Shown piece after piece: positions 1 to 64,000 of a DNA stretch of 64,000 bases. Each line of letters opens with the position of its first letter. The first letter of the stretch is position 1. The translations under genes and the position numbers were made by a program. Under the pieces are notes generated by a model, which worked only from the letters and a program-made list of their open reading frames with translations, was not told the DNA's origin and made no database searches. Origin of the DNA: Nanohaloarchaea archaeon SW_7_43_1 (lineage in GTDB: Archaea > Nanohalarchaeota > Nanosalinia > Nanosalinales > Nanosalinaceae). Location: contig PXPE01000001.1 of NCBI GenBank assembly GCA_003009795.1, forward strand, positions 880,739-944,738, given 5' to 3'.

Positions 1-1
1 A

Positions 2-421
2 ATAGAGACAATTCTCCACGGAGGAGAACCTGTAGAAGAAGGAACACCTGGAGGACTTCTCGCAGTTGAGACCTCACTCGATCCAGCGCTATCGAAATCA
101 GATGGGTTAGCAGGAAACGTTTTAGGAAAGAAAGGAGAAGTACCGGAAACCACCAGCAAAGTTAAGATAGATGTAGAGCTTATGGAGGAACTCGTCGGCT
201 CAGATGAAGGAGAGGAAATCGAAAACATAAAGAAGGGTGAGCCACTGATGATCAATGTTGGTACAGGAAAATCAGCCGGAGCCGTCACAGGTCTTGGAAA
301 AACTGTTGAGATAGATCTTAAGATGCCGATCTGTGCCGAGGAAGGCGACCGTGTTGCACTTTCCCGGCAGATAGGCTCTCGTTGGCGGCTAATCGGACAC
401 GGCAAGGTTACATCAACCTAA
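2..421 (+). CDS. eif2g: Translation initiation factor aIF2 gamma subunit, C-terminal part (5' end outside window)
   Basis: The open frame runs from the window edge to a TAA at 419-421, giving the last 139 residues of the GTPase subunit of aIF2, which delivers initiator tRNA to the small ribosomal subunit. The conserved block PGGLLAVETSLDP is followed by GLAGNVLGKKGE, and domain III ends with the family signature GDRVALSRQIGSRWRLIGHG. The GTP-binding G domain lies upstream of the window. In many archaea this gene starts a cluster that continues with a PIN protein, Rpo7 and Spt4. Those genes are found here too, but only from 5903 onward. Identification is secure; only the start is missing. Confidence 0.96.
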   Translation: METILHGGEPVEEGTPGGLLAVETSLDPALSKSDGLAGNVLGKKGEVPETTSKVKIDVELMEELVGSDEGEEIENIKKGEPLMINVGTGKSAGAVTGLGKTVEIDLKMPICAEEGDRVALSRQIGSRWRLIGHGKVTST

Positions 422-497
422 AACCTTCAAGCAGTCTTTTAAACCGAGAACTCAAAATAAGACATTATAGAGGGGAAATGTTCTGGTACTAGATCTG

Positions 498-1973
498 ATG
501 AACTCGGGGGATCCACTCGTAAGTGTGGGATTAGCACTTTTAGTACTGGTATTCGGTCATCTAGGAGTAAAAGTACTCAGCATGGCGGTTAGAAGATTCT
601 GGACTCTCCGTGAGGAAGAACTTACACAGAAGGAAATAGAACAAAGAAATGAGGCTCTAAGATATTCAACTTATGCACTTGACGCCGGTATAATTATAGT
701 AGCACTTCTATATCTCAACACAGGAGTAAAGACAGGAATAGTGCAGTCACTGATAGATTTTGTACCACAGATGATATCGGCCATTTTAATAGTGATACTC
801 GGATTCTTGGCCATTAACATTACAACCAAAGCCGGCTCTGACTTCATCAAAAAGGTCGGAGTACATATGTATTTCCGGGAAATAGGGCTTTCGAAAAGCG
901 CCTTAAAACTTTTCGCAGGAATTTTCAAGGCTTTCTTATACCTGCTTCTACTGCAGATATCCTTTACTCAGCTTGGAATAGGAACCGCATTTGTTGACGA
1001 ACTTATTAGGGCTTCTTCATGGGCAGCAGCATTCCTAATCGCAGGATTACTTTTCTACGGCTTCAAGGATTTATTCCAGAACTATGCATCAGGAATATAT
1101 CTGAAAAACTCCAGAGTCGCTAACCCTGGCGAAGAGATAGACCTTGACGGTGAGAAAGCAAAAATACGTAACGTATCACTTTTCAGCACTGTGATGGATA
1201 CACAATCAGGTCGAACAGTTCTATCGCCAAACAACAAACTCATGAAATCAAACATGTCCGTCAAAAGGACTCAGAGCGATATCGAAACTCTTGAAGACAT
1301 TAAAAACTACTTTATAGCTGAGAAACCTAAACTAGCCAGCGCAGCATCAGTTGTGATGGCCCTGGAAATATTTGGCTTCCGAGCCCAGCAGGAGGATATA
1401 GCAGATGAAAACAAAACGGACTCCCACGAAGATATCGGAGAAGCAGTGGAAAAACTGACAGATAACGAGGTCAAGACCGGTTTTATAGAGCATGATAACG
1501 TGACAGATCTCGGAGCCGAGCTAAAAACCTGGTTCAACGATAACGGCCTGGTAATTGCAGAGGTAAACAGAGAAAAACTTCTTTCAAACTCTGAAAGCTC
1601 CCATCAAGTTCTCTGCCTTGGTGTTGAAGAAAACGAGATACTGATCGCAGATCCTGCAGCCAAAGACGGAGGCGTATATTATGTGGATAAAGAAAAAATG
1701 TATGAAGCAATGAAAAATACCGGACAACCCGGTTATACTGTAATAGCACCTGAAGGAACGACGGCTTTCTGGAGGATCGAAAATGATCTCATCTACTCCG
1801 ACAGAAGCTATTATGATGAACTATCAAAGACCCTTGAATCACGTCTTACAAGGATAATGAGACAAGGAAGAGTTCTGAAAAACAGTATGCCGGAACCTGT
1901 CTCAGACTATATGGAAAAATGGGAAAAGGAAGGTGACGTGACACGCCTTTGGTCCCCTGAAGAGGAGGAATGA
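498..1973 (+). CDS. MscS-like membrane channel fused to a C39 peptidase-like domain lacking the catalytic Cys
   Basis: This 491-residue protein has about five predicted membrane segments (roughly residues 8-30, 58-76, 88-110, 136-158, 172-192). They lead into an MscS-type beta domain (about 195-262, with NPGEEIDLDGEKAKIRNV). Residues 275-430 resemble a C39 papain-like peptidase fold. The segment ending MALEIFG aligns with the active-site helix, but Ala280 sits where the nucleophilic Cys should be. A His (H369, in SSHQVLCLGV) and an Asp (D385, in IADP) remain at the expected places. The domain may therefore bind peptides rather than cleave them, which is inference. The stop overlaps the next start by 4 bases, so it is probably translated together with the ATP-grasp genes. 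The MscS assignment is firm for fold and uncertain for gating function. Confidence 0.75.
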   Translation: MNSGDPLVSVGLALLVLVFGHLGVKVLSMAVRRFWTLREEELTQKEIEQRNEALRYSTYALDAGIIIVALLYLNTGVKTGIVQSLIDFVPQMISAILIVILGFLAINITTKAGSDFIKKVGVHMYFREIGLSKSALKLFAGIFKAFLYLLLLQISFTQLGIGTAFVDELIRASSWAAAFLIAGLLFYGFKDLFQNYASGIYLKNSRVANPGEEIDLDGEKAKIRNVSLFSTVMDTQSGRTVLSPNNKLMKSNMSVKRTQSDIETLEDIKNYFIAEKPKLASAASVVMALEIFGFRAQQEDIADENKTDSHEDIGEAVEKLTDNEVKTGFIEHDNVTDLGAELKTWFNDNGLVIAEVNREKLLSNSESSHQVLCLGVEENEILIADPAAKDGGVYYVDKEKMYEAMKNTGQPGYTVIAPEGTTAFWRIENDLIYSDRSYYDELSKTLESRLTRIMRQGRVLKNSMPEPVSDYMEKWEKEGDVTRLWSPEEEE

Positions 1974-2782
1974 TAGCTATCCGGTTACTCACCATTTCTC
2001 ATGAGGAAGTAACAGGATTCGATGATTTTTTCGACCAAGTTAAGGATATTGATGTGGCAAGAGTATCGCCACAAGTAGTAGACGGAGAAGCTCGGTTAAG
2101 AATAGAGGATGAACCCATTGGAAACTTCGACGCAGTATTCACGGATATACCCGCTAAAAATGCTGTTTTCGGACGAGTTCTACTCGAAACGATAGAGGAG
2201 AAAGATATACCTGTAGATAATTATTCCACAGCATACTTCACCGCAGCCAAAAAAAACTACCTGTACTACGTTCTAACTAAGAGAGGTATAGAGTCACCAA
2301 CCACCATTTCAGTGGCAGCAGAAAAAGCAGTCAGAAATATTGACAAGCATCTGGAATTCCCTATTATAGGTAAAAAACTCGAAGATCTTGAGGAAACAGA
2401 GAAAAGAAAAATCGATAGCAAAGAAGAAATCAAAAGCTTCTCAGACGGAATCGAATACGAGGAAGACGTACTTCTATTCCAAGAGTTGAACGAAGGAGAA
2501 AAGTATCGATGTCTATTCATTGAGGGAGAGGTGATATCCCTGAAGGAGGGCTCTGATGGCTGGGAGTTCACTGGCAAAAATCTGAAATACTGTAATCTGG
2601 ATAACTCACAGAAAGAACTCGTCAGAGAAGCCTGTGAGTCCGTAGGACTAAGGATCACAGAAGTACTGATAAGAGGAAGTGAAATATACGATATCAATCC
2701 TAATCCTGACCTTGAGCTTTACTCCGAAAAAGCCGGTAAAAACGCTTTCTCAGCAGTAGCCAAAACTCTCAAAGAGGATTAA
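1970..2782 (+). CDS. ATP-grasp (RimK-like) protein, probably divergent or inactive
   Basis: This 270-residue protein has the RimK/GshB-type layout: a pre-ATP-grasp domain (to about 90), an FPIIGKK strand matching the usual FPxVxKP ATP-binding lysine, the central segment LLFQELNEG, and a final DINPNP near residue 241 matching the metal-binding EIN/EVN-xxPG motif. The glycine-rich loop after the lysine is missing, and the acidic residue normally placed about 13 residues before the EIN-type motif is not evident. It may therefore be a pseudo-enzyme or a regulatory partner of the next gene. It overlaps the MscS-C39 gene by 4 bases and ends 4 bases before the next ATP-grasp gene. This fits one operon. 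Its substrate cannot be read from the sequence. Confidence 0.7.
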   Translation: MIAIRLLTISHEEVTGFDDFFDQVKDIDVARVSPQVVDGEARLRIEDEPIGNFDAVFTDIPAKNAVFGRVLLETIEEKDIPVDNYSTAYFTAAKKNYLYYVLTKRGIESPTTISVAAEKAVRNIDKHLEFPIIGKKLEDLEETEKRKIDSKEEIKSFSDGIEYEEDVLLFQELNEGEKYRCLFIEGEVISLKEGSDGWEFTGKNLKYCNLDNSQKELVREACESVGLRITEVLIRGSEIYDINPNPDLELYSEKAGKNAFSAVAKTLKED

Positions 2783-2786
2783 AACC

Positions 2787-3671
2787 ATGAAAATAGCGAT
2801 AATATACGGAGATGTATCCACAAAACACCAGATGATAATGGAGAAAGCGGAGGATATCTTTGAATCAGTACTCGCCGCGCCGATAGATGGAATAAAGTTT
2901 TTCCACTCACCGGAAGATCAGAAAGTTCTATACAAAGACATAGACCTAACAGAATACGATGCAGTGTATATCCGTACGGACGATCGAGATATGATGTTCG
3001 CCGAACATCTCTCCGAAGCTTTGAATGAGGAAGATGTCGTGACACAGGCCCAAAATGATACCTATGCCTATGAATCAAACAAATTCTACAGTATGAAAGT
3101 ACTGGCTGAAAACGGTATAGGAGTACCCAACAGCGTATACACACTTTCCCCTGAAGTAGCTGTAAGTGCTGCCAAGGAACTCGGATACCCTGTTATAATG
3201 AAAACCGTGAAAGGAGTCGGCGGCGAAGGAGTTATGAGAGCTTCAAGCGAAAGCGAGCTGAAACCTGTTATGGATACCATGAAATCCTTTGAACAGGAGA
3301 TATGCCTTCAAGAGTTCAAGGAACACGGCGGAACTGATACACGGATAATAGTTATAGGAGATGAAATCATGGCTTACTCCCGATCAAGCGACGACGATTG
3401 GCGGTCCAATATCTCAGGTGGAGGGGAAAGAGTTGAGGCACATATGGATGAAGAAATGAAAAAAGCAGCTCGGAAAGCAGCAGGTGTAACAGGATTCGAT
3501 ATCTGTGGATGTGATGTTATAGAAGGTAATGGCGAACCATTCATACTTGAAATCAACGGCTCCTTCGGCCTCAGTAAGGAAATGAACCAGATAATTGGAG
3601 TTGACGTTGCGATGAGACTTGTTAGTAGGATGCATGAAAGAGCTCTACAGAAAAAGAGAAAAGAAAAATAA
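2787..3671 (+). CDS. ATP-grasp ligase, RimK/GshB-like amino-acid ligase family
   Basis: This 294-residue protein carries an intact ATP-grasp core. It has LGYPVIMKTVKGVGGEGV (ATP-binding lysine and glycine loop), the acceptor-side segment DTRIIVIGDEIMAYSR, the NISGGGE loop, and GFDICGCDVIE followed by ILEINGSFGL with the metal-binding Asp, Glu and Asn. RimK-family members join amino acids, often glutamate, to a carboxylate of a peptide, protein or small molecule using ATP. The substrate here is unknown. It is the best candidate for an active ligase in the island and follows a degenerate paralogue by 4 bases. The next gene, on the opposite strand, ends immediately beside its stop. Confidence 0.85.
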   Translation: MKIAIIYGDVSTKHQMIMEKAEDIFESVLAAPIDGIKFFHSPEDQKVLYKDIDLTEYDAVYIRTDDRDMMFAEHLSEALNEEDVVTQAQNDTYAYESNKFYSMKVLAENGIGVPNSVYTLSPEVAVSAAKELGYPVIMKTVKGVGGEGVMRASSESELKPVMDTMKSFEQEICLQEFKEHGGTDTRIIVIGDEIMAYSRSSDDDWRSNISGGGERVEAHMDEEMKKAARKAAGVTGFDICGCDVIEGNGEPFILEINGSFGLSKEMNQIIGVDVAMRLVSRMHERALQKKRKEK

Positions 3672-4613
3672 TTACCGAATCATTTCCAGCAGCGTTTCAA
3701 CCACTTTCTCCATCAACGGCTCCTTCCATTCTCTAACCTCCGGATCATCATAGAACACAAGACCCGGTTTCGAATTCATCTCAAGAATCCACGGTCTATC
3801 TTCCTCATCAAATATGAAGTCAATAGCATAAACACGGTTACCCAGACTGCTGAAAACATCTTCAACCTCATCAATCACCGGATAAACAGCTTCAGGGATA
3901 TTCTCAAGCTCTACATTATGCATTGTTCCTCCCCGAGAAACATTGCTGATCAAACCCTCATCAGGCGTTCTGACAAAGCTCGTTGATTCCTCACCATTTA
4001 CGATAATAACTCTGAGATCGTGTACGCCATCAATTTCAAGCTCCGGTATGCCGCCGGAGGAGTCCACAAATCTCTGGACAAGCAGATCGTCCCCAGCTTC
4101 AAACTTCTCTATACTATCAATTATTCTTACTCCTTCACCGCCAAAATCATATCTCGGTTTCAAAACTACTTTCTCAAACCGTTCCAGCATCTCCAAAACG
4201 TTTTCCCGGGTTGCCTCTCTGACCTCTGGAACACTCTCCGAGAACTTCTCGTATGTAAGCATTTTGTCCTTACATATCTCCTCCAGTTCGTAGTTATTGA
4301 GGACCGGAAGATCCTCGTGCATCTTCTCTTTGATCGGAACGGTTTCATCGCCAAACTTGAACTTGTCAAAGATACCATCAATTGAGACATTCTCGACCTT
4401 CTCCCAACCTCCATCGCTGAACCGATAAGCTTTCTCCATCTCACCATCTGAATACCAGGAGAAGTTACCAACCAGTGTTTCACCACCTTTCTCCTCAGCT
4501 ATCTCGGAGAAAACCACGTAGCTTGAGTTCACGTAATCTTTCTTGAAGGGATTATTGCCATCCCAATCAACCTCGCTGTCCCATAAAACTGCAACCTTCG
4601 AACCCATGAACAA
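3672..4613 (-). CDS. Third ATP-grasp domain protein
   Basis: This 313-residue protein has ATP-grasp motifs: VVLKPRYDFGGEGVRI (lysine plus glycine loop), LLVQRFVDSSGG, HDLRVIIVNGE, SNVSRGG, and AIDFIFDEE followed by WILEMNSKPGL. All key acidic residues are present, so it is probably active. It is only distantly similar to the two ATP-grasp proteins on the other strand. It converges on them with no gap (stop to stop) and diverges from the DUF1704 peptidase gene across 35 bases. ATG at 4613 and a second Met two codons in are both possible starts. Together the three genes and their neighbours suggest a peptide or amino-acid conjugating pathway. The exact reaction is not deducible. Confidence 0.83.
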   Translation of the reverse strand: MFMGSKVAVLWDSEVDWDGNNPFKKDYVNSSYVVFSEIAEEKGGETLVGNFSWYSDGEMEKAYRFSDGGWEKVENVSIDGIFDKFKFGDETVPIKEKMHEDLPVLNNYELEEICKDKMLTYEKFSESVPEVREATRENVLEMLERFEKVVLKPRYDFGGEGVRIIDSIEKFEAGDDLLVQRFVDSSGGIPELEIDGVHDLRVIIVNGEESTSFVRTPDEGLISNVSRGGTMHNVELENIPEAVYPVIDEVEDVFSSLGNRVYAIDFIFDEEDRPWILEMNSKPGLVFYDDPEVREWKEPLMEKVVETLLEMIR

Positions 4614-4648
4614 TTCTCATCAAACAACAGTTTTGAATCTTGTAGTCA

Positions 4649-5893
4649 ATGTGTTTCATTATGCAGCCTTCTCTAGAAAAGCTGAAGGAAATAATAGAAA
4701 ATGGCAGGAAGACAAAAATAGAATTCAACAGAGAACAGCTTCTGGAAGAACTCACCGGCACTGTACATTTGCTACTGGAGAGAACACAGTGGTTCAGGAC
4801 CATAAAGATAGAAAACAAAGAGCAGGAACTGAAACGGTTCAAAGATGCTAGAAAGAAGGATAGAGATTTTAAACCTGAATTCGAATTCCAGGAGTTTCCC
4901 TACAGCAGAGAAACTCTCCTTGAAATCCTTGAGGAATGCAGAGCCGGGACAGATGAAATCGCCGGGCAGCATCTGGAAAGTTACGGGGCCGAAGAACTAA
5001 CACCGGAAGACCTGCAGGAACTCTTTACAGGTATACTAGACGAAATAGAGCTTTACATCAAGCTAGCCTCAAACATAGATAACGAGGAAAATTGGAGAAA
5101 TTACTCGGAAGAAATATGGCCAATGGTAGATCAAGAAACCGCTGGAAGCTCAAAGCAGGAACTGAAACAGATAGAAAAAGGAAAGCTAAGAGAAACACTA
5201 ACTCCTGAACAAGTCAAGAGAATGTTCGAACAGGAGATCGCACGACTGGGAATGAACTACGGCGTGGAGACAAGAAAAACAGCTGGATGTTTCAACTCGC
5301 CTGAAGAGAAGACAGTAGTAGTTGCAGAAGGAGAAAAAAGGGAGAGAATGTACTCGAAAGAGGAGGCCGAAATGGTCACAGTACACGAACTTTTCCACGC
5401 TGTAAGAGCTTACAACGGTTTTAAAGCAGGAGAGGAGTCGGGATTCTCGGAGATACTCGGTCTTCACACACCTTTCTACGATAGAGCTGAAGAAGGAGGT
5501 GCACTTTACAGGGAGAAAGCCACCGGAACCATGTACGATAACAAGGAGTTTGACTACCATCTCCGTTTAATCGCTGCGTATAAGCTTTCTCAGTCAGACG
5601 ATTTCAAGAAAGAATTCAGCAGTATAGCTGAAGAACTAATACAGCTAGGGGGAACGGAGGGAAGAGCACTCAATCTTCTCGCCAGAAACCGCGAAGCCCT
5701 AAGACACCACATCTACCTAAGCGGATACCATGACTGGAAAGAAATAGAAAATAAGGAAAAAATGCTTCTAGGCAAAGTTAACAAGTCATGGGCAGACAGG
5801 CTATGGAAAGAAATTGAAGCAGAAGGTATGCTCCGGGAGCCTGAAATTGGAGAGGAAAAACTGTTTGATTTCACCTTTAAAGATTCAGAATAA
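4649..5893 (+). CDS. DUF1704-type zinc metallopeptidase (tyrosine carboxypeptidase/MATCAP-like superfamily)
   Basis: This 414-residue protein has an HExxH zinc motif, HELFHAVRAYNG at residues 246-257. About 35 residues later comes EEGGALY (281-287), which matches the EEGLA/QEGLA motif that defines DUF1704. The N-terminal half is helical and charged. No signal peptide is seen, so it should be cytosolic. In bacteria, DUF1704 genes are known neighbours of ATP-grasp and glutamate-cysteine ligase-type genes, and some eukaryotic relatives remove C-terminal tyrosine from tubulin. A role in trimming residues added by the adjacent ATP-grasp ligases is therefore plausible, but inferred. An alternative start is ATG at 4661. 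It is followed after 9 bases by the PIN gene. Confidence 0.78.
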   Translation: MCFIMQPSLEKLKEIIENGRKTKIEFNREQLLEELTGTVHLLLERTQWFRTIKIENKEQELKRFKDARKKDRDFKPEFEFQEFPYSRETLLEILEECRAGTDEIAGQHLESYGAEELTPEDLQELFTGILDEIELYIKLASNIDNEENWRNYSEEIWPMVDQETAGSSKQELKQIEKGKLRETLTPEQVKRMFEQEIARLGMNYGVETRKTAGCFNSPEEKTVVVAEGEKRERMYSKEEAEMVTVHELFHAVRAYNGFKAGEESGFSEILGLHTPFYDRAEEGGALYREKATGTMYDNKEFDYHLRLIAAYKLSQSDDFKKEFSSIAEELIQLGGTEGRALNLLARNREALRHHIYLSGYHDWKEIENKEKMLLGKVNKSWADRLWKEIEAEGMLREPEIGEEKLFDFTFKDSE

Positions 5894-5902
5894 TTCACTG
5901 GT

Positions 5903-6286
5903 ATGGAAAGCAAAATCCTGCTTGATACAAACTTTCTAACAGCACCATTCCAGTTCTCATTCGACATATTTGAAGAACTAGAAAGACTCTACCCACACTG
6001 CAGCATTTATACCATTGATGATGCAGTTCAGGAAGCCAGAAGCATCAAAGGAGGTAAATATGGCGGCCTTGTTGAGCAACTGATTGACAAGAAGGATATA
6101 GAAGTACTTGAGACAGAGGGAGGCGGAGAAGTTGACGACCTCATAGTCGATATCTCTGACAAATTCATCGTGGCGACAAACGACAAAGAACTGAAACAAA
6201 GACTGCTGGAAAACTCAAGACCGGTTATAATCATACGAACCGGCGATCATCTTGAAGTTAAGAACGGTCGAGCCCAGAATCTATGA
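5903..6286 (+). CDS. PIN-domain protein, Fcf1/archaeal VapC9-like
   Basis: This 127-residue protein has PIN nuclease motifs: LLDTNFL at residues 7-13 (first catalytic Asp), VDDLIVD near 83, and FIVATNDKELKQRLL with the later acidic positions. PIN domains of this type are Mg-dependent RNA nucleases, and Fcf1-like members act in rRNA processing. In archaea this gene usually sits between aIF2-gamma and the rpo7 gene. It keeps that place here, apart from the 5.4 kb island inserted upstream. No antitoxin gene is adjacent, so a housekeeping role is more likely than a toxin. Confidence 0.85.
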   Translation: MESKILLDTNFLTAPFQFSFDIFEELERLYPHCSIYTIDDAVQEARSIKGGKYGGLVEQLIDKKDIEVLETEGGGEVDDLIVDISDKFIVATNDKELKQRLLENSRPVIIIRTGDHLEVKNGRAQNL

Positions 6287-6349
6287 ACAACAAAACCCAG
6301 TTCCAATTTAAAACTTGCGTCAAACTTTCTATCTGTTAAAAGGGATAAT

Positions 6350-6925
6350 ATGTACAAAAAACTGACAATCCAGGATCAGGTAAGAGTTCCCCCACAGCAT
6401 CTCGGAGAAGACGTAGAGGAAAGTGTCAAAGCAGGACTCGCCGAGGAAGTTGAGGGAACAATCAACTCGGAAATCGGAGTAATAATCGGAGTTGAAAACG
6501 TAGAATCTATCGAAGGCGGAGAAATAGAGCCAGAAGATGCAGGAGTTTTCTACGATGTTGAATACAACGCGATGGTCTATGAGCCAGAGCTACACGAAGT
6601 AGTGTTCGGAGAAGTTGTAGACATTACAGAGTTCGGAGCATTCATCCGAATCGGAGCTTTCGACGGTCTCTGCCACGTATCACAGATCATGGACGAATAT
6701 GTTAACCTGGATGAGGAGCAATCAATGCTAGTCTCCGAAGAAGAACAGTCCACACTCGAAGTCGGAGACACGGTCACATCAAGAATAATCGCTGTATCAC
6801 TTGAAAAACAGGATACCAACAAGATTAACCTGACAATGAGACAGCCAGGACTTGGAAAAGACGAATGGATCGAACTTTACGAGGAAGAACAAGAGGAAGA
6901 AGACGAAGAACAGGAGGAAGAATAA
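6350..6925 (+). CDS. rpo7: DNA-directed RNA polymerase subunit Rpo7 (RpoE')
   Basis: This 191-residue protein is the stalk subunit that pairs with Rpo4 and binds emerging RNA. The N-terminal RNP-like domain starts MYKKLTIQDQVRVPP. The S1 domain covers about residues 80-165 (GEVVDITEFGAFIRIGAFDGLCHVSQI, then INLTMRQPGLG). The tail is extremely acidic (runs of Glu after residue 175), in keeping with a salt-in cytoplasm. A TATA-like TTTAAAAC lies at 6307-6314 and a purine-rich AAAAGGGA lies just before the ATG. The spt4 gene follows after 2 bases. Confidence 0.96.
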   Translation: MYKKLTIQDQVRVPPQHLGEDVEESVKAGLAEEVEGTINSEIGVIIGVENVESIEGGEIEPEDAGVFYDVEYNAMVYEPELHEVVFGEVVDITEFGAFIRIGAFDGLCHVSQIMDEYVNLDEEQSMLVSEEEQSTLEVGDTVTSRIIAVSLEKQDTNKINLTMRQPGLGKDEWIELYEEEQEEEDEEQEEE

Positions 6926-6927
6926 TT

Positions 6928-7116
6928 ATGGCGGAGAAAGCATGCAAACAGTGTAACAGGATTGTCGAAGATGCAACAGAGTGTCCTGTATGCAAAAACA
7001 ACGATCTATCGGAATCATGGAGCGGACTGGTAGTGATCTATGATTCGGAAGGTTCAGATATAGCTGAACGACTTGAAATCCAGACACCCGGAAAATACGC
7101 AATTCGAACGAGGTAA
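6928..7116 (+). CDS. spt4: Transcription elongation factor Spt4 (RpoE'')
   Basis: This 62-residue zinc-ribbon protein has CKQC near the N-terminus and CPVC about 12 residues later, then LSESWSGLVVIYD, the signature of archaeal Spt4. It forms a clamp with Spt5/NusG on RNA polymerase. The start at 6928 gives MAEKACKQC. A longer reading from 6865 would overlap rpo7 out of frame and is unlikely. It directly follows rpo7, the usual archaeal order. Confidence 0.95.
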   Translation: MAEKACKQCNRIVEDATECPVCKNNDLSESWSGLVVIYDSEGSDIAERLEIQTPGKYAIRTR

Positions 7117-7181
7117 ATCATACTATGTACGAAATTCAAAGAATTTCCGGACATCGAAAAGATCACGAAGGTGATCTCTAA

Positions 7182-7640
7182 ATGGAAGCTCAAATAGCAT
7201 CTGTAAGAGAGAATCCTCTACTTGACAGAAGAGAGATAGAAGTAAAACTAGATCATGGAGGAGAATCTACTCCTTCTACGGAAGATATCAAAAGCCGTGT
7301 AGCAGCAGAAAATGATCTTGACACAGAAAAGATAGAGGTGCAGAAAGTCTACACAGGTAACGGAGAGAACACGTCTGTCAGCAGACTCAAGATCTACGAG
7401 GAATTTGAGTATAACGAAGAACTTGAAGAAAATCCTGAAGAAGAACAGACAGCAGATGAAAAGGTGGAGGAAACAGAAGTAACAGAAGAATACGAGAACA
7501 TTGTATCAGGAACAATCACAGAAGCCAAGGACGCACTTGGAGACATGGAAGAAACTGACTACGAAGCAGCACTTCAGGCAGAGAAAGACAACAAAGACAG
7601 GAAAACCCTCAAAGAATGGCTTGAAGGCCAGATGAAGTAA
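7182..7640 (+). CDS. rps24e: Small ribosomal subunit protein eS24 with an extra C-terminal helical module
   Basis: Residues 1-90 are eS24-like: NPLLDRREIEVKLDHGGESTPS, then KVYTGNGENTSVSRLKIYEE. After an acidic linker (about 88-108) there is an added module of about 45 residues. It ends KDNKDRKTLKEWLEG and looks like a small helical binding domain. Typical archaeal eS24 is about 100 residues, so this protein is half again as long. It sits between spt4 and S27ae. The dephospho-CoA kinase (DUF359) gene often found in this spot is not visible. Confidence 0.9.
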   Translation: MEAQIASVRENPLLDRREIEVKLDHGGESTPSTEDIKSRVAAENDLDTEKIEVQKVYTGNGENTSVSRLKIYEEFEYNEELEENPEEEQTADEKVEETEVTEEYENIVSGTITEAKDALGDMEETDYEAALQAEKDNKDRKTLKEWLEGQMK

Positions 7641-7652
7641 AAGGTGAGTTAA

Positions 7653-7802
7653 ATGGCGAAACACGCACAGGTCAAGAGATGGGAGAAGTACAGCGAAGAC
7701 GGAGAAACAGATGTAGAAAAATGCCCAAGATGCAGCAGCTTCCTAGCAGAACACGAAGACCGGAAAAGCTGCGGCAAATGCGGCTACACCAAGCACGAAT
7801 GA
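7653..7802 (+). CDS. rps27ae: Small ribosomal subunit protein eS31 (S27ae)
   Basis: This 49-residue zinc-ribbon ribosomal protein has [21 protein letters not shown], two CxxC pairs. The start is ATG at 7653, 12 bases after the eS24 stop and preceded by AAGGTGAG, a good ribosome-binding site. It is encoded just before Kae1, as in most archaea, where the two can even be fused. Confidence 0.95.
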
Positions 7803-7860
7803 GCTGGAACAACTGTTCTAGCATCCAATTTTTAACATTTCCAGCTACTACTTCTTTCAT

Positions 7861-8835
7861 ATGAAGATCCTCGGAATCGAATCCACCGCCCATACACTGG
7901 GTGCAGGAATTGTCAGTGAAGAAGAGATACTGGCGAACCAGAGATCAATGTTCGAACCAGATGAGGGTGGCATCCATCCGAGAAAAGCCGCCGAACACCA
8001 TTACCAGCATGCACTGGAAATACTGAATAATGCTTTGCAGGAAGCTGATCTTGAAGCCGGGGAACTTGACGGAATTGCTTTCTCACAGGGTCCGGGTATA
8101 CCGCAGTGCCTTGATGTTGGAGCGGTAATGGCGAGAAGCCTTTCACTGAGATATGACTTAGAGCTTGTTGGTGTCAACCACTGCCTGGCACATATTTCAA
8201 TCGGGAAAAGGACCACAGAAGCGGAAAAACCGGCCACTCTCTACGTTTCTGGAGGAAACTCACAGGTAATAGAATATCGAAGCGGTCGGTATAGAATAAT
8301 AGGTGAGACCCTGGATATCGCGTTAGGAAATGCTCTGGACAAGCTGGCGCGGGAGATGGGCTATCCGCATCCTGGCGGACCGGAAATAGAGAAGCTAGCT
8401 GAGAAAACGGATGAAATAATTGATATCTCCTATCCGATCAAAGGAATGGATTTCTCATTCTCTGGGCTTGTAACGGAATGTGAGAGGAAGATTGGAAAGA
8501 AAGATGATAAAACAATAGCGAACTCTTTCCAGGAACATGCATACTCTGCAGTGGTTGAAGCACTGGAACGGGCGATGGCTCAGGAGAACAGCGATGAAGC
8601 TCTATTGACAGGCGGGGTGGCGATGAACTCCCGGCTCAGAGAGATGGTGGAGAAGATGTGCGAGCAGCGAGATGCAGAGGCCTACTTCCCGCCCCCAGAA
8701 TACTGTATGGACAACGGCACCATGATCGCACACCAGGGCATGATAGAGCTTAAAGCAGATATAGAAACAAATATAGAAAATTCAGGTAAAAAATCAAACT
8801 GGAGGCCGGACGAGGTAGAAGTTACATGGCTGTAG
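7861..8835 (+). CDS. kae1: KEOPS complex tRNA threonylcarbamoyltransferase Kae1
   Basis: This 324-residue ASKHA-fold enzyme transfers the threonylcarbamoyl group to A37 of ANN-decoding tRNAs. It starts MKILGIESTAHTLGAGIV. The metal-binding HxxxH is NHCLAHIS near residue 103, and YVSGGNSQV and PHPGGPEIEKLA are standard family motifs. The C-terminal VAMNSRL and DNGTMIAHQG blocks are intact. The TATA-like TTTTTAAC at about 7829 places the ATG 28 bases downstream, so the mRNA is probably leaderless. Its partners Sua5 and Bud32 are encoded 0.5 kb and 4.4 kb downstream. Confidence 0.97.
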   Translation: MKILGIESTAHTLGAGIVSEEEILANQRSMFEPDEGGIHPRKAAEHHYQHALEILNNALQEADLEAGELDGIAFSQGPGIPQCLDVGAVMARSLSLRYDLELVGVNHCLAHISIGKRTTEAEKPATLYVSGGNSQVIEYRSGRYRIIGETLDIALGNALDKLAREMGYPHPGGPEIEKLAEKTDEIIDISYPIKGMDFSFSGLVTECERKIGKKDDKTIANSFQEHAYSAVVEALERAMAQENSDEALLTGGVAMNSRLREMVEKMCEQRDAEAYFPPPEYCMDNGTMIAHQGMIELKADIETNIENSGKKSNWRPDEVEVTWL

Positions 8836-8907
8836 GAAAATAAGCTTTTCAAGCCTTTCTCAGGTCTTAAAGAGAATTTTTTAGAATATCGACGACATAA
8901 TCATCCT

Positions 8908-9243
8908 ATGGTGACTCGGAAAACTGCCGCTATTGCCGTATCTATCATTCTTCTACTTGTTATAGCACTGGGATTAGGGGTTCCTTTAGCGAATTCAGCA
9001 ACATCCAATCCTGAACCGTATATAACAGAAAAGAGCTGTAGTATGTATAACACTTGCCAAGAACCACAGAGGTGTTTCCATGTATCTGAATCCTACGGCA
9101 GTGATGCAAGGTGTGTTGAACCAGGATACGCTGAAAACTACTGCGGAATATTTGAACTAACCGCAGTGAAAGCATCATTACCAGCAGAAGCGACGTGCAG
9201 CCAAAACATCATCGGCGGCATCTTTTTGAATATCCTTCCGTGA
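8908..9243 (+). CDS. Small cysteine-rich secreted or membrane-anchored protein
   Basis: This 111-residue protein has an N-terminal hydrophobic segment (about residues 8-28, ending NSA) that may be a signal peptide or anchor. The following 80 residues carry seven or eight cysteines (CSMYNTCQEPQRCF, CVEPGYAENYCG, TCSQN), which suggests a compact disulfide-bonded outer domain. I do not recognise the family. Its promoter is its own (TTTTTTAG at about 8877-8884). It lies between two t6A genes but shows no functional tie to them. Confidence 0.75.
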   Translation: MVTRKTAAIAVSIILLLVIALGLGVPLANSATSNPEPYITEKSCSMYNTCQEPQRCFHVSESYGSDARCVEPGYAENYCGIFELTAVKASLPAEATCSQNIIGGIFLNILP

Positions 9244-9282
9244 AATAACGTGATTTATTGAAAGTTGATCTGATTATAGTAT

Positions 9283-9879
9283 ATGTGTGTAAATATGGTT
9301 CTAGAAAACCAGGTTGAAGAAGCCAGAAAAATTATCGAAAAAGAAGGAACAGTTATATTCCCCACTGAAACGGCCTATGGGATAGCAGCTGACGCAACGA
9401 ATAATGATGCGGTGGAAAAAGTCTACAAAATGAAGCAGAGGCCCCGAAGCAAGGGATTAACGACCATAGTCTATTCTCTGAAGCAGGCAGAAAAATATGC
9501 AGAGTTATCAGAGGAGGAAAAGAAAGTAGCGGAGGAATTGATGCCTGGACCTTTGACAGTGGTGGCTGAGAAGAAGGGGAATATCCCTGACAACCTAAAC
9601 GAGCATTTCGCATTCCGGATATCCTCCACGGAAACAGCGAGAAAGCTGGCTGAAAACACTCCTATAACCGCTACCAGCGCCAATATCTCAGGTAAAGAAA
9701 CCTCTTACTCAGTCGAGAACATATCCCCCGAACTCAGGGAGAAAGCAGATTACATAATTGATCATGGAGAACTTGACAACGGGCCGACTTCTACTATATT
9801 GGAGTTAAACAACGGAATCACGGTTCACCGGGAGGGACCTATTAAGAGGGAAGAAATACAAAAAATCATACAGGGATGA
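9283..9879 (+). CDS. sua5: L-threonylcarbamoyladenylate synthase Sua5/TsaC
   Basis: This 198-residue YrdC-fold enzyme makes the threonylcarbamoyl-AMP used by Kae1. Motifs are GTVIFPTETAYGIAADA (substrate pocket), KMKQRPRSKGLT, PGPLTVV, RISSTETARKL and TATSANISGKE. It is the short form without the C-terminal Sua5 domain. ATG at 9283 is 27 bases after TTTATT at 9254-9259, suggesting a leaderless start; ATG at 9295 is an alternative. The stop overlaps the next ATG (ATGA), so this gene heads the antiporter-Bud32 operon. Confidence 0.95.
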   Translation: MCVNMVLENQVEEARKIIEKEGTVIFPTETAYGIAADATNNDAVEKVYKMKQRPRSKGLTTIVYSLKQAEKYAELSEEEKKVAEELMPGPLTVVAEKKGNIPDNLNEHFAFRISSTETARKLAENTPITATSANISGKETSYSVENISPELREKADYIIDHGELDNGPTSTILELNNGITVHREGPIKREEIQKIIQG

Positions 9880-11549
9880 ACGCCGGCTTTGAAGCACTAG
9901 CCTTGATTATCGGTCTGGCCACAGTACTATCCTTCATCGCGAAGAAAACAGAACAACCGACCGTCATAAGCTACATTTTGACAGGCTTGATACTCGGCCC
10001 GGTAGGTATAGGCCTGCTAGGGCAGACTGAAACAACACAGCTTTTCTCAGAACTGGGACTCGTATTCTTACTTTTCTTCATCGGCCTGGAGATAAATGTT
10101 AGCAAGATTCGAGAGGTGCTTGGACCGACAGTTCTAATAGGAATCGCCCAAATGGCTCTTTCAGCAGCTCTAGGATTCGCAACCGGTTTTCTACTAGGTT
10201 TCACAGTAATTGAATCAGTTTTCTTTGGTGCTGCAGCAATGTTCAGCTCGACAGCCCTAGTTGTAAAGATACTAACAGATAAGGATGAGGCAAGCACTCT
10301 ACCAGGCCGCCTGGACATAGGAATTCTACTTATACAGGATATAGTTGTCGTTCTAATACTGGCAATTCTAACTGCTAACTTCAACAGCATAACAGGTACC
10401 CTGTTCCGGTTCGGGGAGATACTCGTGATGATAGGTCTCGTAGGAGGTATATCACTGGCATCATCAAAGTACCTCCTACCTAAAATGTTTAAGAAAACAT
10501 CAATCAACAGACATGCATTTTTCATCTACGGCATTGCATGGGCGTTTACATTGATATCTGGAGCCCAATATCTAGACCTGTCTCTGGAGATCGGAGCTTT
10601 CTTCGCCGGCCTGAGTCTGGCACAGCTCCCTTACAGTAGCGAGCTTCAGGAAAGAGTGCGACCATTAACCGACCTATTCATGGCTCTCTTCTTCATCAAC
10701 TTCGGACTACAAATACTGCCGGAACAGTTATCCACCTACTTTGTAGAAGCAGTTTTAGCCTCAGCAGTTCTTATGATCGGAAAGTTCGGTATATTCTTCG
10801 GACTAACGGATCGCATGAAATTCACACCCCAGACCTCGTTCAAAACCAGTATTAACATGACGCAGATAAGCGAGTTCTCGCTTATTCTGGGAGCATTAGC
10901 TGCCTCAGAACAGCTGATAGGTCAGAACTTTCTCGGCTTCATCAGTCTTGTTGCAATAATAACTATGAGCTCGTCTTCCTACCTGCTTAACTTCAATGAA
11001 AAAGTCTATAGAAAAGTGGAGGGTCTTGTGAGGAAGATAACAACTGATGAGGGAGAAGATGTAGAAATCGAACGGATGAGTAATCACGCGATAGTGATCG
11101 GTTATGACAGAATCACAGAAAGGCTTTCTCCCCTCCTTGAGGAAACTTATTCTAACGTTGTGGTTATAGACAAGAACCCGGAAAATACGAGAGAACTAGC
11201 TAAATCATCTTACGAGTATATCTACGGCGACTTTAACCACGGAGAGATAAGAAAAGCTGCAGCAATAGAGAAGGCAGAAATTATCATCTCAGTATCCAAG
11301 GATAGGAAGGTAAACCACCAGATACTGAGAGACAAAAAGCGGGAAACAATCGCCTTCCTCGAAGCAGACAGCTTCGAAGATGCAGCCGAGCTATACGAGA
11401 AAAATGCGGATTACGTGGTGATAGAAAACATTGTTACAGGGGATAAAATGGCTGATTACCTTGAGCTTTACCTTGAGGACCCGAATCTATTTCAGGAAGA
11501 AATAGAAGACGAACTCGAGACTATTCACTGGGGTGGTAGAAATGGCTGA
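9876..11549 (+). CDS. CPA2-type cation/proton antiporter with C-terminal RCK (TrkA-N) domain
   Basis: The first 390 or so residues of this 557-residue protein form a KefB/NapA-like Na+/H+ exchanger domain with about 12 membrane helices. It includes the FLLFFIGLEINVSKIR segment and the FSSTALVVKIL stretch. Residues about 400-510 are a Rossmann RCK domain (HAIVIGYDRITERLSPLLEE, acidic strand end VVVIDKNPENTREL), a likely nucleotide- or ligand-binding regulator. It overlaps Sua5 by 4 bases and the next antiporter gene by 8. The adjacent paralogue suggests either a heteromeric transporter or paired functions in salt balance. The transported ion cannot be decided from the sequence. Confidence 0.9.
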   Translation: MNAGFEALALIIGLATVLSFIAKKTEQPTVISYILTGLILGPVGIGLLGQTETTQLFSELGLVFLLFFIGLEINVSKIREVLGPTVLIGIAQMALSAALGFATGFLLGFTVIESVFFGAAAMFSSTALVVKILTDKDEASTLPGRLDIGILLIQDIVVVLILAILTANFNSITGTLFRFGEILVMIGLVGGISLASSKYLLPKMFKKTSINRHAFFIYGIAWAFTLISGAQYLDLSLEIGAFFAGLSLAQLPYSSELQERVRPLTDLFMALFFINFGLQILPEQLSTYFVEAVLASAVLMIGKFGIFFGLTDRMKFTPQTSFKTSINMTQISEFSLILGALAASEQLIGQNFLGFISLVAIITMSSSSYLLNFNEKVYRKVEGLVRKITTDEGEDVEIERMSNHAIVIGYDRITERLSPLLEETYSNVVVIDKNPENTRELAKSSYEYIYGDFNHGEIRKAAAIEKAEIIISVSKDRKVNHQILRDKKRETIAFLEADSFEDAAELYEKNADYVVIENIVTGDKMADYLELYLEDPNLFQEEIEDELETIHWGGRNG

Positions 11550-13194
11550 ACTGATCACTTCTCTCACACTGATCTTTGTCGCATCCGCAGCTATGCTCTT
11601 GATAGCGAACCGGTTCTCACAGCCGGCGATCCCTGCCTACCTGACAGCAGGTATCCTAATCAGCTTCCACGTCAGTGGAGAGGAATTACTTGGACTGGCA
11701 CAAATAGGTATTGCCTTCCTCATCTTCATATTCGGATTAAAATTTGATCCAGAAAAACTTATGGCGGTCGGCCGAGAGGCACTCTCCGTGAACCTCGCTC
11801 AGATACTTTTAGTTGGAGCGGTCAGCTTCAGCTTTGCACAGATAATCAATCTAGGTATTCTACAGTCCATCTACTTTAGCACCGCTGCAACCCTCAGCTC
11901 CTCACTTGTGGGTTTGGAACTGGTTTCCGAAGAGGTGGATAAGAACTTGATTCACGGAAGACTCGCTGAGTCTATACATCTTATCCAGGATGTACTCGCG
12001 GTCGGTTTGGTCGTAGTCCTTTCCTCTACACAGTTCACATACTCAAAAATAGGAGCTAATATAGCTGTGGCCGCAGGGATAATAATAACAGCGTTATTGA
12101 TCAGAAGAATACTTTTCGATAAAATAGCGGCTCTAGCAGATGGGTCAACCGAGCTTTTAATGCTAATAGGTATATCCTTCCTTACCGGTTTTATTGCATT
12201 ATCCGGATACTTCGGGCTTTCAATAGTGGTAGGTGCCTTCGCAGCAGGTATAGCGGTCGCCCGGTTTCCTCACAACCTTGAATTACTTGATACAATGGGC
12301 TCTCTCAAAGACTTTTTCTCTGCAATCTTCTTCGTTACCATCGGAGTACTTGTCACTTTCCCTGATCCAGCCACTTTACTTCTAACGCTTGGTCTTATAG
12401 TATTAACGGTCATAATCAAGCCCGCTCTGATAGTTATTTCAGTTATACACCAAGGCTATGATCCAAGAACTTCCTTCTTGACAGGAGTTAGTCTTGACCA
12501 GACAAGTGAGTTTGCTCTCATAATAGCGATACAGGCATGGATAGCCGGGCTAATAATTGAACCTCTTTTCCAATCAATAATACTGGCCGCAACGGTAACA
12601 ATGACAACTTCTGCATACACAAAAGTATACGAACATCAGCTCTATGAGCTACTGGAAAGATTCAACATTCTAGAACCTGAGGAACAGATTCTTCCGGAAA
12701 GCAACATAGGCTCGGAACTAGAAAATCATGTAGTTCTGATAGGTTACGATGTTCAGGGGAAAAGAATTGCAGAGCAGCTGAACGAGATGGATGCCAACTT
12801 CATTGTAATGGAGAATAACCCTGAAAAAATCTCCGAACTCAGGAAAAAAGATGAAAAATTCATTTATGGAAACGTCTTAGAAACTGATACATGGAGACAC
12901 GCACATCCAGAAGATGCCAAAGTAATCGTCTCAACAGTACCTTTCAGACAGGTCTCTGATCAAGTACTATCAGTTGAGACTGATGCCGGTAAAATCCTTA
13001 GAGCCGGTGAAGTCGAAGACGCAGAAAACCTGCTTCATAGAGGCGCCGACTACATAATAGTTCCAGAGATTCTGAGCGCTGAGCTTGTTAGAGAACATAT
13101 TCTAGGCCTGGAATCTGAGGACGGGTACCGCGAGGAGCTCAGAAGGAGAAGTCTTTTAGAAGTCAGGCGCTATCTTGAATCCGAGGAAGGATGA
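11542..13194 (+). CDS. Second CPA2-type cation/proton antiporter with RCK domain
   Basis: This 550-residue paralogue of the preceding protein has the same layout: membrane domain to about 375 (FLIFIFGLKFDPEKL, TLSSSLVGLELV), then an RCK domain (HVVLIGYDVQGKRIAEQLNEM). The start is ATG at 11542, preceded by GGGGTGG. A GTG nine bases earlier is possible. In this copy the helix aligned with FSSTALVV reads TLSSSLVG, so ion specificity may differ. It overlaps bud32 by 4 bases. Placing two antiporters between t6A enzymes in one overlapping transcript is unusual. Confidence 0.9.
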   Translation: MAELITSLTLIFVASAAMLLIANRFSQPAIPAYLTAGILISFHVSGEELLGLAQIGIAFLIFIFGLKFDPEKLMAVGREALSVNLAQILLVGAVSFSFAQIINLGILQSIYFSTAATLSSSLVGLELVSEEVDKNLIHGRLAESIHLIQDVLAVGLVVVLSSTQFTYSKIGANIAVAAGIIITALLIRRILFDKIAALADGSTELLMLIGISFLTGFIALSGYFGLSIVVGAFAAGIAVARFPHNLELLDTMGSLKDFFSAIFFVTIGVLVTFPDPATLLLTLGLIVLTVIIKPALIVISVIHQGYDPRTSFLTGVSLDQTSEFALIIAIQAWIAGLIIEPLFQSIILAATVTMTTSAYTKVYEHQLYELLERFNILEPEEQILPESNIGSELENHVVLIGYDVQGKRIAEQLNEMDANFIVMENNPEKISELRKKDEKFIYGNVLETDTWRHAHPEDAKVIVSTVPFRQVSDQVLSVETDAGKILRAGEVEDAENLLHRGADYIIVPEILSAELVREHILGLESEDGYREELRRRSLLEVRRYLESEEG

Positions 13195-13769
13195 AAACAG
13201 AGAAAGGAGCAGAAGCAACAGTTGAAATAGGAGAAGGCCAAGTAATCAAAAAACGACCTGAGAAAAAGTACCGGCACGAACAGCTGGATGAAAAGATAAG
13301 GAAAGAGAGAACCGAAACGGAAAAAAACCTGCTCTCTGAGGCTAATAAATACGGAGTAAATGTTCCAGAAGTCAAGAAAACAGATGCTTCAACCCTTGAA
13401 CTAGAGAAGATAGAGGGAGAAAAACTCAAGCATAAGGTCGAAAATAAACCAGAACTACTTGATAAACTTGGAGAAAACATTTCTCTACTACATTCTATCG
13501 ATATAATTCATGGAGATCTAACCACAAGTAATGCCATAGTCGAAGACAGCAAGGTATTCCTGATAGACTTCGGATTATCTTTCCGTTCCCATAGAACAGA
13601 GGACCGCGCGGTTGACATCCATCTACTGAAGCAGGTGCTGGAAAGCTCGCATCCGGAAGTGGCAGAAAAAGCATGGAGAAACTTTCTGGAAGGATACAGA
13701 GAATACGGGGACTCAGAAGACGTTCTGAAACAGCTAGAAGAAGTAGAACAGAGAGGCCGCTATAAGTAA
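13191..13769 (+). CDS. bud32: KEOPS complex kinase/ATPase Bud32
   Basis: This 192-residue minimal kinase stimulates Kae1. It has a short N-lobe with no glycine loop, then IDIIHGDLTTSNAIV (catalytic loop, Asp in HGD) and VFLIDFGLSFRSHRTEDRAVDIHLLKQVL (DFG and activation segment), all typical of Bud32. In many euryarchaea Bud32 is fused to Kae1; here it is a separate gene in the Sua5/antiporter operon, joined by an ATGA overlap. Confidence 0.95.
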   Translation: MKTEKGAEATVEIGEGQVIKKRPEKKYRHEQLDEKIRKERTETEKNLLSEANKYGVNVPEVKKTDASTLELEKIEGEKLKHKVENKPELLDKLGENISLLHSIDIIHGDLTTSNAIVEDSKVFLIDFGLSFRSHRTEDRAVDIHLLKQVLESSHPEVAEKAWRNFLEGYREYGDSEDVLKQLEEVEQRGRYK

Positions 13770-13797
13770 TAAAAGGGAATAGGCTCCAGATAGTTTC

Positions 13798-14358
13798 ATG
13801 GCAGAAACAGCAAGAAATAGAGGTACTAAAGCCGCTCTTTATGCGCTGCTTTTTCTCTCGACAACAATTTTCTCAGTGTTCGCAGCACCTATATCTGATA
13901 TTTTTCTGACCGAAATCTTCGGATTCTTCTTGCTAAATGCTATCATGGTAGGGTTAATAGGTTACATATTCAAAGAGATAAATGGATCCGCAGCCGATAC
14001 TGTAATTGGCAGTCTTATAATAGCTATAACAAGCTCAGTGTCACTGGCCTCATATAAAGCAGCTTTAGCGTCCCTGCTGGAGTTTTCTGAAGAACTCCAA
14101 CAGTATATAAATCAAACAGAAACCAGCGGAGAATCCTTAGGTATAATAGGTAATCTTGCCGATGCTAGCCCCAGTGCAGATCTAATTTTTATTTCTTCTA
14201 TAATAGCATTTAATCTACCAATTTTCTATTCATTGAATTGCGAGTCAAAACTTAAGATAGAAAATTTCTTCTACCTTGTACTGCCTGTATCGCTATATAT
14301 TCTCCTTAGGATAATTATAACAGTAGCGCTCAACCCGTATGCTGGGTTATCAAAATGA
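13798..14358 (+). CDS. Integral membrane protein of unknown function
   Basis: This 186-residue protein has four to five predicted membrane segments (about residues 14-36, 40-58, 66-88, 128-146, 155-178) separated by short polar loops. One longer acidic, serine-rich loop follows the third helix. I see no recognisable family motif. It lies 28 bases after bud32 on the same strand and may be the last gene of that operon. Confidence 0.7.
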   Translation: MAETARNRGTKAALYALLFLSTTIFSVFAAPISDIFLTEIFGFFLLNAIMVGLIGYIFKEINGSAADTVIGSLIIAITSSVSLASYKAALASLLEFSEELQQYINQTETSGESLGIIGNLADASPSADLIFISSIIAFNLPIFYSLNCESKLKIENFFYLVLPVSLYILLRIIITVALNPYAGLSK

Positions 14359-14381
14359 GAATAACTCCGTCTCTTGCTTTC

Positions 14382-14458
14382 TTTATATAAAAATTGGCTC
14401 GAATACTACTTCAGACCGGGAAAGCATCATGCTTGACCGGATCAGCACGTGATAAAAA
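14382..14458 (+). promoter_or_regulatory. S15 promoter and structured 5' leader
   Basis: A clear TATA box TTTATATAAA lies at 14382-14391. Transcription should start near 14414, leaving a leader of about 45 bases, unlike most genes here, which look leaderless. The leader contains AAGC-ATCAT-GCTT (14422-14434) flanked by two CCGG tetramers, so a stem-loop can form just before the start codon. S15 mRNA leaders are autoregulated in bacteria; the same idea here is speculation. Confidence 0.5.
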
Positions 14459-14896
14459 ATGGCAAGAATGCATAACGACGGAAGAGGTTCATCAGGACCT
14501 GATAAACCTGTAACAAAGAAAAACCCGAGATGGATGGACTACGATGAGGACGAAGTAATCGATCTCATAGTAAAACTCAGAAAAGACGGTAAAGATCCTT
14601 CACAGATCGGAATGGCGCTCAGAGATCAGTACGGTATCCCAAGTGTCAAACAGGTAACTGATAAGAAGATAACAGAAATACTTGAAGAGGAAGGATTCGG
14701 ACTCGATATCCCGGAAGACCTTCAGAACCTTGTAGACAAGGCAGAATCAATCCAAGATCACATTGAAGAGAACCAGAAAGACGAGGAAGCAATCAGGCAG
14801 CTGGAGCTCACTGAGGCAAAGGTCAGAAAGATCGCCTCCTACCACCGAAACGAAGGAAACATTCCAAAAGACTGGAAATACGAAAGAGACGAATGA
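14459..14896 (+). CDS. rps15: Small ribosomal subunit protein uS15
   Basis: This 145-residue archaeal-type S15 starts MARMHNDGRGSSGPDKP and has the extra N-terminal domain of archaeal and eukaryotic S15 (KDGKDPSQIGMALRDQYGIPSV). The rRNA-binding helical domain at the C-terminus has ARVRKIASYHR-like residues (AKVRKIASYHRNEGNIPKDW). Slightly short for the family (about 150) but complete. Its linkage to RecJ and S1e is normal in archaea, though here an APH-like gene is inserted between S15 and RecJ on the other strand. Confidence 0.96.
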   Translation: MARMHNDGRGSSGPDKPVTKKNPRWMDYDEDEVIDLIVKLRKDGKDPSQIGMALRDQYGIPSVKQVTDKKITEILEEEGFGLDIPEDLQNLVDKAESIQDHIEENQKDEEAIRQLELTEAKVRKIASYHRNEGNIPKDWKYERDE

Positions 14897-14931
14897 GCTC
14901 TCCTACCATCCAAACATTCTTCCCACAATCA

Positions 14932-15852
14932 CTATCCAAAGTGCTCTTCAGCCCATGAATTAACATCATCAGCAAGACTATCAAGAAACTCTACATCCCT
15001 ATTCTCATGCACCCATTTACCTGCTCCTACACTCTTGAGTACGGCTAAAGCAACATAATTTTCTTCAACCCCCTCCGACATATCCAATTCTCTGACAGAA
15101 ATATAGCCCTCCCTAAATCTCTCTAGAGCATCTTTGTCATCAAAGTCGCACAGTTTGTACATGGAATTTATGAAACCAAAATTAGGGTCCCCGTATATCG
15201 CGTTATCATAATCAAATACCTTAATTGAAGCATCATCTTCGATCATTAAGTTGGACGAATTGAAGTCTTCATGAAGTATTCTTCTATCAGGTTTCTCTGG
15301 CACTTTCTCTAGATCAAAATTCTCAAGTCCTATCTGGGCTGCTCGTTCAAAAATTTCCGGGACATCCTGAAGTTCATCTACTTTCTCTTCAACATATCCT
15401 CTCCATGTATCATAAGGCGCTTTTATTCCATCCTCCTCTCGATTAAAATAGCCAAAACCTTCTCCAATAACTTCTGAACTATGAATAAGTGCTAATGCTT
15501 CACCTGCATTCTCTACAGCATCCAGATAATTTTCTCTCAAATCCCTACAAGAACTGGAATTGTCTTCTTGGTCTTCTAATCTCTGCTTGAAATTTCTGAA
15601 CATTTCGCCATTCACTCTCTCAAAAACCACCCCTCCTTCATCTTCCTCATTCTCTATATATCTAATATTTGGCTTTGGAACCTCCGAATCTAACTGATCA
15701 TAAATATCTCTGATCCTATCAAGCCTCCACTCATCACCTTCTCTAGGAATCTGAACCACAACATCATCCAATGTATAGGTATGCCACATCAGGCCTTCTT
15801 TAACTTCTTCGCCAGATTCTCTGGCCTCTTGAATCAACTTTTGATCATCCAT
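14932..15852 (-). CDS. Phosphotransferase of the aminoglycoside phosphotransferase (APH) kinase-like family
   Basis: This 306-residue protein has the APH catalytic loop HEDFNSSNLMIEDD (about 191-204) and the metal-binding VFDYDNAIYGDPNFGF. Together with the N-lobe (PREGDEWRLDRIR) they give a complete kinase fold. The substrate is unknown; members phosphorylate small molecules such as sugars, choline or antibiotics. It is inserted convergently between S15 and RecJ, genes that are usually adjacent. That position and a somewhat lower GC look suggest a later insertion. Confidence 0.8.
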   Translation of the reverse strand: MDDQKLIQEARESGEEVKEGLMWHTYTLDDVVVQIPREGDEWRLDRIRDIYDQLDSEVPKPNIRYIENEEDEGGVVFERVNGEMFRNFKQRLEDQEDNSSSCRDLRENYLDAVENAGEALALIHSSEVIGEGFGYFNREEDGIKAPYDTWRGYVEEKVDELQDVPEIFERAAQIGLENFDLEKVPEKPDRRILHEDFNSSNLMIEDDASIKVFDYDNAIYGDPNFGFINSMYKLCDFDDKDALERFREGYISVRELDMSEGVEENYVALAVLKSVGAGKWVHENRDVEFLDSLADDVNSWAEEHFG

Positions 15853-15966
15853 AAATATTTTACTATTATGTAATGATAAAACGCTTTTGGTTTTGCTTAG
15901 TCAGTATTTCTCACACTTGCATATCAAAACCAATTTAACTCCGGGGATAAAGATCATTCTATAGGA

Positions 15967-17334
15967 ATGGTTGAAGAAATTCTGGAAGCTGCGAAACCTG
16001 CAGCAGAGAAACTGAAAGATTTTGACGGCAAAATCAGGTTGGTCGGGCAGTATGACGCTGACGGTATTTCGGCGACCGCAATTGCATATGAGATGCTTGA
16101 AAGACTTGGAAAAGACTTCGAATATGAAATACTGAAGCAGCTATACGAGGAAGATGTCGAAAGGATCGCAGAGGAAGACGAAGATCTTATACTGTTTGTA
16201 GACATCGGTTCCGGCCAGTCAGAAGCCGTACAGAAACACATAGTTGAGAAAGCAGCAAAAGAAGTAATTATATCAGACCACCACGAACCACAGATAAAAG
16301 GAGAATTTCTCCATATCAACCCTCATTTCAACGGGATTGACGGCGGGGAATCAATCTCCGCAGCAGGCACCACCTACCTTCTGGCAGAGGCTATTGACGA
16401 GGGAAATATTGACCTGGTGAAGTACGCTCTGATCGGAGCTACCGGAGACGTCCAGAAACAGGACGGAGAATTTCTTGGTCTCAACAAAGACCTACTCAAG
16501 AGAGCTGAAGAAAACAGTTTAATCGAGAAACGACAGGGATTGGATCTCTACGGCCGTAGCACCAAACCCCTCCATAAATCGCTAATGTATACCTCAGATC
16601 CATACCTTGACGGTATAACCAATAACGAATCAGGAGCTGTACAGTTCATTCAATCCTCAGGAATAGAAATCAAAGATGAGAACGGAGATTTCAAAACTTT
16701 AAGCGACTTATCGGAGAAAGAGGAAAAACAGCTGATTCATGGACTGATAACACAGGGCTACGAGGCACACCAGCTGATGAACAACATATACGAACTCCCA
16801 AACGGCCATGGAATCGATGAGTTCTCAACAATCATCAACGCATGCGGCAGACTTGGAGAGCCACGGAAAGGCGTCAAGATTCTTCTTGAAAACGATCAAG
16901 ACCTTGCTGAAAAAATGTCCAGCAGATACGGAAGAAAGATCTCCTCAGCACTCGGCTATGTAGAGGATAACGAGAACAATAGCGAAGTTATCTACGAGAA
17001 CGGTATTGGAGTAATTGATGGAAAAGACGAAGTGGAGGACGACTTCATCGGAACCATCACAACCATCACCATGAGCAACGGATTCTTTTCGAACGTCCCT
17101 GCAATACTTGGAGTCGCAGAAGCCGAGAAAGACAAGATAAAAGCCTCCTGCCGAGCCAGAAAAGAAGCGGTAGAAAACGGACTCAACCTGGGGCACATAA
17201 TCGAAGAGATATGTAAAGAAATAGATGGAGAAGGTGGAGGCCACAACGTAGCCGCCGGAGCAAAATTCCCGAAAGAGAACAAAGAAGAGTTTATAGAAAA
17301 AGTCAGCAAAGGAATCGTGGAAGAAGTTCAGTAA
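15967..17334 (+). CDS. DHH-family RecJ-like single-strand exonuclease
   Basis: This 455-residue protein has the DHH phosphoesterase motifs: GQYDADGISATAIA (motif I), LFVDIGSG (II), and ISDHHEPQ (III, the DHH signature). The GATGDVQKQDGE segment follows. A DHHA1 domain at the C-terminus ends GGGHNVAAGAKFPKE. Archaeal relatives include RecJ1/2 and GAN, which associate with the replisome or act in RNA decay. Linkage to S15 and S1e is the common archaeal arrangement. Which RecJ subtype this is cannot be settled by eye. Confidence 0.92.
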   Translation: MVEEILEAAKPAAEKLKDFDGKIRLVGQYDADGISATAIAYEMLERLGKDFEYEILKQLYEEDVERIAEEDEDLILFVDIGSGQSEAVQKHIVEKAAKEVIISDHHEPQIKGEFLHINPHFNGIDGGESISAAGTTYLLAEAIDEGNIDLVKYALIGATGDVQKQDGEFLGLNKDLLKRAEENSLIEKRQGLDLYGRSTKPLHKSLMYTSDPYLDGITNNESGAVQFIQSSGIEIKDENGDFKTLSDLSEKEEKQLIHGLITQGYEAHQLMNNIYELPNGHGIDEFSTIINACGRLGEPRKGVKILLENDQDLAEKMSSRYGRKISSALGYVEDNENNSEVIYENGIGVIDGKDEVEDDFIGTITTITMSNGFFSNVPAILGVAEAEKDKIKASCRARKEAVENGLNLGHIIEEICKEIDGEGGGHNVAAGAKFPKENKEEFIEKVSKGIVEEVQ

Positions 17335-17506
17335 AGCTCTCTAACCGATAATTCTACCTGATCTCTCAACCATTCTCAAGCTCTTACTATACCGGAGAAA
17401 AATTCGGGCACAGCTTCTGTGTAAACTTCAAGATCATATTTTTCAAAATCTACAGTTGATTTTGGACGGCCTACTGTTTATAAAGTTTTGATTCGGGTCT
17501 AAAGCT

Positions 17507-18061
17507 ATGGCTAAAGCAGTTATTCAGAAAAACTGGTATGAAATACAGGTCCCTGACATCTTTGATGCAGAAGAGATTACAGAAACACCAGCGGAAAAAG
17601 ACTCTCAGGTAGTAGGGAGAACAGTTGAAGAGAATCTGACAGAACTAATGGATGATTCCAGCAAGTACTATGTAGATGTATCATTCAAAGTAACCGAGGT
17701 CGAAGGAAACAAGGCGTTCACAGAGATCGACGGGATGGAATGCTCTTCAGAGTATGTCTCGAGAATGATAAGGAAGAGAAGTAGACGACTTGACGTAGTG
17801 GAAGACTTCAGAACCGATGATGACAGGGAAGTCAGAATCAAGGTTGTCGGAGCTACGGTAAAGAAAACTTCGACCAACACTCTAAAAGACGCTAGAGAAG
17901 CAATTACAGATATTCTGGAAGAGAAAGCTTCTGAACAAAGCTATAACGAGCTGATGGAAAACATCTTCGTGGACAACATCCAGGAAGAACTCAGAGACAA
18001 GGTCAACAAAATCTATCCATTCCGAGACCTTGAAATCAGGAAGACCGAGCTCAGGAAATAA
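17507..18061 (+). CDS. rps3ae: Small ribosomal subunit protein eS1 (S3Ae)
   Basis: This 184-residue protein has NWYEIQVPDIFDAEEI at the start, VVGRTVEENLTELMDDSSKYYVDVSFKV, and the later IKVVGATVKKTSTNTLKDAREAI block, all typical of archaeal S3Ae. It is somewhat short for the family, which is usually about 200 or more residues. TTTATAAAG at 17477-17485 is 27 bases before the ATG, so the message is probably leaderless. Confidence 0.95.
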   Translation: MAKAVIQKNWYEIQVPDIFDAEEITETPAEKDSQVVGRTVEENLTELMDDSSKYYVDVSFKVTEVEGNKAFTEIDGMECSSEYVSRMIRKRSRRLDVVEDFRTDDDREVRIKVVGATVKKTSTNTLKDAREAITDILEEKASEQSYNELMENIFVDNIQEELRDKVNKIYPFRDLEIRKTELRK

Positions 18062-18069
18062 TTTTTCAT

Positions 18070-18507
18070 TTACTTTCTGTTCATTCTCAGATACCGGATA
18101 ACCTCATCTAAATGTTCCCCAGGGTCAACTTTTCTAAAAACCTTCTCTATCTCACCATCTCTCAGTATGAAAGTGGTTCTCTCTGCATAGCCTGACTCCT
18201 GTAAGACACCAAACTTTCCGGCTACATCGCCATCTTGATCAGCCAGAAGATCAAAGTTCAGATTGTATTTTTCAGCAAACTCTTTCTGAGCCTCTACTGA
18301 ATCAGTGCTGACGCCGTACACCCCCAATCTCTTATCTTCCAGCCGCTCGATGTTGTCCCGGAAGCTACACGCCTCTTTTGTACATCCGGGAGTGTCAGCT
18401 TTAGGGTAAAAGAAGATTACAGCTTCCCCGATTTTCTCTGAGACAACTTTTTCTCCATCCTGATTTTCGACTTCAAACTCCGGAATAGAATCTCCTTCTC
18501 CGTTCAT
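18070..18507 (-). CDS. bcp: Peroxiredoxin, Bcp/PrxQ type
   Basis: This 145-residue thioredoxin-fold peroxidase contains DTPGCTKEACSFRD, where the first Cys is peroxidatic and the second, five residues later, is the resolving Cys of PrxQ enzymes. FFYPKAD and RTTFILRDGEIEKVF are also typical. It reduces peroxides using an external thiol system. It converges on the eS1 gene, with 8 bases between the stops. Confidence 0.95.
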   Translation of the reverse strand: MNGEGDSIPEFEVENQDGEKVVSEKIGEAVIFFYPKADTPGCTKEACSFRDNIERLEDKRLGVYGVSTDSVEAQKEFAEKYNLNFDLLADQDGDVAGKFGVLQESGYAERTTFILRDGEIEKVFRKVDPGEHLDEVIRYLRMNRK

Positions 18508-18823
18508 ACAGTAAATTTAGAAAAGGATGAGACATAAATACTCGACCTGAGTTAATGCGTCCACATCTTACTGACTGACCCGGTTCAGATTGTGAATTAA
18601 GGGGACGTAGAGAAACAAAATGACAAATTCTCATCCTCCATCAAAATCCTCGTTTATCTTCGCAGTAGTCACTCAGTTAGCTACAAAAGACTGTGATTAT
18701 AGGAACTTCTTGCTGTGCAGTAATTCCAGAAGCCGCTTATGATCAATTCTAAACATAGGCTCAACTAGATATCAAACGATTCATTCAAAAGAATGTCAAG
18801 AGAACAATGAAATACAGCAAATG
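18508..18823. other. Intergenic stretch without a supported gene
   Basis: Between the bcp start and tRNA-Leu I find no credible open frame. The left end holds the bcp promoter on the minus strand (TATTTATG near 18535). The 12-mer TGAATTAAGGGG near 18592 recurs near 21773 in front of the coiled-coil gene. No clear RNA motif set is present. Confidence 0.5.
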
Positions 18824-18974
18824 CCGGGGTAGCCAAGTGGTCAAAGAACTCTCCAGCTCAGCTGAAGTGCATTCATCTGTAAGAATGCTCTGGGATTTAT
18901 CCTAGAAGTTTGAAGGCGACGGACTCAAGATCCGTTCCCGCAGGGGTTCGCAGGTTCGAGTCCTGTCCCCGGCA
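18824..18974 (+). tRNA. tRNA-Leu (anticodon CAA) interrupted by an intron in the D arm
   Basis: Acceptor GCCGGGG (18824-18830) pairs fully with CCCCGGC (18967-18973), with discriminator A. The anticodon arm ACGGA/TCCGT has the loop CTCAAGA, which gives CAA. The long variable arm and the T loop (TTCGAGT) are normal for Leu. The D arm is split: removing 18847-18915 restores a normal Leu D arm with GCC/GGC pairing and the run AAAGGCGACGG. The 3' CCA is not encoded. Confidence 0.9.
18847..18915 (+). other. Non-canonical tRNA intron (69 bases, D-arm position 22/23 or 23/24)
   Basis: The 5' exon CAAA (18842-18845) can pair with TTTG at the intron end (18909-18912). Three-base segments GAA and AAG on the two sides fit a relaxed bulge-helix-bulge motif cut by archaeal tRNA endonuclease. 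The exact boundary is ambiguous by one base because a G occurs at both ends. No reading frame is present inside. Confidence 0.8.
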
Positions 18975-19051
18975 TCTCAATCCATTTATAAGATTTCACT
19001 TCTATTTTACTCTTACCGTCAGTGGCTTTTGAGCCGCGAGGTGTACAAATT

Positions 19052-19402
19052 ATGGATAAGAAAGCAGACCCAACAAATCCGGTACTTGTAAATACGATCG
19101 AGCTTCTGCAGGAGCAGGAAGCTTCTGTATGGAACAAAGCAGCTAAAGATCTTGGAAAAGTTAATAGAGAACGACCAGAGGTTAATCTTTCAGACATTGA
19201 GAGAAATACAGAGGAAGGTGATATAGTGGTTGTACCCGGAAAAGTTCTAGGCTCCGGACGACTCACAAAAGAAGTCGAGGTAGCAGCTTTCAAAGCTTCT
19301 AAATCGGCAAAGAATCATATTAACGAAAACGGAGAGTTCAAGTTCATCGAAGATCTAGTGGATGAAAACCCTGAAGGATCCAATGTAAAGGTGATCAAAT
19401 AA
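19052..19402 (+). CDS. rpl18e: Large ribosomal subunit protein eL18 (L18e)
   Basis: This 116-residue protein has KADPTNPVLVNTIELLQEQ, VNRERPEVNLSDIERNTEEGD and VVPGKVLGSGRLTKEVEVAAFKAS, all L18e signatures. ATG at 19052 is chosen because GAGGTG (19038-19043) lies 8 bases upstream; a GTG at 19022 would add ten unconserved residues. The stop and the L13 start overlap (TAATG). It begins the conserved L18e-L13-S9-Rpo10 operon. Confidence 0.95.
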   Translation: MDKKADPTNPVLVNTIELLQEQEASVWNKAAKDLGKVNRERPEVNLSDIERNTEEGDIVVVPGKVLGSGRLTKEVEVAAFKASKSAKNHINENGEFKFIEDLVDENPEGSNVKVIK

Positions 19403-19830
19403 TGGCTGTAGTACTTGACGCAGAGAACAAGATTTCCGGAAGACTGGCGACACACGTATCTCGGAAACTGAAGGATAGCGAAGAAGTCAAAGTAGTCAAT
19501 GCGGAAAAAGCAGTCGTATCAGGAAGCAAAGAAGAAGTACTATCAGAGTATAAACAGAAATACGAGAGAGGTTCACGCGACTTCGGACCACATCACCCAA
19601 AAAGCCCGGAGAGAATCCTGAAAAGAATAACAAGGAACATGATCTCCGACACAGAGGAAGGAAAGCGACAGCTCTCCAACCTCAAAATGTATCTTGGACA
19701 TCCTAAAGAAATCGGGGAAGCAGAGGACCCAGGTACAAAACAAGGAGACCAACTCAAGAACAAGAACTATGTAAAACTTGGTGAAATATCAAAGCACATA
19801 GGCTGGGAGCCAAAAGGTGAACTAGAATGA
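19402..19830 (+). CDS. rpl13: Large ribosomal subunit protein uL13
   Basis: This 142-residue protein shows VVLDAENKISGRLATHVSRKL, VVNAEKAVVSGSKEEVL, and GPHHPKSPERILKRITRNMI, followed by the LKMYLGHP block of archaeal L13. It overlaps L18e by one base and S9 by four, so translational coupling is likely. Confidence 0.96.
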   Translation: MAVVLDAENKISGRLATHVSRKLKDSEEVKVVNAEKAVVSGSKEEVLSEYKQKYERGSRDFGPHHPKSPERILKRITRNMISDTEEGKRQLSNLKMYLGHPKEIGEAEDPGTKQGDQLKNKNYVKLGEISKHIGWEPKGELE

Positions 19831-20234
19831 CCAACACTGTTCATAGAGAAGGAAGAAGAAAGACAGCAAAGGCAAGAGCAACAGCGAAGGAAGGAAACGG
19901 AAAACTAAGAATCAACTCCCGGCCGTTAAACACCTGGCAAAAAACACCGAAACAAAGAATCAAAGAACCGCTAACGATTGCTGGGGAATCAATAATTGAA
20001 GATGTTGATATTGAAGTCAATGTTGAAGGAGGCGGAATCCAGAGCCAGGCAGAAGCAATCCGGATGGCGATTGCCCGGACACTAGTTGAATATACTGGAG
20101 ACAAAGACTTGGAGAGAGACTTCAGAGAGTACGACAGAAACATGATGGTCGAGGACCCCAGAAGAACAGAAACCAGAAAACCTTCCCAGTCAAGCAAGGG
20201 AGCAAGACACAAACAGCAAAAATCCTACAGATAG
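19827..20234 (+). CDS. rps9: Small ribosomal subunit protein uS9
   Basis: This 135-residue protein has the start VHREGRRKTAKARATAKEG, INSRPLNTW, and GGGIQSQAEAIRMAIARTLVEY. Its tail, RRTETRKPSQSSKGARHKQQKSYR, enters the ribosomal P site, and the final KxYR-type residues are present. Four-base overlap with L13. Confidence 0.96.
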   Translation: MTNTVHREGRRKTAKARATAKEGNGKLRINSRPLNTWQKTPKQRIKEPLTIAGESIIEDVDIEVNVEGGGIQSQAEAIRMAIARTLVEYTGDKDLERDFREYDRNMMVEDPRRTETRKPSQSSKGARHKQQKSYR

Positions 20235-20296
20235 GAGTTGTGCTCCTCTAACACGAAAGCGAACTCATAAAACACACTTCACAAGGTGAACAAAAA

Positions 20297-20494
20297 ATGC
20301 AAATACCGGTAAGATGTCTTTCATGCGGGAAAGTCATCAGCGACAAATGGAACGAATTCAACGAAAGAGTAGAAGAAGGAGAGGATAAGAAAGAAGTACT
20401 AGACGATCTCGGACTTGAAAAGTACTGCTGTAGAACAATCTTCCTCACACACGTAGACACAGTCGAGGAAGTAGCAGAACACGAGATCACTTGA
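20297..20494 (+). CDS. rpo10: DNA-directed RNA polymerase subunit Rpo10 (RpoN)
   Basis: This 65-residue zinc-bundle subunit has IPVRCLSCGKVI (CxxC) and KYCCRTIFLTHVD (CC), the four zinc ligands of Rpo10. It helps hold the Rpo3/Rpo11 platform on the large subunits. It is in the standard place behind S9, with a short spacer holding AAGGTGAA before the start. Confidence 0.96.
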   Translation: MQIPVRCLSCGKVISDKWNEFNERVEEGEDKKEVLDDLGLEKYCCRTIFLTHVDTVEEVAEHEIT

Positions 20495-20507
20495 TCTCTA
20501 CATATTT

Positions 20508-20909
20508 TCAACCCATTTTTCTTAATCCAGGCAGGATCATTTCCAAGTTCGGAGCTAAATTAATATCATCCAGTTCATCTCCAGAGAACCATTTCAACTC
20601 ATCAAACTTCTCCTCCTGTATTTCAGGCTCTCCATCTTCGATATCTGCAATATAGCAGTGCCACAGAAACAGTTCATCATTATGCTGGAACTCACCAGAG
20701 TAAAACGGCTTCCGCAGTTTGATCTCAACGCCGATCTTCTCTTCTGCCTTTCCAACAGCTGTCTCGGTCGGGCTTTCATCCTCTCCAACTTTTCCACCGG
20801 GAACCTCCCAATGGCTATGTTCTGGTCTGTACAGAAGCAATATCTTCCCATCCTCAATTATCAGATTTCCAGCCAGTTCTATCATAGAAACACCTTCATC
20901 AAGCAACAT
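20508..20909 (-). CDS. Nudix-fold hydrolase-like protein with altered catalytic box
   Basis: This 133-residue protein has the Nudix fold (NLIIEDGKILLLYRPEHSHWEVPGGKVGEDESP). In the box Gx5Ex7REUxEExGU, the glycine and first Glu are kept, but the RE pair reads GK (TAVGKAEEKIGV) and one later Glu is Lys. These residues bind the metal and activate water, so activity may be weak, changed or lost. ATG at 20909 is used; a Met eight codons in (20885) also fits the fold. It converges on rpo10. Confidence 0.82.
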   Translation of the reverse strand: MLLDEGVSMIELAGNLIIEDGKILLLYRPEHSHWEVPGGKVGEDESPTETAVGKAEEKIGVEIKLRKPFYSGEFQHNDELFLWHCYIADIEDGEPEIQEEKFDELKWFSGDELDDINLAPNLEMILPGLRKMG

Positions 20910-20922
20910 TTTTCACATCAAC

Positions 20923-21720
20923 CTACAGAAAGACGAAAAGTGGAAGCATAATTCCAAGACCTGCAAGACAGCCTAAAATAAAAGTATAGCGCCAGTCATC
21001 TAATGACTCGCCTTTCTCCTGAGCCTCTTCAATGAACTCTGTCGCTACAAGATAGATCATAGCTCCAGCTGCGAAACCGAATCCAATCGGCATGAACTGT
21101 CTAGCCTGTCTAACAAAAACGAAAGCGATTACCGCTCCAATAGGCTGTGGAAGTGATGAAAATATTGTCGCACCCAACATCTTCCACTTACTCATTCCCA
21201 TCGACCTGAACGGAATAGATATAGCAATTCCTTCAGGAATATTATGTATAGAAATTGCAACAGTCATCAGTATAGCTAAAGGAGGAATAGCAAATCCAAG
21301 GAGGGGTACGCCTCCCTCAAATCCTAGTTCGGCGAATGCAACCCCGATAGAAACACCTTCCGGGAAGCTGTGAACTGTTAAGACTCCAAGTATAAGCACC
21401 ATCTTCTTGAAAGTAGCTTCTTCAAACGCTCCAGGATCAAGCTCGTACTCATCCAGAACGCGGGAAGCACCTTCTACAAGCAATACACCGATGAGAAGGC
21501 CGATACTTACCTCAAAAACGCTGCCAGAAGCCAGTCCTTCAGGTATTAAACCAAAAACCGAGGCGAAAAACATTATGCCTGAGGCAAGGCCCCACATACC
21601 AACCAGAAGCCGATCGCTGAACTCTTCTTTGAAGAAAAACGGTAAAGCCCCTATACCGGTCGCCAGATCCGTTATAAGACCTGCAAGAAAAACCAGTAGA
21701 AGATTTTCAAGCAAAGCCAT
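20923..21720 (-). CDS. ZIP-family divalent metal transporter (GufA-like)
   Basis: This 265-residue protein has about eight membrane helices. HSFPEGVSIGVAFAE and SIHNIPEGIAISIPF carry the two paired HxxPEG motifs (helices IV and V) that bind metal in ZIP proteins. It probably imports zinc, iron or a similar ion. The Nudix gene follows it on the same strand after 13 bases. Confidence 0.92.
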   Translation of the reverse strand: MALLENLLLVFLAGLITDLATGIGALPFFFKEEFSDRLLVGMWGLASGIMFFASVFGLIPEGLASGSVFEVSIGLLIGVLLVEGASRVLDEYELDPGAFEEATFKKMVLILGVLTVHSFPEGVSIGVAFAELGFEGGVPLLGFAIPPLAILMTVAISIHNIPEGIAISIPFRSMGMSKWKMLGATIFSSLPQPIGAVIAFVFVRQARQFMPIGFGFAAGAMIYLVATEFIEEAQEKGESLDDWRYTFILGCLAGLGIMLPLFVFL

Positions 21721-21874
21721 GCCAGAACATTTTCATTCCTCTATTAAATCACCTATCATTTGATACCAGATATGAATTAAGGGGGTATTCAATTTCCGTC
21801 CAGAAGAAAAAAAACTGCCCAGCCGATCTGAAAGCGAACCATTTTATTTAGGATCTTGTAAATATTCGATAACG

Positions 21875-23296
21875 ATGGATTTAGACGGCATATTGCCTGA
21901 GATGAAGAAAAAAGACTCTGAGTTTGAAGAGGAGTTGAAGGAACTGCAGGAACATGAGAGAGAAGAAGTAATAGAAGAACTAAACCAGGTTTTGGAAAAG
22001 TCTTTGAAGGAGAAACAATCGAATCTGAGGCAGGTTTTCGAAAGTTACAGAGAGAATGATAGAGAAAGATTCCTGAAACTACTCAACGGTATCAAGGAAG
22101 AAGTTTTCAAAGAGGTATCAGGTGAAGTATCTCAAGTAATACAGGATGAGCACAAGAATATCGCTGCGATGATCGAGAACAAGTTCCAGAAGATCGAAAA
22201 ACACAATGAAGAGTTCAACCAAAGCTTGAGAGAGGATGTAGAGGAATCACGAGAAAAACAATCCAAGGAACTGAAACAAGATATAAAGAAAACAAGAAAA
22301 CAGTTTAAACGGAAAACAAAGGAACTGGAGAAAGGGAAAGCGGACTCAGAAGAACTAGAAAATATTGGGAATGCACATCAACAGTTTCTTGAGGAACTAG
22401 AGGAAAAGGTGGAAAAAAAGATTGATGAAGACAGTTTTGAAAACGAGAAAAATAGATTAAATTCAAATATAACCGAGCTTGAAAGAAAACAAAAAGAAAC
22501 TGAGAAAGACATAGAGAATAAAGTAGACGAAGAAATACAGGAACTAAGAGATGAAAAGAATAGATTAGATTCAGATATAAGCGACCTTGAAAGAAAACAA
22601 AGAGAATTAGAGGAAACTGAGAAAGACATAGAGACTAAGGTAAGCGAGGAAATAGATGAATTAAGAAACGAACTAAACAATGACATTGATGAAGAATTTG
22701 AATCAAGAAAAGAAGATCTAAGGAAACTGGAGAACAGGATTGAAGAGGAGAATCCAAAAGAAGAGCTGGAAAAAGAAATACAGAAAACTAAGAGAACACT
22801 GAAGAAAGCCAGTGAGAAACTGGAGAAAAAAGTAGAGAACATAGATCAGGATCTAAAAGAGTTTGAGGATAGAATCCAGACGAGAATAAGAAAAGACAGA
22901 GAGGACGTAATAAAGAAGCTGAGAGCAGATATTGAGAAGAAACCGGATATTGAAAGAGTTGAGGAAATGGAGTACGGAATAAGGAAAATTCAGAAGAAAC
23001 TAGAAGAACTAGACAACGGCAAAACCCAATCCCTATCTCTAAATAACAGAACAAGATCTAGTCAAAACTATTTGAATCCTTCTGAAGTTGATGAGGGAAT
23101 GATCGGAGAAAAAATATCGGTGATGGGTGAGTTAAAGTACAAAAGCGATGTCTCAGGATCACGTCTCTACACAATTAACGGACCAGAATCATGGATTATA
23201 GTTAAATCCGATGAGAACCTGGCTGAAAAAGAACAAGTATTAACCGGCAAGCTCGACAAACTGGAAGATGATCTATACCTTGATCTGAACAGTTAA
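21875..23296 (+). CDS. Long coiled-coil protein with C-terminal OB-fold-like domain
   Basis: Almost all of residues 10-385 of this 473-residue protein are charged heptad-like sequence rich in E, K, R and L (for example repeated NRLxSxIxxLERKQ blocks near 185-250). It should form a rod. The last 75 residues (GEKISVMGELKYKSDVSG... WIIVK ... LTGKLDKLEDDLYLDL) look like a small beta-barrel of OB type, suggesting nucleic-acid or ligand binding. No SMC head or Walker motif is seen. TTTTATTTA at 21842-21850 lies about 28 bases before the ATG. The internal duplicated heptads suggest expansion of the rod. Confidence 0.75.
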   Translation: MDLDGILPEMKKKDSEFEEELKELQEHEREEVIEELNQVLEKSLKEKQSNLRQVFESYRENDRERFLKLLNGIKEEVFKEVSGEVSQVIQDEHKNIAAMIENKFQKIEKHNEEFNQSLREDVEESREKQSKELKQDIKKTRKQFKRKTKELEKGKADSEELENIGNAHQQFLEELEEKVEKKIDEDSFENEKNRLNSNITELERKQKETEKDIENKVDEEIQELRDEKNRLDSDISDLERKQRELEETEKDIETKVSEEIDELRNELNNDIDEEFESRKEDLRKLENRIEEENPKEELEKEIQKTKRTLKKASEKLEKKVENIDQDLKEFEDRIQTRIRKDREDVIKKLRADIEKKPDIERVEEMEYGIRKIQKKLEELDNGKTQSLSLNNRTRSSQNYLNPSEVDEGMIGEKISVMGELKYKSDVSGSRLYTINGPESWIIVKSDENLAEKEQVLTGKLDKLEDDLYLDLNS

Positions 23297-23344
23297 ACAC
23301 CATTAAAAGTCTTAGTACCAACTTTTTCTACACAAGTTCTAAAT

Positions 23345-23419
23345 GCGGTCGTGGTGTAGTCTGGCCAAGCATGGTGGCCTTTCGAGCCGCCGACCCGGGT
23401 TCAAATCCCGGCGACCGCA
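23345..23419 (+). tRNA. tRNA-Glu (anticodon TTC)
   Basis: Acceptor GCGGTCG pairs with CGACCGC. The anticodon stem GTGGC/GCCGC has the loop CTTTCGA, and the T arm CCGGG-TTCAAAT-CCCGG is perfect. Discriminator A at 23419; CCA not encoded. No intron. The sequence matches archaeal tRNA-Glu closely. Confidence 0.96.
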
Positions 23420-23492
23420 TCATTTCATGTGGTTTGGACTTATGAGTTCTGAGAAAATCTAGCTCTCAACAGTACCGGTGTTAGTATCGACT

Positions 23493-23819
23493 TCAATCTC
23501 CGTAGACCATCCGAAGTCTTCTTTCGGCCATTCTCTCGAGACATTCTTCTTCGAGCTCTTCTCCTTCGTTATATGAGAATACTGAGAACCAGGTAGTATC
23601 TTCATCACATTCTACTTGGAAATAAACATCACTGCCATTTCTCTCAGTCACAGCTCGAAGCTCTTTATTTTCTTCATCATGATCAAGAACTTCCTCACTA
23701 TCTACGAAATAATCAATCAAAAGGTCATATTCCCATACTCCCAGGTCATAACGTTGCTCTGTCTTACCCATGAATTTGTGACTAAACAGTAAACAATAAA
23801 TACCTTTCGGTTCAGTCAT
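23493..23819 (-). CDS. Hypothetical acidic protein
   Basis: This 108-residue acidic protein (many E and D) contains a few conserved-looking aromatic strands (YFQVECDEDTTWFSVFSY). I do not recognise it. Its ATG overlaps the end of the preceding frame on the same strand by 8 bases, so the two are probably co-translated. Confidence 0.6.
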   Translation of the reverse strand: MTEPKGIYCLLFSHKFMGKTEQRYDLGVWEYDLLIDYFVDSEEVLDHDEENKELRAVTERNGSDVYFQVECDEDTTWFSVFSYNEGEELEEECLERMAERRLRMVYGD

Positions 23820-24123
23820 AGTTCTGCCGAAAAGCTTTCAACCTGTAATCCAGATTCTTTAGAACCTCTCTAGCTATCTCACTTGATTTGAAGTATAGCT
23901 TTCTCCGCTCACCGTCCACTTTCAAGTTAACCGAGTCAAGTACAGATCCTATCTCATACTCAATATCCTTTATCTGGGAAAAATCAACTGAATCAACAAG
24001 TTTCTCCTCACCCTCTCTTTCCTCCCTCCCCTGAATCCAATGATTGTCGGATTCTTCTCTTTCAATATGTCTCTTTGAGATAGCTATATTCCCTAGCTGT
24101 GACTCAAACTCCTCATATTCTAT
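23812..24123 (-). CDS. Hypothetical protein with no standard start codon
   Basis: An open frame of about 103 codons fills the gap between the citryl-CoA-lyase-like gene and the 108-residue protein gene. It reads LVDSVDFSQIKDIEYEIGSVLDSVNLKV then FKSSEIAREVLKNLDYRL and ends TGA at 23812, overlapping the next ATG. There is no ATG, GTG or TTG in the first 70 codons. Translation would need ATA (24121-24123) or another rare start, or a frameshift from the upstream gene. The composition looks coding (acidic, like its neighbours). It could also be a decaying gene. Confidence 0.45.
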   Translation of the reverse strand: MEYEEFESQLGNIAISKRHIEREESDNHWIQGREEREGEEKLVDSVDFSQIKDIEYEIGSVLDSVNLKVDGERRKLYFKSSEIAREVLKNLDYRLKAFRQNYD

Positions 24124-24827
24124 GGTTGATCACCTGTATACTCTCCGCTCTCACGGCGAAAGTCTTCTTTATCCATTTCTTCTTGGACATGGGCAACTAG
24201 ACCGGGAGTTCTGGCTATTATGAACAATCCTTTTCCAAGTCTGTGATCCCAGCCAAGATCACTCATCACACCAGCAATAGCTCCATCAACATTAATTGGG
24301 AGAGAGACTTTTCTGTCTGAGAAAACTCTTTGGACAGCTTTCATCTTCTCTGTGCATTCTCCTTCCAATCCTAGCTCCTCGGCTTTCTTGAAGATTTTCT
24401 CGGTTCGAGGATCCTTCTCATCGTAGACTTTGTGGCCAAGACCCGGGATTTTCTTATCCTTAAGTAATTTCTCTTCGACTATCTCCTCAGCTGAATTCTT
24501 TGACTGAAGTAATCTCATCACCCCCTCTATAGCTCCACCGTGTTTGTCACCTAAAGCCGAGATTCCTGCTGCAACGGAAACATTCATGTCGTTCCCTCCA
24601 CTTTGTACTGTTCTCGCAGCCACTGTCGATGGATTCCCGACTCCGTGATCTATACAACTTGATAAAATAGTTTTGAACATTTCAGATTCTTCCTCACCAG
24701 GTATTTCACTTTTCAAAGTCAAAAATATTGCATCGGAGAAATCCATGTCCATAACTTCTTTGATGGACTCTCCCCGCACATTGGCATCCTCTCCTGATGA
24801 TGAAACCGATGTTTTCCATTCTGTCAT
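24120..24827 (-). CDS. ccl: Citryl-CoA lyase / ATP-citrate lyase C-terminal (citrate-synthase-like) subunit
   Basis: This 235-residue protein is a short citrate-synthase-fold domain like the C-terminus of ATP-citrate lyase. Motifs are DHGVGNPSTVAARTVQSGGNDMNVSVAAGI, GDKHGGAIEGVM, IPGLGHKVYDEKDPR, and LPINVDGAIAGVMSDLG ending LGKGLFIIARTPGLVAHVQEE. At 235 residues it matches stand-alone citryl-CoA lyases rather than full citrate synthases (about 380). Partner CoA-ligase subunits are encoded at 27207-29856. Together they could cleave citrate to acetyl-CoA and oxaloacetate. Confidence 0.85.
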   Translation of the reverse strand: MTEWKTSVSSSGEDANVRGESIKEVMDMDFSDAIFLTLKSEIPGEEESEMFKTILSSCIDHGVGNPSTVAARTVQSGGNDMNVSVAAGISALGDKHGGAIEGVMRLLQSKNSAEEIVEEKLLKDKKIPGLGHKVYDEKDPRTEKIFKKAEELGLEGECTEKMKAVQRVFSDRKVSLPINVDGAIAGVMSDLGWDHRLGKGLFIIARTPGLVAHVQEEMDKEDFRRESGEYTGDQP

Positions 24828-24917
24828 TATTCAAAAAATACCTCCTGAAGTTTTAGATAGGCTCATATCTATAACCTAAATCCAAAAATTTAATTCAGTG
24901 TCCGAATTTGTGATAAC

Positions 24918-26999
24918 TTAGGTTGAGGCTTTTTCCATCTCTTCAGCTGCTCTCGCAAATATGTAGAATGCTTCTTCATCCCAGTTTTCAGGCCTCCAAC
25001 GGTTTTCTCGGTATTCCGATGACTCTAGATCTATGTTTGAGGCATCCAGAAATCTTTCATTGTTGTATTTCGGACTTTCGTGTGGTTTGTCACTGTATAT
25101 TACGGGTTCTCTGTCGTCATACATCATTGTTTCGGGATCTATGGAAGGAATCACGACCCTATCAATGTTATCAATTTCAAAGGACCCAGAGTTTTCTACA
25201 GCTTCCTTATACGCGGCTGACTGAACCACATAATTTGGTTTTAAGGACCCTGTCTTAAGATCTAGTAATACATTCTCACCGTCTTCATCCTCGTATATCA
25301 TATCAACCGTGCCTCCATAAGAAACAGTTTCGTCTCCATCAACAGGATGCTGGGCTGTATGAACAAACTCTTTCTCCGCGGCAATTACTCTGTCTTTACT
25401 GAGACCTAGATCTTGTTCAAGGTCTTCAAATTTTTCTTCTACCCAACTGATTTCTTTTTCGGCGAGTTCTCTGCCATTACTTGCGAACCCTGAAGGATTT
25501 TCATCGTATTCAAGTACTTCAAACTCATCATCTCCTTTCCAGTCTATAATATCCTTCAAAGGCCCTAGATCATCTTCAGAGGCCTCAAGTTCTTCTAAAT
25601 CTTTCCAGTACTTTTCGGTATTACCCTTTACTTTTTCAGGGTCATCAACATAGTTTTCGAAAACTTCTTCGTGTGCCAATGTTCCTCTGGTTCCCGCGTA
25701 TTCTGTTATAATATCTGAATCGTATTTTCCACCGGCTCCATCATAAATGTTTTTCCAGTAAAACAAGCCACCGCCTGTATCGATCTCTTTGTGGAACGGG
25801 AACTCTGATTTTTTCTCTTCATTCCATTCATCGTAGCCGTTTGGGAAAGGATCAATTATGGTTGTTACAGAGTAGGCTTCACTGTCTCCTCTCCTGTAAA
25901 CTCTTAATCCCCATTCATCAGTCCCTCTCTCAACATCAAGCAAAGCCTCCCTCGCAGCCGCATTTAGATTGAAGTTTCTCAAACTTCCTTCAGATTCTGC
26001 TACGGCATCCATGAAATCGATTGGGTCTGTATCATGTGGAGGTACTATACCTGTCAGGTCACTGATTTTTTTGGAAGCTTGATTGTTGATGTCAGTAGCG
26101 TTTTTGGACTCATTTCCGGCCTCCACAACTGCATCAGGAACAATGTCTTCTTCCAGAATCACGGAATCAAGTTCGGAATAATAGACGGTCTCAATATAAT
26201 CTCTGGGATCCATATCGGCTCTTTTCAGGCCTGTTTTTTGTTCTAGAGTCTCTGCTATCTTCTCCATTGATTCCTCAACAGGTCCTAAGGTTCTATCAAC
26301 CAGTTCATCAATGCTATCACTTTCCACTTTTTCCCGGGCTTCATCCTCAGTTATGGAATTGATCTGGCCCCATTCCAGCCCGTTTTTTCCGGGGACTAAA
26401 GGATAAATGATCTCCGCTTTCTCTGCATCAGAGCCAATTAACCTAACCGCTGCCTCAACTTCATCTACTTCATCAGGTTCTCCAAGCTTTGGAACCCTCA
26501 ATACATCATCGTCTTTTAATCCCAACCTGTCTTGGAATACTGCGTTTTTCCTAGTCAGATACTTATTCTCTACAATCGATCTATCTCTTTCCGTATAAGT
26601 GTCCGCAAGATAATTTCCTGTTCTTTCTACAACCTCATCGACAGGCAATCCAGCAATTTGAGGAATTTCATCCGAGTTCTCAACAAATGGAGAAAGATCT
26701 GACTTCGCCGAATCTTTTAGATTCATCTTACTTTCATCACCCAACATAAATCCTCTCCATGCTGTCAAAAATTTATCTCTATCATCGGAGTTAATACGGG
26801 GATTAATACCATTGAATCTTCGATCTTCGACACCAACCACAAATTCAGACAAAGCACCATAGAATTCAGGAGTTATACTTCGGTTAAACTTTGTTCCCGG
26901 TAAATTGCTTAATATGTCATCGAAAACTTCTTCAGACGTATCACCGTCCATTTGAAAGTTTGCTATAGTACTAGAATCAATTTTTAGGGGTCTACTCAT
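24918..26999 (-). CDS. Large protein with C-terminal RecB/Cas4-like PD-(D/E)XK nuclease domain
   Basis: Residues about 425-640 of this 693-residue protein carry the RecB-type nuclease motifs: GTRGTLAHEEVFENY (motif I His), IAAEKEFVH, then GGTVDMIYEDEDG, LLDLKTGSL (the D...DxK core) and QSAAYKEA (QxxxY). The N-terminal 400 residues are acidic and unrecognised, with no helicase motifs and no iron-sulfur Cys cluster. It is probably a DNA-processing nuclease. The ATG overlaps the TGA of a 22-codon ORF (ATGA), which in turn overlaps a 23-codon ORF. A TATA box stands at 27161-27168. Confidence 0.75.
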   Translation of the reverse strand: MSRPLKIDSSTIANFQMDGDTSEEVFDDILSNLPGTKFNRSITPEFYGALSEFVVGVEDRRFNGINPRINSDDRDKFLTAWRGFMLGDESKMNLKDSAKSDLSPFVENSDEIPQIAGLPVDEVVERTGNYLADTYTERDRSIVENKYLTRKNAVFQDRLGLKDDDVLRVPKLGEPDEVDEVEAAVRLIGSDAEKAEIIYPLVPGKNGLEWGQINSITEDEAREKVESDSIDELVDRTLGPVEESMEKIAETLEQKTGLKRADMDPRDYIETVYYSELDSVILEEDIVPDAVVEAGNESKNATDINNQASKKISDLTGIVPPHDTDPIDFMDAVAESEGSLRNFNLNAAAREALLDVERGTDEWGLRVYRRGDSEAYSVTTIIDPFPNGYDEWNEEKKSEFPFHKEIDTGGGLFYWKNIYDGAGGKYDSDIITEYAGTRGTLAHEEVFENYVDDPEKVKGNTEKYWKDLEELEASEDDLGPLKDIIDWKGDDEFEVLEYDENPSGFASNGRELAEKEISWVEEKFEDLEQDLGLSKDRVIAAEKEFVHTAQHPVDGDETVSYGGTVDMIYEDEDGENVLLDLKTGSLKPNYVVQSAAYKEAVENSGSFEIDNIDRVVIPSIDPETMMYDDREPVIYSDKPHESPKYNNERFLDASNIDLESSEYRENRWRPENWDEEAFYIFARAAEEMEKAST

Positions 27000-27064
27000 A
27001 CACAGGAACCCCCATGATAGAATGCGTTATCAAATAGGCCTTCATAGGTGAAGGCCTCAAGCAT
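26996..27064 (-). CDS. Small ORF (22 codons) overlapping the nuclease gene start
   Basis: ATG at 27064-27062 opens a 22-codon frame ending GSCV. Its TGA (26998-26996) overlaps the nuclease ATG, and its ATG overlaps the TAA of the preceding small ORF (TAATG). Chained overlaps of this kind usually mean coupled translation. The sequence also contains an inverted repeat, AGGCCTTCA/TGAAGGCCT, that could form a stem in the mRNA. No homology is recognised. Confidence 0.5.
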   Translation of the reverse strand: MLEAFTYEGLFDNAFYHGGSCV

Positions 27065-27135
27065 TAGATTACCTCATAAGTTCTAATGTTGTCAAAAGTT
27101 TTGCATGCAAAATTCCCTTGTTCCCCCCGAAACAT
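27064..27135 (-). CDS. Small leaderless ORF (23 codons) heading the nuclease transcript
   Basis: ATG at 27135-27133 begins MFRGEQGNFACKTFDNIR and the frame ends TAA at 27064. The TATA box TTATATAA (27161-27168, minus strand) is about 30 bases upstream, so transcription would start essentially at this ATG. This is the only ORF that fits the leaderless pattern. It may be a leader peptide or a small partner protein. Confidence 0.5.
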   Translation of the reverse strand: MFRGEQGNFACKTFDNIRTYEVI

Positions 27136-27160
27136 TATGTAGGAAAATAGGTTCGCAATT

Positions 27161-27168
27161 TTATATAA
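27161..27168 (-). promoter_or_regulatory. TATA box of the small-ORF/nuclease operon
   Basis: On the minus strand the sequence reads TTATATAAAATTG. Its spacing to the ATG at 27135 matches the leaderless promoters elsewhere in the window (27-30 bases). Confidence 0.65.
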
Positions 27169-27206
27169 TTAACTCTTTCCCGACCAAGACACAGAATAAT
27201 TATTGC

Positions 27207-28103
27207 TTACTTAATCTCTAGATCCTCTATAACATCTCCAATCTCGTGATGGAAATCTGCTACATGAGCTCCTGCATCTCTCAACCTTTTTTCTTTGTAG
27301 GACGGTTTATCAGTATCTTCTCTGATTATAGCGCCGGCATGACCGTAACTCTGTGAAGGCATTTTCTCTGTGAAATTTCCTGCTACAAATGCGATAAGGG
27401 GTTTTGAGAAAGCTCCCTGTTCGATAAGTTCGGCAGCTTTGTTCTCGTAAGTTCCGCCTAGCTCACCGAACATGACAACAGCTTCTGTCTGATCATCGCT
27501 TTCAAACATTTTCAGGGCATCGGCAAAAGTGGTACAAGCGATTCTGTCTCCTCCAAGCCCGATAGCTGTCGAGACACCGAAACCTGCCTGACGTACCACC
27601 CATGCTGTCTCTGTTGTCATTCCTCCGGATTTAGATATTATACCTATTTTTCCAGGTTTATAGACTTCTTCAGGTCTGGTTCCTCCTATAGGACCTAATT
27701 TACATTTTCCTGGCGATATTATGCCTACCGAAGTTGGACCTACAACACGGACATCTTTCTCTTTAGCTTTTTCATGGATTTTCCAAGAATCCTTAGTTGG
27801 AACTCGTTCCGTAACTATATCGACAAGCTCTACATCGTTTTCAATTGCTTCGAAAGCGGCATCTTTGGCGGCTGATGGCGGTACATAAACAAGGGATGTG
27901 TTGATCTGCGGATGATCATCAAGGGCTTTCTCTACTGTATCATAGACAGGTACTCCTTCTACTTCCAGTCCTCCTTTTCCTGGAGTTACCCCGGCTATAA
28001 TATCTGTTCCGTATTCAAGCATCTCCGATAGTTTCTCTGAGGCTTCTCTCCCTGTTATACCCTGGATCACCACTTTTGTATTATTATTTACCAGTATAGA
28101 CAT
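27207..28103 (-). CDS. Succinyl-CoA-synthetase-type CoA ligase alpha subunit, probably citryl-CoA synthetase small subunit
   Basis: This 298-residue protein has NTKVVIQGITGREAS (CoA-binding Rossmann start), GVTPGKGGLEVEGVPVYDTV, IISKSGGMTTETAW and IGLGGDRI. The phosphohistidine block QSYGHAGAIIRED has the catalytic His in GHAGAI. It would form a CoA ligase with the beta-like subunit two genes upstream. Because a citryl-CoA lyase gene lies nearby, citrate is a better substrate guess than succinate, although succinate cannot be excluded. It overlaps the HAD gene by one base. Confidence 0.85.
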   Translation of the reverse strand: MSILVNNNTKVVIQGITGREASEKLSEMLEYGTDIIAGVTPGKGGLEVEGVPVYDTVEKALDDHPQINTSLVYVPPSAAKDAAFEAIENDVELVDIVTERVPTKDSWKIHEKAKEKDVRVVGPTSVGIISPGKCKLGPIGGTRPEEVYKPGKIGIISKSGGMTTETAWVVRQAGFGVSTAIGLGGDRIACTTFADALKMFESDDQTEAVVMFGELGGTYENKAAELIEQGAFSKPLIAFVAGNFTEKMPSQSYGHAGAIIREDTDKPSYKEKRLRDAGAHVADFHHEIGDVIEDLEIK

Positions 28104-28732
28104 TATTCCACCGCCTCCTTCACAGAATTGAGCGTGATTTCATCTACAGGATCATACTCTTTATCCTCACCAAATACCTTATACTGGCTTACTAGAACGA
28201 AATCCATGCCGACCTTCTGGCATTCAGGATCTCTATCCAAGTTGTTTCCAAAATATGCGAAATCCTTTCCGGGGCGTCCTCTAATATTCAGGAACTCCTT
28301 GAATATCTTCGGATCCGGCTTTTCTACACCAATCTCTTCTGAAACGACTAGACCTTCATAGGGAACATTGTGAGCCTGCAGCTGAGCCGCCATCCACTTT
28401 TTACCTTCAACAGTATTGTCGCTGATAAATCCGATAGGCCCCATCTTTTCAGAGATCTTCTTCAAAGTCTCAAATATACCTGCTTCCTCCATATATCGGC
28501 GTTCTCTATCCTTGTATTTTTCGATTATTCTAAGAGGATCACCGTGATCAAGACCGTGTTCGTCCAGATATTCTTTGACTTCGGAAGCTGTATATATCCT
28601 GAAGTTATTGACATCAAACTCGGGGATCTCTTCCGCACCCTGCTCTTTCATCTCGTCCTTTATGAGTTCATTTTGAAGCCTAAAAGATGGCATCAATGTA
28701 TCACCTATGTCAAATACCGGTATTCTACTCAT
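28103..28732 (-). CDS. HAD-superfamily hydrolase
   Basis: In this 209-residue protein the nucleophile motif is FDIGDTLMPS, where the usual DxDxT reads DxGDT: the first Asp is kept but the second acidic residue is shifted. GFISDNTVEGKK gives motif II, and VEKPDPKIFKEFL plus DFAYFGNNLDRD give motifs III and IV. It is probably a small-molecule phosphatase. It lies between the two CoA-ligase genes, overlapping both, so it may repair or tune that pathway. Confidence 0.82.
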   Translation of the reverse strand: MSRIPVFDIGDTLMPSFRLQNELIKDEMKEQGAEEIPEFDVNNFRIYTASEVKEYLDEHGLDHGDPLRIIEKYKDRERRYMEEAGIFETLKKISEKMGPIGFISDNTVEGKKWMAAQLQAHNVPYEGLVVSEEIGVEKPDPKIFKEFLNIRGRPGKDFAYFGNNLDRDPECQKVGMDFVLVSQYKVFGEDKEYDPVDEITLNSVKEAVE

Positions 28733-29856
28733 CCTTCTTCACCTTGTTCTACCATCTCCATCAATGTTTCAGCTGTCTCCGTCATTGAAGTATCATTTCT
28801 GTAAAGCTTCATATTCAGATCAAGTCTTTCTCTAGTTTCTCTCAGAAGCTCAAATGCTTTATCCGCATTCGGGCCATCACGTCTCACAACAATCGGGTAA
28901 TCCGGTTTTTCATCTTCCAAGGCCTGGCAGAAGCCTTTCATAGTCCTGTAAATATCAGTATTGTTTGCAGTTCCTCCTACATGCCAGAGACCTCTCAATC
29001 CGGGTTTTGACATTATTACTTTGCTCAACCTGTAAACTTTCTCAGTTGGAGGGTTACCGCCGTACTCTGTATAGTTTGCAGGTTCTCCACCGTATTCGAT
29101 CATTGCATCCATGTTAGTCAGGGAAGCTCCGCCTCCCGCAAGCATCATGCCAATATCTCCATCAAGCTCAGTATATTTACCCGCTACCCCCCGATGATCA
29201 TCTTCATCGATCTTCTCCGCTTTTTTCTCTCGTTCCGTCTTTTCCCGGGTCATAACTGAGCGTTCCGGATAACTCCATTCATGTCTGAAAGCGGCATCAT
29301 CTTCTAGGTCCATCATAGCATCCAGAATTACATATTTTTCTCCTGTATAGACTAGAGGATTTATCTCAAGCAGTCTTATATCCTCTTCGAGGAAGCTCTG
29401 AAATAGGCTGTAAGTAATACTTGCTAGATCTGAGACGTCCTCGACATCTCTCGGCTCCAGAAAATCTTGGAAGTCATTTTCTCCTGTATCGGCCTTGAGA
29501 GGAATCTTTTTCACGTCCGTATCTTCTACACCTGTTCCTCCCTCACCGGAGAATAGGAGAGCTGGTTTCCTGGTATCAGTATCGTAAAGAAACCCGATAT
29601 AGTATTCCGATTCAAAACCAAGTTTCTCCTCTATTAGAACGTTGTTTACTTCATATCCATTTACTTCTCTATTCTTCATTTCATCAGCTATTCTCTCTGC
29701 TTCCTCACGGCTCCCAGCAAATTTTATCCCGCCATTACCGGCTCTGTCATTGGCAAGGACCTGTGCCTTCACGACCAATTCCTCGCCGTCTTTATCCGGT
29801 ACATTTATTCCTTTCTTTTCCAGAAGATTCTTTGCTTCCTGTTCGTACAGCTTCAC
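28729..29856 (-). CDS. CoA ligase beta subunit, ATP-citrate-lyase/citryl-CoA synthetase type
   Basis: This 375-residue protein has an ATP-grasp N-terminus (LYEQEAKNLLEKKGINVP, VVKAQVLAND, LLEINPLVYTGEKYVILDAMM). The ligase domain has MMLAGGGASLTNMDAMIEYG followed by ANYTEYGGNPPTEKVY. That last segment resembles ATP-citrate lyase (YxEYSGxP) more than succinyl-CoA synthetase. Late residues GLWHVGGTANNTDI match the ADP-loop region. It is the first gene of the operon and divergent from the cobalamin gene. Confidence 0.85.
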   Translation of the reverse strand: MKLYEQEAKNLLEKKGINVPDKDGEELVVKAQVLANDRAGNGGIKFAGSREEAERIADEMKNREVNGYEVNNVLIEEKLGFESEYYIGFLYDTDTRKPALLFSGEGGTGVEDTDVKKIPLKADTGENDFQDFLEPRDVEDVSDLASITYSLFQSFLEEDIRLLEINPLVYTGEKYVILDAMMDLEDDAAFRHEWSYPERSVMTREKTEREKKAEKIDEDDHRGVAGKYTELDGDIGMMLAGGGASLTNMDAMIEYGGEPANYTEYGGNPPTEKVYRLSKVIMSKPGLRGLWHVGGTANNTDIYRTMKGFCQALEDEKPDYPIVVRRDGPNADKAFELLRETRERLDLNMKLYRNDTSMTETAETLMEMVEQGEEG

Positions 29857-29931
29857 ATTTAATGATTATAGCTGTAATTGATAAATCTAGTTTCAATTAG
29901 AATTTTAATACTCACATAACAGAAAATATTC

Positions 29932-30450
29932 ATGGTTTATACTGGTAGAGGTGATCGGGGAAGAACAGATCTTTCCTCTGGAGAAAGAGTTTCCAAGTCC
30001 TCTGAAAGGATACAGGCCTTCGGAACCATCGACGAACTAAACTCTTTGACCGGTCTCTGCCAAAACTTTACTGTAGATAAGGAAGAAAACTTGAAGGGAA
30101 TCCAGAACGAACTTCATATTCTTCAAGCAGAACTTGCGAACAGAGATCCAGATAAGAAAATAAGTCAGGAAGATGTTGATCGGCTTGAGATAAGATGCGA
30201 TGACTATCAGGAAGAGTGTCCGGCACTAAGAGACTTTGTGCTTGCAGGCGGCACACGATCAGCCTCCAATCTTCACTTGGCACGTTCAGTTACAAGAAGA
30301 GCTGAAAGAAAAGTTGTGGCCCTAGACGAGAAAGAGGAAATCCGGGAAGAAGTACTGGCCTACATCAACCGTTTAAGCGATCTTTTCTTTATGATGGCAC
30401 GACACGAGAACTATCTAGAGGAAGTTGAGGAAAAGAATCCGGAATACTAG
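29932..30450 (+). CDS. ATP:cob(I)alamin adenosyltransferase, PduO type
   Basis: This 172-residue protein begins YTGRGDRGRTDLSSGERVSKSSERIQAFGTIDELNS (split here: YTGRGDRGRTDL, then RVSKSSERIQAFGTIDELNS), the ATP-binding PduO start. Later come LAGGTRSASNLHLARSVTRRAERKV and YINRLSDLFFMMAR. It makes adenosylcobalamin. This implies a B12-dependent enzyme, such as a class II ribonucleotide reductase, elsewhere in the genome and cobalamin uptake or salvage. None of those genes is in this window. Confidence 0.94.
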   Translation: MVYTGRGDRGRTDLSSGERVSKSSERIQAFGTIDELNSLTGLCQNFTVDKEENLKGIQNELHILQAELANRDPDKKISQEDVDRLEIRCDDYQEECPALRDFVLAGGTRSASNLHLARSVTRRAERKVVALDEKEEIREEVLAYINRLSDLFFMMARHENYLEEVEEKNPEY

Positions 30451-30491
30451 GAGTAACCTGTAACCAGAGTGTTCATCCATGCGGTTGTAGA

Positions 30492-30551
30492 TACCGGAGC
30501 TGAGGCTCCTGCAGTGAGCTCAGTTCAAACTCTCCATAATAATTTCCGGTA
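30492..30551 (+). other. Possible structured RNA element in an intergenic gap
   Basis: TACCGGA (30492-30498) pairs with TCCGGTA (30545-30551), enclosing a GGAGC/GCTCC hairpin and further short stems. It follows the adenosyltransferase gene. It superficially recalls a tRNA but no anticodon or T arm fits. It could be a terminator, leader or small RNA. Confidence 0.3.
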
Positions 30552-30649
30552 CTTAATTATTTGCCAGAGAATTCGAAAAGAGTTCCTGAAACAAAGCTAG
30601 CGAAGGATTTAGCTAATAAATATTTAGGAGAAGATTAGTAGTGTCGAAA

Positions 30650-31450
30650 ATGAATAACTCATCTTGGGAAGAAGATTACAGTATACCGAAAGATATAAGC
30701 AACGTCTATAATATTGAAGTAGAGCATCCATCCCACATTCCGCTGATTGTTGAGGCCGTGAGCAGAATTGCAGATGAAGAACCTGTTACTGCAGGCCTGG
30801 ACCATCAAGAAGAGAAATATGCAAACGAGTTTCCCAGAGAAAAATATGAGGGCAAGCATGTAATGCGTGGAGTGAACGAGCAACTATCCAGTAACTTGGA
30901 ACCGGGAATGAATATTTTTAAACGGCCTGATAGCGGCCAAACTGTCTACACAGACGATTCAAAGTTCTGCGAAATACTGGGATTACCCATTGAAGATCAA
31001 AACCAGAGAAAGGCCTCCGAATTAACAGACTTGCACCTTGATAATCTACAGGATGATATAGAAATGTTAGAAGAAACATCCTACATCAGACCGGAAGGAA
31101 AAGATCTTTACTCCGGGAAAAACCAGATAATAGATACGACAACAAAACTTGGTGGAGAATCAGTTACGACCAGAGGCTATTGGGCTGAGGAAATCCCTGA
31201 GGTATACCATCTGATGTTTCGAGACGGAGCAACATGGGGAGAAATAATGAGGCACCGGGAAAACATGAAAGAATCGAAGAGAGTGCTTGGAGAGAACAAC
31301 TTCTACGAGAAACGGATGGATAGTTATGATGCAGAAAAAATTAATTCCTCAGAGTTCCTAGAGGAAAACCTAGATCTGACAGATGTAGAGCTTCCTTGCA
31401 GCCTACTGGAAGAAAACAAGGGAATACGGAGAGAAATCTCTTTTGCTTAA
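30650..31450 (+). CDS. Hypothetical acidic protein
   Basis: This 266-residue acidic protein has no membrane segment and no motif I can name. It contains SHIPLIVEAVSRIADEEPVTAG at the start and a GATWGEIMRHRENMKESKRVL stretch near residue 195. ATG at 30650 is preferred because AAATATTTA at 30618-30626 lies about 28 bases upstream; GTG at 30641 is an alternative. The gene stands alone before a tRNA. Confidence 0.65.
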   Translation: MNNSSWEEDYSIPKDISNVYNIEVEHPSHIPLIVEAVSRIADEEPVTAGLDHQEEKYANEFPREKYEGKHVMRGVNEQLSSNLEPGMNIFKRPDSGQTVYTDDSKFCEILGLPIEDQNQRKASELTDLHLDNLQDDIEMLEETSYIRPEGKDLYSGKNQIIDTTTKLGGESVTTRGYWAEEIPEVYHLMFRDGATWGEIMRHRENMKESKRVLGENNFYEKRMDSYDAEKINSSEFLEENLDLTDVELPCSLLEENKGIRREISFA

Positions 31451-31532
31451 CAGCAACCCAGTTAAAAAAATAGATGAGGAAGTATTAGACAAGAGCCAAA
31501 ACCTGTTGCGTATTAATCCAGTTTAACCATTT

Positions 31533-31682
31533 GCGGGGGTAGCCAAGTGGTCAAAGGCGCAGCGTTGAGGTATGGTCTTTCTTGAGCGGGAGCAAAAGAT
31601 GACCATTCGAGAAAATCTATGATTTTCGACTGCAAATGCGCTGTCCTGTAGAGGTTCCGGGGTTCAAATCCTCGCTCCCGCA
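31533..31682 (+). tRNA. tRNA-Leu (anticodon GAG) with canonical anticodon-loop intron
   Basis: Acceptor GCGGGGG pairs with CTCCCGC (one G-T), discriminator A at 31682. The anticodon stem CAGCG (31560-31564) pairs with CGCTG (31639-31643). Without the insert the loop is TTGAGGG, anticodon GAG. The D arm, variable arm and T arm (CGGGG-TTCAAAT-CCTCG) are typical of Leu. Confidence 0.93.
31571..31637 (+). other. Canonical tRNA intron, position 37/38 (67 bases)
   Basis: The intron lies after position 37 of tRNA-Leu(GAG). It folds on itself through ATGGTC (31572-31577) with GACCAT (31601-31606). TTG of the exon can pair with CAA near the 3' end, consistent with a bulge-helix-bulge splice site. No coding content. 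Confidence 0.85.
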
Positions 31683-31687
31683 TCTAG

Positions 31688-32458
31688 TTATTCTCTAGAC
31701 AGTATAATCCTGTCCCACCATCTATCAGGGAAAAAACGCTTGAATTTCCGGGCGAAAAATGCTTCCTTTGTCACAGTATAACGGGTTTTAGGTTTCTCTG
31801 CTTCAATTGCTTTCACCACTTTAGAAGCCGCTTTCTCTGTTTCCACGCCGTCAATCGGTGAATCAAGCTTTCTGCTGTATTGGTTGGAGAAACGGGAACT
31901 TGGAACAAAGTTTCTGAGATGTTCTCTGCCCTGTTCGTTGAAACCTGTTCTGATAGGGCCTGGCTCAACTATCACAACATCAACTTCAGAATCTTTTAGC
32001 TCCATCCTAAGAGAGTCTGAGAGACCTTCTACCGCGTGTTTGCTTCCACAGTAAGCCGAGAGGAATGGCGCCCCTGTCTTTCCGGCTATGGAAGAAATAT
32101 TGATGACTCTACCGTTCGATCTGCGGATAGATGGCATCGCATTCTTGATCGTGTTCACCATTCCGAGATAGTTGGTCTCTATATGTTCTCTGAAAATCTC
32201 TATATCCATATCCTCGACAGCTCCCTGTTTCTGGTAACCAGCAGAATTAACAAGAACCTCAACCTCAAAATGCCTCATAGCCTGCTTAATGTCCTCAGGA
32301 TCTCTGACATCACCATGAAACGTCTCTATCTCACGGTCAAGCTGTCCCAATGCCTCTTCATCGTTATCAAATACCTTTACGTTATGTCCTTTCTCAACAA
32401 GCTTAAGCGCTGTTCTCCTGCCTATACCGTTTGATCCACCGGTTATAAATATATTCAT
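31688..32458 (-). CDS. Short-chain dehydrogenase/reductase (SDR)
   Basis: This 256-residue protein has MNIFITGGSNGIGRRTALKL (Rossmann TGxxxGIG), VLVNSAG (NNAG equivalent), INISSIAGKTG (catalytic Ser) and SAYCGSKHAVEGL (YxxxK). PGPIRTGF follows. NAD(P)-dependent, substrate unknown. The ATG at 32458 starts at the cofactor strand; an upstream start at 32518 would add 20 unrelated residues. Confidence 0.92.
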   Translation of the reverse strand: MNIFITGGSNGIGRRTALKLVEKGHNVKVFDNDEEALGQLDREIETFHGDVRDPEDIKQAMRHFEVEVLVNSAGYQKQGAVEDMDIEIFREHIETNYLGMVNTIKNAMPSIRRSNGRVINISSIAGKTGAPFLSAYCGSKHAVEGLSDSLRMELKDSEVDVVIVEPGPIRTGFNEQGREHLRNFVPSSRFSNQYSRKLDSPIDGVETEKAASKVVKAIEAEKPKTRYTVTKEAFFARKFKRFFPDRWWDRIILSRE

Positions 32459-32548
32459 AGGTCGAAATTCGGATCGAAGCCATAAAAAAGAGGATTTTTC
32501 TCTGAGATAAGACAGCACTGGTTTAACTGTCCAAACAAGAGTCTATAT

Positions 32549-33070
32549 ATGGAAACAAAACTATACATTATGACTATCACATTTGCATTACTTGCTGTAC
32601 CTGCAGCAGCACAGGAAGAAGCTCCAGATGAGTCAGAACCCGGTCCCGGATTAATCAGTTCAGGTTCAATGATTTACGGCCTGGAAACAGCTTATGACAA
32701 CGCTGCGATGAACGCCGGACTCAAAAAAGCCGGGAATGTAGCACAGGAAAGAGCAGCAGAAGCCAGACAAGCCTCCGAAAATAACGATACAAAAGGAGTA
32801 GAAAAGGCTACAAAAGAGCTGGAAAAGACTGCGGGTAAAGCCGAGGGCTCAGATGAAGAAGGTATTGAAAGAGCAATGCGGATGATGCGGGAAACAGTTC
32901 GGAACGCTCCTAATGCACAGGCAAGACAAGGAATGCGGACAGCACTCCGGAATATGAGAGAAGCCCAGCAGAGAAGACAGGAACGTCGACAGCAGGGAAG
33001 AAATCCTGACCGAAATAATGACCCGGAAGACTCTGGGGGCGGACGGAATCTAGAATCTGATGGACAGTAG
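32549..33070 (+). CDS. Secreted helical, Arg/Gln/Glu-rich protein
   Basis: This 173-residue protein has a signal peptide (residues 1-21, ending AAA before QEEAPDES). The mature part is largely helical and charged, with paired helices around residues 60-150 (AAEARQASENND..., MRMMRETVRN..., MRTALRNMREAQQRRQERR) and a disordered acidic, Gly-rich tail. This recalls small periplasm-like helical proteins, but I cannot name the family. GTTTAACT near 32521 gives a leaderless promoter. Confidence 0.7.
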   Translation: METKLYIMTITFALLAVPAAAQEEAPDESEPGPGLISSGSMIYGLETAYDNAAMNAGLKKAGNVAQERAAEARQASENNDTKGVEKATKELEKTAGKAEGSDEEGIERAMRMMRETVRNAPNAQARQGMRTALRNMREAQQRRQERRQQGRNPDRNNDPEDSGGGRNLESDGQ

Positions 33071-33112
33071 CGCTACACTCCGTTCTTTTTAACTTTTCTA
33101 TTCGAATTTATG

Positions 33113-33184
33113 GTTGGATGATGAGGTAATGACATCGTCTGATCTCGATAAGAGAAATGATGACGTGAACACCCACTGACGTTC
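33113..33184 (+). ncRNA. Box C/D guide RNA (orphan)
   Basis: The four boxes are in the correct order: C ATGATGA (33118-33124), D' CTGA (33139-33142), C' ATGATGA (33157-33163), D CTGA (33176-33179). The C'-D spacer is exactly 12 bases (33164-33175), the archaeal norm; C-D' is 14. The D'-C' segment can form a TCTC/GAGA mini-stem. It should guide 2'-O-methylation. I found no matching target in the 16S gene of this window; 23S or tRNA targets are possible. Confidence 0.78.
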
Positions 33185-33220
33185 TAATTTTTATTAAAAA
33201 CCTCTCCTAAGTTCAGTGAT

Positions 33221-33541
33221 ATGGAATTAGATCTTGAATCGATAGGTGTTTCCCTAGCCAATTACTCGTTGATGGTATTTATAACAGCATTTGTATTTAG
33301 TGCTATCTCCATATTTGGAGGGCTGCAGATAAGTACCATCGGCGGTTTACCGTTAATCGGCTGGTTAGGATATCTCATAGGTCCAATAATCCTCTTTGCT
33401 TACAGAAGATATAGGTCGGCAGATAAACCTGTTTATGATCAGCAAGTAGAACTTATAGGTTTATTTGGATCATTAATCCTTTCACCTGCAGTTGGAGTCA
33501 TAATAGGCCTCATCCTGTATCTGATCGGCAGATTCGGATAA
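33221..33541 (+). CDS. Small membrane protein
   Basis: This 106-residue protein has three predicted membrane helices (about residues 12-32, 38-62 and 80-103), with a basic loop (AYRRYRSADK) between the second and third. No family recognised. It starts 42 bases after the box C/D RNA gene. Confidence 0.68.
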   Translation: MELDLESIGVSLANYSLMVFITAFVFSAISIFGGLQISTIGGLPLIGWLGYLIGPIILFAYRRYRSADKPVYDQQVELIGLFGSLILSPAVGVIIGLILYLIGRFG

Positions 33542-33700
33542 ACAGACCGATTACCTCAACTTTTTTTCTCTATTTTTCCCAAAAACTAGTGACATAATTA
33601 AAACTTCAGCCCATTAGTTTTTCCTGTAAACCACAGCTCGGTGTGAAGCACCTGACTGCGAAGTTTGTTGCTCCAGATCGAACTGTCTAACTGAGTTTGC

Positions 33701-33775
33701 GGTGGAGGTAGGTTAGCTGGTCTATACTCCGACCTTGTGGCGGTCGGGACGCGGGTTCGAATCCCGCCCTCCGCC
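33701..33775 (+). tRNA. tRNA-His (anticodon GTG)
   Basis: Acceptor GTGGAGG (33702-33708) pairs with CCTCCGC (33768-33774). G at 33701 is the extra G-1 opposite discriminator C (33775), the hallmark of tRNA-His and here genome-encoded. The anticodon stem CGACC/GGTCG has loop TTGTGGC, and the T arm GCGGG-TTCGAAT-CCCGC is perfect. No intron. Confidence 0.95.
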
Positions 33776-34024
33776 CTTCCGTTTCTATGAATCACTCCGG
33801 TCACAATGAAGTATGTCACTTATCAATAGGCGATGTCCACAAGATCCAATTAAAACTAAACAAATATTTTTGAAGACCTCAAACCCTAGAAAAACCTCTC
33901 TAAAAACGACTAGGGACCAATATACGATTTCTACAGCTACATAGTTTGATTCCGATTAACTAAACTGTTCTGGACAATCTGTTACTAATACGAATACAAG
34001 CTTTCTACTTGATAAAGATAAGTT

Positions 34025-34522
34025 GTGAGGAAGCATACTGTTTACGTGGATCAGAGCGGGAAAATAGAGAATCAAAGTAGTCATATAGGTATGGCTTTCT
34101 CTGATGAATCAGGTAAGGAATTTACTAATGCAATTTTTATCGATAAGAAGCATAAGAAAAGAATTAAAGAAGCCGCTAAGAAGGAATTAGGGAACATAAG
34201 AGAATATAGAGTCAAATTATTTGCTTTCGGTCTATTTATGCTCATTCAAAACGATCTACACAGGTTAAAGGAGGTAAGAGTCGATCGCGAATATGAAGGT
34301 AAACTGCCGCAGATTAAACATCATCTATTCAACTTCCTAAACAATAATACTAGTGTTCCAACGAATAATTTTCCTGTTCTGATTCCTTGTCATGTCCATA
34401 ATGAGATTAAGAAACCTGAGTGCCATGATTTGGCTTACAGAGCCAGGGAGAAAGAATTAGACAGTCTGCTTGAAAGTGACTATGACTTCCTAAAAGCAAT
34501 GGTTTTGAGGTCAAACAAATAG
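34025..34522 (+). CDS. Hypothetical protein, possibly RNase H-like fold
   Basis: This 165-residue protein begins with GTG: RKHTVYVDQSGKIENQSS, then a second strand (HIGMAFSDESGKEF). Acidic residues at strand ends (VYVDQ, EVRVDREY, CHDLAYRARE) follow the spacing of an RNase H-like fold, but this is a weak, by-eye assignment. The gene lies between short inverted repeats TGAGGAAGCA (34026-34035) and TGCTTCCTCA (34621-34630). A strong AGGCTCCCA/TGGGAGCCT hairpin (34538-34574) follows its stop. Base composition is more AT-rich and lysine-rich than its neighbours, which hints at transfer. Confidence 0.55.
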   Translation: MRKHTVYVDQSGKIENQSSHIGMAFSDESGKEFTNAIFIDKKHKKRIKEAAKKELGNIREYRVKLFAFGLFMLIQNDLHRLKEVRVDREYEGKLPQIKHHLFNFLNNNTSVPTNNFPVLIPCHVHNEIKKPECHDLAYRAREKELDSLLESDYDFLKAMVLRSNK

Positions 34523-34755
34523 GAAAAATAGTGAGGAAGGCTCCCAACAATCTATTATTAACGGGTGGGAGCCTGAAGCAATTTTCCGTCCACCTGATTG
34601 GTTACAGATGAACTGCGAGGTGCTTCCTCATGCTTACCAATAGTAGTGCTTACTCTTAAATACTATGTTCTCTTATCTTTATCGTTCAAGCATAACACTA
34701 TGATCTTTAAGCCATCTTTATGATGTCTTCTTCAGTTTTAGAGCTTCTGAGTGTT

Positions 34756-34845
34756 TCACTTCGAACCGGCTTCGCGGCCCGAATCTATGTCCGGTCTGTA
34801 GACTATTCCAAGAACTCGTAACGCGTCCCCCTGTTCGACTTTCAC
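34756..34845 (-). pseudogene. Stub frame downstream of the antitoxin-like regulator, possibly a truncated toxin gene
   Basis: A 29-codon frame starts GTG overlapping the regulator stop (GTGA) and reads VEQGDALRVLGIVYRPDIDSGREAGSK before TGA. A toxin-like gene in this position would be about 100 codons. The beginning resembles the first strand of MazF/PemK-like toxins (K.xRGDxVxV, then GSExxxRP) only loosely. It may be a truncated partner of the regulator. Confidence 0.35.
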
Positions 34846-35162
34846 TCGCTCTCACCAAAGTAATTATCACCAATTGAAGCGGAACTTGCCTGAGTCATCG
34901 CAGTGAAGGATGCCAGTCGATCATCTTCTATGACTGCCCAGTACTTTCCTTTATGCCGTACAAGGTTCCGATCTTCCAGTCGGGAGAGAACTGTGCCCGT
35001 ACTTCCTTTCTTGATCCCTGTTTCTTCACTGATTTCTTTCGGAGTGAATGCTTTGTCAGGATTCTCGGCTAGATACTCAAGCACTTTATACGCTTGTGTT
35101 TCCTTATCAAGGCCCAGTATTTCTTCTGGCTGTGATTCAAATTCATCTATTGCAATAGGCAT
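34842..35162 (-). CDS. Winged-helix regulator, MarR/antitoxin-like, haloarchaeal type
   Basis: This 106-residue protein has a wHTH core: QAYKVLEYLAENPDKAFTPKEISEETGIKKGSTGTVLSRLEDRNLVRHKGKYWAV. The N-terminal MPIAIDEFES and the overall design recall haloarchaeal MarR-like antitoxins that precede a toxin gene. Here only a 29-codon stub follows. Possible transfer from a haloarchaeal host is inferred from the resemblance. Confidence 0.75.
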   Translation of the reverse strand: MPIAIDEFESQPEEILGLDKETQAYKVLEYLAENPDKAFTPKEISEETGIKKGSTGTVLSRLEDRNLVRHKGKYWAVIEDDRLASFTAMTQASSASIGDNYFGESE

Positions 35163-35339
35163 TGTAACAAGATGTAATTAGATGTAAGTCTTCTTAAGTT
35201 TTTGCAAACTTTACTGGTTTATCAACTCCATAGACTAGGTTTTGAAACAGAGACACAAAAGTTGTGAATAATATAATCAAATTAAAATCTGAGACAGAAC
35301 TCGGAAGAGCACAAACAAGCCTAGTACACCCTCACTTTT

Positions 35340-35711
35340 CTAATCATATTTAAGGACGGCAACACTGGCTGCATAAAGCGTTAGTCCGGTGTCCCTGATA
35401 GCCAGATCGTATAGACCGAGATTGATCATTTGAACTGATATTCCGAAGAGATAGATTGCTGTTAATGAAGCGGTGTAGAAAGTTTTTTTACCGGTCAAAA
35501 GCGCAAAGCCTAGAACCGCTTCAAACCCTCCTCCCATCAGTGTCAGCTGCCGAGCTGTTAGGGGAAGTATTTGAACTAAAAACCGAGGCTCGTAACCAAG
35601 CCAGAGACCTAGGGCTACAAACTTTGAAAGACCGGCTACAAGCATGAACGCTGAGAGGCCGTAAACAGGTAACTTCTCCTTCTTAGATTCAAATGCTTTT
35701 CTGAGTTCCAT
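35340..35711 (-). CDS. DoxX-like small membrane protein
   Basis: This 123-residue protein has four predicted membrane helices (about residues 16-36, 45-66, 73-92, 98-120), the second to third joined by GGGFEAVLGFALLTGKK, a typical DoxX/DoxD-like feature. Its biochemical role is not known from the sequence. It is divergent from the cupredoxin gene and may share a promoter region with it. Confidence 0.68.
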   Translation of the reverse strand: MELRKAFESKKEKLPVYGLSAFMLVAGLSKFVALGLWLGYEPRFLVQILPLTARQLTLMGGGFEAVLGFALLTGKKTFYTASLTAIYLFGISVQMINLGLYDLAIRDTGLTLYAASVAVLKYD

Positions 35712-35765
35712 ACTATATGATACGGGAGCAAAGGGTTAAAACCTCCGGAAACAATCAATTTGTAT

Positions 35766-36203
35766 ATGAGAGCAGAGATAATTTTTATGGCCGTAATTGT
35801 TGCCGCTTCCGGCTGTCTACACGCAGCTGAACCCGCATCTGAACAAAATACCGATACCACCCAACCTTCTGAAATAGAATATTCAGATACCAGAACTATC
35901 TACTTCACAGGTTCAGGCTTTGAACCAGCAGATCTGACGATCAGACAGGGAGAAACCGTTACATGGATCAGCAATGCTTCTGCCTCAATGTGGGTCGGAT
36001 CAAACGAACATCCTACTCACACAAACTATGATGACTCGACTCGGAGAGAACACTGTGAAAACGGCGATCCGATGGTTCAGGCATTCGACCAATGTTCAAC
36101 AGGCGATCGCTACAGCTTTACGTTCGAGAAGACTGGTGAATGGGGTTACCACAACCATCAGCCATACGTTGGTGGAGGAACCATCACCGTAGTAGAAAAA
36201 TAA
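35766..36203 (+). CDS. Membrane-anchored cupredoxin (lipoprotein blue copper protein)
   Basis: This 145-residue protein has an N-terminal hydrophobic segment and lipobox-like AASGC, suggesting a lipid-anchored exported protein. The fold is plastocyanin-like: TIYFTGSGFEPADLTIRQGETVTWISN, with copper ligands His (NEHPTH), Cys (DQCSTGD) and His (WGYHNHQP). It probably transfers electrons or binds copper outside the cell. ATG at 35766 is 28 bases after GTTAAAAC (35734-35741). Confidence 0.88.
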   Translation: MRAEIIFMAVIVAASGCLHAAEPASEQNTDTTQPSEIEYSDTRTIYFTGSGFEPADLTIRQGETVTWISNASASMWVGSNEHPTHTNYDDSTRREHCENGDPMVQAFDQCSTGDRYSFTFEKTGEWGYHNHQPYVGGGTITVVEK

Positions 36204-36249
36204 TCTGACCGGAAAAGTGACTAAGAAGCGGATAAATATACAGCCAAAT

Positions 36250-36849
36250 TCAATACATAACCTGATCTAACCAGCTATAACGCTCTATAGTAAAATTAAT
36301 ACTGTATCGAAGTTGTTCTGAGCTGTTGTTTGTCCTATAGTCTATTGTATCACTAATGGCATAATCTCCAGGCTTGGGAAGACTTTCTCTATCAAGCTTA
36401 GCGTGATTCTGAAGTAACTTATAATCGACAGTTCTCGCCTCTCCTTCCTCCCATTCTTTCAATAGACCTATCGGGTTACCTACAACACTTCCTCCCTGAA
36501 CCCCTACATACCCTGTGTTAGTATAGTTCTCATGCCAAAGACTGAATGCATAAGAACCAAAGGAATCATCCACGTATACTGCCCCAAATGGTGGAAATCC
36601 TGGAAATTCAAACACTTTGTCCATCCCCTTGTTTTGAAGAGACATTCTTATGACACCTGGCGATTCTTTTTCGACAACATTATTCCGAAGTGAAGCATTA
36701 AAGCGGACATCACCAGCCTTACTTGAATCAGAATAATTAGAGCTGAAATCGGTAATCAGGAGTCTTTCGGAACCAGCTAAGTTTGTGGCCACAAGCACCA
36801 ACACTAAACTCGCCAGAAAAATGACCGAGGACCTCTTAATTCCGACCAT
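36250..36849 (-). CDS. Secreted protein of unknown function
   Basis: This 199-residue protein has an N-terminal signal sequence (KRSSVIFLASLVLVLVATNLAGS). The rest has strand-rich, Asn-rich sequence with several NxS/T sites (NYSDSSK, ENYTN, NNSSE) and may be a glycosylated beta-sandwich. ATG at 36849 is chosen; the longer frame to 36912 would begin inside the promoter for the divergent gene. No family recognised. Confidence 0.7.
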   Translation of the reverse strand: MVGIKRSSVIFLASLVLVLVATNLAGSERLLITDFSSNYSDSSKAGDVRFNASLRNNVVEKESPGVIRMSLQNKGMDKVFEFPGFPPFGAVYVDDSFGSYAFSLWHENYTNTGYVGVQGGSVVGNPIGLLKEWEEGEARTVDYKLLQNHAKLDRESLPKPGDYAISDTIDYRTNNSSEQLRYSINFTIERYSWLDQVMY

Positions 36850-36926
36850 GCAATAAATGCGGACTTTCTTGTTTAAAAGGCCCCCAAGTCGGAGTTTTAT
36901 ATAATTTGCCACTCTGGGAATACAAC

Positions 36927-38183
36927 ATGAACATATCTGGAAACATCAAGGATTGGGGCTTGGAAGAAAACGGTCTGTACCTAGCTCTTCAGAGCTCATT
37001 CGATAGGGCGGGCGGACATATAGCTGTTAATGTCGGGGATAGAAGGTTTCCTAGCTTCCCAGAATTCGCTGTCAAGAACCGTGAGGAATACGATTTTTCC
37101 ACTAAAGCCACTCTTACAGAGAAAAACGCTCCATCTATCAAACATATCGTAGACCCGATGTGGACCGGCTTAGAACTTGAAACAGATATCAATCATCCAG
37201 AGAACGAGGCTTCAGTCGAAAACGGCGAATGGAGCACCAGCCTAAGAACTATTCTAGAGGAAGATATGACAGAGAAAAGACAGTATTCAAACCTTTCAAT
37301 GTATTCAAACGAGTTTGACAATGTAGATGAAAAGATAAGAGAAAACATGGCTCAGGTTGATGAGGAGCTAGAGGAGTTAAACATAGAATATCATAAGACA
37401 AGACTGGGAGATATCTTCGATCAGTGGGAAGAAATCACAGACGGGAATGAAAACACCGAAGAATTCAACTCAAAGATAGGAAATTGGACGGACAAAAGGT
37501 TTTCCTGGCATGAAGCACCCGACAGTATAGCGGGGCTTCTCAACGAAAAAACCGGAGAAAGCTACCTGGAAGAAAATATGGTTGGTTCGGACGAGCTAGC
37601 CAGTGAAGCCATTAGACAGTTGAGAGCAGTAAACGATCCCGAAACCCTACTGAATTACGAAAACCTTTCACAGGGCGGCGGAGAACTCGTACCTCTAGCC
37701 CTAAGTAAGATAGATCAGCATCCGAAAAATCTCTACAACGAACTGGAAGAAAGAGTGCAAACCGGAGAAATAAAGCCCGAAGGAGCAGAGATCACCTCCA
37801 CATGGAAAGACAACGGGGACAACTTGATGGGTTACGATGCAGAAGAAGAAAAACCTGTCAAACTAATAGACTCGGACAACATCAAGAAAGCCAGAGAGTT
37901 AAACGATAAAGGCAAATCAATTAACTCGTATCTAGAAGGCCTGAAACAACATTACGGAGAAGGCGAGTATATCCAGAGAATGATCAGTTCCGGACTGAGT
38001 ATGGAAGGCGAAAACAGGGAATGGTTCCTAAACGAATACCTGGAAGAGTTCATTGAAGAAGAAGTAAACGATCACAGCTCCCTTAGAGAGGCCAACACAG
38101 CCGTCATTGGGAAACTTTACGAAGAAGCTGTTGACTCAACATATATGGAAGAAAGGAACACAATCTCCTTTCCATACGAATAA
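36927..38183 (+). CDS. Hypothetical acidic cytosolic protein
   Basis: This 418-residue protein is very acidic with no membrane or signal segment. I see no named motif. It contains a helical middle (about 105-150) and a distinct C-terminal part (DNIKKARELNDKGKSINSYLEGLKQHYG). TTTATATAAT at 36896-36905 is 26 bases before the ATG, so it is probably leaderless. Confidence 0.65.
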   Translation: MNISGNIKDWGLEENGLYLALQSSFDRAGGHIAVNVGDRRFPSFPEFAVKNREEYDFSTKATLTEKNAPSIKHIVDPMWTGLELETDINHPENEASVENGEWSTSLRTILEEDMTEKRQYSNLSMYSNEFDNVDEKIRENMAQVDEELEELNIEYHKTRLGDIFDQWEEITDGNENTEEFNSKIGNWTDKRFSWHEAPDSIAGLLNEKTGESYLEENMVGSDELASEAIRQLRAVNDPETLLNYENLSQGGGELVPLALSKIDQHPKNLYNELEERVQTGEIKPEGAEITSTWKDNGDNLMGYDAEEEKPVKLIDSDNIKKARELNDKGKSINSYLEGLKQHYGEGEYIQRMISSGLSMEGENREWFLNEYLEEFIEEEVNDHSSLREANTAVIGKLYEEAVDSTYMEERNTISFPYE

Positions 38184-38194
38184 AGGATAGTAGT

Positions 38195-39166
38195 TTATGA
38201 GGTTCTTGTCAATTCCATATTTTTTCCTGATTCACCTTCGATGTAATCATTTACCTGATCAAAACTTGGAATAGAGCGCTGGGCGCCTTCTCTGGTCACC
38301 GAAAGAGATGCCGCGTAAGTTGCCCGCTTAACAGCTTTCCCAAGACCACATCCCTCGGAAAGAGAGGCTGTCAAATAACCATTGAATACATCACCGGCCC
38401 CTGTGGTATCGACAGGTTCAACATCGGGCGATTCAACGAAGTACTCGCCATCAACATCAACTCCGTCCGCAGAGGTCTTCAAGACAGTTGAATCAGACCC
38501 TTCAGTCTCGTCAGCGATCTGGACATACTCATTCTCATTTGGAGTGACGTAACTAACACATTCGTAGTCCAAAAAGTCTCCAGAGCCTTCAACGGGTGCA
38601 GGGTCGAAAACAACTTCTGTATCCGTCCCTTCCAGTCCCTCAAAAAGCGAATGAAGGAAATTCTGATTCTCACCGTTTGAAACCATCAGGTAATCGGTCT
38701 GATCAAAGCTTCCATCTTCGAGAAGTCTTTCTGCATAATCAGCGTCCGCCAGCTCCTGCTCCTTATGACATGTGATTCTTTTCTCGCCATCGTCCGAGAC
38801 AAAGATATAGACATCAGATTCAGCATTTGGTACGACATCGATATCGTAGTCCAAGTTTTCATGTTCGAGCTCTGGTTCTCTGGAGCTTTTCCCGTGGAAA
38901 AATGTGTTTGAACCGGCGTGAGCGGCTGCAAGTGCTTGGTTCGGGCTTCTACCGCCCGGCAGAACATCTTCTATGTATTCTTCGACCTCTGGCGGGCTTT
39001 CTGTCATGATTGATTCTCCCGGCTTCGGGAACCAGTCCTGTTCAGTCCATTCCTCAAGCTCGGGTTCCGGTACCTCCGATAAGTGTATGTGGTTGTCGTA
39101 GAGTACTTCTCCTACTGAAGCGATTTTGTAGTTCGAAATACCGTGATCAGAGATTCCATCTGACAT
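38195..39166 (-). CDS. PfkB-family carbohydrate kinase
   Basis: This 323-residue protein has the signature DTTGAGDVFNGYLTASLSEG (PfkB motif 2, catalytic Asp in GAGD). The N-terminus has KIASVGEVLYDN, and the LPGGRSPNQALAAAHAG segment is motif-1-like. It phosphorylates a sugar or nucleoside; the residues do not tell which. It is divergent from a TrmB-like regulator, a common pairing for sugar genes. The nearest TATA-like sequence (TATAAT at 39171-39176) is very close to the ATG, so the start is slightly uncertain. Confidence 0.88.
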   Translation of the reverse strand: MSDGISDHGISNYKIASVGEVLYDNHIHLSEVPEPELEEWTEQDWFPKPGESIMTESPPEVEEYIEDVLPGGRSPNQALAAAHAGSNTFFHGKSSREPELEHENLDYDIDVVPNAESDVYIFVSDDGEKRITCHKEQELADADYAERLLEDGSFDQTDYLMVSNGENQNFLHSLFEGLEGTDTEVVFDPAPVEGSGDFLDYECVSYVTPNENEYVQIADETEGSDSTVLKTSADGVDVDGEYFVESPDVEPVDTTGAGDVFNGYLTASLSEGCGLGKAVKRATYAASLSVTREGAQRSIPSFDQVNDYIEGESGKNMELTRTS

Positions 39167-39200
39167 TGCATTATATGATTGGGCGGTTTCCTAACTCAAG

Positions 39201-39227
39201 CTGTGTAGTGTAGCCGCTGCACCACAG
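39201..39227. promoter_or_regulatory. Imperfect palindrome between the PfkB and TrmB genes, possible operator
   Basis: CTGTG (39201-39205) and CACAG (39223-39227) are the outer arms, with partial GTG/CAC symmetry inside. It lies in the divergent intergenic space and is a reasonable binding site for the TrmB-like regulator. No consensus is claimed. Confidence 0.45.
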
Positions 39228-39260
39228 AGGCACTAATCCGGCAACAGTTATGAATAAATT

Positions 39261-40016
39261 ATGTCCGACCAAAACGTTATGGATCCAGAAGAAATCCTGG
39301 AAGAACTCGAATTGACGGATTCTGAAAGAAAAATATACATGGAGCTCCTGAAATCGGGCGAAGGAACTGCCACAGCGCTTGCAAAACGCTCAGGGGTTCA
39401 GCGACGGCTAACGTATGACGTCACAGCAGCGCTCGCAGAAAAAGGATTAATTAGCTACGTTGATAGAGAAAACAAGCGTATCTACAAGCCTTGTAATCCA
39501 GAAAACCTTGAGCAAATGCTTGAGGACCGGAAGATTGATTTGGAGGAAAAACAACAGAAGCTTGAAGACGCAATGCCGAACCTCCAGAAGTTCTACGACT
39601 CAGAAAAAGAGGGGCGTGACGTGAAAGTTCTTGAGGGAAAAGAGGGTGTTAAACAGCTTTTTAACGATGAGATACGGCAGGGAGAGACAATCCATCTGCT
39701 TGGATCTGCTATAGAATCTGAGGATATGCTTGAGTACTTTCTACCGAGCTACACGCGGAAACGTCAGGACAGAGATATCAAGATAAAAGGAATTTTCGAA
39801 CACGAAATGAAGGGCGTAGTCGGCGAGCACGAGCCGATCGAACACCGCTATCTGCCGGAAGGCTACAATTCGAAGGTATCAATATGTATATACGGCGATA
39901 AAGTCGGTATAATCTTCTGGATCGACAACCCGCTCGTCATAATGATAGAGGACTCTCAAGCCGCGGAATCATTCCTCAACTACTGGAAGCTGGTCTGGGA
40001 GAAATCGAATCCTTAG
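39261..40016 (+). CDS. TrmB-family transcriptional regulator
   Basis: The N-terminal wHTH of this 251-residue protein (ELTDSERKIYMELLKSGEGTATALAKRSGVQRRLTYDVTAALAEKGLI) is followed by a coiled-coil region (LEDRKIDLEEKQQKLEDAMPNL). The C-terminal effector domain starts KVLEGKEGVKQLFNDEI. TrmB proteins in archaea sense sugars and control sugar uptake and breakdown genes. It diverges from a PfkB kinase and precedes glutamate dehydrogenase. Confidence 0.9.
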   Translation: MSDQNVMDPEEILEELELTDSERKIYMELLKSGEGTATALAKRSGVQRRLTYDVTAALAEKGLISYVDRENKRIYKPCNPENLEQMLEDRKIDLEEKQQKLEDAMPNLQKFYDSEKEGRDVKVLEGKEGVKQLFNDEIRQGETIHLLGSAIESEDMLEYFLPSYTRKRQDRDIKIKGIFEHEMKGVVGEHEPIEHRYLPEGYNSKVSICIYGDKVGIIFWIDNPLVIMIEDSQAAESFLNYWKLVWEKSNP

Positions 40017-40165
40017 ATCTGATTCCAAGAATTAGAAGTCTGTAAGGCTGGTGGATAAAGACTGGGCAATATTCTCTCGCCGGAAGATAATGAATACAAA
40101 TTGGACAGACAAGAGATCGTTCTGAAACCATACCGGTTTATACATTGATGTGTTAATTATTTTGT

Positions 40166-41386
40166 ATGACGGATTTTGAGGATGCACAGGAAAACTTGAA
40201 GGAAGCATTAAATGCAATTAACAAGGAAGATTACTACGACCGGTTGAAGAACCCGAAAAGGTTTGTAGAGGTTAATTTCCCAGTTTCAATGGATAACGGG
40301 GAAAAAAAGGTTTTTACAGGTTACAGATCCCAGCACTCAATGGCCCGAGGACCTGGAAAAGGAGGTATCAGATACTCTAAAAATGTCAACCAGGATGAAG
40401 TCAAGGCACTGAGCCTCTGGATGAGCCTGAAATGTGCCATAGCTGATATACCTTTCGGCGGAGCGAAGGGAGGAGTTAAGGTTGATCCGAACAATCTTTC
40501 TGAAGCAGAAGAAGAACGGCTTTCCAGAAGATACATTGATGCTATTGCGGAAGTCATAGGGGAAAACAAGGATGTGCCCGCACCTGATATGAATACTTCC
40601 GGGAAACATATGGCCTGGATGATGGACGAATACAGCGTGGACAACAGAGAAAACATTCCCGCAGTTGTAACAGGTAAACCGGTAAAGGCATTCGGCTCTG
40701 AGGGAAGAACTGAATCAACAGGTTACGGAGCAACATACATAATCGAGAAGATTATAGAAGAACAAGATCTTGAACTAGAAGAACTAACCGTAGCTGTACA
40801 AGGCTTCGGGAGCGCAGCAGATCCTGCAGTAGAGAAACTGGATGAACTAGGAGTTAAAATAGTAGCTGTATCCGATTCCTCAGGCGCAACATACAATGAG
40901 AACGGCTTCTCCTACAGAGAGCTTAAAGAATGCAGAAGTGATGACGGAACCGTCTGTAAAATCGGTGAAAGAGTCTCTAACGACGAACTTCTAACACTTG
41001 ATGTCAATTTCCTGATCCCGGCCGCAATAGAAGACGTGATAACCGAGGAAAATGCGGACGATATTGAAGCAGATTACATAGTGGAAATTGCCAACGGTCC
41101 GACGACCCTGGAAGCAGATGAGATACTGAAGGAGAAAGAAGTCAAGATGATACCGGATATACTTGCCAACTCGGGCGGAGTCACAGTATCATACTATGAA
41201 TGGGTTCAGAACCGTTCAGGTGATTACTGGGAGAAAGATAAAGTGCTTAAGAAGCTGAAGGAGAATATTCGGGGAGCCTACACAAAGTTCCGTGAGAGGA
41301 GAGAGAAAGAGGATAAATACGGGAGGCAGGCAGCCTATGAGATAGCCGCTGAGAAAATAGTCGGTACCATGGAACAGAAAGACTAG
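40166..41386 (+). CDS. gdhA: Glutamate dehydrogenase
   Basis: In this 406-residue protein the Glu/Leu/Phe/Val dehydrogenase signature is LWMSLKCAIADIPFGGAKGG with the catalytic Lys. GPGKGGIRYS gives the substrate-binding part, and VAVQGFGSAADPAVEKL is the NAD(P) Rossmann loop. It converts glutamate to 2-oxoglutarate plus ammonia. TTTATAC at 40137-40143 lies 26-29 bases before the ATG, giving a leaderless message. Confidence 0.96.
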   Translation: MTDFEDAQENLKEALNAINKEDYYDRLKNPKRFVEVNFPVSMDNGEKKVFTGYRSQHSMARGPGKGGIRYSKNVNQDEVKALSLWMSLKCAIADIPFGGAKGGVKVDPNNLSEAEEERLSRRYIDAIAEVIGENKDVPAPDMNTSGKHMAWMMDEYSVDNRENIPAVVTGKPVKAFGSEGRTESTGYGATYIIEKIIEEQDLELEELTVAVQGFGSAADPAVEKLDELGVKIVAVSDSSGATYNENGFSYRELKECRSDDGTVCKIGERVSNDELLTLDVNFLIPAAIEDVITEENADDIEADYIVEIANGPTTLEADEILKEKEVKMIPDILANSGGVTVSYYEWVQNRSGDYWEKDKVLKKLKENIRGAYTKFRERREKEDKYGRQAAYEIAAEKIVGTMEQKD

Positions 41387-41423
41387 AGAGATAACCGGAT
41401 CTCCGGGTCCGATTGGTCGTACC

Positions 41424-41504
41424 TATTTAAAGTTTTGAAATAGTTATTGGTATGCGGGCTGAGCGTTTGTGATGATGCCCGGAGATTATCTGATCCTTTA
41501 TAAG
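41424..41504 (+). promoter_or_regulatory. Two TATA boxes of the 16S rRNA transcription unit
   Basis: TATTTAAAG (41424-41432) and TTTATAAG (41497-41504) are the two TATA boxes seen upstream of the 16S gene. Between and after them are hairpins: ACCCG/CGGGT, CTCGG/CCGAG, GAGTACAG/CTGTACTC (41610-41632) and GGAACTC/GAGTTCC (41690-41709); the last two both have a loop of six T. A box-C-like GTGATGA and a CTGA 14 bases later (41469-41493) occur here without the other half. Confidence 0.6.
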
Positions 41505-41593
41505 ATTTAATTCGGATCATTTTGTTACCCGTTTAATAGCCGGGTGTAGAGCTCGGAAGAGCCGAGATGAGCGTAGTGTTTTTTTACGTGATG

Positions 41594-41606
41594 TAGGAGA
41601 GACGGA
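41594..41606 (+). other. 16S precursor processing stem, 5' strand
   Basis: Thirteen bases, TAGGAGAGACGGA, are perfectly complementary to 43564-43576 beyond the 16S 3' end. Such stems bracket archaeal 16S genes and are cut to release the pre-rRNA. Confidence 0.75.
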
Positions 41607-41746
41607 CCCGAGTACAGTTTTTTGCTGTACTCATTTATTGCATGTAGCAATACACATATGCGGTAGACAGTAGGGACACTGTCGTTTGAGGAACTCTTTT
41701 TTGAGTTCCGATGTACCCGTCCAACCCGACTGAAAGACTGTCGGCA

Positions 41747-43492
<1,746 letters not shown>

Positions 43493-43563
43493 AGAAAACA
43501 CAGTCTCTCTGGGAGCAAATCCAGAGGACACACTCCAAACTCCATTTTAGGAGTTTGATTCTT

Positions 43564-43576
43564 TCCGTCTCTCCTA
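43564..43576 (+). other. 16S precursor processing stem, 3' strand
   Basis: TCCGTCTCTCCTA is the reverse complement of 41594-41606. A short AAACTCC/GGAGTTT hairpin (about 43537-43557) lies just before it. Confidence 0.75.
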
Positions 43577-43687
43577 TCTTTCACTAACCTTTCTACCTTC
43601 TAATCACCGCAACCATAACTGATTGATTCTTACTTTACCGCATTAATTTTCAAATCCTGGAAGAAGTTTTTCTATGTTTCATAGATG

Positions 43688-43955
43688 GATCAGGGCCTCT
43701 TCAGCTACTTAAAGTAGCTGTTCCTTTAGAGGAATCTAGCTAGTTTATCACGTCAGTAATTGTACAAAGCTCGGATAGATGAGTAAATGGAGAGAAGATG
43801 GCGGGTACCGCTTCATGCAATGCATCCAGATCTTCTCTTGGAAACCTGGCTATAACAGATATCCTATTTCAACGGGTTCCAGTTCATGCCTACTAATCTG
43901 CTTCCGGAAAGGTCAAAGCCAGCAGTTTGAGGATAATGGGGAAAGCCCTAAGATC
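43688..43955 (+). ncRNA. Candidate structured RNA of about 270 bases
   Basis: The 487 bases between the 16S end and the ATPase gene hold no convincing protein gene. A closing helix, GATC-AGGGC (43688-43696) with GCCCT-AA-GATC (43945-43955), brackets a strong hairpin CAGCTACTT/AAGTAGCTG (43702-43720) inside CCTCT/AGAGG. A second stem AGAGAAGAT/ATCTTCTCT (43791-43838) follows, then CTGGCT/AGCCAG (43846-43922). Size and shape would suit SRP RNA or RNase P RNA. I do not find their full conserved motifs, so identity is open and a chance fold is possible. Confidence 0.45.
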
Positions 43956-43979
43956 TCTGTACAGCATCACTAATTTTCT

Positions 43980-46613
43980 TCACTTCTTTCTCTTTCTGTA
44001 GACTTTTTCTGCCTCTATGAACAGGACTGTGATTACTGCTCCTGCCACTGCAAGCATCCATCCTTCGAGCCCTGGTGGTTGATGCCCGAATACTTCAGAC
44101 CTTGCCAGCTGCGGGAAGTATATGGCGACCAGACCGGCCGGGAGCACAACGATTGCAGATAGGATCGTCAGCTTGTTTTTCAAGAGGTCTATCTCTGTTA
44201 TGTTCCGGGTGAGTGATCTGAAGCTGAATGTTTTCAGAACCACTGTAAGGACGCTTGTGGCGAATACCACAGTTCTGGCTCTTTCCGGTTCAACTATAGG
44301 GTTGCTTGCTATAAACGCCAGGTAGCCGAACAGACCAGCTATCAAGGATATTCCGGATACAAGCGCTAGGTTCCTTGAGTTAAGTATCTTTGTGTCTGGA
44401 GGCCTCGGCATTCTCTTCATAATTCCTTTCTCCGCCGGATCAAGGCCGAGAGATATTGATGGAAGCTCTTCCTCTACAACGTTAATGAACAGTATCTGCA
44501 GAGCTATAAGCGGCAAGTACTTGAAACCGGATTCCCCGAATAGGTAAGGGAATGTTAATACTACCGCTAGAATAGTAATGATTTCTGCAAAGTTTCTGGA
44601 TACCAAGTAGGTTGTAAACTTCTCAATATTATCATATATACGTCTACCGTCTTCTACTGCGGATACAATGCTTCCAAAGTTATCATCTTCCAGTATTACA
44701 TCGGAGGCTTCTTTTGTAACATCTGTTCCTTTCTGACCCATTCCAACGCCTACATCCGCGTTTTTCACGGCCGGAGCATCGTTTACTCCATCCCCTGTCA
44801 TCGCAACGATCTCTCCTTCGTCCTGTAATGCACTTACTATACTGTTTTTATGCTCCGGTTTTGTCCTGGCATATATCTCCACATCAGGGAGTACATCCAT
44901 CAGTTCTTCTTCATCCATTTCCTCTATCTCGTCTCCTGTCATCACCCTGGCATCAGAATCCACGAGACCTATCTGTTCTGCAATAGCCTTAGCTGTACGC
45001 GGGTTATCACCTGTAACCATTTTCACATCCACACCAGCAGTATGAGATGTCTCTATCGCATCCTTTACATTCTCTCTAGCCGGGTCAATCATTCCAGCAA
45101 GTCCCAGAAGTGTAAGATCTTCCTCTATGTTTTCAGCGTCAAATGGTTCGGATACATCCTCTCTGTAGGCCAGTGCCAGAACTCTTAATGCATCATTTGC
45201 GTATTCTTTGTTCTTTTCAAGTATATCCTGTTTTTTCTGTTCTGTAAGTTCTTTTCTCTCGCCTTCAATCATTATATGGGAGCATTTCTCTAAGACAAAT
45301 TCTGGAGCGCCTTTCGTGAAAGCATCACACCGGTCTTCCACCTTGTTTACCGTTGTCATCATCTTTCTCTCCGATGTGAAAAGTATCTCATCCTCTCTAG
45401 GCATTTCCTCCTCTTTTTCCTCTCTACTGGTTCCCAGCTTCTCTCCAAGCACTACAAGCGAAGCCTCTGTAGGTTCTCCAGATATACCGTAATCACCGTT
45501 TTCCTCAACCAGTTCAGAGTTATTACACAACAATCCTGTCTTAACCAGTCTTCTAAGTGTCTCTCTGTTTCCAACATCCACTTGTTCTCCGTTCTGGGTT
45601 ATATCTCCTTCAGGGACGTATCCTACACCTTCCACATCAAATTCTTCAAAGTCGGCGAAAACCTTCTGTATAGTCATTTCGTTTCTTGTCAAAGTCCCTG
45701 TCTTGTCCGTACATATTACAGTAGTGGATCCAAGTCCTTCAACCGCAAGCATCTTCTTCACGATAGCATTTTTCTCCGCCATATCCCTCATCCCATAGGA
45801 AAGAGTCAAAGTAAGGGCTAGCGGTAGTCCCTCCGGTACAGATGCTACAGCAAGGGCTATACTCACAAGTACAACATTGAACATATCCGCACCTTCTAAG
45901 AATCCCAGTGTCATTATAAGACCGACCGCTACCAATGCTACAGCCGCAAATCTCTTTGCCAGGGTATTCATCTTACGTTTGAGGGGGCTGTCTCTTGTCT
46001 CTCCCTGAACCTGGTCCGCGATCTTGCCTAGTTCAGTATCCATCCCTGTGGCGGTGACTTTTGCAGTACATTTTCCAAATACTATGGTTGTGCCTGAGTA
46101 TATTTCGTCTCCGTCTTCTTTACTGACGGCCTCGCTTTCACCTGTAAGTGTAGCTTCGTCTATAGAAATATCATTTGACTCTAGAATTTCTGCATCAGCA
46201 GGAACGGAATCCCCTCTCTCAAGTTTAAGTATATCCCCGGGAACCACGTTCTCACTAGGAATCTCTTTCTTCTTCCCATTTCTCACCACAGTGGTCTTGG
46301 ACTTTTGCATATCCTTTAATTTCTTCATCGCCTCTTCGGCTTTCCACTCCTGGATGAAACCTGTCACAACCAGGATTCCAACTATTATAATTATGAAGTA
46401 GAATGTGAATATCTTTTCAGGCTTGTAAATCGATGCATAGTAAGAAATACCGGCTGCAAACAACAGTATCCAGATAAGAAAGTTTCCCTTTACCTGTCTA
46501 ACAAGAATATCGAGCTTGGTAGTTTTATTCTCTTCTTTCAGCTCGTTGCTGCCGTGTTCTTCAAGCTTCTTCTCTGCTTCTTCCTGTGAGAGCCCTGTAT
46601 AATCTGAAGCCAC
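43980..46613 (-). CDS. P-type cation ATPase (Ca2+-type, P2 family)
   Basis: This 877-residue protein has an N-terminal cation-ATPase domain (GLSQEEAEKKLEEHGSNEL) and A-domain TGES (TLTGESEAVS). M4 has ASVPEGLPLALTLTL with the ion-binding PEGLP, the phosphorylation site is CTDKTGTLTRNEMT, and GDGVNDAPAV is the hinge. M5-M6 include RNFAEI and FINVVEEELPS, acidic residues fitting Ca2+ or Na+ binding. It would pump ions out of the cell. The next gene on the strand is an antiporter, making an ion-homeostasis pair. Confidence 0.93.
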   Translation of the reverse strand: MASDYTGLSQEEAEKKLEEHGSNELKEENKTTKLDILVRQVKGNFLIWILLFAAGISYYASIYKPEKIFTFYFIIIIVGILVVTGFIQEWKAEEAMKKLKDMQKSKTTVVRNGKKKEIPSENVVPGDILKLERGDSVPADAEILESNDISIDEATLTGESEAVSKEDGDEIYSGTTIVFGKCTAKVTATGMDTELGKIADQVQGETRDSPLKRKMNTLAKRFAAVALVAVGLIMTLGFLEGADMFNVVLVSIALAVASVPEGLPLALTLTLSYGMRDMAEKNAIVKKMLAVEGLGSTTVICTDKTGTLTRNEMTIQKVFADFEEFDVEGVGYVPEGDITQNGEQVDVGNRETLRRLVKTGLLCNNSELVEENGDYGISGEPTEASLVVLGEKLGTSREEKEEEMPREDEILFTSERKMMTTVNKVEDRCDAFTKGAPEFVLEKCSHIMIEGERKELTEQKKQDILEKNKEYANDALRVLALAYREDVSEPFDAENIEEDLTLLGLAGMIDPARENVKDAIETSHTAGVDVKMVTGDNPRTAKAIAEQIGLVDSDARVMTGDEIEEMDEEELMDVLPDVEIYARTKPEHKNSIVSALQDEGEIVAMTGDGVNDAPAVKNADVGVGMGQKGTDVTKEASDVILEDDNFGSIVSAVEDGRRIYDNIEKFTTYLVSRNFAEIITILAVVLTFPYLFGESGFKYLPLIALQILFINVVEEELPSISLGLDPAEKGIMKRMPRPPDTKILNSRNLALVSGISLIAGLFGYLAFIASNPIVEPERARTVVFATSVLTVVLKTFSFRSLTRNITEIDLLKNKLTILSAIVVLPAGLVAIYFPQLARSEVFGHQPPGLEGWMLAVAGAVITVLFIEAEKVYRKRKK

Positions 46614-46622
46614 AGATAAATT

Positions 46623-47825
46623 TTAGGTGAAACGGCTTAAAAAGTTACTTTCTAATCGAGTCTCTCCATCTTCATCCATCCAATCGTACGTCCTGTTTAT
46701 CAGGAATGAGCTCAGGGCGGTTGTAACTATACTTAACAGTAGGACGGAGGTCATAAGGTTTTGATCTATTATCCCGGTCTGTATTCCCAGGTAAGCTACA
46801 GCCAAAGCCGTGGAAAGCTGTGGAAGGCTTGTAGATGCTATAAATGAACTCTCCGGCACTGAAAAGTCATTGACTCTGGATGCAAAGTAACCGCTGAAGA
46901 ACTTGGATAACGTGGTTCCTAGAATTATTGCTCCAGCCATGAGTGCTGTCGAAGTAAGGTTGGTTAAGGCCTGTATTTCGAAAGAGGATCCTACTTCAAT
47001 GAAAAATATCGGTATAAAGATACCGTAACCAATTGCATGGATCTTATTTATTATATCTTCATGCTGGATGATGTCTGAGAGGAAGAGGCCTGCAAGGAAC
47101 CCAGAGACAATTGAATGTAAACCTATCACTTCGTAGAATGCTACTACACCTATAAGTATTACTATAACCATTCTTAGCTCTGTTTCAAATCCTTTGCCTC
47201 GAATTTCCCTGTCCTCGTATTCTAGGAATTCCTTAAGTTTCGGTATTACCAGTTTCAGGAATGCTATGGAGGTGAAAATAGATATTACAAATAAGTGTAG
47301 GGGGAGATTTGATCCGGACTGTGACTGATGGATTAAAGATCCAAGCACTATAAGACTACTGAGATCCTGTAGAACTACGGATGATATCACTGTTGAACCG
47401 ATTTTGGTATCCATCATACCGTTGGACTCTAGAGTTGGAAGAACTACAGCTACTGAAGAGGACATGAATGCTGCTCCTATAACTATAGCGGTCTCAACTC
47501 CATAACCAAAGTAAAGAGTGATCAATGTACCTACACCGAAAGGTATGAGCCCGTTGGCAGCAGCTATGCTGGTAGAGGTCTTTCCAAGCTGTTTAAGCCG
47601 GGAAAAACCGGTTTCAAGCCCTGCCATAAACATCAGGAATACGATTCCTATCTGGCTAAGGAAATCGATGACAGGGTCTCCCGCAACAATTTCCAATCCG
47701 GAAGGACCTAATATCACCCCTGCAATGATCAATGCGATGACCCAGGGAATGTGAAGCCCTCTAAGCAGCAATGGGAAAAGCAAAGCTGCCAGCAAAACAA
47801 CGAAGAATACCAGAATATTGGCCAT
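46623..47825 (-). CDS. CPA2-type cation/proton antiporter without RCK domain
   Basis: This 400-residue membrane exchanger has about 12-13 helices. GIVFLMFMAGLETGFSRLKQ is the conserved helix-3 region, and MSSSVAVVLPTLESNGMMDTK, then SSVVLQDLSSLIVLGSL follow. Unlike the pair at 9.9-13.2 kb it lacks a nucleotide-binding tail. It lies 10 bases upstream of the ATPase gene in the direction of transcription, so the two probably form one transcript. Confidence 0.9.
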   Translation of the reverse strand: MANILVFFVVLLAALLFPLLLRGLHIPWVIALIIAGVILGPSGLEIVAGDPVIDFLSQIGIVFLMFMAGLETGFSRLKQLGKTSTSIAAANGLIPFGVGTLITLYFGYGVETAIVIGAAFMSSSVAVVLPTLESNGMMDTKIGSTVISSVVLQDLSSLIVLGSLIHQSQSGSNLPLHLFVISIFTSIAFLKLVIPKLKEFLEYEDREIRGKGFETELRMVIVILIGVVAFYEVIGLHSIVSGFLAGLFLSDIIQHEDIINKIHAIGYGIFIPIFFIEVGSSFEIQALTNLTSTALMAGAIILGTTLSKFFSGYFASRVNDFSVPESSFIASTSLPQLSTALAVAYLGIQTGIIDQNLMTSVLLLSIVTTALSSFLINRTYDWMDEDGETRLESNFLSRFT

Positions 47826-47971
47826 TGACTTTGAATATGTGGCGCTGAATTAAAACTATAACCCTACCTGGACCGGTTCTATATCTTGACCTTTTTTGTT
47901 GGGATCGCTTTACAGATTGATGTTGTTACCAGCACTCAACATATAAAATACTTTTACTGTATAGTCATAAC

Positions 47972-48553
47972 ATGATTGGGAATCGGAGATACCTCAGGTT
48001 AGGAGAAACACTAATTATAATAACTGTACTTTTCACCGGGTACCTCGGCGGAATGATCAGTACACATCAGTCAACAGGACTAGACGAAGAACCTGTATAC
48101 AATCCGAGCTACAACCTAACATGCCCGGAACCTGTGACAAACGTCGAAATGAACTCACAGAACCAAGATAGGAGAGAAACAGGTAACTACATTCAAGCAG
48201 CCTACACACAAATAGACTACGATACCCAACAAGGAAATATAAGGGTCGATGCATCCGCAGTATCAAAACCTGAAGGTAAATCCATGCGGCCCGCCATATT
48301 CTCAGGTAACACCGTCTTAATGAAAGAATATAAAGGAGGCTCAATATCCGAAGGAGACATACTCAGGTACTCAACAGATTCAGGTACCGTAATCCATAGA
48401 GTCCAGGCAAACTACCTCAACACCGGAGACTACCTATTGATGAAAGGAGACAACAACGAATACGGTTCACAGATACAGAGATCACAGATAACCCACAGAG
48501 TAGTAGGAATTCTATATACATCGAGAGAAGATACAGGAACAACCCTGAACTAA
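47972..48553 (+). CDS. Signal peptidase I, archaeal (S26B-type)
   Basis: This 193-residue protein has one N-terminal membrane anchor (about residues 10-30). The catalytic Ser is in KSMRPAIFSGN, and VIHRVQ carries the His that replaces the bacterial Lys. GDNNEYG follows near the end. It removes signal peptides from exported proteins. ATATAAAAT at 47941-47949 is about 27 bases before the ATG. Its position next to several secreted giants suggests, but does not prove, a dedicated role. Confidence 0.9.
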   Translation: MIGNRRYLRLGETLIIITVLFTGYLGGMISTHQSTGLDEEPVYNPSYNLTCPEPVTNVEMNSQNQDRRETGNYIQAAYTQIDYDTQQGNIRVDASAVSKPEGKSMRPAIFSGNTVLMKEYKGGSISEGDILRYSTDSGTVIHRVQANYLNTGDYLLMKGDNNEYGSQIQRSQITHRVVGILYTSREDTGTTLN

Positions 48554-48670
48554 TACCGAATCAGTAACACATGTGCAAGAGGCAACAACGATGAGATTTA
48601 TTTTTAGGGTGACCAATTTCTCCGAAGAGAAGGAAACAGTTTTTCAATAACATTTTGTATATAATTAGGT

Positions 48671-48979
48671 ATGGATTTTACGAGGAGGAAAATAGCGGCT
48701 CTACTGTTACTGTTACTGATACCCGGATATGTTCTAGCGGTTTTCTCCTTACCGGCCAACCTGCCTTCCGGATGTAACCTAGAAGGAGGTGAACAACCGG
48801 GAATTAATGATCAGGTAGGTGTATGTACCGATGTCAGCGCCACAGTACTGAGACAATATTACTTTGGGACAATACGTCTCCCGGTTCATACGTTAAGCCT
48901 GAATATAGACCTCATTAACAAGCTATTCATGCCGTTCTTACTCGTTGGATCGATAGTTCTGTGGCGGGAATATATTTAA
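48671..48979 (+). CDS. Small membrane protein
   Basis: This 102-residue protein has an N-terminal hydrophobic helix (KIAALLLLLLIPGYVLAVFS) and a C-terminal one (LFMPFLLVGSIVLW). The outer loop between them has two Cys (SGCNLEGG, VGVCTD). No family recognised. TATATAATT at 48658-48666 is unusually close to the ATG, so the start may be further along or a leader is absent. Confidence 0.62.
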   Translation: MDFTRRKIAALLLLLLIPGYVLAVFSLPANLPSGCNLEGGEQPGINDQVGVCTDVSATVLRQYYFGTIRLPVHTLSLNIDLINKLFMPFLLVGSIVLWREYI

Positions 48980-49003
48980 ACCGGCCACTACAATTTTAGG
49001 TTC

Positions 49004-49621
49004 ATGGTAAACCCGATTGAACTTTTAGAGCAGAGCACACAGGGACAGCTTGTGGCTCTACTATCATTAGGACTAGCAGTTTCCTTCGGAGCAGGAGTAG
49101 CGCTAGATAATGGAATAACAGAAGAAAGAACCTCCGAGCAGGACTCAAGTCAATGGAACGGAGTATACACTGTTGAAGTAGAAAGAGAAGGAGAAGTGGT
49201 GTACAAAGAAAAAGAACACAACTTACTGACCGATCAAGGAGCTAACTGGATCAGAGGTCAGATTTCGGACCCCAACGGATTATCAGCCGACACCGCGGAG
49301 GCAAAACACATTTCCGTAGGTAATGGTTCAGCTCCCGGAACAAGTGACACAATTCTACCTGAAGAAATTACAGACTCCAATTTAGGTAGAACCGAAGGAG
49401 GTACAACCCTTTACGGAACAGGAGAATTCGAGGTTCAAAACACGTTCACAGCAGAACTTGCTGATGGTGAAGAACTAATCGTCAACACAACAGGTCTGAA
49501 CTACGCGAACTCTGGAAACACACTGATTTCAGGAGGATCGTTCCCTGACGCCAACCTACTTGACGGAGATCAGCTGACAGTTACACACAACGTCACAATT
49601 CAAGACGGCGGCACTAGCTAA
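49004..49621 (+). CDS. Membrane-anchored protein with phage-tail-like domain
   Basis: This 205-residue protein has an N-terminal hydrophobic anchor (QLVALLSLGLAVSFGAGVAL). The rest follows a layout seen in phage tail or fibre accessory proteins: NLLTDQGANWIRGQIS, then HISVGNGSAPGTSDTILPEEI, LYGTGEFEVQNTFTAELADGE and LDGDQLTVTHNVTIQDGG. This is by-eye recognition. It may be a virion-derived domain reused on the cell surface or a piece of a secretion device. TATATTTAAA (48971-48980) gives a leaderless start. Confidence 0.65.
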   Translation: MVNPIELLEQSTQGQLVALLSLGLAVSFGAGVALDNGITEERTSEQDSSQWNGVYTVEVEREGEVVYKEKEHNLLTDQGANWIRGQISDPNGLSADTAEAKHISVGNGSAPGTSDTILPEEITDSNLGRTEGGTTLYGTGEFEVQNTFTAELADGEELIVNTTGLNYANSGNTLISGGSFPDANLLDGDQLTVTHNVTIQDGGTS

Positions 49622-49785
49622 AGACTGAACTCCTAGTCCTACATTTTCTCTTCTTTTTATTTTATGATACAGAGCCTTCTATACCCAAAATTAGAGATAT
49701 ACTGGTAACATGTTTTTATTCCAGCAAGACCACATTTTTTGTATACTCGAGGGGGATCAACACCGAGAAAACAGCTGGATAAAAC

Positions 49786-52700
49786 ATGAAGAAAACTGAA
49801 TTTTTCAGAACAGCATTATTAGTAACAGTTCTAGTCTTACATGTAGCCCCAGCTTTAGGTGATACAAACTATACCGCTAATTCCGCAACTGTGGACCCAG
49901 GAAACGAGGTTGAAAACAGTCTATCCGACACAGAACAAAGAAATGGAATTAACTGGAAAATACAAGAGGAAGATACTTCAGGCGCTCTTGAAATTTTTGG
50001 AGACGACAACTTGCAGGTTGATGTAGACTTTAATCAAGTGAGTGAGGAGAACAAGATAACCAAAATAACTTTTATTCACGATAGTAAAACTACTGGAGAA
50101 TCCTTCGACTGGAGGGTTTATAACTACAATACCGGTTCCTACGATGATAATATATACGATGTCAGCTCGACTTCACTGGACTATGATGCTTTTTCAGTGT
50201 GTGAGACCGGAGGATGTGATAGGTTTGATGATCCTCTAAATTATATTTCAAGTAACGGTTTGACCGAGACAAGGTTTCTAGATACAGAGCCGAATTCCGG
50301 AACACAGGATAATATGTCGCTTAACTTCCAGGCTGTGGAGGTAACGACTGATGATATACCTCCTGATGTAAGAAATGCTTCACAGAACTACTCCATTATC
50401 ACTAACAACCAAACTAATTTGCTTGAGGCGGAGGGATACGATAACTTCAACCTTTCTCATGCGAAGCTTGAAACAAACGAAACAGGTGTTTTCGAAAACA
50501 AGACCGATTCCTACGGTTCCCCAGAACCATACTACAGTAGACAAAAATGGAATGAAACAAAATTTGAATGGCAAAACAAAAGCATCGAAGAAGAGAAACT
50601 AGTTCGATGGAGAATATGGTATAACGATACATCAGGAAACTTCAACGCAACGGAACCCGACTCATTCACCGTAAGACCGACCATCAATTACACTGGACAG
50701 ATTTCAGTAAACTTCAACTACACCGATCTCACGGAAAGAAACATTGCCGGAAACAGAGAGCTATCACAGACAGTTAATTTTACGAACAAACAAGTAAGGA
50801 CTCAGGATCTCGATAGGTCAAAGAGAGAAACCATCAATTACAGTGACACCGTAAACAGAAGCCAGAATTTTAAGAAAGACCAAAAAACATCTTTGAAAGC
50901 CAATAACATACAGCCCAGAAACACAGACAACAACAGGGCTTTCATAACAGGAGCGAGTCTATCTGAACCTGTTGCAAGATTATCAGGGATAGAACGAATA
51001 TTTAGCCAAGCGATAACAATTGATCCACAGAACTTCAGATTCTACAATGGCATCAGAACACAGATAAGTAAATTGGAGTATTCTGATCCAGTAAGTAGGG
51101 AAGGAGTATTTCAGAGAATACTCAAAAACACCTATAAAGTCTCTAACAATCCCGTGAGAAGATATGTTGGTGAAAGGCTCCTCACCCAGGGTATAGATTA
51201 CAGTGACGATCGAAAGATCAGTTCATTTCTTAAGAGAAGCCTTGACCAAGTTTTAGAACCGGATGACATATCTACGAGAACAGCGTTCAACCTGAGAGAT
51301 ATATTAAACACATTTAGTCTAAATCAAATTTATACGAGAAACACCCAGGCCAACAGGATATTTTCGGAAACCATTGACTTCAATAGTGACTTTATTCGTT
51401 CAACCTCGGTGAAAAGAGCTTTTGAGGACATTTACAGCCAAGAAACTAATGAAGCAAATATTTTCACAGGAGCAAGAACAGTTAGACAAACCCTGACAGG
51501 AGATACCCAGATCTTCAGAAGCTTGGAGCTCTTAAGGATAGATGAGACAGTTGTTGGATTAGTAGATGATCAGACCAGACTTTCAATTCTCCAAAAATCA
51601 GCTCCGGCGGTAGATATTCTTCAATCAGATAGTTCCTCAAGATCTCTCCTGTCCCTAAGAACACTCGACCAATCCCTTAAAATCAATGAGAACGTTTTCC
51701 GATCCTTCAGCTATCAGAGATCGTTGTCTGAAATATTTGAACCAGATACTATCCAGCTCCGGTCTTTCGTTGGCAGCAGATCATTCGAAAATACTGTAAA
51801 GATAAGTAACACACAGACACGGGCAGTTCTAAACATACGGAAAATTGGGGAAGAGATTGGTTACAAGGAACAGATAAAACAGGTATTTACAGGGGGAAGA
51901 GTGCTTAACTCACAGGTCTCGGTAGTGGCGGCAAATAGGCGCCGAGTTGTCCAGGATAGAGTGAATACAGAAACATACAATGAATTAAACGTATTATCCA
52001 GATCTACTATCGGCTTCAGGGAGAGTTCCGTTAATATTGTTACCGGGGAAGCAGTATCCCAATCCGCAGATATAGCAAGAGTCCTCACACAGACAACGGG
52101 AATAGAAACCGTATTCATTAGAAATGATATGGAGGTCAACAGAGCTTTATCAGAAGTATTCTCGGACCAGCAAGTGATTGACCGTCAAAGCTTATCGCAG
52201 AAACTGGAAACCGTAACAGTTCAATACTCCGAGAATATTCAAAGAAATTCATCGCCTAAAAGGATACAGGATGCCAGCCTAGGGATTATAGCACCTCAAA
52301 GCAGTAGAAGCTTTATCGGGGCAAGGCTTCTAGCAGAGAGTTTCCTAACAGCTAATGAACAGACACGGGCTAACACCTTAGCAAGAACAGATGAAACCTT
52401 ATCTGAAGTAACAAGTAGCTTTGAGAAAACATTTTCAGGTACCAGAGTTTTCTCACAGGCTTTCTCCACGATAATTTTAGATGACAGAGCAGTTGAAACC
52501 CGTCGAGAAGAAGGATTCAATACAGAGATAGGATCAACAGAGACTAGAACAAGCTTTTTGGAAAGAATAGAAGCAGAATCAGCGAGCTACAATACCATTG
52601 AATTGGGAGTAAGGAATATTATAAGAGAGGTATTTGTACAGTTCGAGCTCAAATCACAGACAACGAGAATCCAGAACTTCGTGAGGCTGCAGGAAATCAG

Positions 52701-55700
52701 TCTGGATATTCTGACATCCAAGGAAGACAGTTTCAAAGGAGCTAGAAGTCTGGCTGAGACCCTTCAAACAAATGATGACCAAGTATCAGCCAGCAAGCTT
52801 GGAAGGGAATTTAACACACCGGCTCCGTTTGCAGGAAGCTTTACAAGATCATTCACCGGCAATAGGTTTATTCAAAATACGTTTTTCAAGAACTCGGATA
52901 CAATTAGGAAAGGGAGTATAGAAAGGCTAGATGCTTTCAACACCGAGATAGGTCAGACAACCTCAAAGACGGTTCTGAATCTCAGAGATCAGTTAGAGGA
53001 ACTCAGCATCAGCAATAGTTTCACCAGAGAAACAACGGTGTCAAGACTTTTACAGCAGGAAATAACTTCTAACAACCAGGACACATTTACTTCCAACTTG
53101 GTGAGAGCGAACAGTCAAATCCTTTTACCAACCGCGACCAACGCCAGAACCAGTTCAATAAATAGAATAGAGACGGTAACAGCAACCTATATATCGGCCA
53201 CTACAAGGATAACACAAGTACTAAGAAACAACATTCTAGAGATCAAACCAGAATCACGGGCATCAAGCATTACAGTGGTCAACAGAGCGACAGATGTCAG
53301 CCTTGGAATCATAACACCTCAGAACAGAGCATTCGCCGGAACAAGAACTCTATCGGAAATTCTTCGAGAAAGTGATAACCAGTTCTCTTTCAGCAACCTG
53401 ATAAGAACAGAACCAACCACTGCAGCATTTACCGGAACCTTAACGCGTTCTTTTACCGGTAACAGATTAATCTCAGATGTAGTATCACAGGATTCGGAGA
53501 TAGATAGAGCGCTCCAAAATCTAAGGGAAAACAGTTTAGATGCAACAATAGGATCAGAAACATTTGGTACAATCGTAAATCTGAGAGGTCAGCTAGAGTC
53601 ATTTACAGCCAGTACCGAGACAGACAGACAGGTATCAACAGCAAGACTTTTGCAGCAGAAAATAAGTTCCAACAACCAGGAAACAGTTAGTTCGAGCTTA
53701 GCAAGGGTAACCAGTCAAATACTTCTTTCAGGTACAACTAGTACTAGAACAGCTTCAACAAACAGATTAAATACGGTAACAACTACATACTCAGACATCA
53801 GTATAAGGGTATCTGATGTCCTCAGAAATCAAATTCTACAGATCAGTCCAGAGCCACAAACAACGAGAACCGTAACTTTCAACAGGCAACGCCAGAACGG
53901 TATTGGAATATTGGCAACAGGGACAAGAGGGTTCACAGGTTCAAGGATTATCACGGAGACTTTCCAAACGGAGGAAAACCAGTTCATTTTCAACAACCTG
54001 ATAAGAACAGATGAAACTATCACCGACTTCACAGGGAGTTTGAGAAGATCATTCACCGGGAACAGATTATTCACGGACATATTCTCGATAGATCCGGAGA
54101 CCGATAGAACAAACAACCTAGACAGAGAAGACAGTTTTGAAACAACTATCAACCAGGAAGCCTCAAGAATAATAGTCAGAACTAAACAGCAACTAGAAAC
54201 ATTCAATATAGAAGATGAGGAAATAGGTCAGCCAGACTTCCTGAGATTGTTAGAGCAACAAATAGAATCACGAAACCAGGAGACCATCACGTCTAATTTA
54301 GCCAGAACGACTACAGAAGCTTTACTCCCCGGTACAGGAACTGAGAGAGCGACTACACTAGAAAGAGAGGAACCGGTATCAGCCGTATACTCAACCACAA
54401 CACTAAGAATAACGAAAATCTTGCGAAGTGAAATTCTGCGGATTAATCCGGAACCACAGACAACAAGAACCACCTCACTCAACAGAGCAGCAGGGACCAG
54501 CCTTGGAATTATAGCACCTCAAAACAGTAGAATATTCACCGGAACAAGGCTTCTGGCAGATAGTTTTCTAACAAGTAATGAACAAACACGGACCAATACC
54601 ATAGAAAGAACAGATGAAACCTTATCCAGCTTAACGAGCGCCTCCACAAGAACATATTCTGGAATCAAAGTGATCTCGGATATAGTGTCTCAGGATTCAG
54701 AAACAAGTAGATTCCTAGAAAATCTGAGAGAGAACAATCTTGATACAAACGTAGGATCGACAACTACAAGAATAGCGATAAACCTCAGAAAAAGACTCGA
54801 GTCATTCTCAACCAATCCCAAATCAACCAGACAGGTATCAGCGGCAAGGCTTTTACGGCAAGAAGTAACCTCAGAGAACCAGGAGGCTTTCTCCTCAAGT
54901 CTCGCAAGAACGACAAGTCAAATACTGTTATTGGGTGAAACAAGCACCAGAGCAACCAAAACAGACAGAATTAATACAGTAACAACTGCATATTCAACTG
55001 TTACTGTAAGAGTATCTGATATCCTGAGGAACCAAATTTTAGGAATTGACTCGGAGCCTGAGATAACGAGAAATACATTAATTAACAGACAACAGGAAAA
55101 TGGTATAGGAATCCTAGCTACAGGGACAAGAGGAAGTATTACAGGAATAAGAACTCTTACGGAGACATTCCAAATAAATGAAGATCAGTTATCTCTCAGC
55201 GACCTTGTAAGAACAGATACAAACAGGGTTTCAATCACAGGCAGTTCCGTACGATCATTCACGGGCAGTAGGTTAGTATCAAGTATTTTCACACAGAGCG
55301 AGGAGACATTTAGAACCGGTAGTATGGATAGAGAGGATATTCTTGAAACAACTGTAAGTCAGACAGCCTCTAGAACAGCTTTGAACTTCAGAAAACAGTT
55401 GGAAACAGCAGTATTCGACGGCGAGGAGAATAGATTGTTACTGGTCTCAAGATTGTTCGAGCAGGAAATAACATCTGGTGATCAACAGACAACCGTCTCG
55501 AACTTGGCTAGGACAACTACGGAAGTACTTCTTTCATCCGCGTTTGAGAGCCGGGCAACCGCTTTAGGTAGAATAGAATCAGTTTCAACAGTTTATTCGA
55601 CAGAGATAAGCACTGTTAGCGATCTTCTGAGAGACGAAGATCTGCAAATCAATACACGATCACAGACAACAAGAACCACAGTTATCAACAGAGCAGTAGA

Positions 55701-58700
55701 TGCCGGCTTTGGGTTTATAGTACCTCAAAGCAGAACCTTCACAGGAACAAGAGGTTTAACAGAGAACTTCTTTACTGAAAGCAGTGAATCATTAGATAGT
55801 AATCTGATAAGGACAGATTTGACTACAGCCACATTTACAGGAAGCTTTGCCCGATCATTCACCGGAAACAGAATAATCTCAGATATATTCTCTCAGGATC
55901 CGGAAACAAGTAGATTCTTAGAAAATCTGAGGGAAACCGGTTTTGATACAGTTATAGGAACAGAAACAACTAGGTCAATCACAAATCTCAGAGATCAACT
56001 GGAAACATTTACACTCGGAAGCGAGACAATCAGACAGGTATCATCGGCGAGAATATTCCAACAAGAAATAACTTTGGAAAGTCAGGAAACCATTACTTCA
56101 AATCTGGTAAGGGAAACCAGTCAAATACTTCTATCAGGTAAAACTGCTACCAGAACAGCTTCAATAAACAGAATAAATACGGTAACAACAGCCTATGCAT
56201 CAACCAGTACAAGAATAGCAGAAATACTTAGAGACGAAATTCTACAGATCAGACCGGCATCAGAGACAACAAGGAACACAGTGGTCAGTAGATTCCAAGC
56301 CGCAGATATCGGGGTCTTACCAACAGCAACAAACAGTATCTCGGGCATAAGAACTTTGACGGAAACAATCCAGACAAGTGAAGACCGGTTTATCTCCAGT
56401 AACCTGAGAAGAACAGAACAAACCATCACTGCCTTTACAGGAAGCCTGACAAGATCATTTACCGGAAGCAGGTTATTCACGGACGTTTTCTCGATAGATC
56501 CGGAGACCGACAGAACCAGCAACTTAGACAGAGAAGATAGTTTCGAAACCACTGTAAATCAGGAGATCTCTAGAACAGTACTCAGAATCAGAGAAGAGCT
56601 GGAAACATTTGGCATAGAGAGTGAAGAACTGAATCAACAGAGCTTCCTAAGACTGTTAGAACAACAAGTAAACTCAGAGAACCAGGAAACAGTAACCTCG
56701 GACCTGGCTAGAACAGCTACAGAGGCCTTGTTAACCGGTACAGGAACTGAAAGAACAACCACACTAGAAAGAAAAGAACCGGTAACAGCAGTATACTCAA
56801 GTACAACACTGAGAATAACAGACATCCTTAGAAACGAAATACTGCAAATTGATACGGAAGCAACGGCAACAGGGTTACCGGAACTCAAAAGGATTGTAAT
56901 TGATGGCTTGACAGCAGGAACTACAGAAACGAGAACAGTTCTCAACCAGAGGTTGAACCAGCTCTCATTGGATGGAATCATTCTTAACACGCGGAATACA
57001 TTTACCCTGAGATCGGCAGCAGAAACCATTGCAGGTACAGAAACAGTGAGCACGGAAGCGGCTCTAGACCGTTTACTGGAATCAGGTATTAGTGCGGGAA
57101 CAATGGAAACCCGGTTCCTATCACAGCAGAGAGTTCTTGAGACACAGACAACAATCGCTTCGAATACATTATCTTTATTTGATCTCCGCAGAACGGTAAC
57201 CGATTCATACATTTCGACAGAGGAAGCCTTCTATACAGCATCACTAGGCCGAACAGTTTTACAGGATCTAAGTTTAACCAGGAACATACAGACCCGATCA
57301 GCGCTCGCAAGATTGAACGTAGAAACATTCACAGGTATAAATACTCCTGTCAGAATCCTTAATCTCAACCGTAACGAACAGATAGAGATTGATTCAGAAG
57401 TAGATGTACTTGCCTCTAGCATACTTTCCAGATTTAATGCAGAGAATCTAGCTATCGAAGAATTATCGAAGAAAGAACCTGAATTCAGCAGAGGGATTAC
57501 AACCCTGGTTTCAGGAGCAGAAACCATTATTACAGAAAAACAGTTCGGGAGATCCCGTATCCTAGGTCTTGAAACAGAGATATTAGCTGATAGAAGTACC
57601 GCGTTGCAGAGAGTGACAAACGGGATTATCGACGGCAGCTTCACAGACTCTCAGACAATCTTCCTAAACCGATTGTTGAATAATCAGTTAGACATAACTG
57701 GATTCGAATCCAGAAGCCTTTTACAGGACAGATTCACAGAACTAGAGTTCGGAGTAGACCAGAATGTAGAAACCACATCAGTTGTCTCAAGGTTAACAGA
57801 TACCGCGGTAAAAACAGTAACACCTGACCCGGTTACCAGCAGTAATCTGGACAGAATTATTAACTCCAATCTCGGATACACAGGAGAAGAAAGTGTAACT
57901 CTCAGGGTTTACTCCGTTATTTCTCAACCAGTAGGAGCCGGGTTCGATCAGACGGTAAGCTCAAAACTGGAAAGATTGCTTGAACAGGATTTATCAGTAG
58001 AAAACAGGGTTGAAAGATTTGTTTCCGTTGAAAGAATCCTTGATTCAGGGTTCCAGACAACCTCAGTTGAGTTAAGAGAAGGCTTGGCTGTGTTCAGAGT
58101 TACTGAGGCTGATATTGAAGTAGATAATATCGCTGAATCAGTAAGAGCGGTTGACCGGAACATGGTAGAACTTATTACCGGGACAGGTTCAGAGAACAGA
58201 GATGCCAACGGTTTCCGGAAGATCACTGAAACAGTAGGTCCGGAAATCAATAATATTGCCGGATCAAGGCTTGAAAGAATACTGAATACCGAAACTAGTT
58301 TAGGATACAAAGCAACCAGTATTTCGGCATTGGGCAGAACAGTTACAAACGGCCTTGGTCTAACCGGTTCAGAGACAACTCAAGGACTTTACTCTAGAAC
58401 ATTGGAGAAGACTCTGTTTACAGACTCTTCCATAGATACTGCAAGAGACATGGACCGTATCTTGACACAGAATCTACTTCAGGAAGACCAAAGCCTGGGC
58501 GTAAGCACCTTACCAAGAATCAACGAAGAAACCTTAGATATATCTTTAACTGAGGACAGAAGTAGCTTAACTTCCAGGTTCACCGCTTCAACTCTTTCCT
58601 ACGGAACATTATTCGATTCAGAACAAAACTTAGGAAGATCGGTAACTCAGGGACTGGTAGAGACATCGAATACTCCGAGAATTTATAGCTCCTTGAGGAT

Positions 58701-60507
58701 CTACGGTACGAATCTTGGTTTTAACGAATCTGTTGATCCAGGGTTCAAGTTGGTTGAGGCAGTGATTGAAACAGGTCTAGGGTTTAACCAAGATAATACA
58801 AGAACGGTATCTATGCTGAGAGTTGTATCCGAGGAATACGGTCAGACCTCGATTATTGACAGTATTCTGGATTTACTGGATAGAAGCAGTGACGATGATG
58901 ATGGCGGAGGCTCATCTGGAGGTGGAGGCGGAGGCACCATAATAGATCCTATTGAGGATGAGGAACAAGCAGAGCTATCATTCACTGATGAGAAACTAAG
59001 TATCAAGCTTAAGCCTGGTGAGACCTCTGAGGCAGAGTTAGAGCTTGAAAACACCGGAGATATAGATGCCCTCGCAGATATTGATGTGGAAAGACTGAGC
59101 GTGGAAACAGTTGACGCTTTGACTCTTGAACAGACAGAGGTTAATGTACCGGCTGGATCCTCGGTAAAAACCGGTTTAGATATTGTGGTTCCGGGATATC
59201 TTTCAGATGAAAACCTTACCAACAGGGTGCTGGAAAGATCGGTTCAGGCATCGGCTAACAACAGTTCTGCTACGATACCGGTCAATGTATTGATAGAGTC
59301 TGGGAAACAGGAGCTTCTTGATGTAAAAATGAAGCTATCAGATAATACGATTAAAGAATCAGAAAACACTGATTATAACTTAGAGATCTTTAACTTAGGT
59401 CAGTCCGGAAGGGTTGATATAGAATTATTTACCACAGTTCGGAACAGTACAGGACAGGTCGTACATGAAAAGAAAGAGGAACTTGCAGTCCAGACCTCTG
59501 CATCAATAGTAAGGAATCTTGACCTGGACTTACCGCCTGGAACATACAGAATTGAGACTAAAGCATCTTACTCAGGTAAAGAGGCCTCATCGTATTCGAC
59601 ACTGATAGTTAGGGAAGAAGACGATCTGACTGATAGCATACCTGTCGGAGATATAATGCTTGCCTTACTGGCTTTACTGGTAATTAGTTCGGTTGCAGGC
59701 TTCCTGAAAAGAAAGAGAAGATACGATAAACTGGCACAAAGCAAGGTAGAAGAGATCAAAGAATACTCCAAGAAACAGGATATAGACTTCGGTGAAATCC
59801 TCAAGAAGGAAAGCCAGGAACAACAAGAAATACCTGTAAGCGTCGTCGATTCTGGAACCGAAACCGAATCAACTGAAACAGTACAGAAAACAGAAGAGGA
59901 ACCAAGCCGTCCACCTGTAAAAATCAGTGACGTTGACAGAGAAAAGGATAGAGAAGAGATTCCAGCCAGAGTATCAAGTAAAGAAACTGAAGAGGAGGTA
60001 AGTACGGATGATGAAGTATTTGTATGCGATGAATGTAACGAGGTATTCGATTCGGAAAGAGACCTAGAGAAACACAAACAAACCGTCAAAGACGGACACC
60101 AAAACAGTGAGGCATTTATCTGTGATGAATGCAAACATGTATTCGACTCAGAAAGAGACCTAGAAAAACACAAACAAACCGTTAACACAGAGAAAGAAAG
60201 GAAAAAAGAAGAAAAGAAAGTCGAGGAACTTAGAGATCAAATGATGGAACTAGAGAAAAACATTATGGAAATCAAGTCACAGCAAAAGAAAGAGAAGAGA
60301 AAACTGGAGAACAGAAAGGAGACAGAAGACGGAACTGAAGAGAAAATCATTGACCTCAAAGATAAGCTAGGGCAACTTGAAGACAGGAAACAAGGTCTAG
60401 AAGCAGATGTATTAGCTGAAAAAATGAAGAAGGATTCACTGAGAGAAGATCTGAAACAGGTGAAATCAAAACTGGAAAGCCTTGATGAAAACCTTGAAGA
60501 TCTTTAG
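49786..60507 (+). CDS. Giant repeat-containing cell-surface protein (3,573 residues) with cytoplasmic zinc-finger tail
   Basis: Order of parts: signal peptide (1-25); a beta-rich unique N-terminus (26-310) with Ig-like segments; about 135 twenty-residue repeats (about 316-3030); a Gly/Ser linker (about 3040-3053); a CARDB/NEW3-like domain (about 3060-3280); one membrane helix (about 3288-3308) followed by KRKRR; then a cytosolic tail with two near-identical fingers and a coiled coil (about 3460-3573). Finger 1 is C3414, C3417, H3430, H3438; finger 2 has C3446, C3449, H3462 but no fourth His. I noticed no Cys in the repeats. It is probably an adhesin or stalk reaching another cell (inference). 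Confidence 0.88.
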   Translation: MKKTEFFRTALLVTVLVLHVAPALGDTNYTANSATVDPGNEVENSLSDTEQRNGINWKIQEEDTSGALEIFGDDNLQVDVDFNQVSEENKITKITFIHDSKTTGESFDWRVYNYNTGSYDDNIYDVSSTSLDYDAFSVCETGGCDRFDDPLNYISSNGLTETRFLDTEPNSGTQDNMSLNFQAVEVTTDDIPPDVRNASQNYSIITNNQTNLLEAEGYDNFNLSHAKLETNETGVFENKTDSYGSPEPYYSRQKWNETKFEWQNKSIEEEKLVRWRIWYNDTSGNFNATEPDSFTVRPTINYTGQISVNFNYTDLTERNIAGNRELSQTVNFTNKQVRTQDLDRSKRETINYSDTVNRSQNFKKDQKTSLKANNIQPRNTDNNRAFITGASLSEPVARLSGIERIFSQAITIDPQNFRFYNGIRTQISKLEYSDPVSREGVFQRILKNTYKVSNNPVRRYVGERLLTQGIDYSDDRKISSFLKRSLDQVLEPDDISTRTAFNLRDILNTFSLNQIYTRNTQANRIFSETIDFNSDFIRSTSVKRAFEDIYSQETNEANIFTGARTVRQTLTGDTQIFRSLELLRIDETVVGLVDDQTRLSILQKSAPAVDILQSDSSSRSLLSLRTLDQSLKINENVFRSFSYQRSLSEIFEPDTIQLRSFVGSRSFENTVKISNTQTRAVLNIRKIGEEIGYKEQIKQVFTGGRVLNSQVSVVAANRRRVVQDRVNTETYNELNVLSRSTIGFRESSVNIVTGEAVSQSADIARVLTQTTGIETVFIRNDMEVNRALSEVFSDQQVIDRQSLSQKLETVTVQYSENIQRNSSPKRIQDASLGIIAPQSSRSFIGARLLAESFLTANEQTRANTLARTDETLSEVTSSFEKTFSGTRVFSQAFSTIILDDRAVETRREEGFNTEIGSTETRTSFLERIEAESASYNTIELGVRNIIREVFVQFELKSQTTRIQNFVRLQEISLDILTSKEDSFKGARSLAETLQTNDDQVSASKLGREFNTPAPFAGSFTRSFTGNRFIQNTFFKNSDTIRKGSIERLDAFNTEIGQTTSKTVLNLRDQLEELSISNSFTRETTVSRLLQQEITSNNQDTFTSNLVRANSQILLPTATNARTSSINRIETVTATYISATTRITQVLRNNILEIKPESRASSITVVNRATDVSLGIITPQNRAFAGTRTLSEILRESDNQFSFSNLIRTEPTTAAFTGTLTRSFTGNRLISDVVSQDSEIDRALQNLRENSLDATIGSETFGTIVNLRGQLESFTASTETDRQVSTARLLQQKISSNNQETVSSSLARVTSQILLSGTTSTRTASTNRLNTVTTTYSDISIRVSDVLRNQILQISPEPQTTRTVTFNRQRQNGIGILATGTRGFTGSRIITETFQTEENQFIFNNLIRTDETITDFTGSLRRSFTGNRLFTDIFSIDPETDRTNNLDREDSFETTINQEASRIIVRTKQQLETFNIEDEEIGQPDFLRLLEQQIESRNQETITSNLARTTTEALLPGTGTERATTLEREEPVSAVYSTTTLRITKILRSEILRINPEPQTTRTTSLNRAAGTSLGIIAPQNSRIFTGTRLLADSFLTSNEQTRTNTIERTDETLSSLTSASTRTYSGIKVISDIVSQDSETSRFLENLRENNLDTNVGSTTTRIAINLRKRLESFSTNPKSTRQVSAARLLRQEVTSENQEAFSSSLARTTSQILLLGETSTRATKTDRINTVTTAYSTVTVRVSDILRNQILGIDSEPEITRNTLINRQQENGIGILATGTRGSITGIRTLTETFQINEDQLSLSDLVRTDTNRVSITGSSVRSFTGSRLVSSIFTQSEETFRTGSMDREDILETTVSQTASRTALNFRKQLETAVFDGEENRLLLVSRLFEQEITSGDQQTTVSNLARTTTEVLLSSAFESRATALGRIESVSTVYSTEISTVSDLLRDEDLQINTRSQTTRTTVINRAVDAGFGFIVPQSRTFTGTRGLTENFFTESSESLDSNLIRTDLTTATFTGSFARSFTGNRIISDIFSQDPETSRFLENLRETGFDTVIGTETTRSITNLRDQLETFTLGSETIRQVSSARIFQQEITLESQETITSNLVRETSQILLSGKTATRTASINRINTVTTAYASTSTRIAEILRDEILQIRPASETTRNTVVSRFQAADIGVLPTATNSISGIRTLTETIQTSEDRFISSNLRRTEQTITAFTGSLTRSFTGSRLFTDVFSIDPETDRTSNLDREDSFETTVNQEISRTVLRIREELETFGIESEELNQQSFLRLLEQQVNSENQETVTSDLARTATEALLTGTGTERTTTLERKEPVTAVYSSTTLRITDILRNEILQIDTEATATGLPELKRIVIDGLTAGTTETRTVLNQRLNQLSLDGIILNTRNTFTLRSAAETIAGTETVSTEAALDRLLESGISAGTMETRFLSQQRVLETQTTIASNTLSLFDLRRTVTDSYISTEEAFYTASLGRTVLQDLSLTRNIQTRSALARLNVETFTGINTPVRILNLNRNEQIEIDSEVDVLASSILSRFNAENLAIEELSKKEPEFSRGITTLVSGAETIITEKQFGRSRILGLETEILADRSTALQRVTNGIIDGSFTDSQTIFLNRLLNNQLDITGFESRSLLQDRFTELEFGVDQNVETTSVVSRLTDTAVKTVTPDPVTSSNLDRIINSNLGYTGEESVTLRVYSVISQPVGAGFDQTVSSKLERLLEQDLSVENRVERFVSVERILDSGFQTTSVELREGLAVFRVTEADIEVDNIAESVRAVDRNMVELITGTGSENRDANGFRKITETVGPEINNIAGSRLERILNTETSLGYKATSISALGRTVTNGLGLTGSETTQGLYSRTLEKTLFTDSSIDTARDMDRILTQNLLQEDQSLGVSTLPRINEETLDISLTEDRSSLTSRFTASTLSYGTLFDSEQNLGRSVTQGLVETSNTPRIYSSLRIYGTNLGFNESVDPGFKLVEAVIETGLGFNQDNTRTVSMLRVVSEEYGQTSIIDSILDLLDRSSDDDDGGGSSGGGGGGTIIDPIEDEEQAELSFTDEKLSIKLKPGETSEAELELENTGDIDALADIDVERLSVETVDALTLEQTEVNVPAGSSVKTGLDIVVPGYLSDENLTNRVLERSVQASANNSSATIPVNVLIESGKQELLDVKMKLSDNTIKESENTDYNLEIFNLGQSGRVDIELFTTVRNSTGQVVHEKKEELAVQTSASIVRNLDLDLPPGTYRIETKASYSGKEASSYSTLIVREEDDLTDSIPVGDIMLALLALLVISSVAGFLKRKRRYDKLAQSKVEEIKEYSKKQDIDFGEILKKESQEQQEIPVSVVDSGTETESTETVQKTEEEPSRPPVKISDVDREKDREEIPARVSSKETEEEVSTDDEVFVCDECNEVFDSERDLEKHKQTVKDGHQNSEAFICDECKHVFDSERDLEKHKQTVNTEKERKKEEKKVEELRDQMMELEKNIMEIKSQQKKEKRKLENRKETEDGTEEKIIDLKDKLGQLEDRKQGLEADVLAEKMKKDSLREDLKQVKSKLESLDENLEDL
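50731..58860 (+). repeat. Twenty-residue protein repeat array with a 200-residue super-repeat
   Basis: Each unit is about 20 residues with an Arg near position 6-7 (pattern xxxxxNRxxxxxIxxxxxxxT). Ten units form a super-repeat. An anchor with RSFTG recurs at 52846, 53446, 54046, 54649, 55252, 55852 and 56452, spacings of 600, 600, 603, 603, 600 and 600 bases. The regular length suggests a solenoid or rod-like structure. The DNA repeats are diverged, so this is old or fast-evolving duplication. Confidence 0.85.
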
Positions 60508-60672
60508 TTGTCAATAAAACTGACTGAAATTGAGTGAGAATACCTGACAGAAACCCCTGAACCACCAGTTTTTCCCTGAGAGCCTGAAAGAAACCTTAAT
60601 TAAAGAGCCTAAACAATAATTAGATTATACAACTCCAACCCCCGATACGGCATACAAATGGTGTAAACATAA

Positions 60673-63600
60673 TTGAATAAGATACTCAGTACAATAATTC
60701 TCCTAGCAGCAATACCGATATTCGGATCAACAGCCGCAGCATTCTCCTGTGATGAAGGTACCAGCTTAAACGATCCAGAATGTAGGATAACAGGTTCTCA
60801 AGACATAACAGGAGATGAAGTGACAGACAGCGACACAGATATCATTGTTGAATCGGGCGGTCGGCTGTATACGGATCATAAGAAGCCAGGAAACTCGCCT
60901 ACAGCAAAGATTGATCTAACTAACGGTGACTTCATAGTAGAACCAGGTGGTGCGGTACACGCCAACATCAATATTTCAGCCAAAAACATAAAGATAGAGG
61001 AAGGAGGTGTGATTGATGCATCTGGACTAGGCTACCAAGGAGCATTAGATTCAGATGAAAGTAATGATGGACAAAACTGTAAGTTCGGAAGTAAGACCTC
61101 AAATGCAGGTAATAAACTGTGTTTAGGTGCGGGTCCTAGAGGAGGTGTATCTGGACCCGATAACAGTGGAACAGGAGCCGGAGGGGGAGGACATGCAGGT
61201 AAAGGAGGATCCTATTCAGATGGAGGGAATGATCCACCAAACTATATCGCGACTGGTGGAGGATACGGGAATGTAAACGACGGTGAGTACGGAAGTTCAG
61301 AGGATCCAAGCACCTTCGGTTCAGGCGGAGGTTCTCATGGCGGCACGAAGACCATTCAAAATGTCGATCAAAGTTTCCAGGGTCACAATCCAGCCTCGGG
61401 TCGTGGCCTCAATGAAAACGACCCGAAATTATTCGATGACTCAAGTAATCCCAGTTATAACAGAAATAAGACTATAAAAGAAGCGACTAGGTTCGATTAC
61501 TTCGGTGTTTACAAGGACGATCCGAACAACAATCTATTAGACTCAGATTACTGGATATCGACAAATAAGGAATACAGGGCCAGCAACTCCAATGACATTG
61601 TACTTGGTTCTGGTGGAGGAGTTTTGAAACTGGCTGCCTCCAACAAGCTGAACAACAGTGGAAGTATAGTGTCTAATGGACTAGATGGAAGTAAACAGGA
61701 CGCGAATGGGCTAAGTGGGGGTGGTGGAGCTGGAGGATCAATTTTTATAACTGCAGGAGGTATCTATGGGGAGGGAACTGTCTCGGCGGATGGAGGATCT
61801 TATCACGAACGGCTAGATGAACAGTTTGACGCATTCTCTGGAGGTGGTGGAGGCGGCTATATATACTACGATTATTCTATAAATAAGATGAGCTGGGAAG
61901 TATCTGCCGATGAGGGGTCAGGCACATCAGGTATTATTGGAAAGAATTTCGGATCTGGCGAAAATACCAACGGCCGGCCTGAAGAAATTGCAACTAATGG
62001 TTCGATCATGAGCGATATAGCTTTCTCGGTAAATGTAAATGATACAATAGTGAATCCGGATGATCCTATAAAAGTAAATGGAACAGGTTCTACTACCGTA
62101 AATATCTCCATTAACGGGACTCTGGTTGAATCAATAGAACAAGGTTCTGGTAACAGTTTCTACAATGCAACGGTCAAGAGCCTGGATATTAACGATACCG
62201 AAAACTTGGGGAACTATTCAATGACTGTCGAGTCATCAATCTCAGAGAATACAATTACGAGGGAGTTTAATATCTCACATAGAGAGCTTGAAATTAATCA
62301 GGACTCAAACTACTTCTTCAAGCCCAGTGAAGGGTTTAATCCGACCGGTTCAGTAAAGCTGACTAAGGAAGATGGGGTCGGAGGCTCAGTAACTGAGGGT
62401 TACTCCGGTCAACTTGAGGTAAAAACTTACGAGGATGATGGTTCAGTAGTAGATAATAGAGGTGTATCGACAGATGGGTCAGGAAATTTTGATTTCTCAA
62501 GCAGTATAACGGCAAATAAGGGAAAGAAATTCTATGAAGCAGAAGCCGAAACCGATGAAGGGATAAGAGATGCTGACAGCAACCAGCTGGGATGGGTAAC
62601 TGTAAATGACTCGGTCGTCAATCCAGGTGAGACTATCAAAGTAAATGGTACAGCTTACAACGAGGTGGAAATCTCGCTGAACGGTGAAACCACTTTTTTA
62701 ACACCTGACCCAGGAAACAATTATTTTGAACAAGTTAGTACAGCTCCGGAAAAGGAAGGAAACTATACTGTAAACGTTACGACCCAGTTGAATGGGGTGG
62801 GTATGACGAGAAGCTTTGATTTGAATGTTAGAAGCATAGAGTTCACGTTGAATTCCAACTATCCTCGTGATGTTAATCCTGGGGTGAACCTAGGTTTAAG
62901 TGGGGAAGCCAAGAAGATAGGAGAGAAACCAACCGGATATTCGAAGGACTTAAATATAACTTATTTCTCGGAACAGGAGGGTACAATCGTCACTAAACCA
63001 GTGGAACCAAATTCTGACGGCTCCTTTAGTTCCTCACAATTTAACTCACAGCTGAAAGCAGGGGACAGAGTATTAGAGATAAAATCTACAAACGATGATA
63101 ACATAAAAGCCAGAAGAAATGACAGTATCTCAACCAGAATAAGGCTGGAAAATGTTAGTTCCACAAGTCCTGAGAAAAGATTGTTCCCAGACAGCACGAT
63201 AGATCAGACACCTTACATTAACCCAGACCAAAATGTCACCATAAATGCTTCAACCCGTACAAGCCTCAACTCCATCAAAAACGTTACAGCACACATAACT
63301 ACACCTTCCGGAGAAAAAAAGAAGGTCGAGCTAAACAACCAAAGCTTAACGGATGAGAAACTAAAGTGGAGCAACGAAAAATCGATCAGCAATTTCTTCA
63401 GTGCCCAGTACGGCAACTATAGCTTGAATTACAGCACTTACGATGACAACGGTAACCGAGAGGATACAAATGAAGAGAAATCGTTCTTTGTCTACAGAAA
63501 TCTTACAATATCCCCAACACACGACAGAAAGATTAATGATAGCGAACAGTTGAACATATCAGGCACATCAATGCTTACCGTTGGGGACGAAACAGGCGGT

Positions 63601-64000
63601 CCTTCAAAACAGGGTTTTAACGGCAACCTGAATATACTTTACTACAACCACAGCCAGGAATCCGACAAATTCTCCACCGTAGAAAACGCGAATCATAACC
63701 TACCCGTGGGAGGAAACAAACCCCCTATAGGCTGGGCAGGTAAAGATCCTACCGTCACCTTCATAGGTCGATTCTCCGGTATAGAAGAATCAAACCAGTG
63801 GAACAACAGAACCGACTGGGATTCTCCTCTATCTAGATCTGGGTTAGTACATCAAGATATTTCAGACGGTATAAGATCGGCCGACAAGATTACTCTTGGA
63901 TACAGAAAAGATAATACAGGTCTCGGACTTGAGCACTACTACTCCTTAGACAGCGATTCAGAGCCTTTGATAGACAGCAAGTCATCAGAGAACTTCGAAA
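60673..64000 (+). CDS. Very large secreted protein, glycine-rich then Ig-like domains (3' end outside window)
   Basis: The frame is open from TTG at 60673 through the last base, at least 1,109 codons. TAA occupies 60670-60672 directly before, and no ATG follows soon, so TTG is the likely start, giving a signal peptide that ends about AAAFS. Residues about 120-420 are Gly-rich (GAGGGGHAGKGGSY, SGGGGGGY), like PGRS-type or parallel-helix surface proteins. From about 450 on come repeated Ig-like units (VNVNDTIVNPDDPIKVNGT and later VNDSVVNPGETIKVNGT). The end begins a LamG-like stretch (GLEHYYSLDSDSE). The start codon is inferred. Confidence 0.8.
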   Translation, partial: MNKILSTIILLAAIPIFGSTAAAFSCDEGTSLNDPECRITGSQDITGDEVTDSDTDIIVESGGRLYTDHKKPGNSPTAKIDLTNGDFIVEPGGAVHANINISAKNIKIEEGGVIDASGLGYQGALDSDESNDGQNCKFGSKTSNAGNKLCLGAGPRGGVSGPDNSGTGAGGGGHAGKGGSYSDGGNDPPNYIATGGGYGNVNDGEYGSSEDPSTFGSGGGSHGGTKTIQNVDQSFQGHNPASGRGLNENDPKLFDDSSNPSYNRNKTIKEATRFDYFGVYKDDPNNNLLDSDYWISTNKEYRASNSNDIVLGSGGGVLKLAASNKLNNSGSIVSNGLDGSKQDANGLSGGGGAGGSIFITAGGIYGEGTVSADGGSYHERLDEQFDAFSGGGGGGYIYYDYSINKMSWEVSADEGSGTSGIIGKNFGSGENTNGRPEEIATNGSIMSDIAFSVNVNDTIVNPDDPIKVNGTGSTTVNISINGTLVESIEQGSGNSFYNATVKSLDINDTENLGNYSMTVESSISENTITREFNISHRELEINQDSNYFFKPSEGFNPTGSVKLTKEDGVGGSVTEGYSGQLEVKTYEDDGSVVDNRGVSTDGSGNFDFSSSITANKGKKFYEAEAETDEGIRDADSNQLGWVTVNDSVVNPGETIKVNGTAYNEVEISLNGETTFLTPDPGNNYFEQVSTAPEKEGNYTVNVTTQLNGVGMTRSFDLNVRSIEFTLNSNYPRDVNPGVNLGLSGEAKKIGEKPTGYSKDLNITYFSEQEGTIVTKPVEPNSDGSFSSSQFNSQLKAGDRVLEIKSTNDDNIKARRNDSISTRIRLENVSSTSPEKRLFPDSTIDQTPYINPDQNVTINASTRTSLNSIKNVTAHITTPSGEKKKVELNNQSLTDEKLKWSNEKSISNFFSAQYGNYSLNYSTYDDNGNREDTNEEKSFFVYRNLTISPTHDRKINDSEQLNISGTSMLTVGDETGGPSKQGFNGNLNILYYNHSQESDKFSTVENANHNLPVGGNKPPIGWAGKDPTVTFIGRFSGIEESNQWNNRTDWDSPLSRSGLVHQDISDGIRSADKITLGYRKDNTGLGLEHYYSLDSDSEPLIDSKSSENFE

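Follow-up and report, generated by a model that had tools for sequence, protein, structure and literature searches.

A predicted D-arm intron with a relaxed bulge-helix-bulge in the tRNA-Leu(CAA) gene of a nanohaloarchaeon with a single alpha-type EndA gene

This analysis revealed that the only tRNA-Leu(CAA) gene found in Nanohaloarchaea archaeon SW_7_43_1 is interrupted in its D arm by 69 nt, for which we consider a non-canonical bulge-helix-bulge (BHB) intron, cut out by the endonuclease EndA and followed by joining of the exons by RtcB, to be the best explanation, with a probability of roughly 0.87. The gene is located in a window of 64,000 nucleotides, which is the whole stretch of DNA that was analysed, and its parts are listed in Table 1. 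The host is a tiny salt-loving symbiotic archaeon, which its sequence places in the Nanohaloarchaeota (DPANN). Its genome consists of a single contig of 956,550 bp and is 98.95% complete, and its nearest named relative is Nanohaloarchaea archaeon SW_4_43_9, referred to here as the sister.

Table 1. Interrupted tRNA genes of the host and predicted splice-site elements of tRNA-Leu(CAA); positions are those of the window unless preceded by C1
Feature	Position	Strand	Remarks
tRNA-Leu(CAA) gene, interrupted	18823..18974	+	152 nt
Exon 1: acceptor 5' strand and D arm through position 23	18823..18846	+	24 nt; sister genome identical
Intron of Leu(CAA) at 23/24 (D arm)	18847..18915	+	69 nt
Exon 2: remaining D stem, anticodon CAA, variable arm, T arm, acceptor 3' strand	18916..18974	+	59 nt
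Central helix, 5' strand UCAA (exon; D-loop 20-21)	18841..18844	+
Central helix, 3' strand UUGA (intron 3' end)	18910..18913	+
5' bulge AGA	18845..18847	+	predicted cut after second base
3' bulge AGG	18914..18916	+	predicted cut after second base
Inner helix, 5' strand ACU	18848..18850	+	partner AGU 18907-18909
tRNA-Leu(GAG)	31533..31682	+	67-nt intron at 37/38 (31571-31637)
tRNA-Val(TAC)			intron at 22/23
tRNA-Gln(TTG)			introns at 21/22 and 37/38
Initiator tRNA-Met	C1:855263-855410 (L058)		introns in D arm and at 29/30

The unspliced gene was called neither by ARAGORN nor by Rfam at the gathering threshold, and in a genome-wide Rfam search the locus appeared only as a partial match below threshold (23.4 bits). 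Once the 69 nt were taken out, ARAGORN recognised a tRNA-Leu(caa) of 83 nt with a full cloverleaf, in which the predicted exon-exon junction lies between ...GGUCAAAG and GCGACGG... The preliminary description, which had proposed a D-arm intron in an otherwise textbook tRNA-Leu, was thus borne out, and a BHB-type intron is the best reading of it. The gene starts one base further 5' than the 18824 proposed, and the junction, placed there at 22-24, was narrowed to 23/24 by the BHB fit. A second intact tRNA-Leu(CAA) gene, named there as part of what would refute the reading, was searched for among Rfam, BLAST and B-box matches in the 956,550-bp genome, and none was found.

As AAG is present at both junctions of the intron, four placements lead to one and the same mature tRNA, and the boundaries are fixed to within a 3-base slide. 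The placement at 23/24 is the only one that provides a perfect 4-bp central helix together with a 3-bp inner helix and 3-nt bulges; the choice among the sliding junctions was made by BHB score, which introduces a slight bias toward the BHB model. Applied to this placement, the rule of a cut after the second bulge base, borrowed from canonical 37/38 introns, yields exactly the correct tRNA-Leu(CAA). The layout was drawn on the sister sequence, which is identical to the host gene at these positions. The outer helix is weak and the inner helix is present, making this a relaxed form only, as had been suggested. The CAAA/TTTG pairing reported with it does exist but is shifted by one base, UCAA/UUGA being the better match. 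A comparable motif occurred in 21 of 20,000 shuffles of the intron.

The energetics are the weakest point of the BHB reading. When the exon stems are held fixed in nearest-neighbour folding, the BHB form lies 2.7 kcal/mol above the optimum in the host and 3.9 kcal/mol above it in the sister, and the central helix of the host has a low pair probability. The BHB is the favoured fold of Leu(CAA) in two relatives (G005 and G007), with the exon stems likewise fixed. When it is enforced in the host, the D stem acts as the outer helix and the 3' site is located in an asymmetric internal loop, which corresponds to a relaxed BHB. Factors that could favour this fold include high salt, modification, protein binding and co-transcriptional folding.

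The comparison of D-arm introns across genomes provides further evidence. A D-arm intron at 21/22 of tRNA-Gln(TTG/CTG) was found in eight genes of seven genomes, and in these introns GGYY of the D loop pairs with the intron's own 3' end; the D loop is the partner in the central helix not only of Leu(CAA) but also of other D-arm introns (Gln, Val). The inner helix of the eight Gln introns is 100% paired, as against 50% when the arms are permuted, and none of 5000 permutations reached 100%. Three to five pair types were observed at each of the four positions tested (CUAU/GUAG, CCAA/UUGG, CUCU/AGAG, GUCG/CGAC, GCUC/GAGC, CAUC/GAUG and UACC/GGUA). Across all 15 D-arm introns, the inner helix is 88% paired versus 47% after permutation (0 of 5000 reached 88%), and the central helix is 90% paired, a value reached by 5 of 5000 permutations. 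In the Gln set taken by itself, pairing of the central helix is no higher than under permutation, as there is hardly any sequence variation in it. Some of the intron placements in these sets were chosen in part by BHB score, and the permutation control removes this small bias incompletely. Covariation was therefore observed for the D-arm introns as a class, and the Leu(CAA) intron itself contributes compatible changes between two sequences. This sequence comparison argues strongly that, within the family, BHB introns of the D arm are functional elements.

In the proposed mechanism, UUGA at the intron's 3' end would pair with UCAA of the D loop in the precursor, placing both splice sites in small bulges. 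A single alpha-type EndA, acting as a homotetramer, would cut both bulges and leave 2',3'-cyclic phosphate and 5'-OH ends, RtcB would ligate the exons, and the D loop would enter its normal contacts with the T loop once the intron is removed. Since the pairing between intron and D loop would block both these contacts and the L-shape, splicing is probably early and obligatory. Transcription, cutting, ligation, the tetramer and the exact cut sites are what we infer in this explanation.

A single EndA gene was found in the host genome (C1 about 853471-854016; ORF of 181 aa), which is full length and comprises both the N-terminal and the catalytic domain. A single gene of about 180 aa with these two domains is the arrangement of alpha4-type enzymes, and we regard this EndA as alpha-type, with a predicted homotetrameric assembly. 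We also examined the aligned sequences for the loops CSL and ASL, each with a conserved Lys (K-P/V-K/R in CSL, Y160-K161 in ASL). Both are absent from the host enzyme and from all nanohaloarchaeal EndA aligned, at the site before the 'LSLxEA' strand of the N domain, while a CSL-like insert ('GIRKPK...') is visible in the crenarchaeal-type EndA of two other genomes (G030 and G037). In every nanohaloarchaeal EndA aligned, the stretch from the catalytic Tyr to the catalytic His is longer by about seven residues (VNPYKEGPKEEREH in the host), with the conserved pattern VNPYKxGxK-xxxHTK; the Tyr and His of the host are those that we take to be catalytic from the alignment to known enzymes. With regard to the ligase, the RtcB open frame of 951 aa (G000:C1:317691-320414, minus strand) matches in two separate segments, which suggests an intein inside the ligase.

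An epsilon-type or heteromeric endonuclease had been suggested in the preliminary description, and splicing by EndA together with a diverged structural subunit, or with an accessory protein missed by the Pfam models, is the alternative that survives best, although we consider it unlikely. Non-canonical introns elsewhere accompany heteromeric or three-unit enzymes (PMC4090602, PMC12397907), and a highly diverged subunit could escape detection. Nevertheless, PF01974 (E up to 1) and PF02778 (E up to 10) both return the identical single gene in the host, with no second subunit, whereas second copies do turn up with this search in other archaeal genomes, and the EndA that is found lacks neither domain.

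The sister keeps the Leu(CAA) intron with both splice-site regions unchanged. Exons and aligned intron differ by three substitutions (two in the intron, one in an exon), in addition to a 9-nt indel in a hairpin loop, and the flanks are far more diverged. One of the two intron substitutions lies within a hairpin loop and the other lengthens a hairpin, so that both are compatible with the structure. The intron at 23/24 is known from these two sequences. Of the other genomes in the order, 17 have a Leu(CAA) gene without an intron, three (G005, G007 and G010) have one with a D-arm intron at 21/22, and two (G003 and G014) have one with a 37/38 intron; G007 and G014 belong to the same genus. The Leu introns at 21/22 and at 23/24 share only a short TCTCCA similarity. 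The host shares its D-arm intron of Val(TAC) with the sister (98%) and with one genome from a different genus (92%). The initiator tRNA-Met of the sister has introns at 29/30 and 37/38 and an uninterrupted D arm, in contrast to that of the host, which points to intron turnover within one genus and in an essential tRNA.

These comparisons make it very improbable that the gene is a dying pseudogene with a random insertion, its UUG codons being read by tRNA-Leu(UAA). Such wobble reading is possible in principle, so that tRNA-Leu(CAA) need not be essential; usage of the TTG codon in the host is ordinary (9.8 per 1000). Decay is contradicted by the conservation of exons, insert and splice-site pairings in the sister, by the perfect structure of the mature tRNA, by the covariation of the equivalent architecture in other tRNAs and by the presence of two introns in the indispensable initiator tRNA. 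That the insert is a self-splicing or mobile element (group I/II, MITE) with a different route of removal can be regarded as extremely improbable: the 16S gene in this window does contain a group I intron, but no Rfam family matches the Leu(CAA) insert, and BHB pairings sit at its exact junctions. An assembly or sequencing artefact, conceivable for a host sequence that is a single contig, is next to impossible given the presence of this intron in the separate genome of the sister.

The BHB-type intron of Leu(CAA) is not isolated in the host. About 36 tRNA genes were recovered from Rfam, BLAST and B-box matches, with the stretches around tRNA candidates examined, and approximately half of them bear introns. 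Four genes, Leu(CAA), Val(TAC), Gln(TTG) and initiator Met, have non-canonical introns; the D-arm cut position of the initiator Met is ambiguous by two bases. Two first automatic calls were rejected: Arg(TCT) at 290299 proved to be Gln(TTG) with two introns, and Val at 855263 the initiator Met with two introns. The canonical 37/38 intron previously described in tRNA-Leu(GAG) was confirmed by Rfam and ARAGORN, and its central helix is itself imperfect.

Non-canonical tRNA introns (20/21, 22/23, 25/26, 29/30 and others) are known from Crenarchaeota, Thaumarchaeota and Nanoarchaeota (PMC4090602, PMC8450103). Those of the host resemble them in lying off 37/38, with the D arm among the known sites, in having BHB or relaxed BHB junctions, and in occurring alongside 37/38 introns and genes with two introns in a single genome. 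They differ in the host phylum and in the single alpha-type endonuclease gene. The preliminary description had associated introns off 37/38 mainly with Thermoproteales and a few other lineages; the host, a member of Nanohaloarchaeota, adds a case that is not Thermoproteales-like. For this phylum, intron counts were all that a non-exhaustive literature search yielded, namely 15 intron-bearing genes among the 39 tRNA genes of Nanohalococcus and 4 among the 38 of Nanohalovita (PMC10266531), and no description of its non-canonical introns or its EndA was found. D-arm introns themselves are already known from other archaeal phyla, and it is the lineage for which no report was found; some of these introns may already be listed in tRNAscan-SE 2.0 database outputs. 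As ARAGORN and Rfam miss D-arm-interrupted genes, the tRNA counts for Nanohaloarchaeota may be low.

The host EndA matches the alpha4 enzyme of Methanocaldococcus jannaschii (1a79) over residues 4-181 (E 1.3e-28) and is similar in length class, in its two domains and in being encoded by a single gene. It differs in a 7-residue insertion directly before the catalytic His, and the host genome bears non-canonical introns. The epsilon2 EndA of Candidatus Micrarchaeum acidiphilum ARMAN-2 (4fz2; PMC12397907) and the heteromeric EndA of Nanoarchaeum equitans (3iey) also belong to DPANN, and both align with the host enzyme along a lengthened Tyr-His stretch. However, the former has the ASL loop (Y160-K161), which the host enzyme lacks, and the latter consists of two subunits, in contrast to the single gene of the host.

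According to the accepted correlation, introns are few and canonical where the endonuclease is a single-gene alpha4 or alpha2 enzyme, and diverse where it has extra loops or is heteromeric. The 2014 review reports that alpha4 and alpha2 enzymes accompany single canonical introns (PMC4090602), and the enzyme expected from the host sequence is therefore not of the type known for such sites. The 2025 paper on the ARMAN-2 structure presents CSL, ASL and a eukaryotic loop as convergent devices for relaxed substrates and notes that species bearing CSL or ASL tend toward diversified introns (PMC12397907). The nanohaloarchaeal combination of diverse D-arm introns with a single alpha-type gene, which lacks the known loops and has a lineage-specific insertion near the active site, fits neither pattern, and the introns of the host argue against a restriction of alpha4 enzymes to canonical BHB substrates. 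We hypothesize that the Tyr-His insertion may be a functional substitute for CSL or ASL. A homotetrameric EndA of these archaea, lacking CSL and ASL, might represent a further, independent route to the cutting of non-canonical introns, in which the conserved Tyr-His loop would steady relaxed sites and permit rapid gain, loss and sliding of D-arm introns throughout the phylum. With such a combination, the loop-acquisition model can be put to a direct test, using a small protein that can be expressed and RNA substrates that are short.

Several minor observations were made. The 16S rRNA gene (41747 to about 43493) has its group I intron (window 43167-43442, plus strand; Rfam 58.5 bits) close to the 3' end; as a group I intron at SSU position 1498 has already been published from Nanohaloarchaeota (PMC6125680), this one looks like a further member. 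The host has a tRNA-Ile(UAU) with a 37/38 intron (C1:505732-505860, L046), an uncommon isoacceptor that, in Nanoarchaeum and Korarchaeum, stands in for Ile2(CAU) (PMC8450103). Of the host tRNA candidates examined, none was recognised as tRNA-Trp, the gene for which may be split or interrupted several times. A 3' piece resembling a T arm and acceptor is present at C1:593861 (L069), as is a degenerate His-like tRNA at C1:612157-612223 (L057). Among the other genomes, G031 (94% complete, about 0.6 Mb) has tRNA genes that look intron-containing and gave no EndA match at E 1; its endonuclease is possibly diverged. The Leu(CAG) gene of G024 also bears an intron. Finally, in several relatives a tRNA gene is preceded, about 55-66 bases 5' of it, by a copy of its own first 15 bases (L025 of G008, 1414-1480; L028 of G014; L163 of G014, 1420-1478; L007 of G002, 1358-1480). 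These upstream copies are possibly an integration or duplication footprint; in L025 and L028 the copy is followed by an imperfect reverse complement of itself, forming a hairpin, and G002 has two copies.
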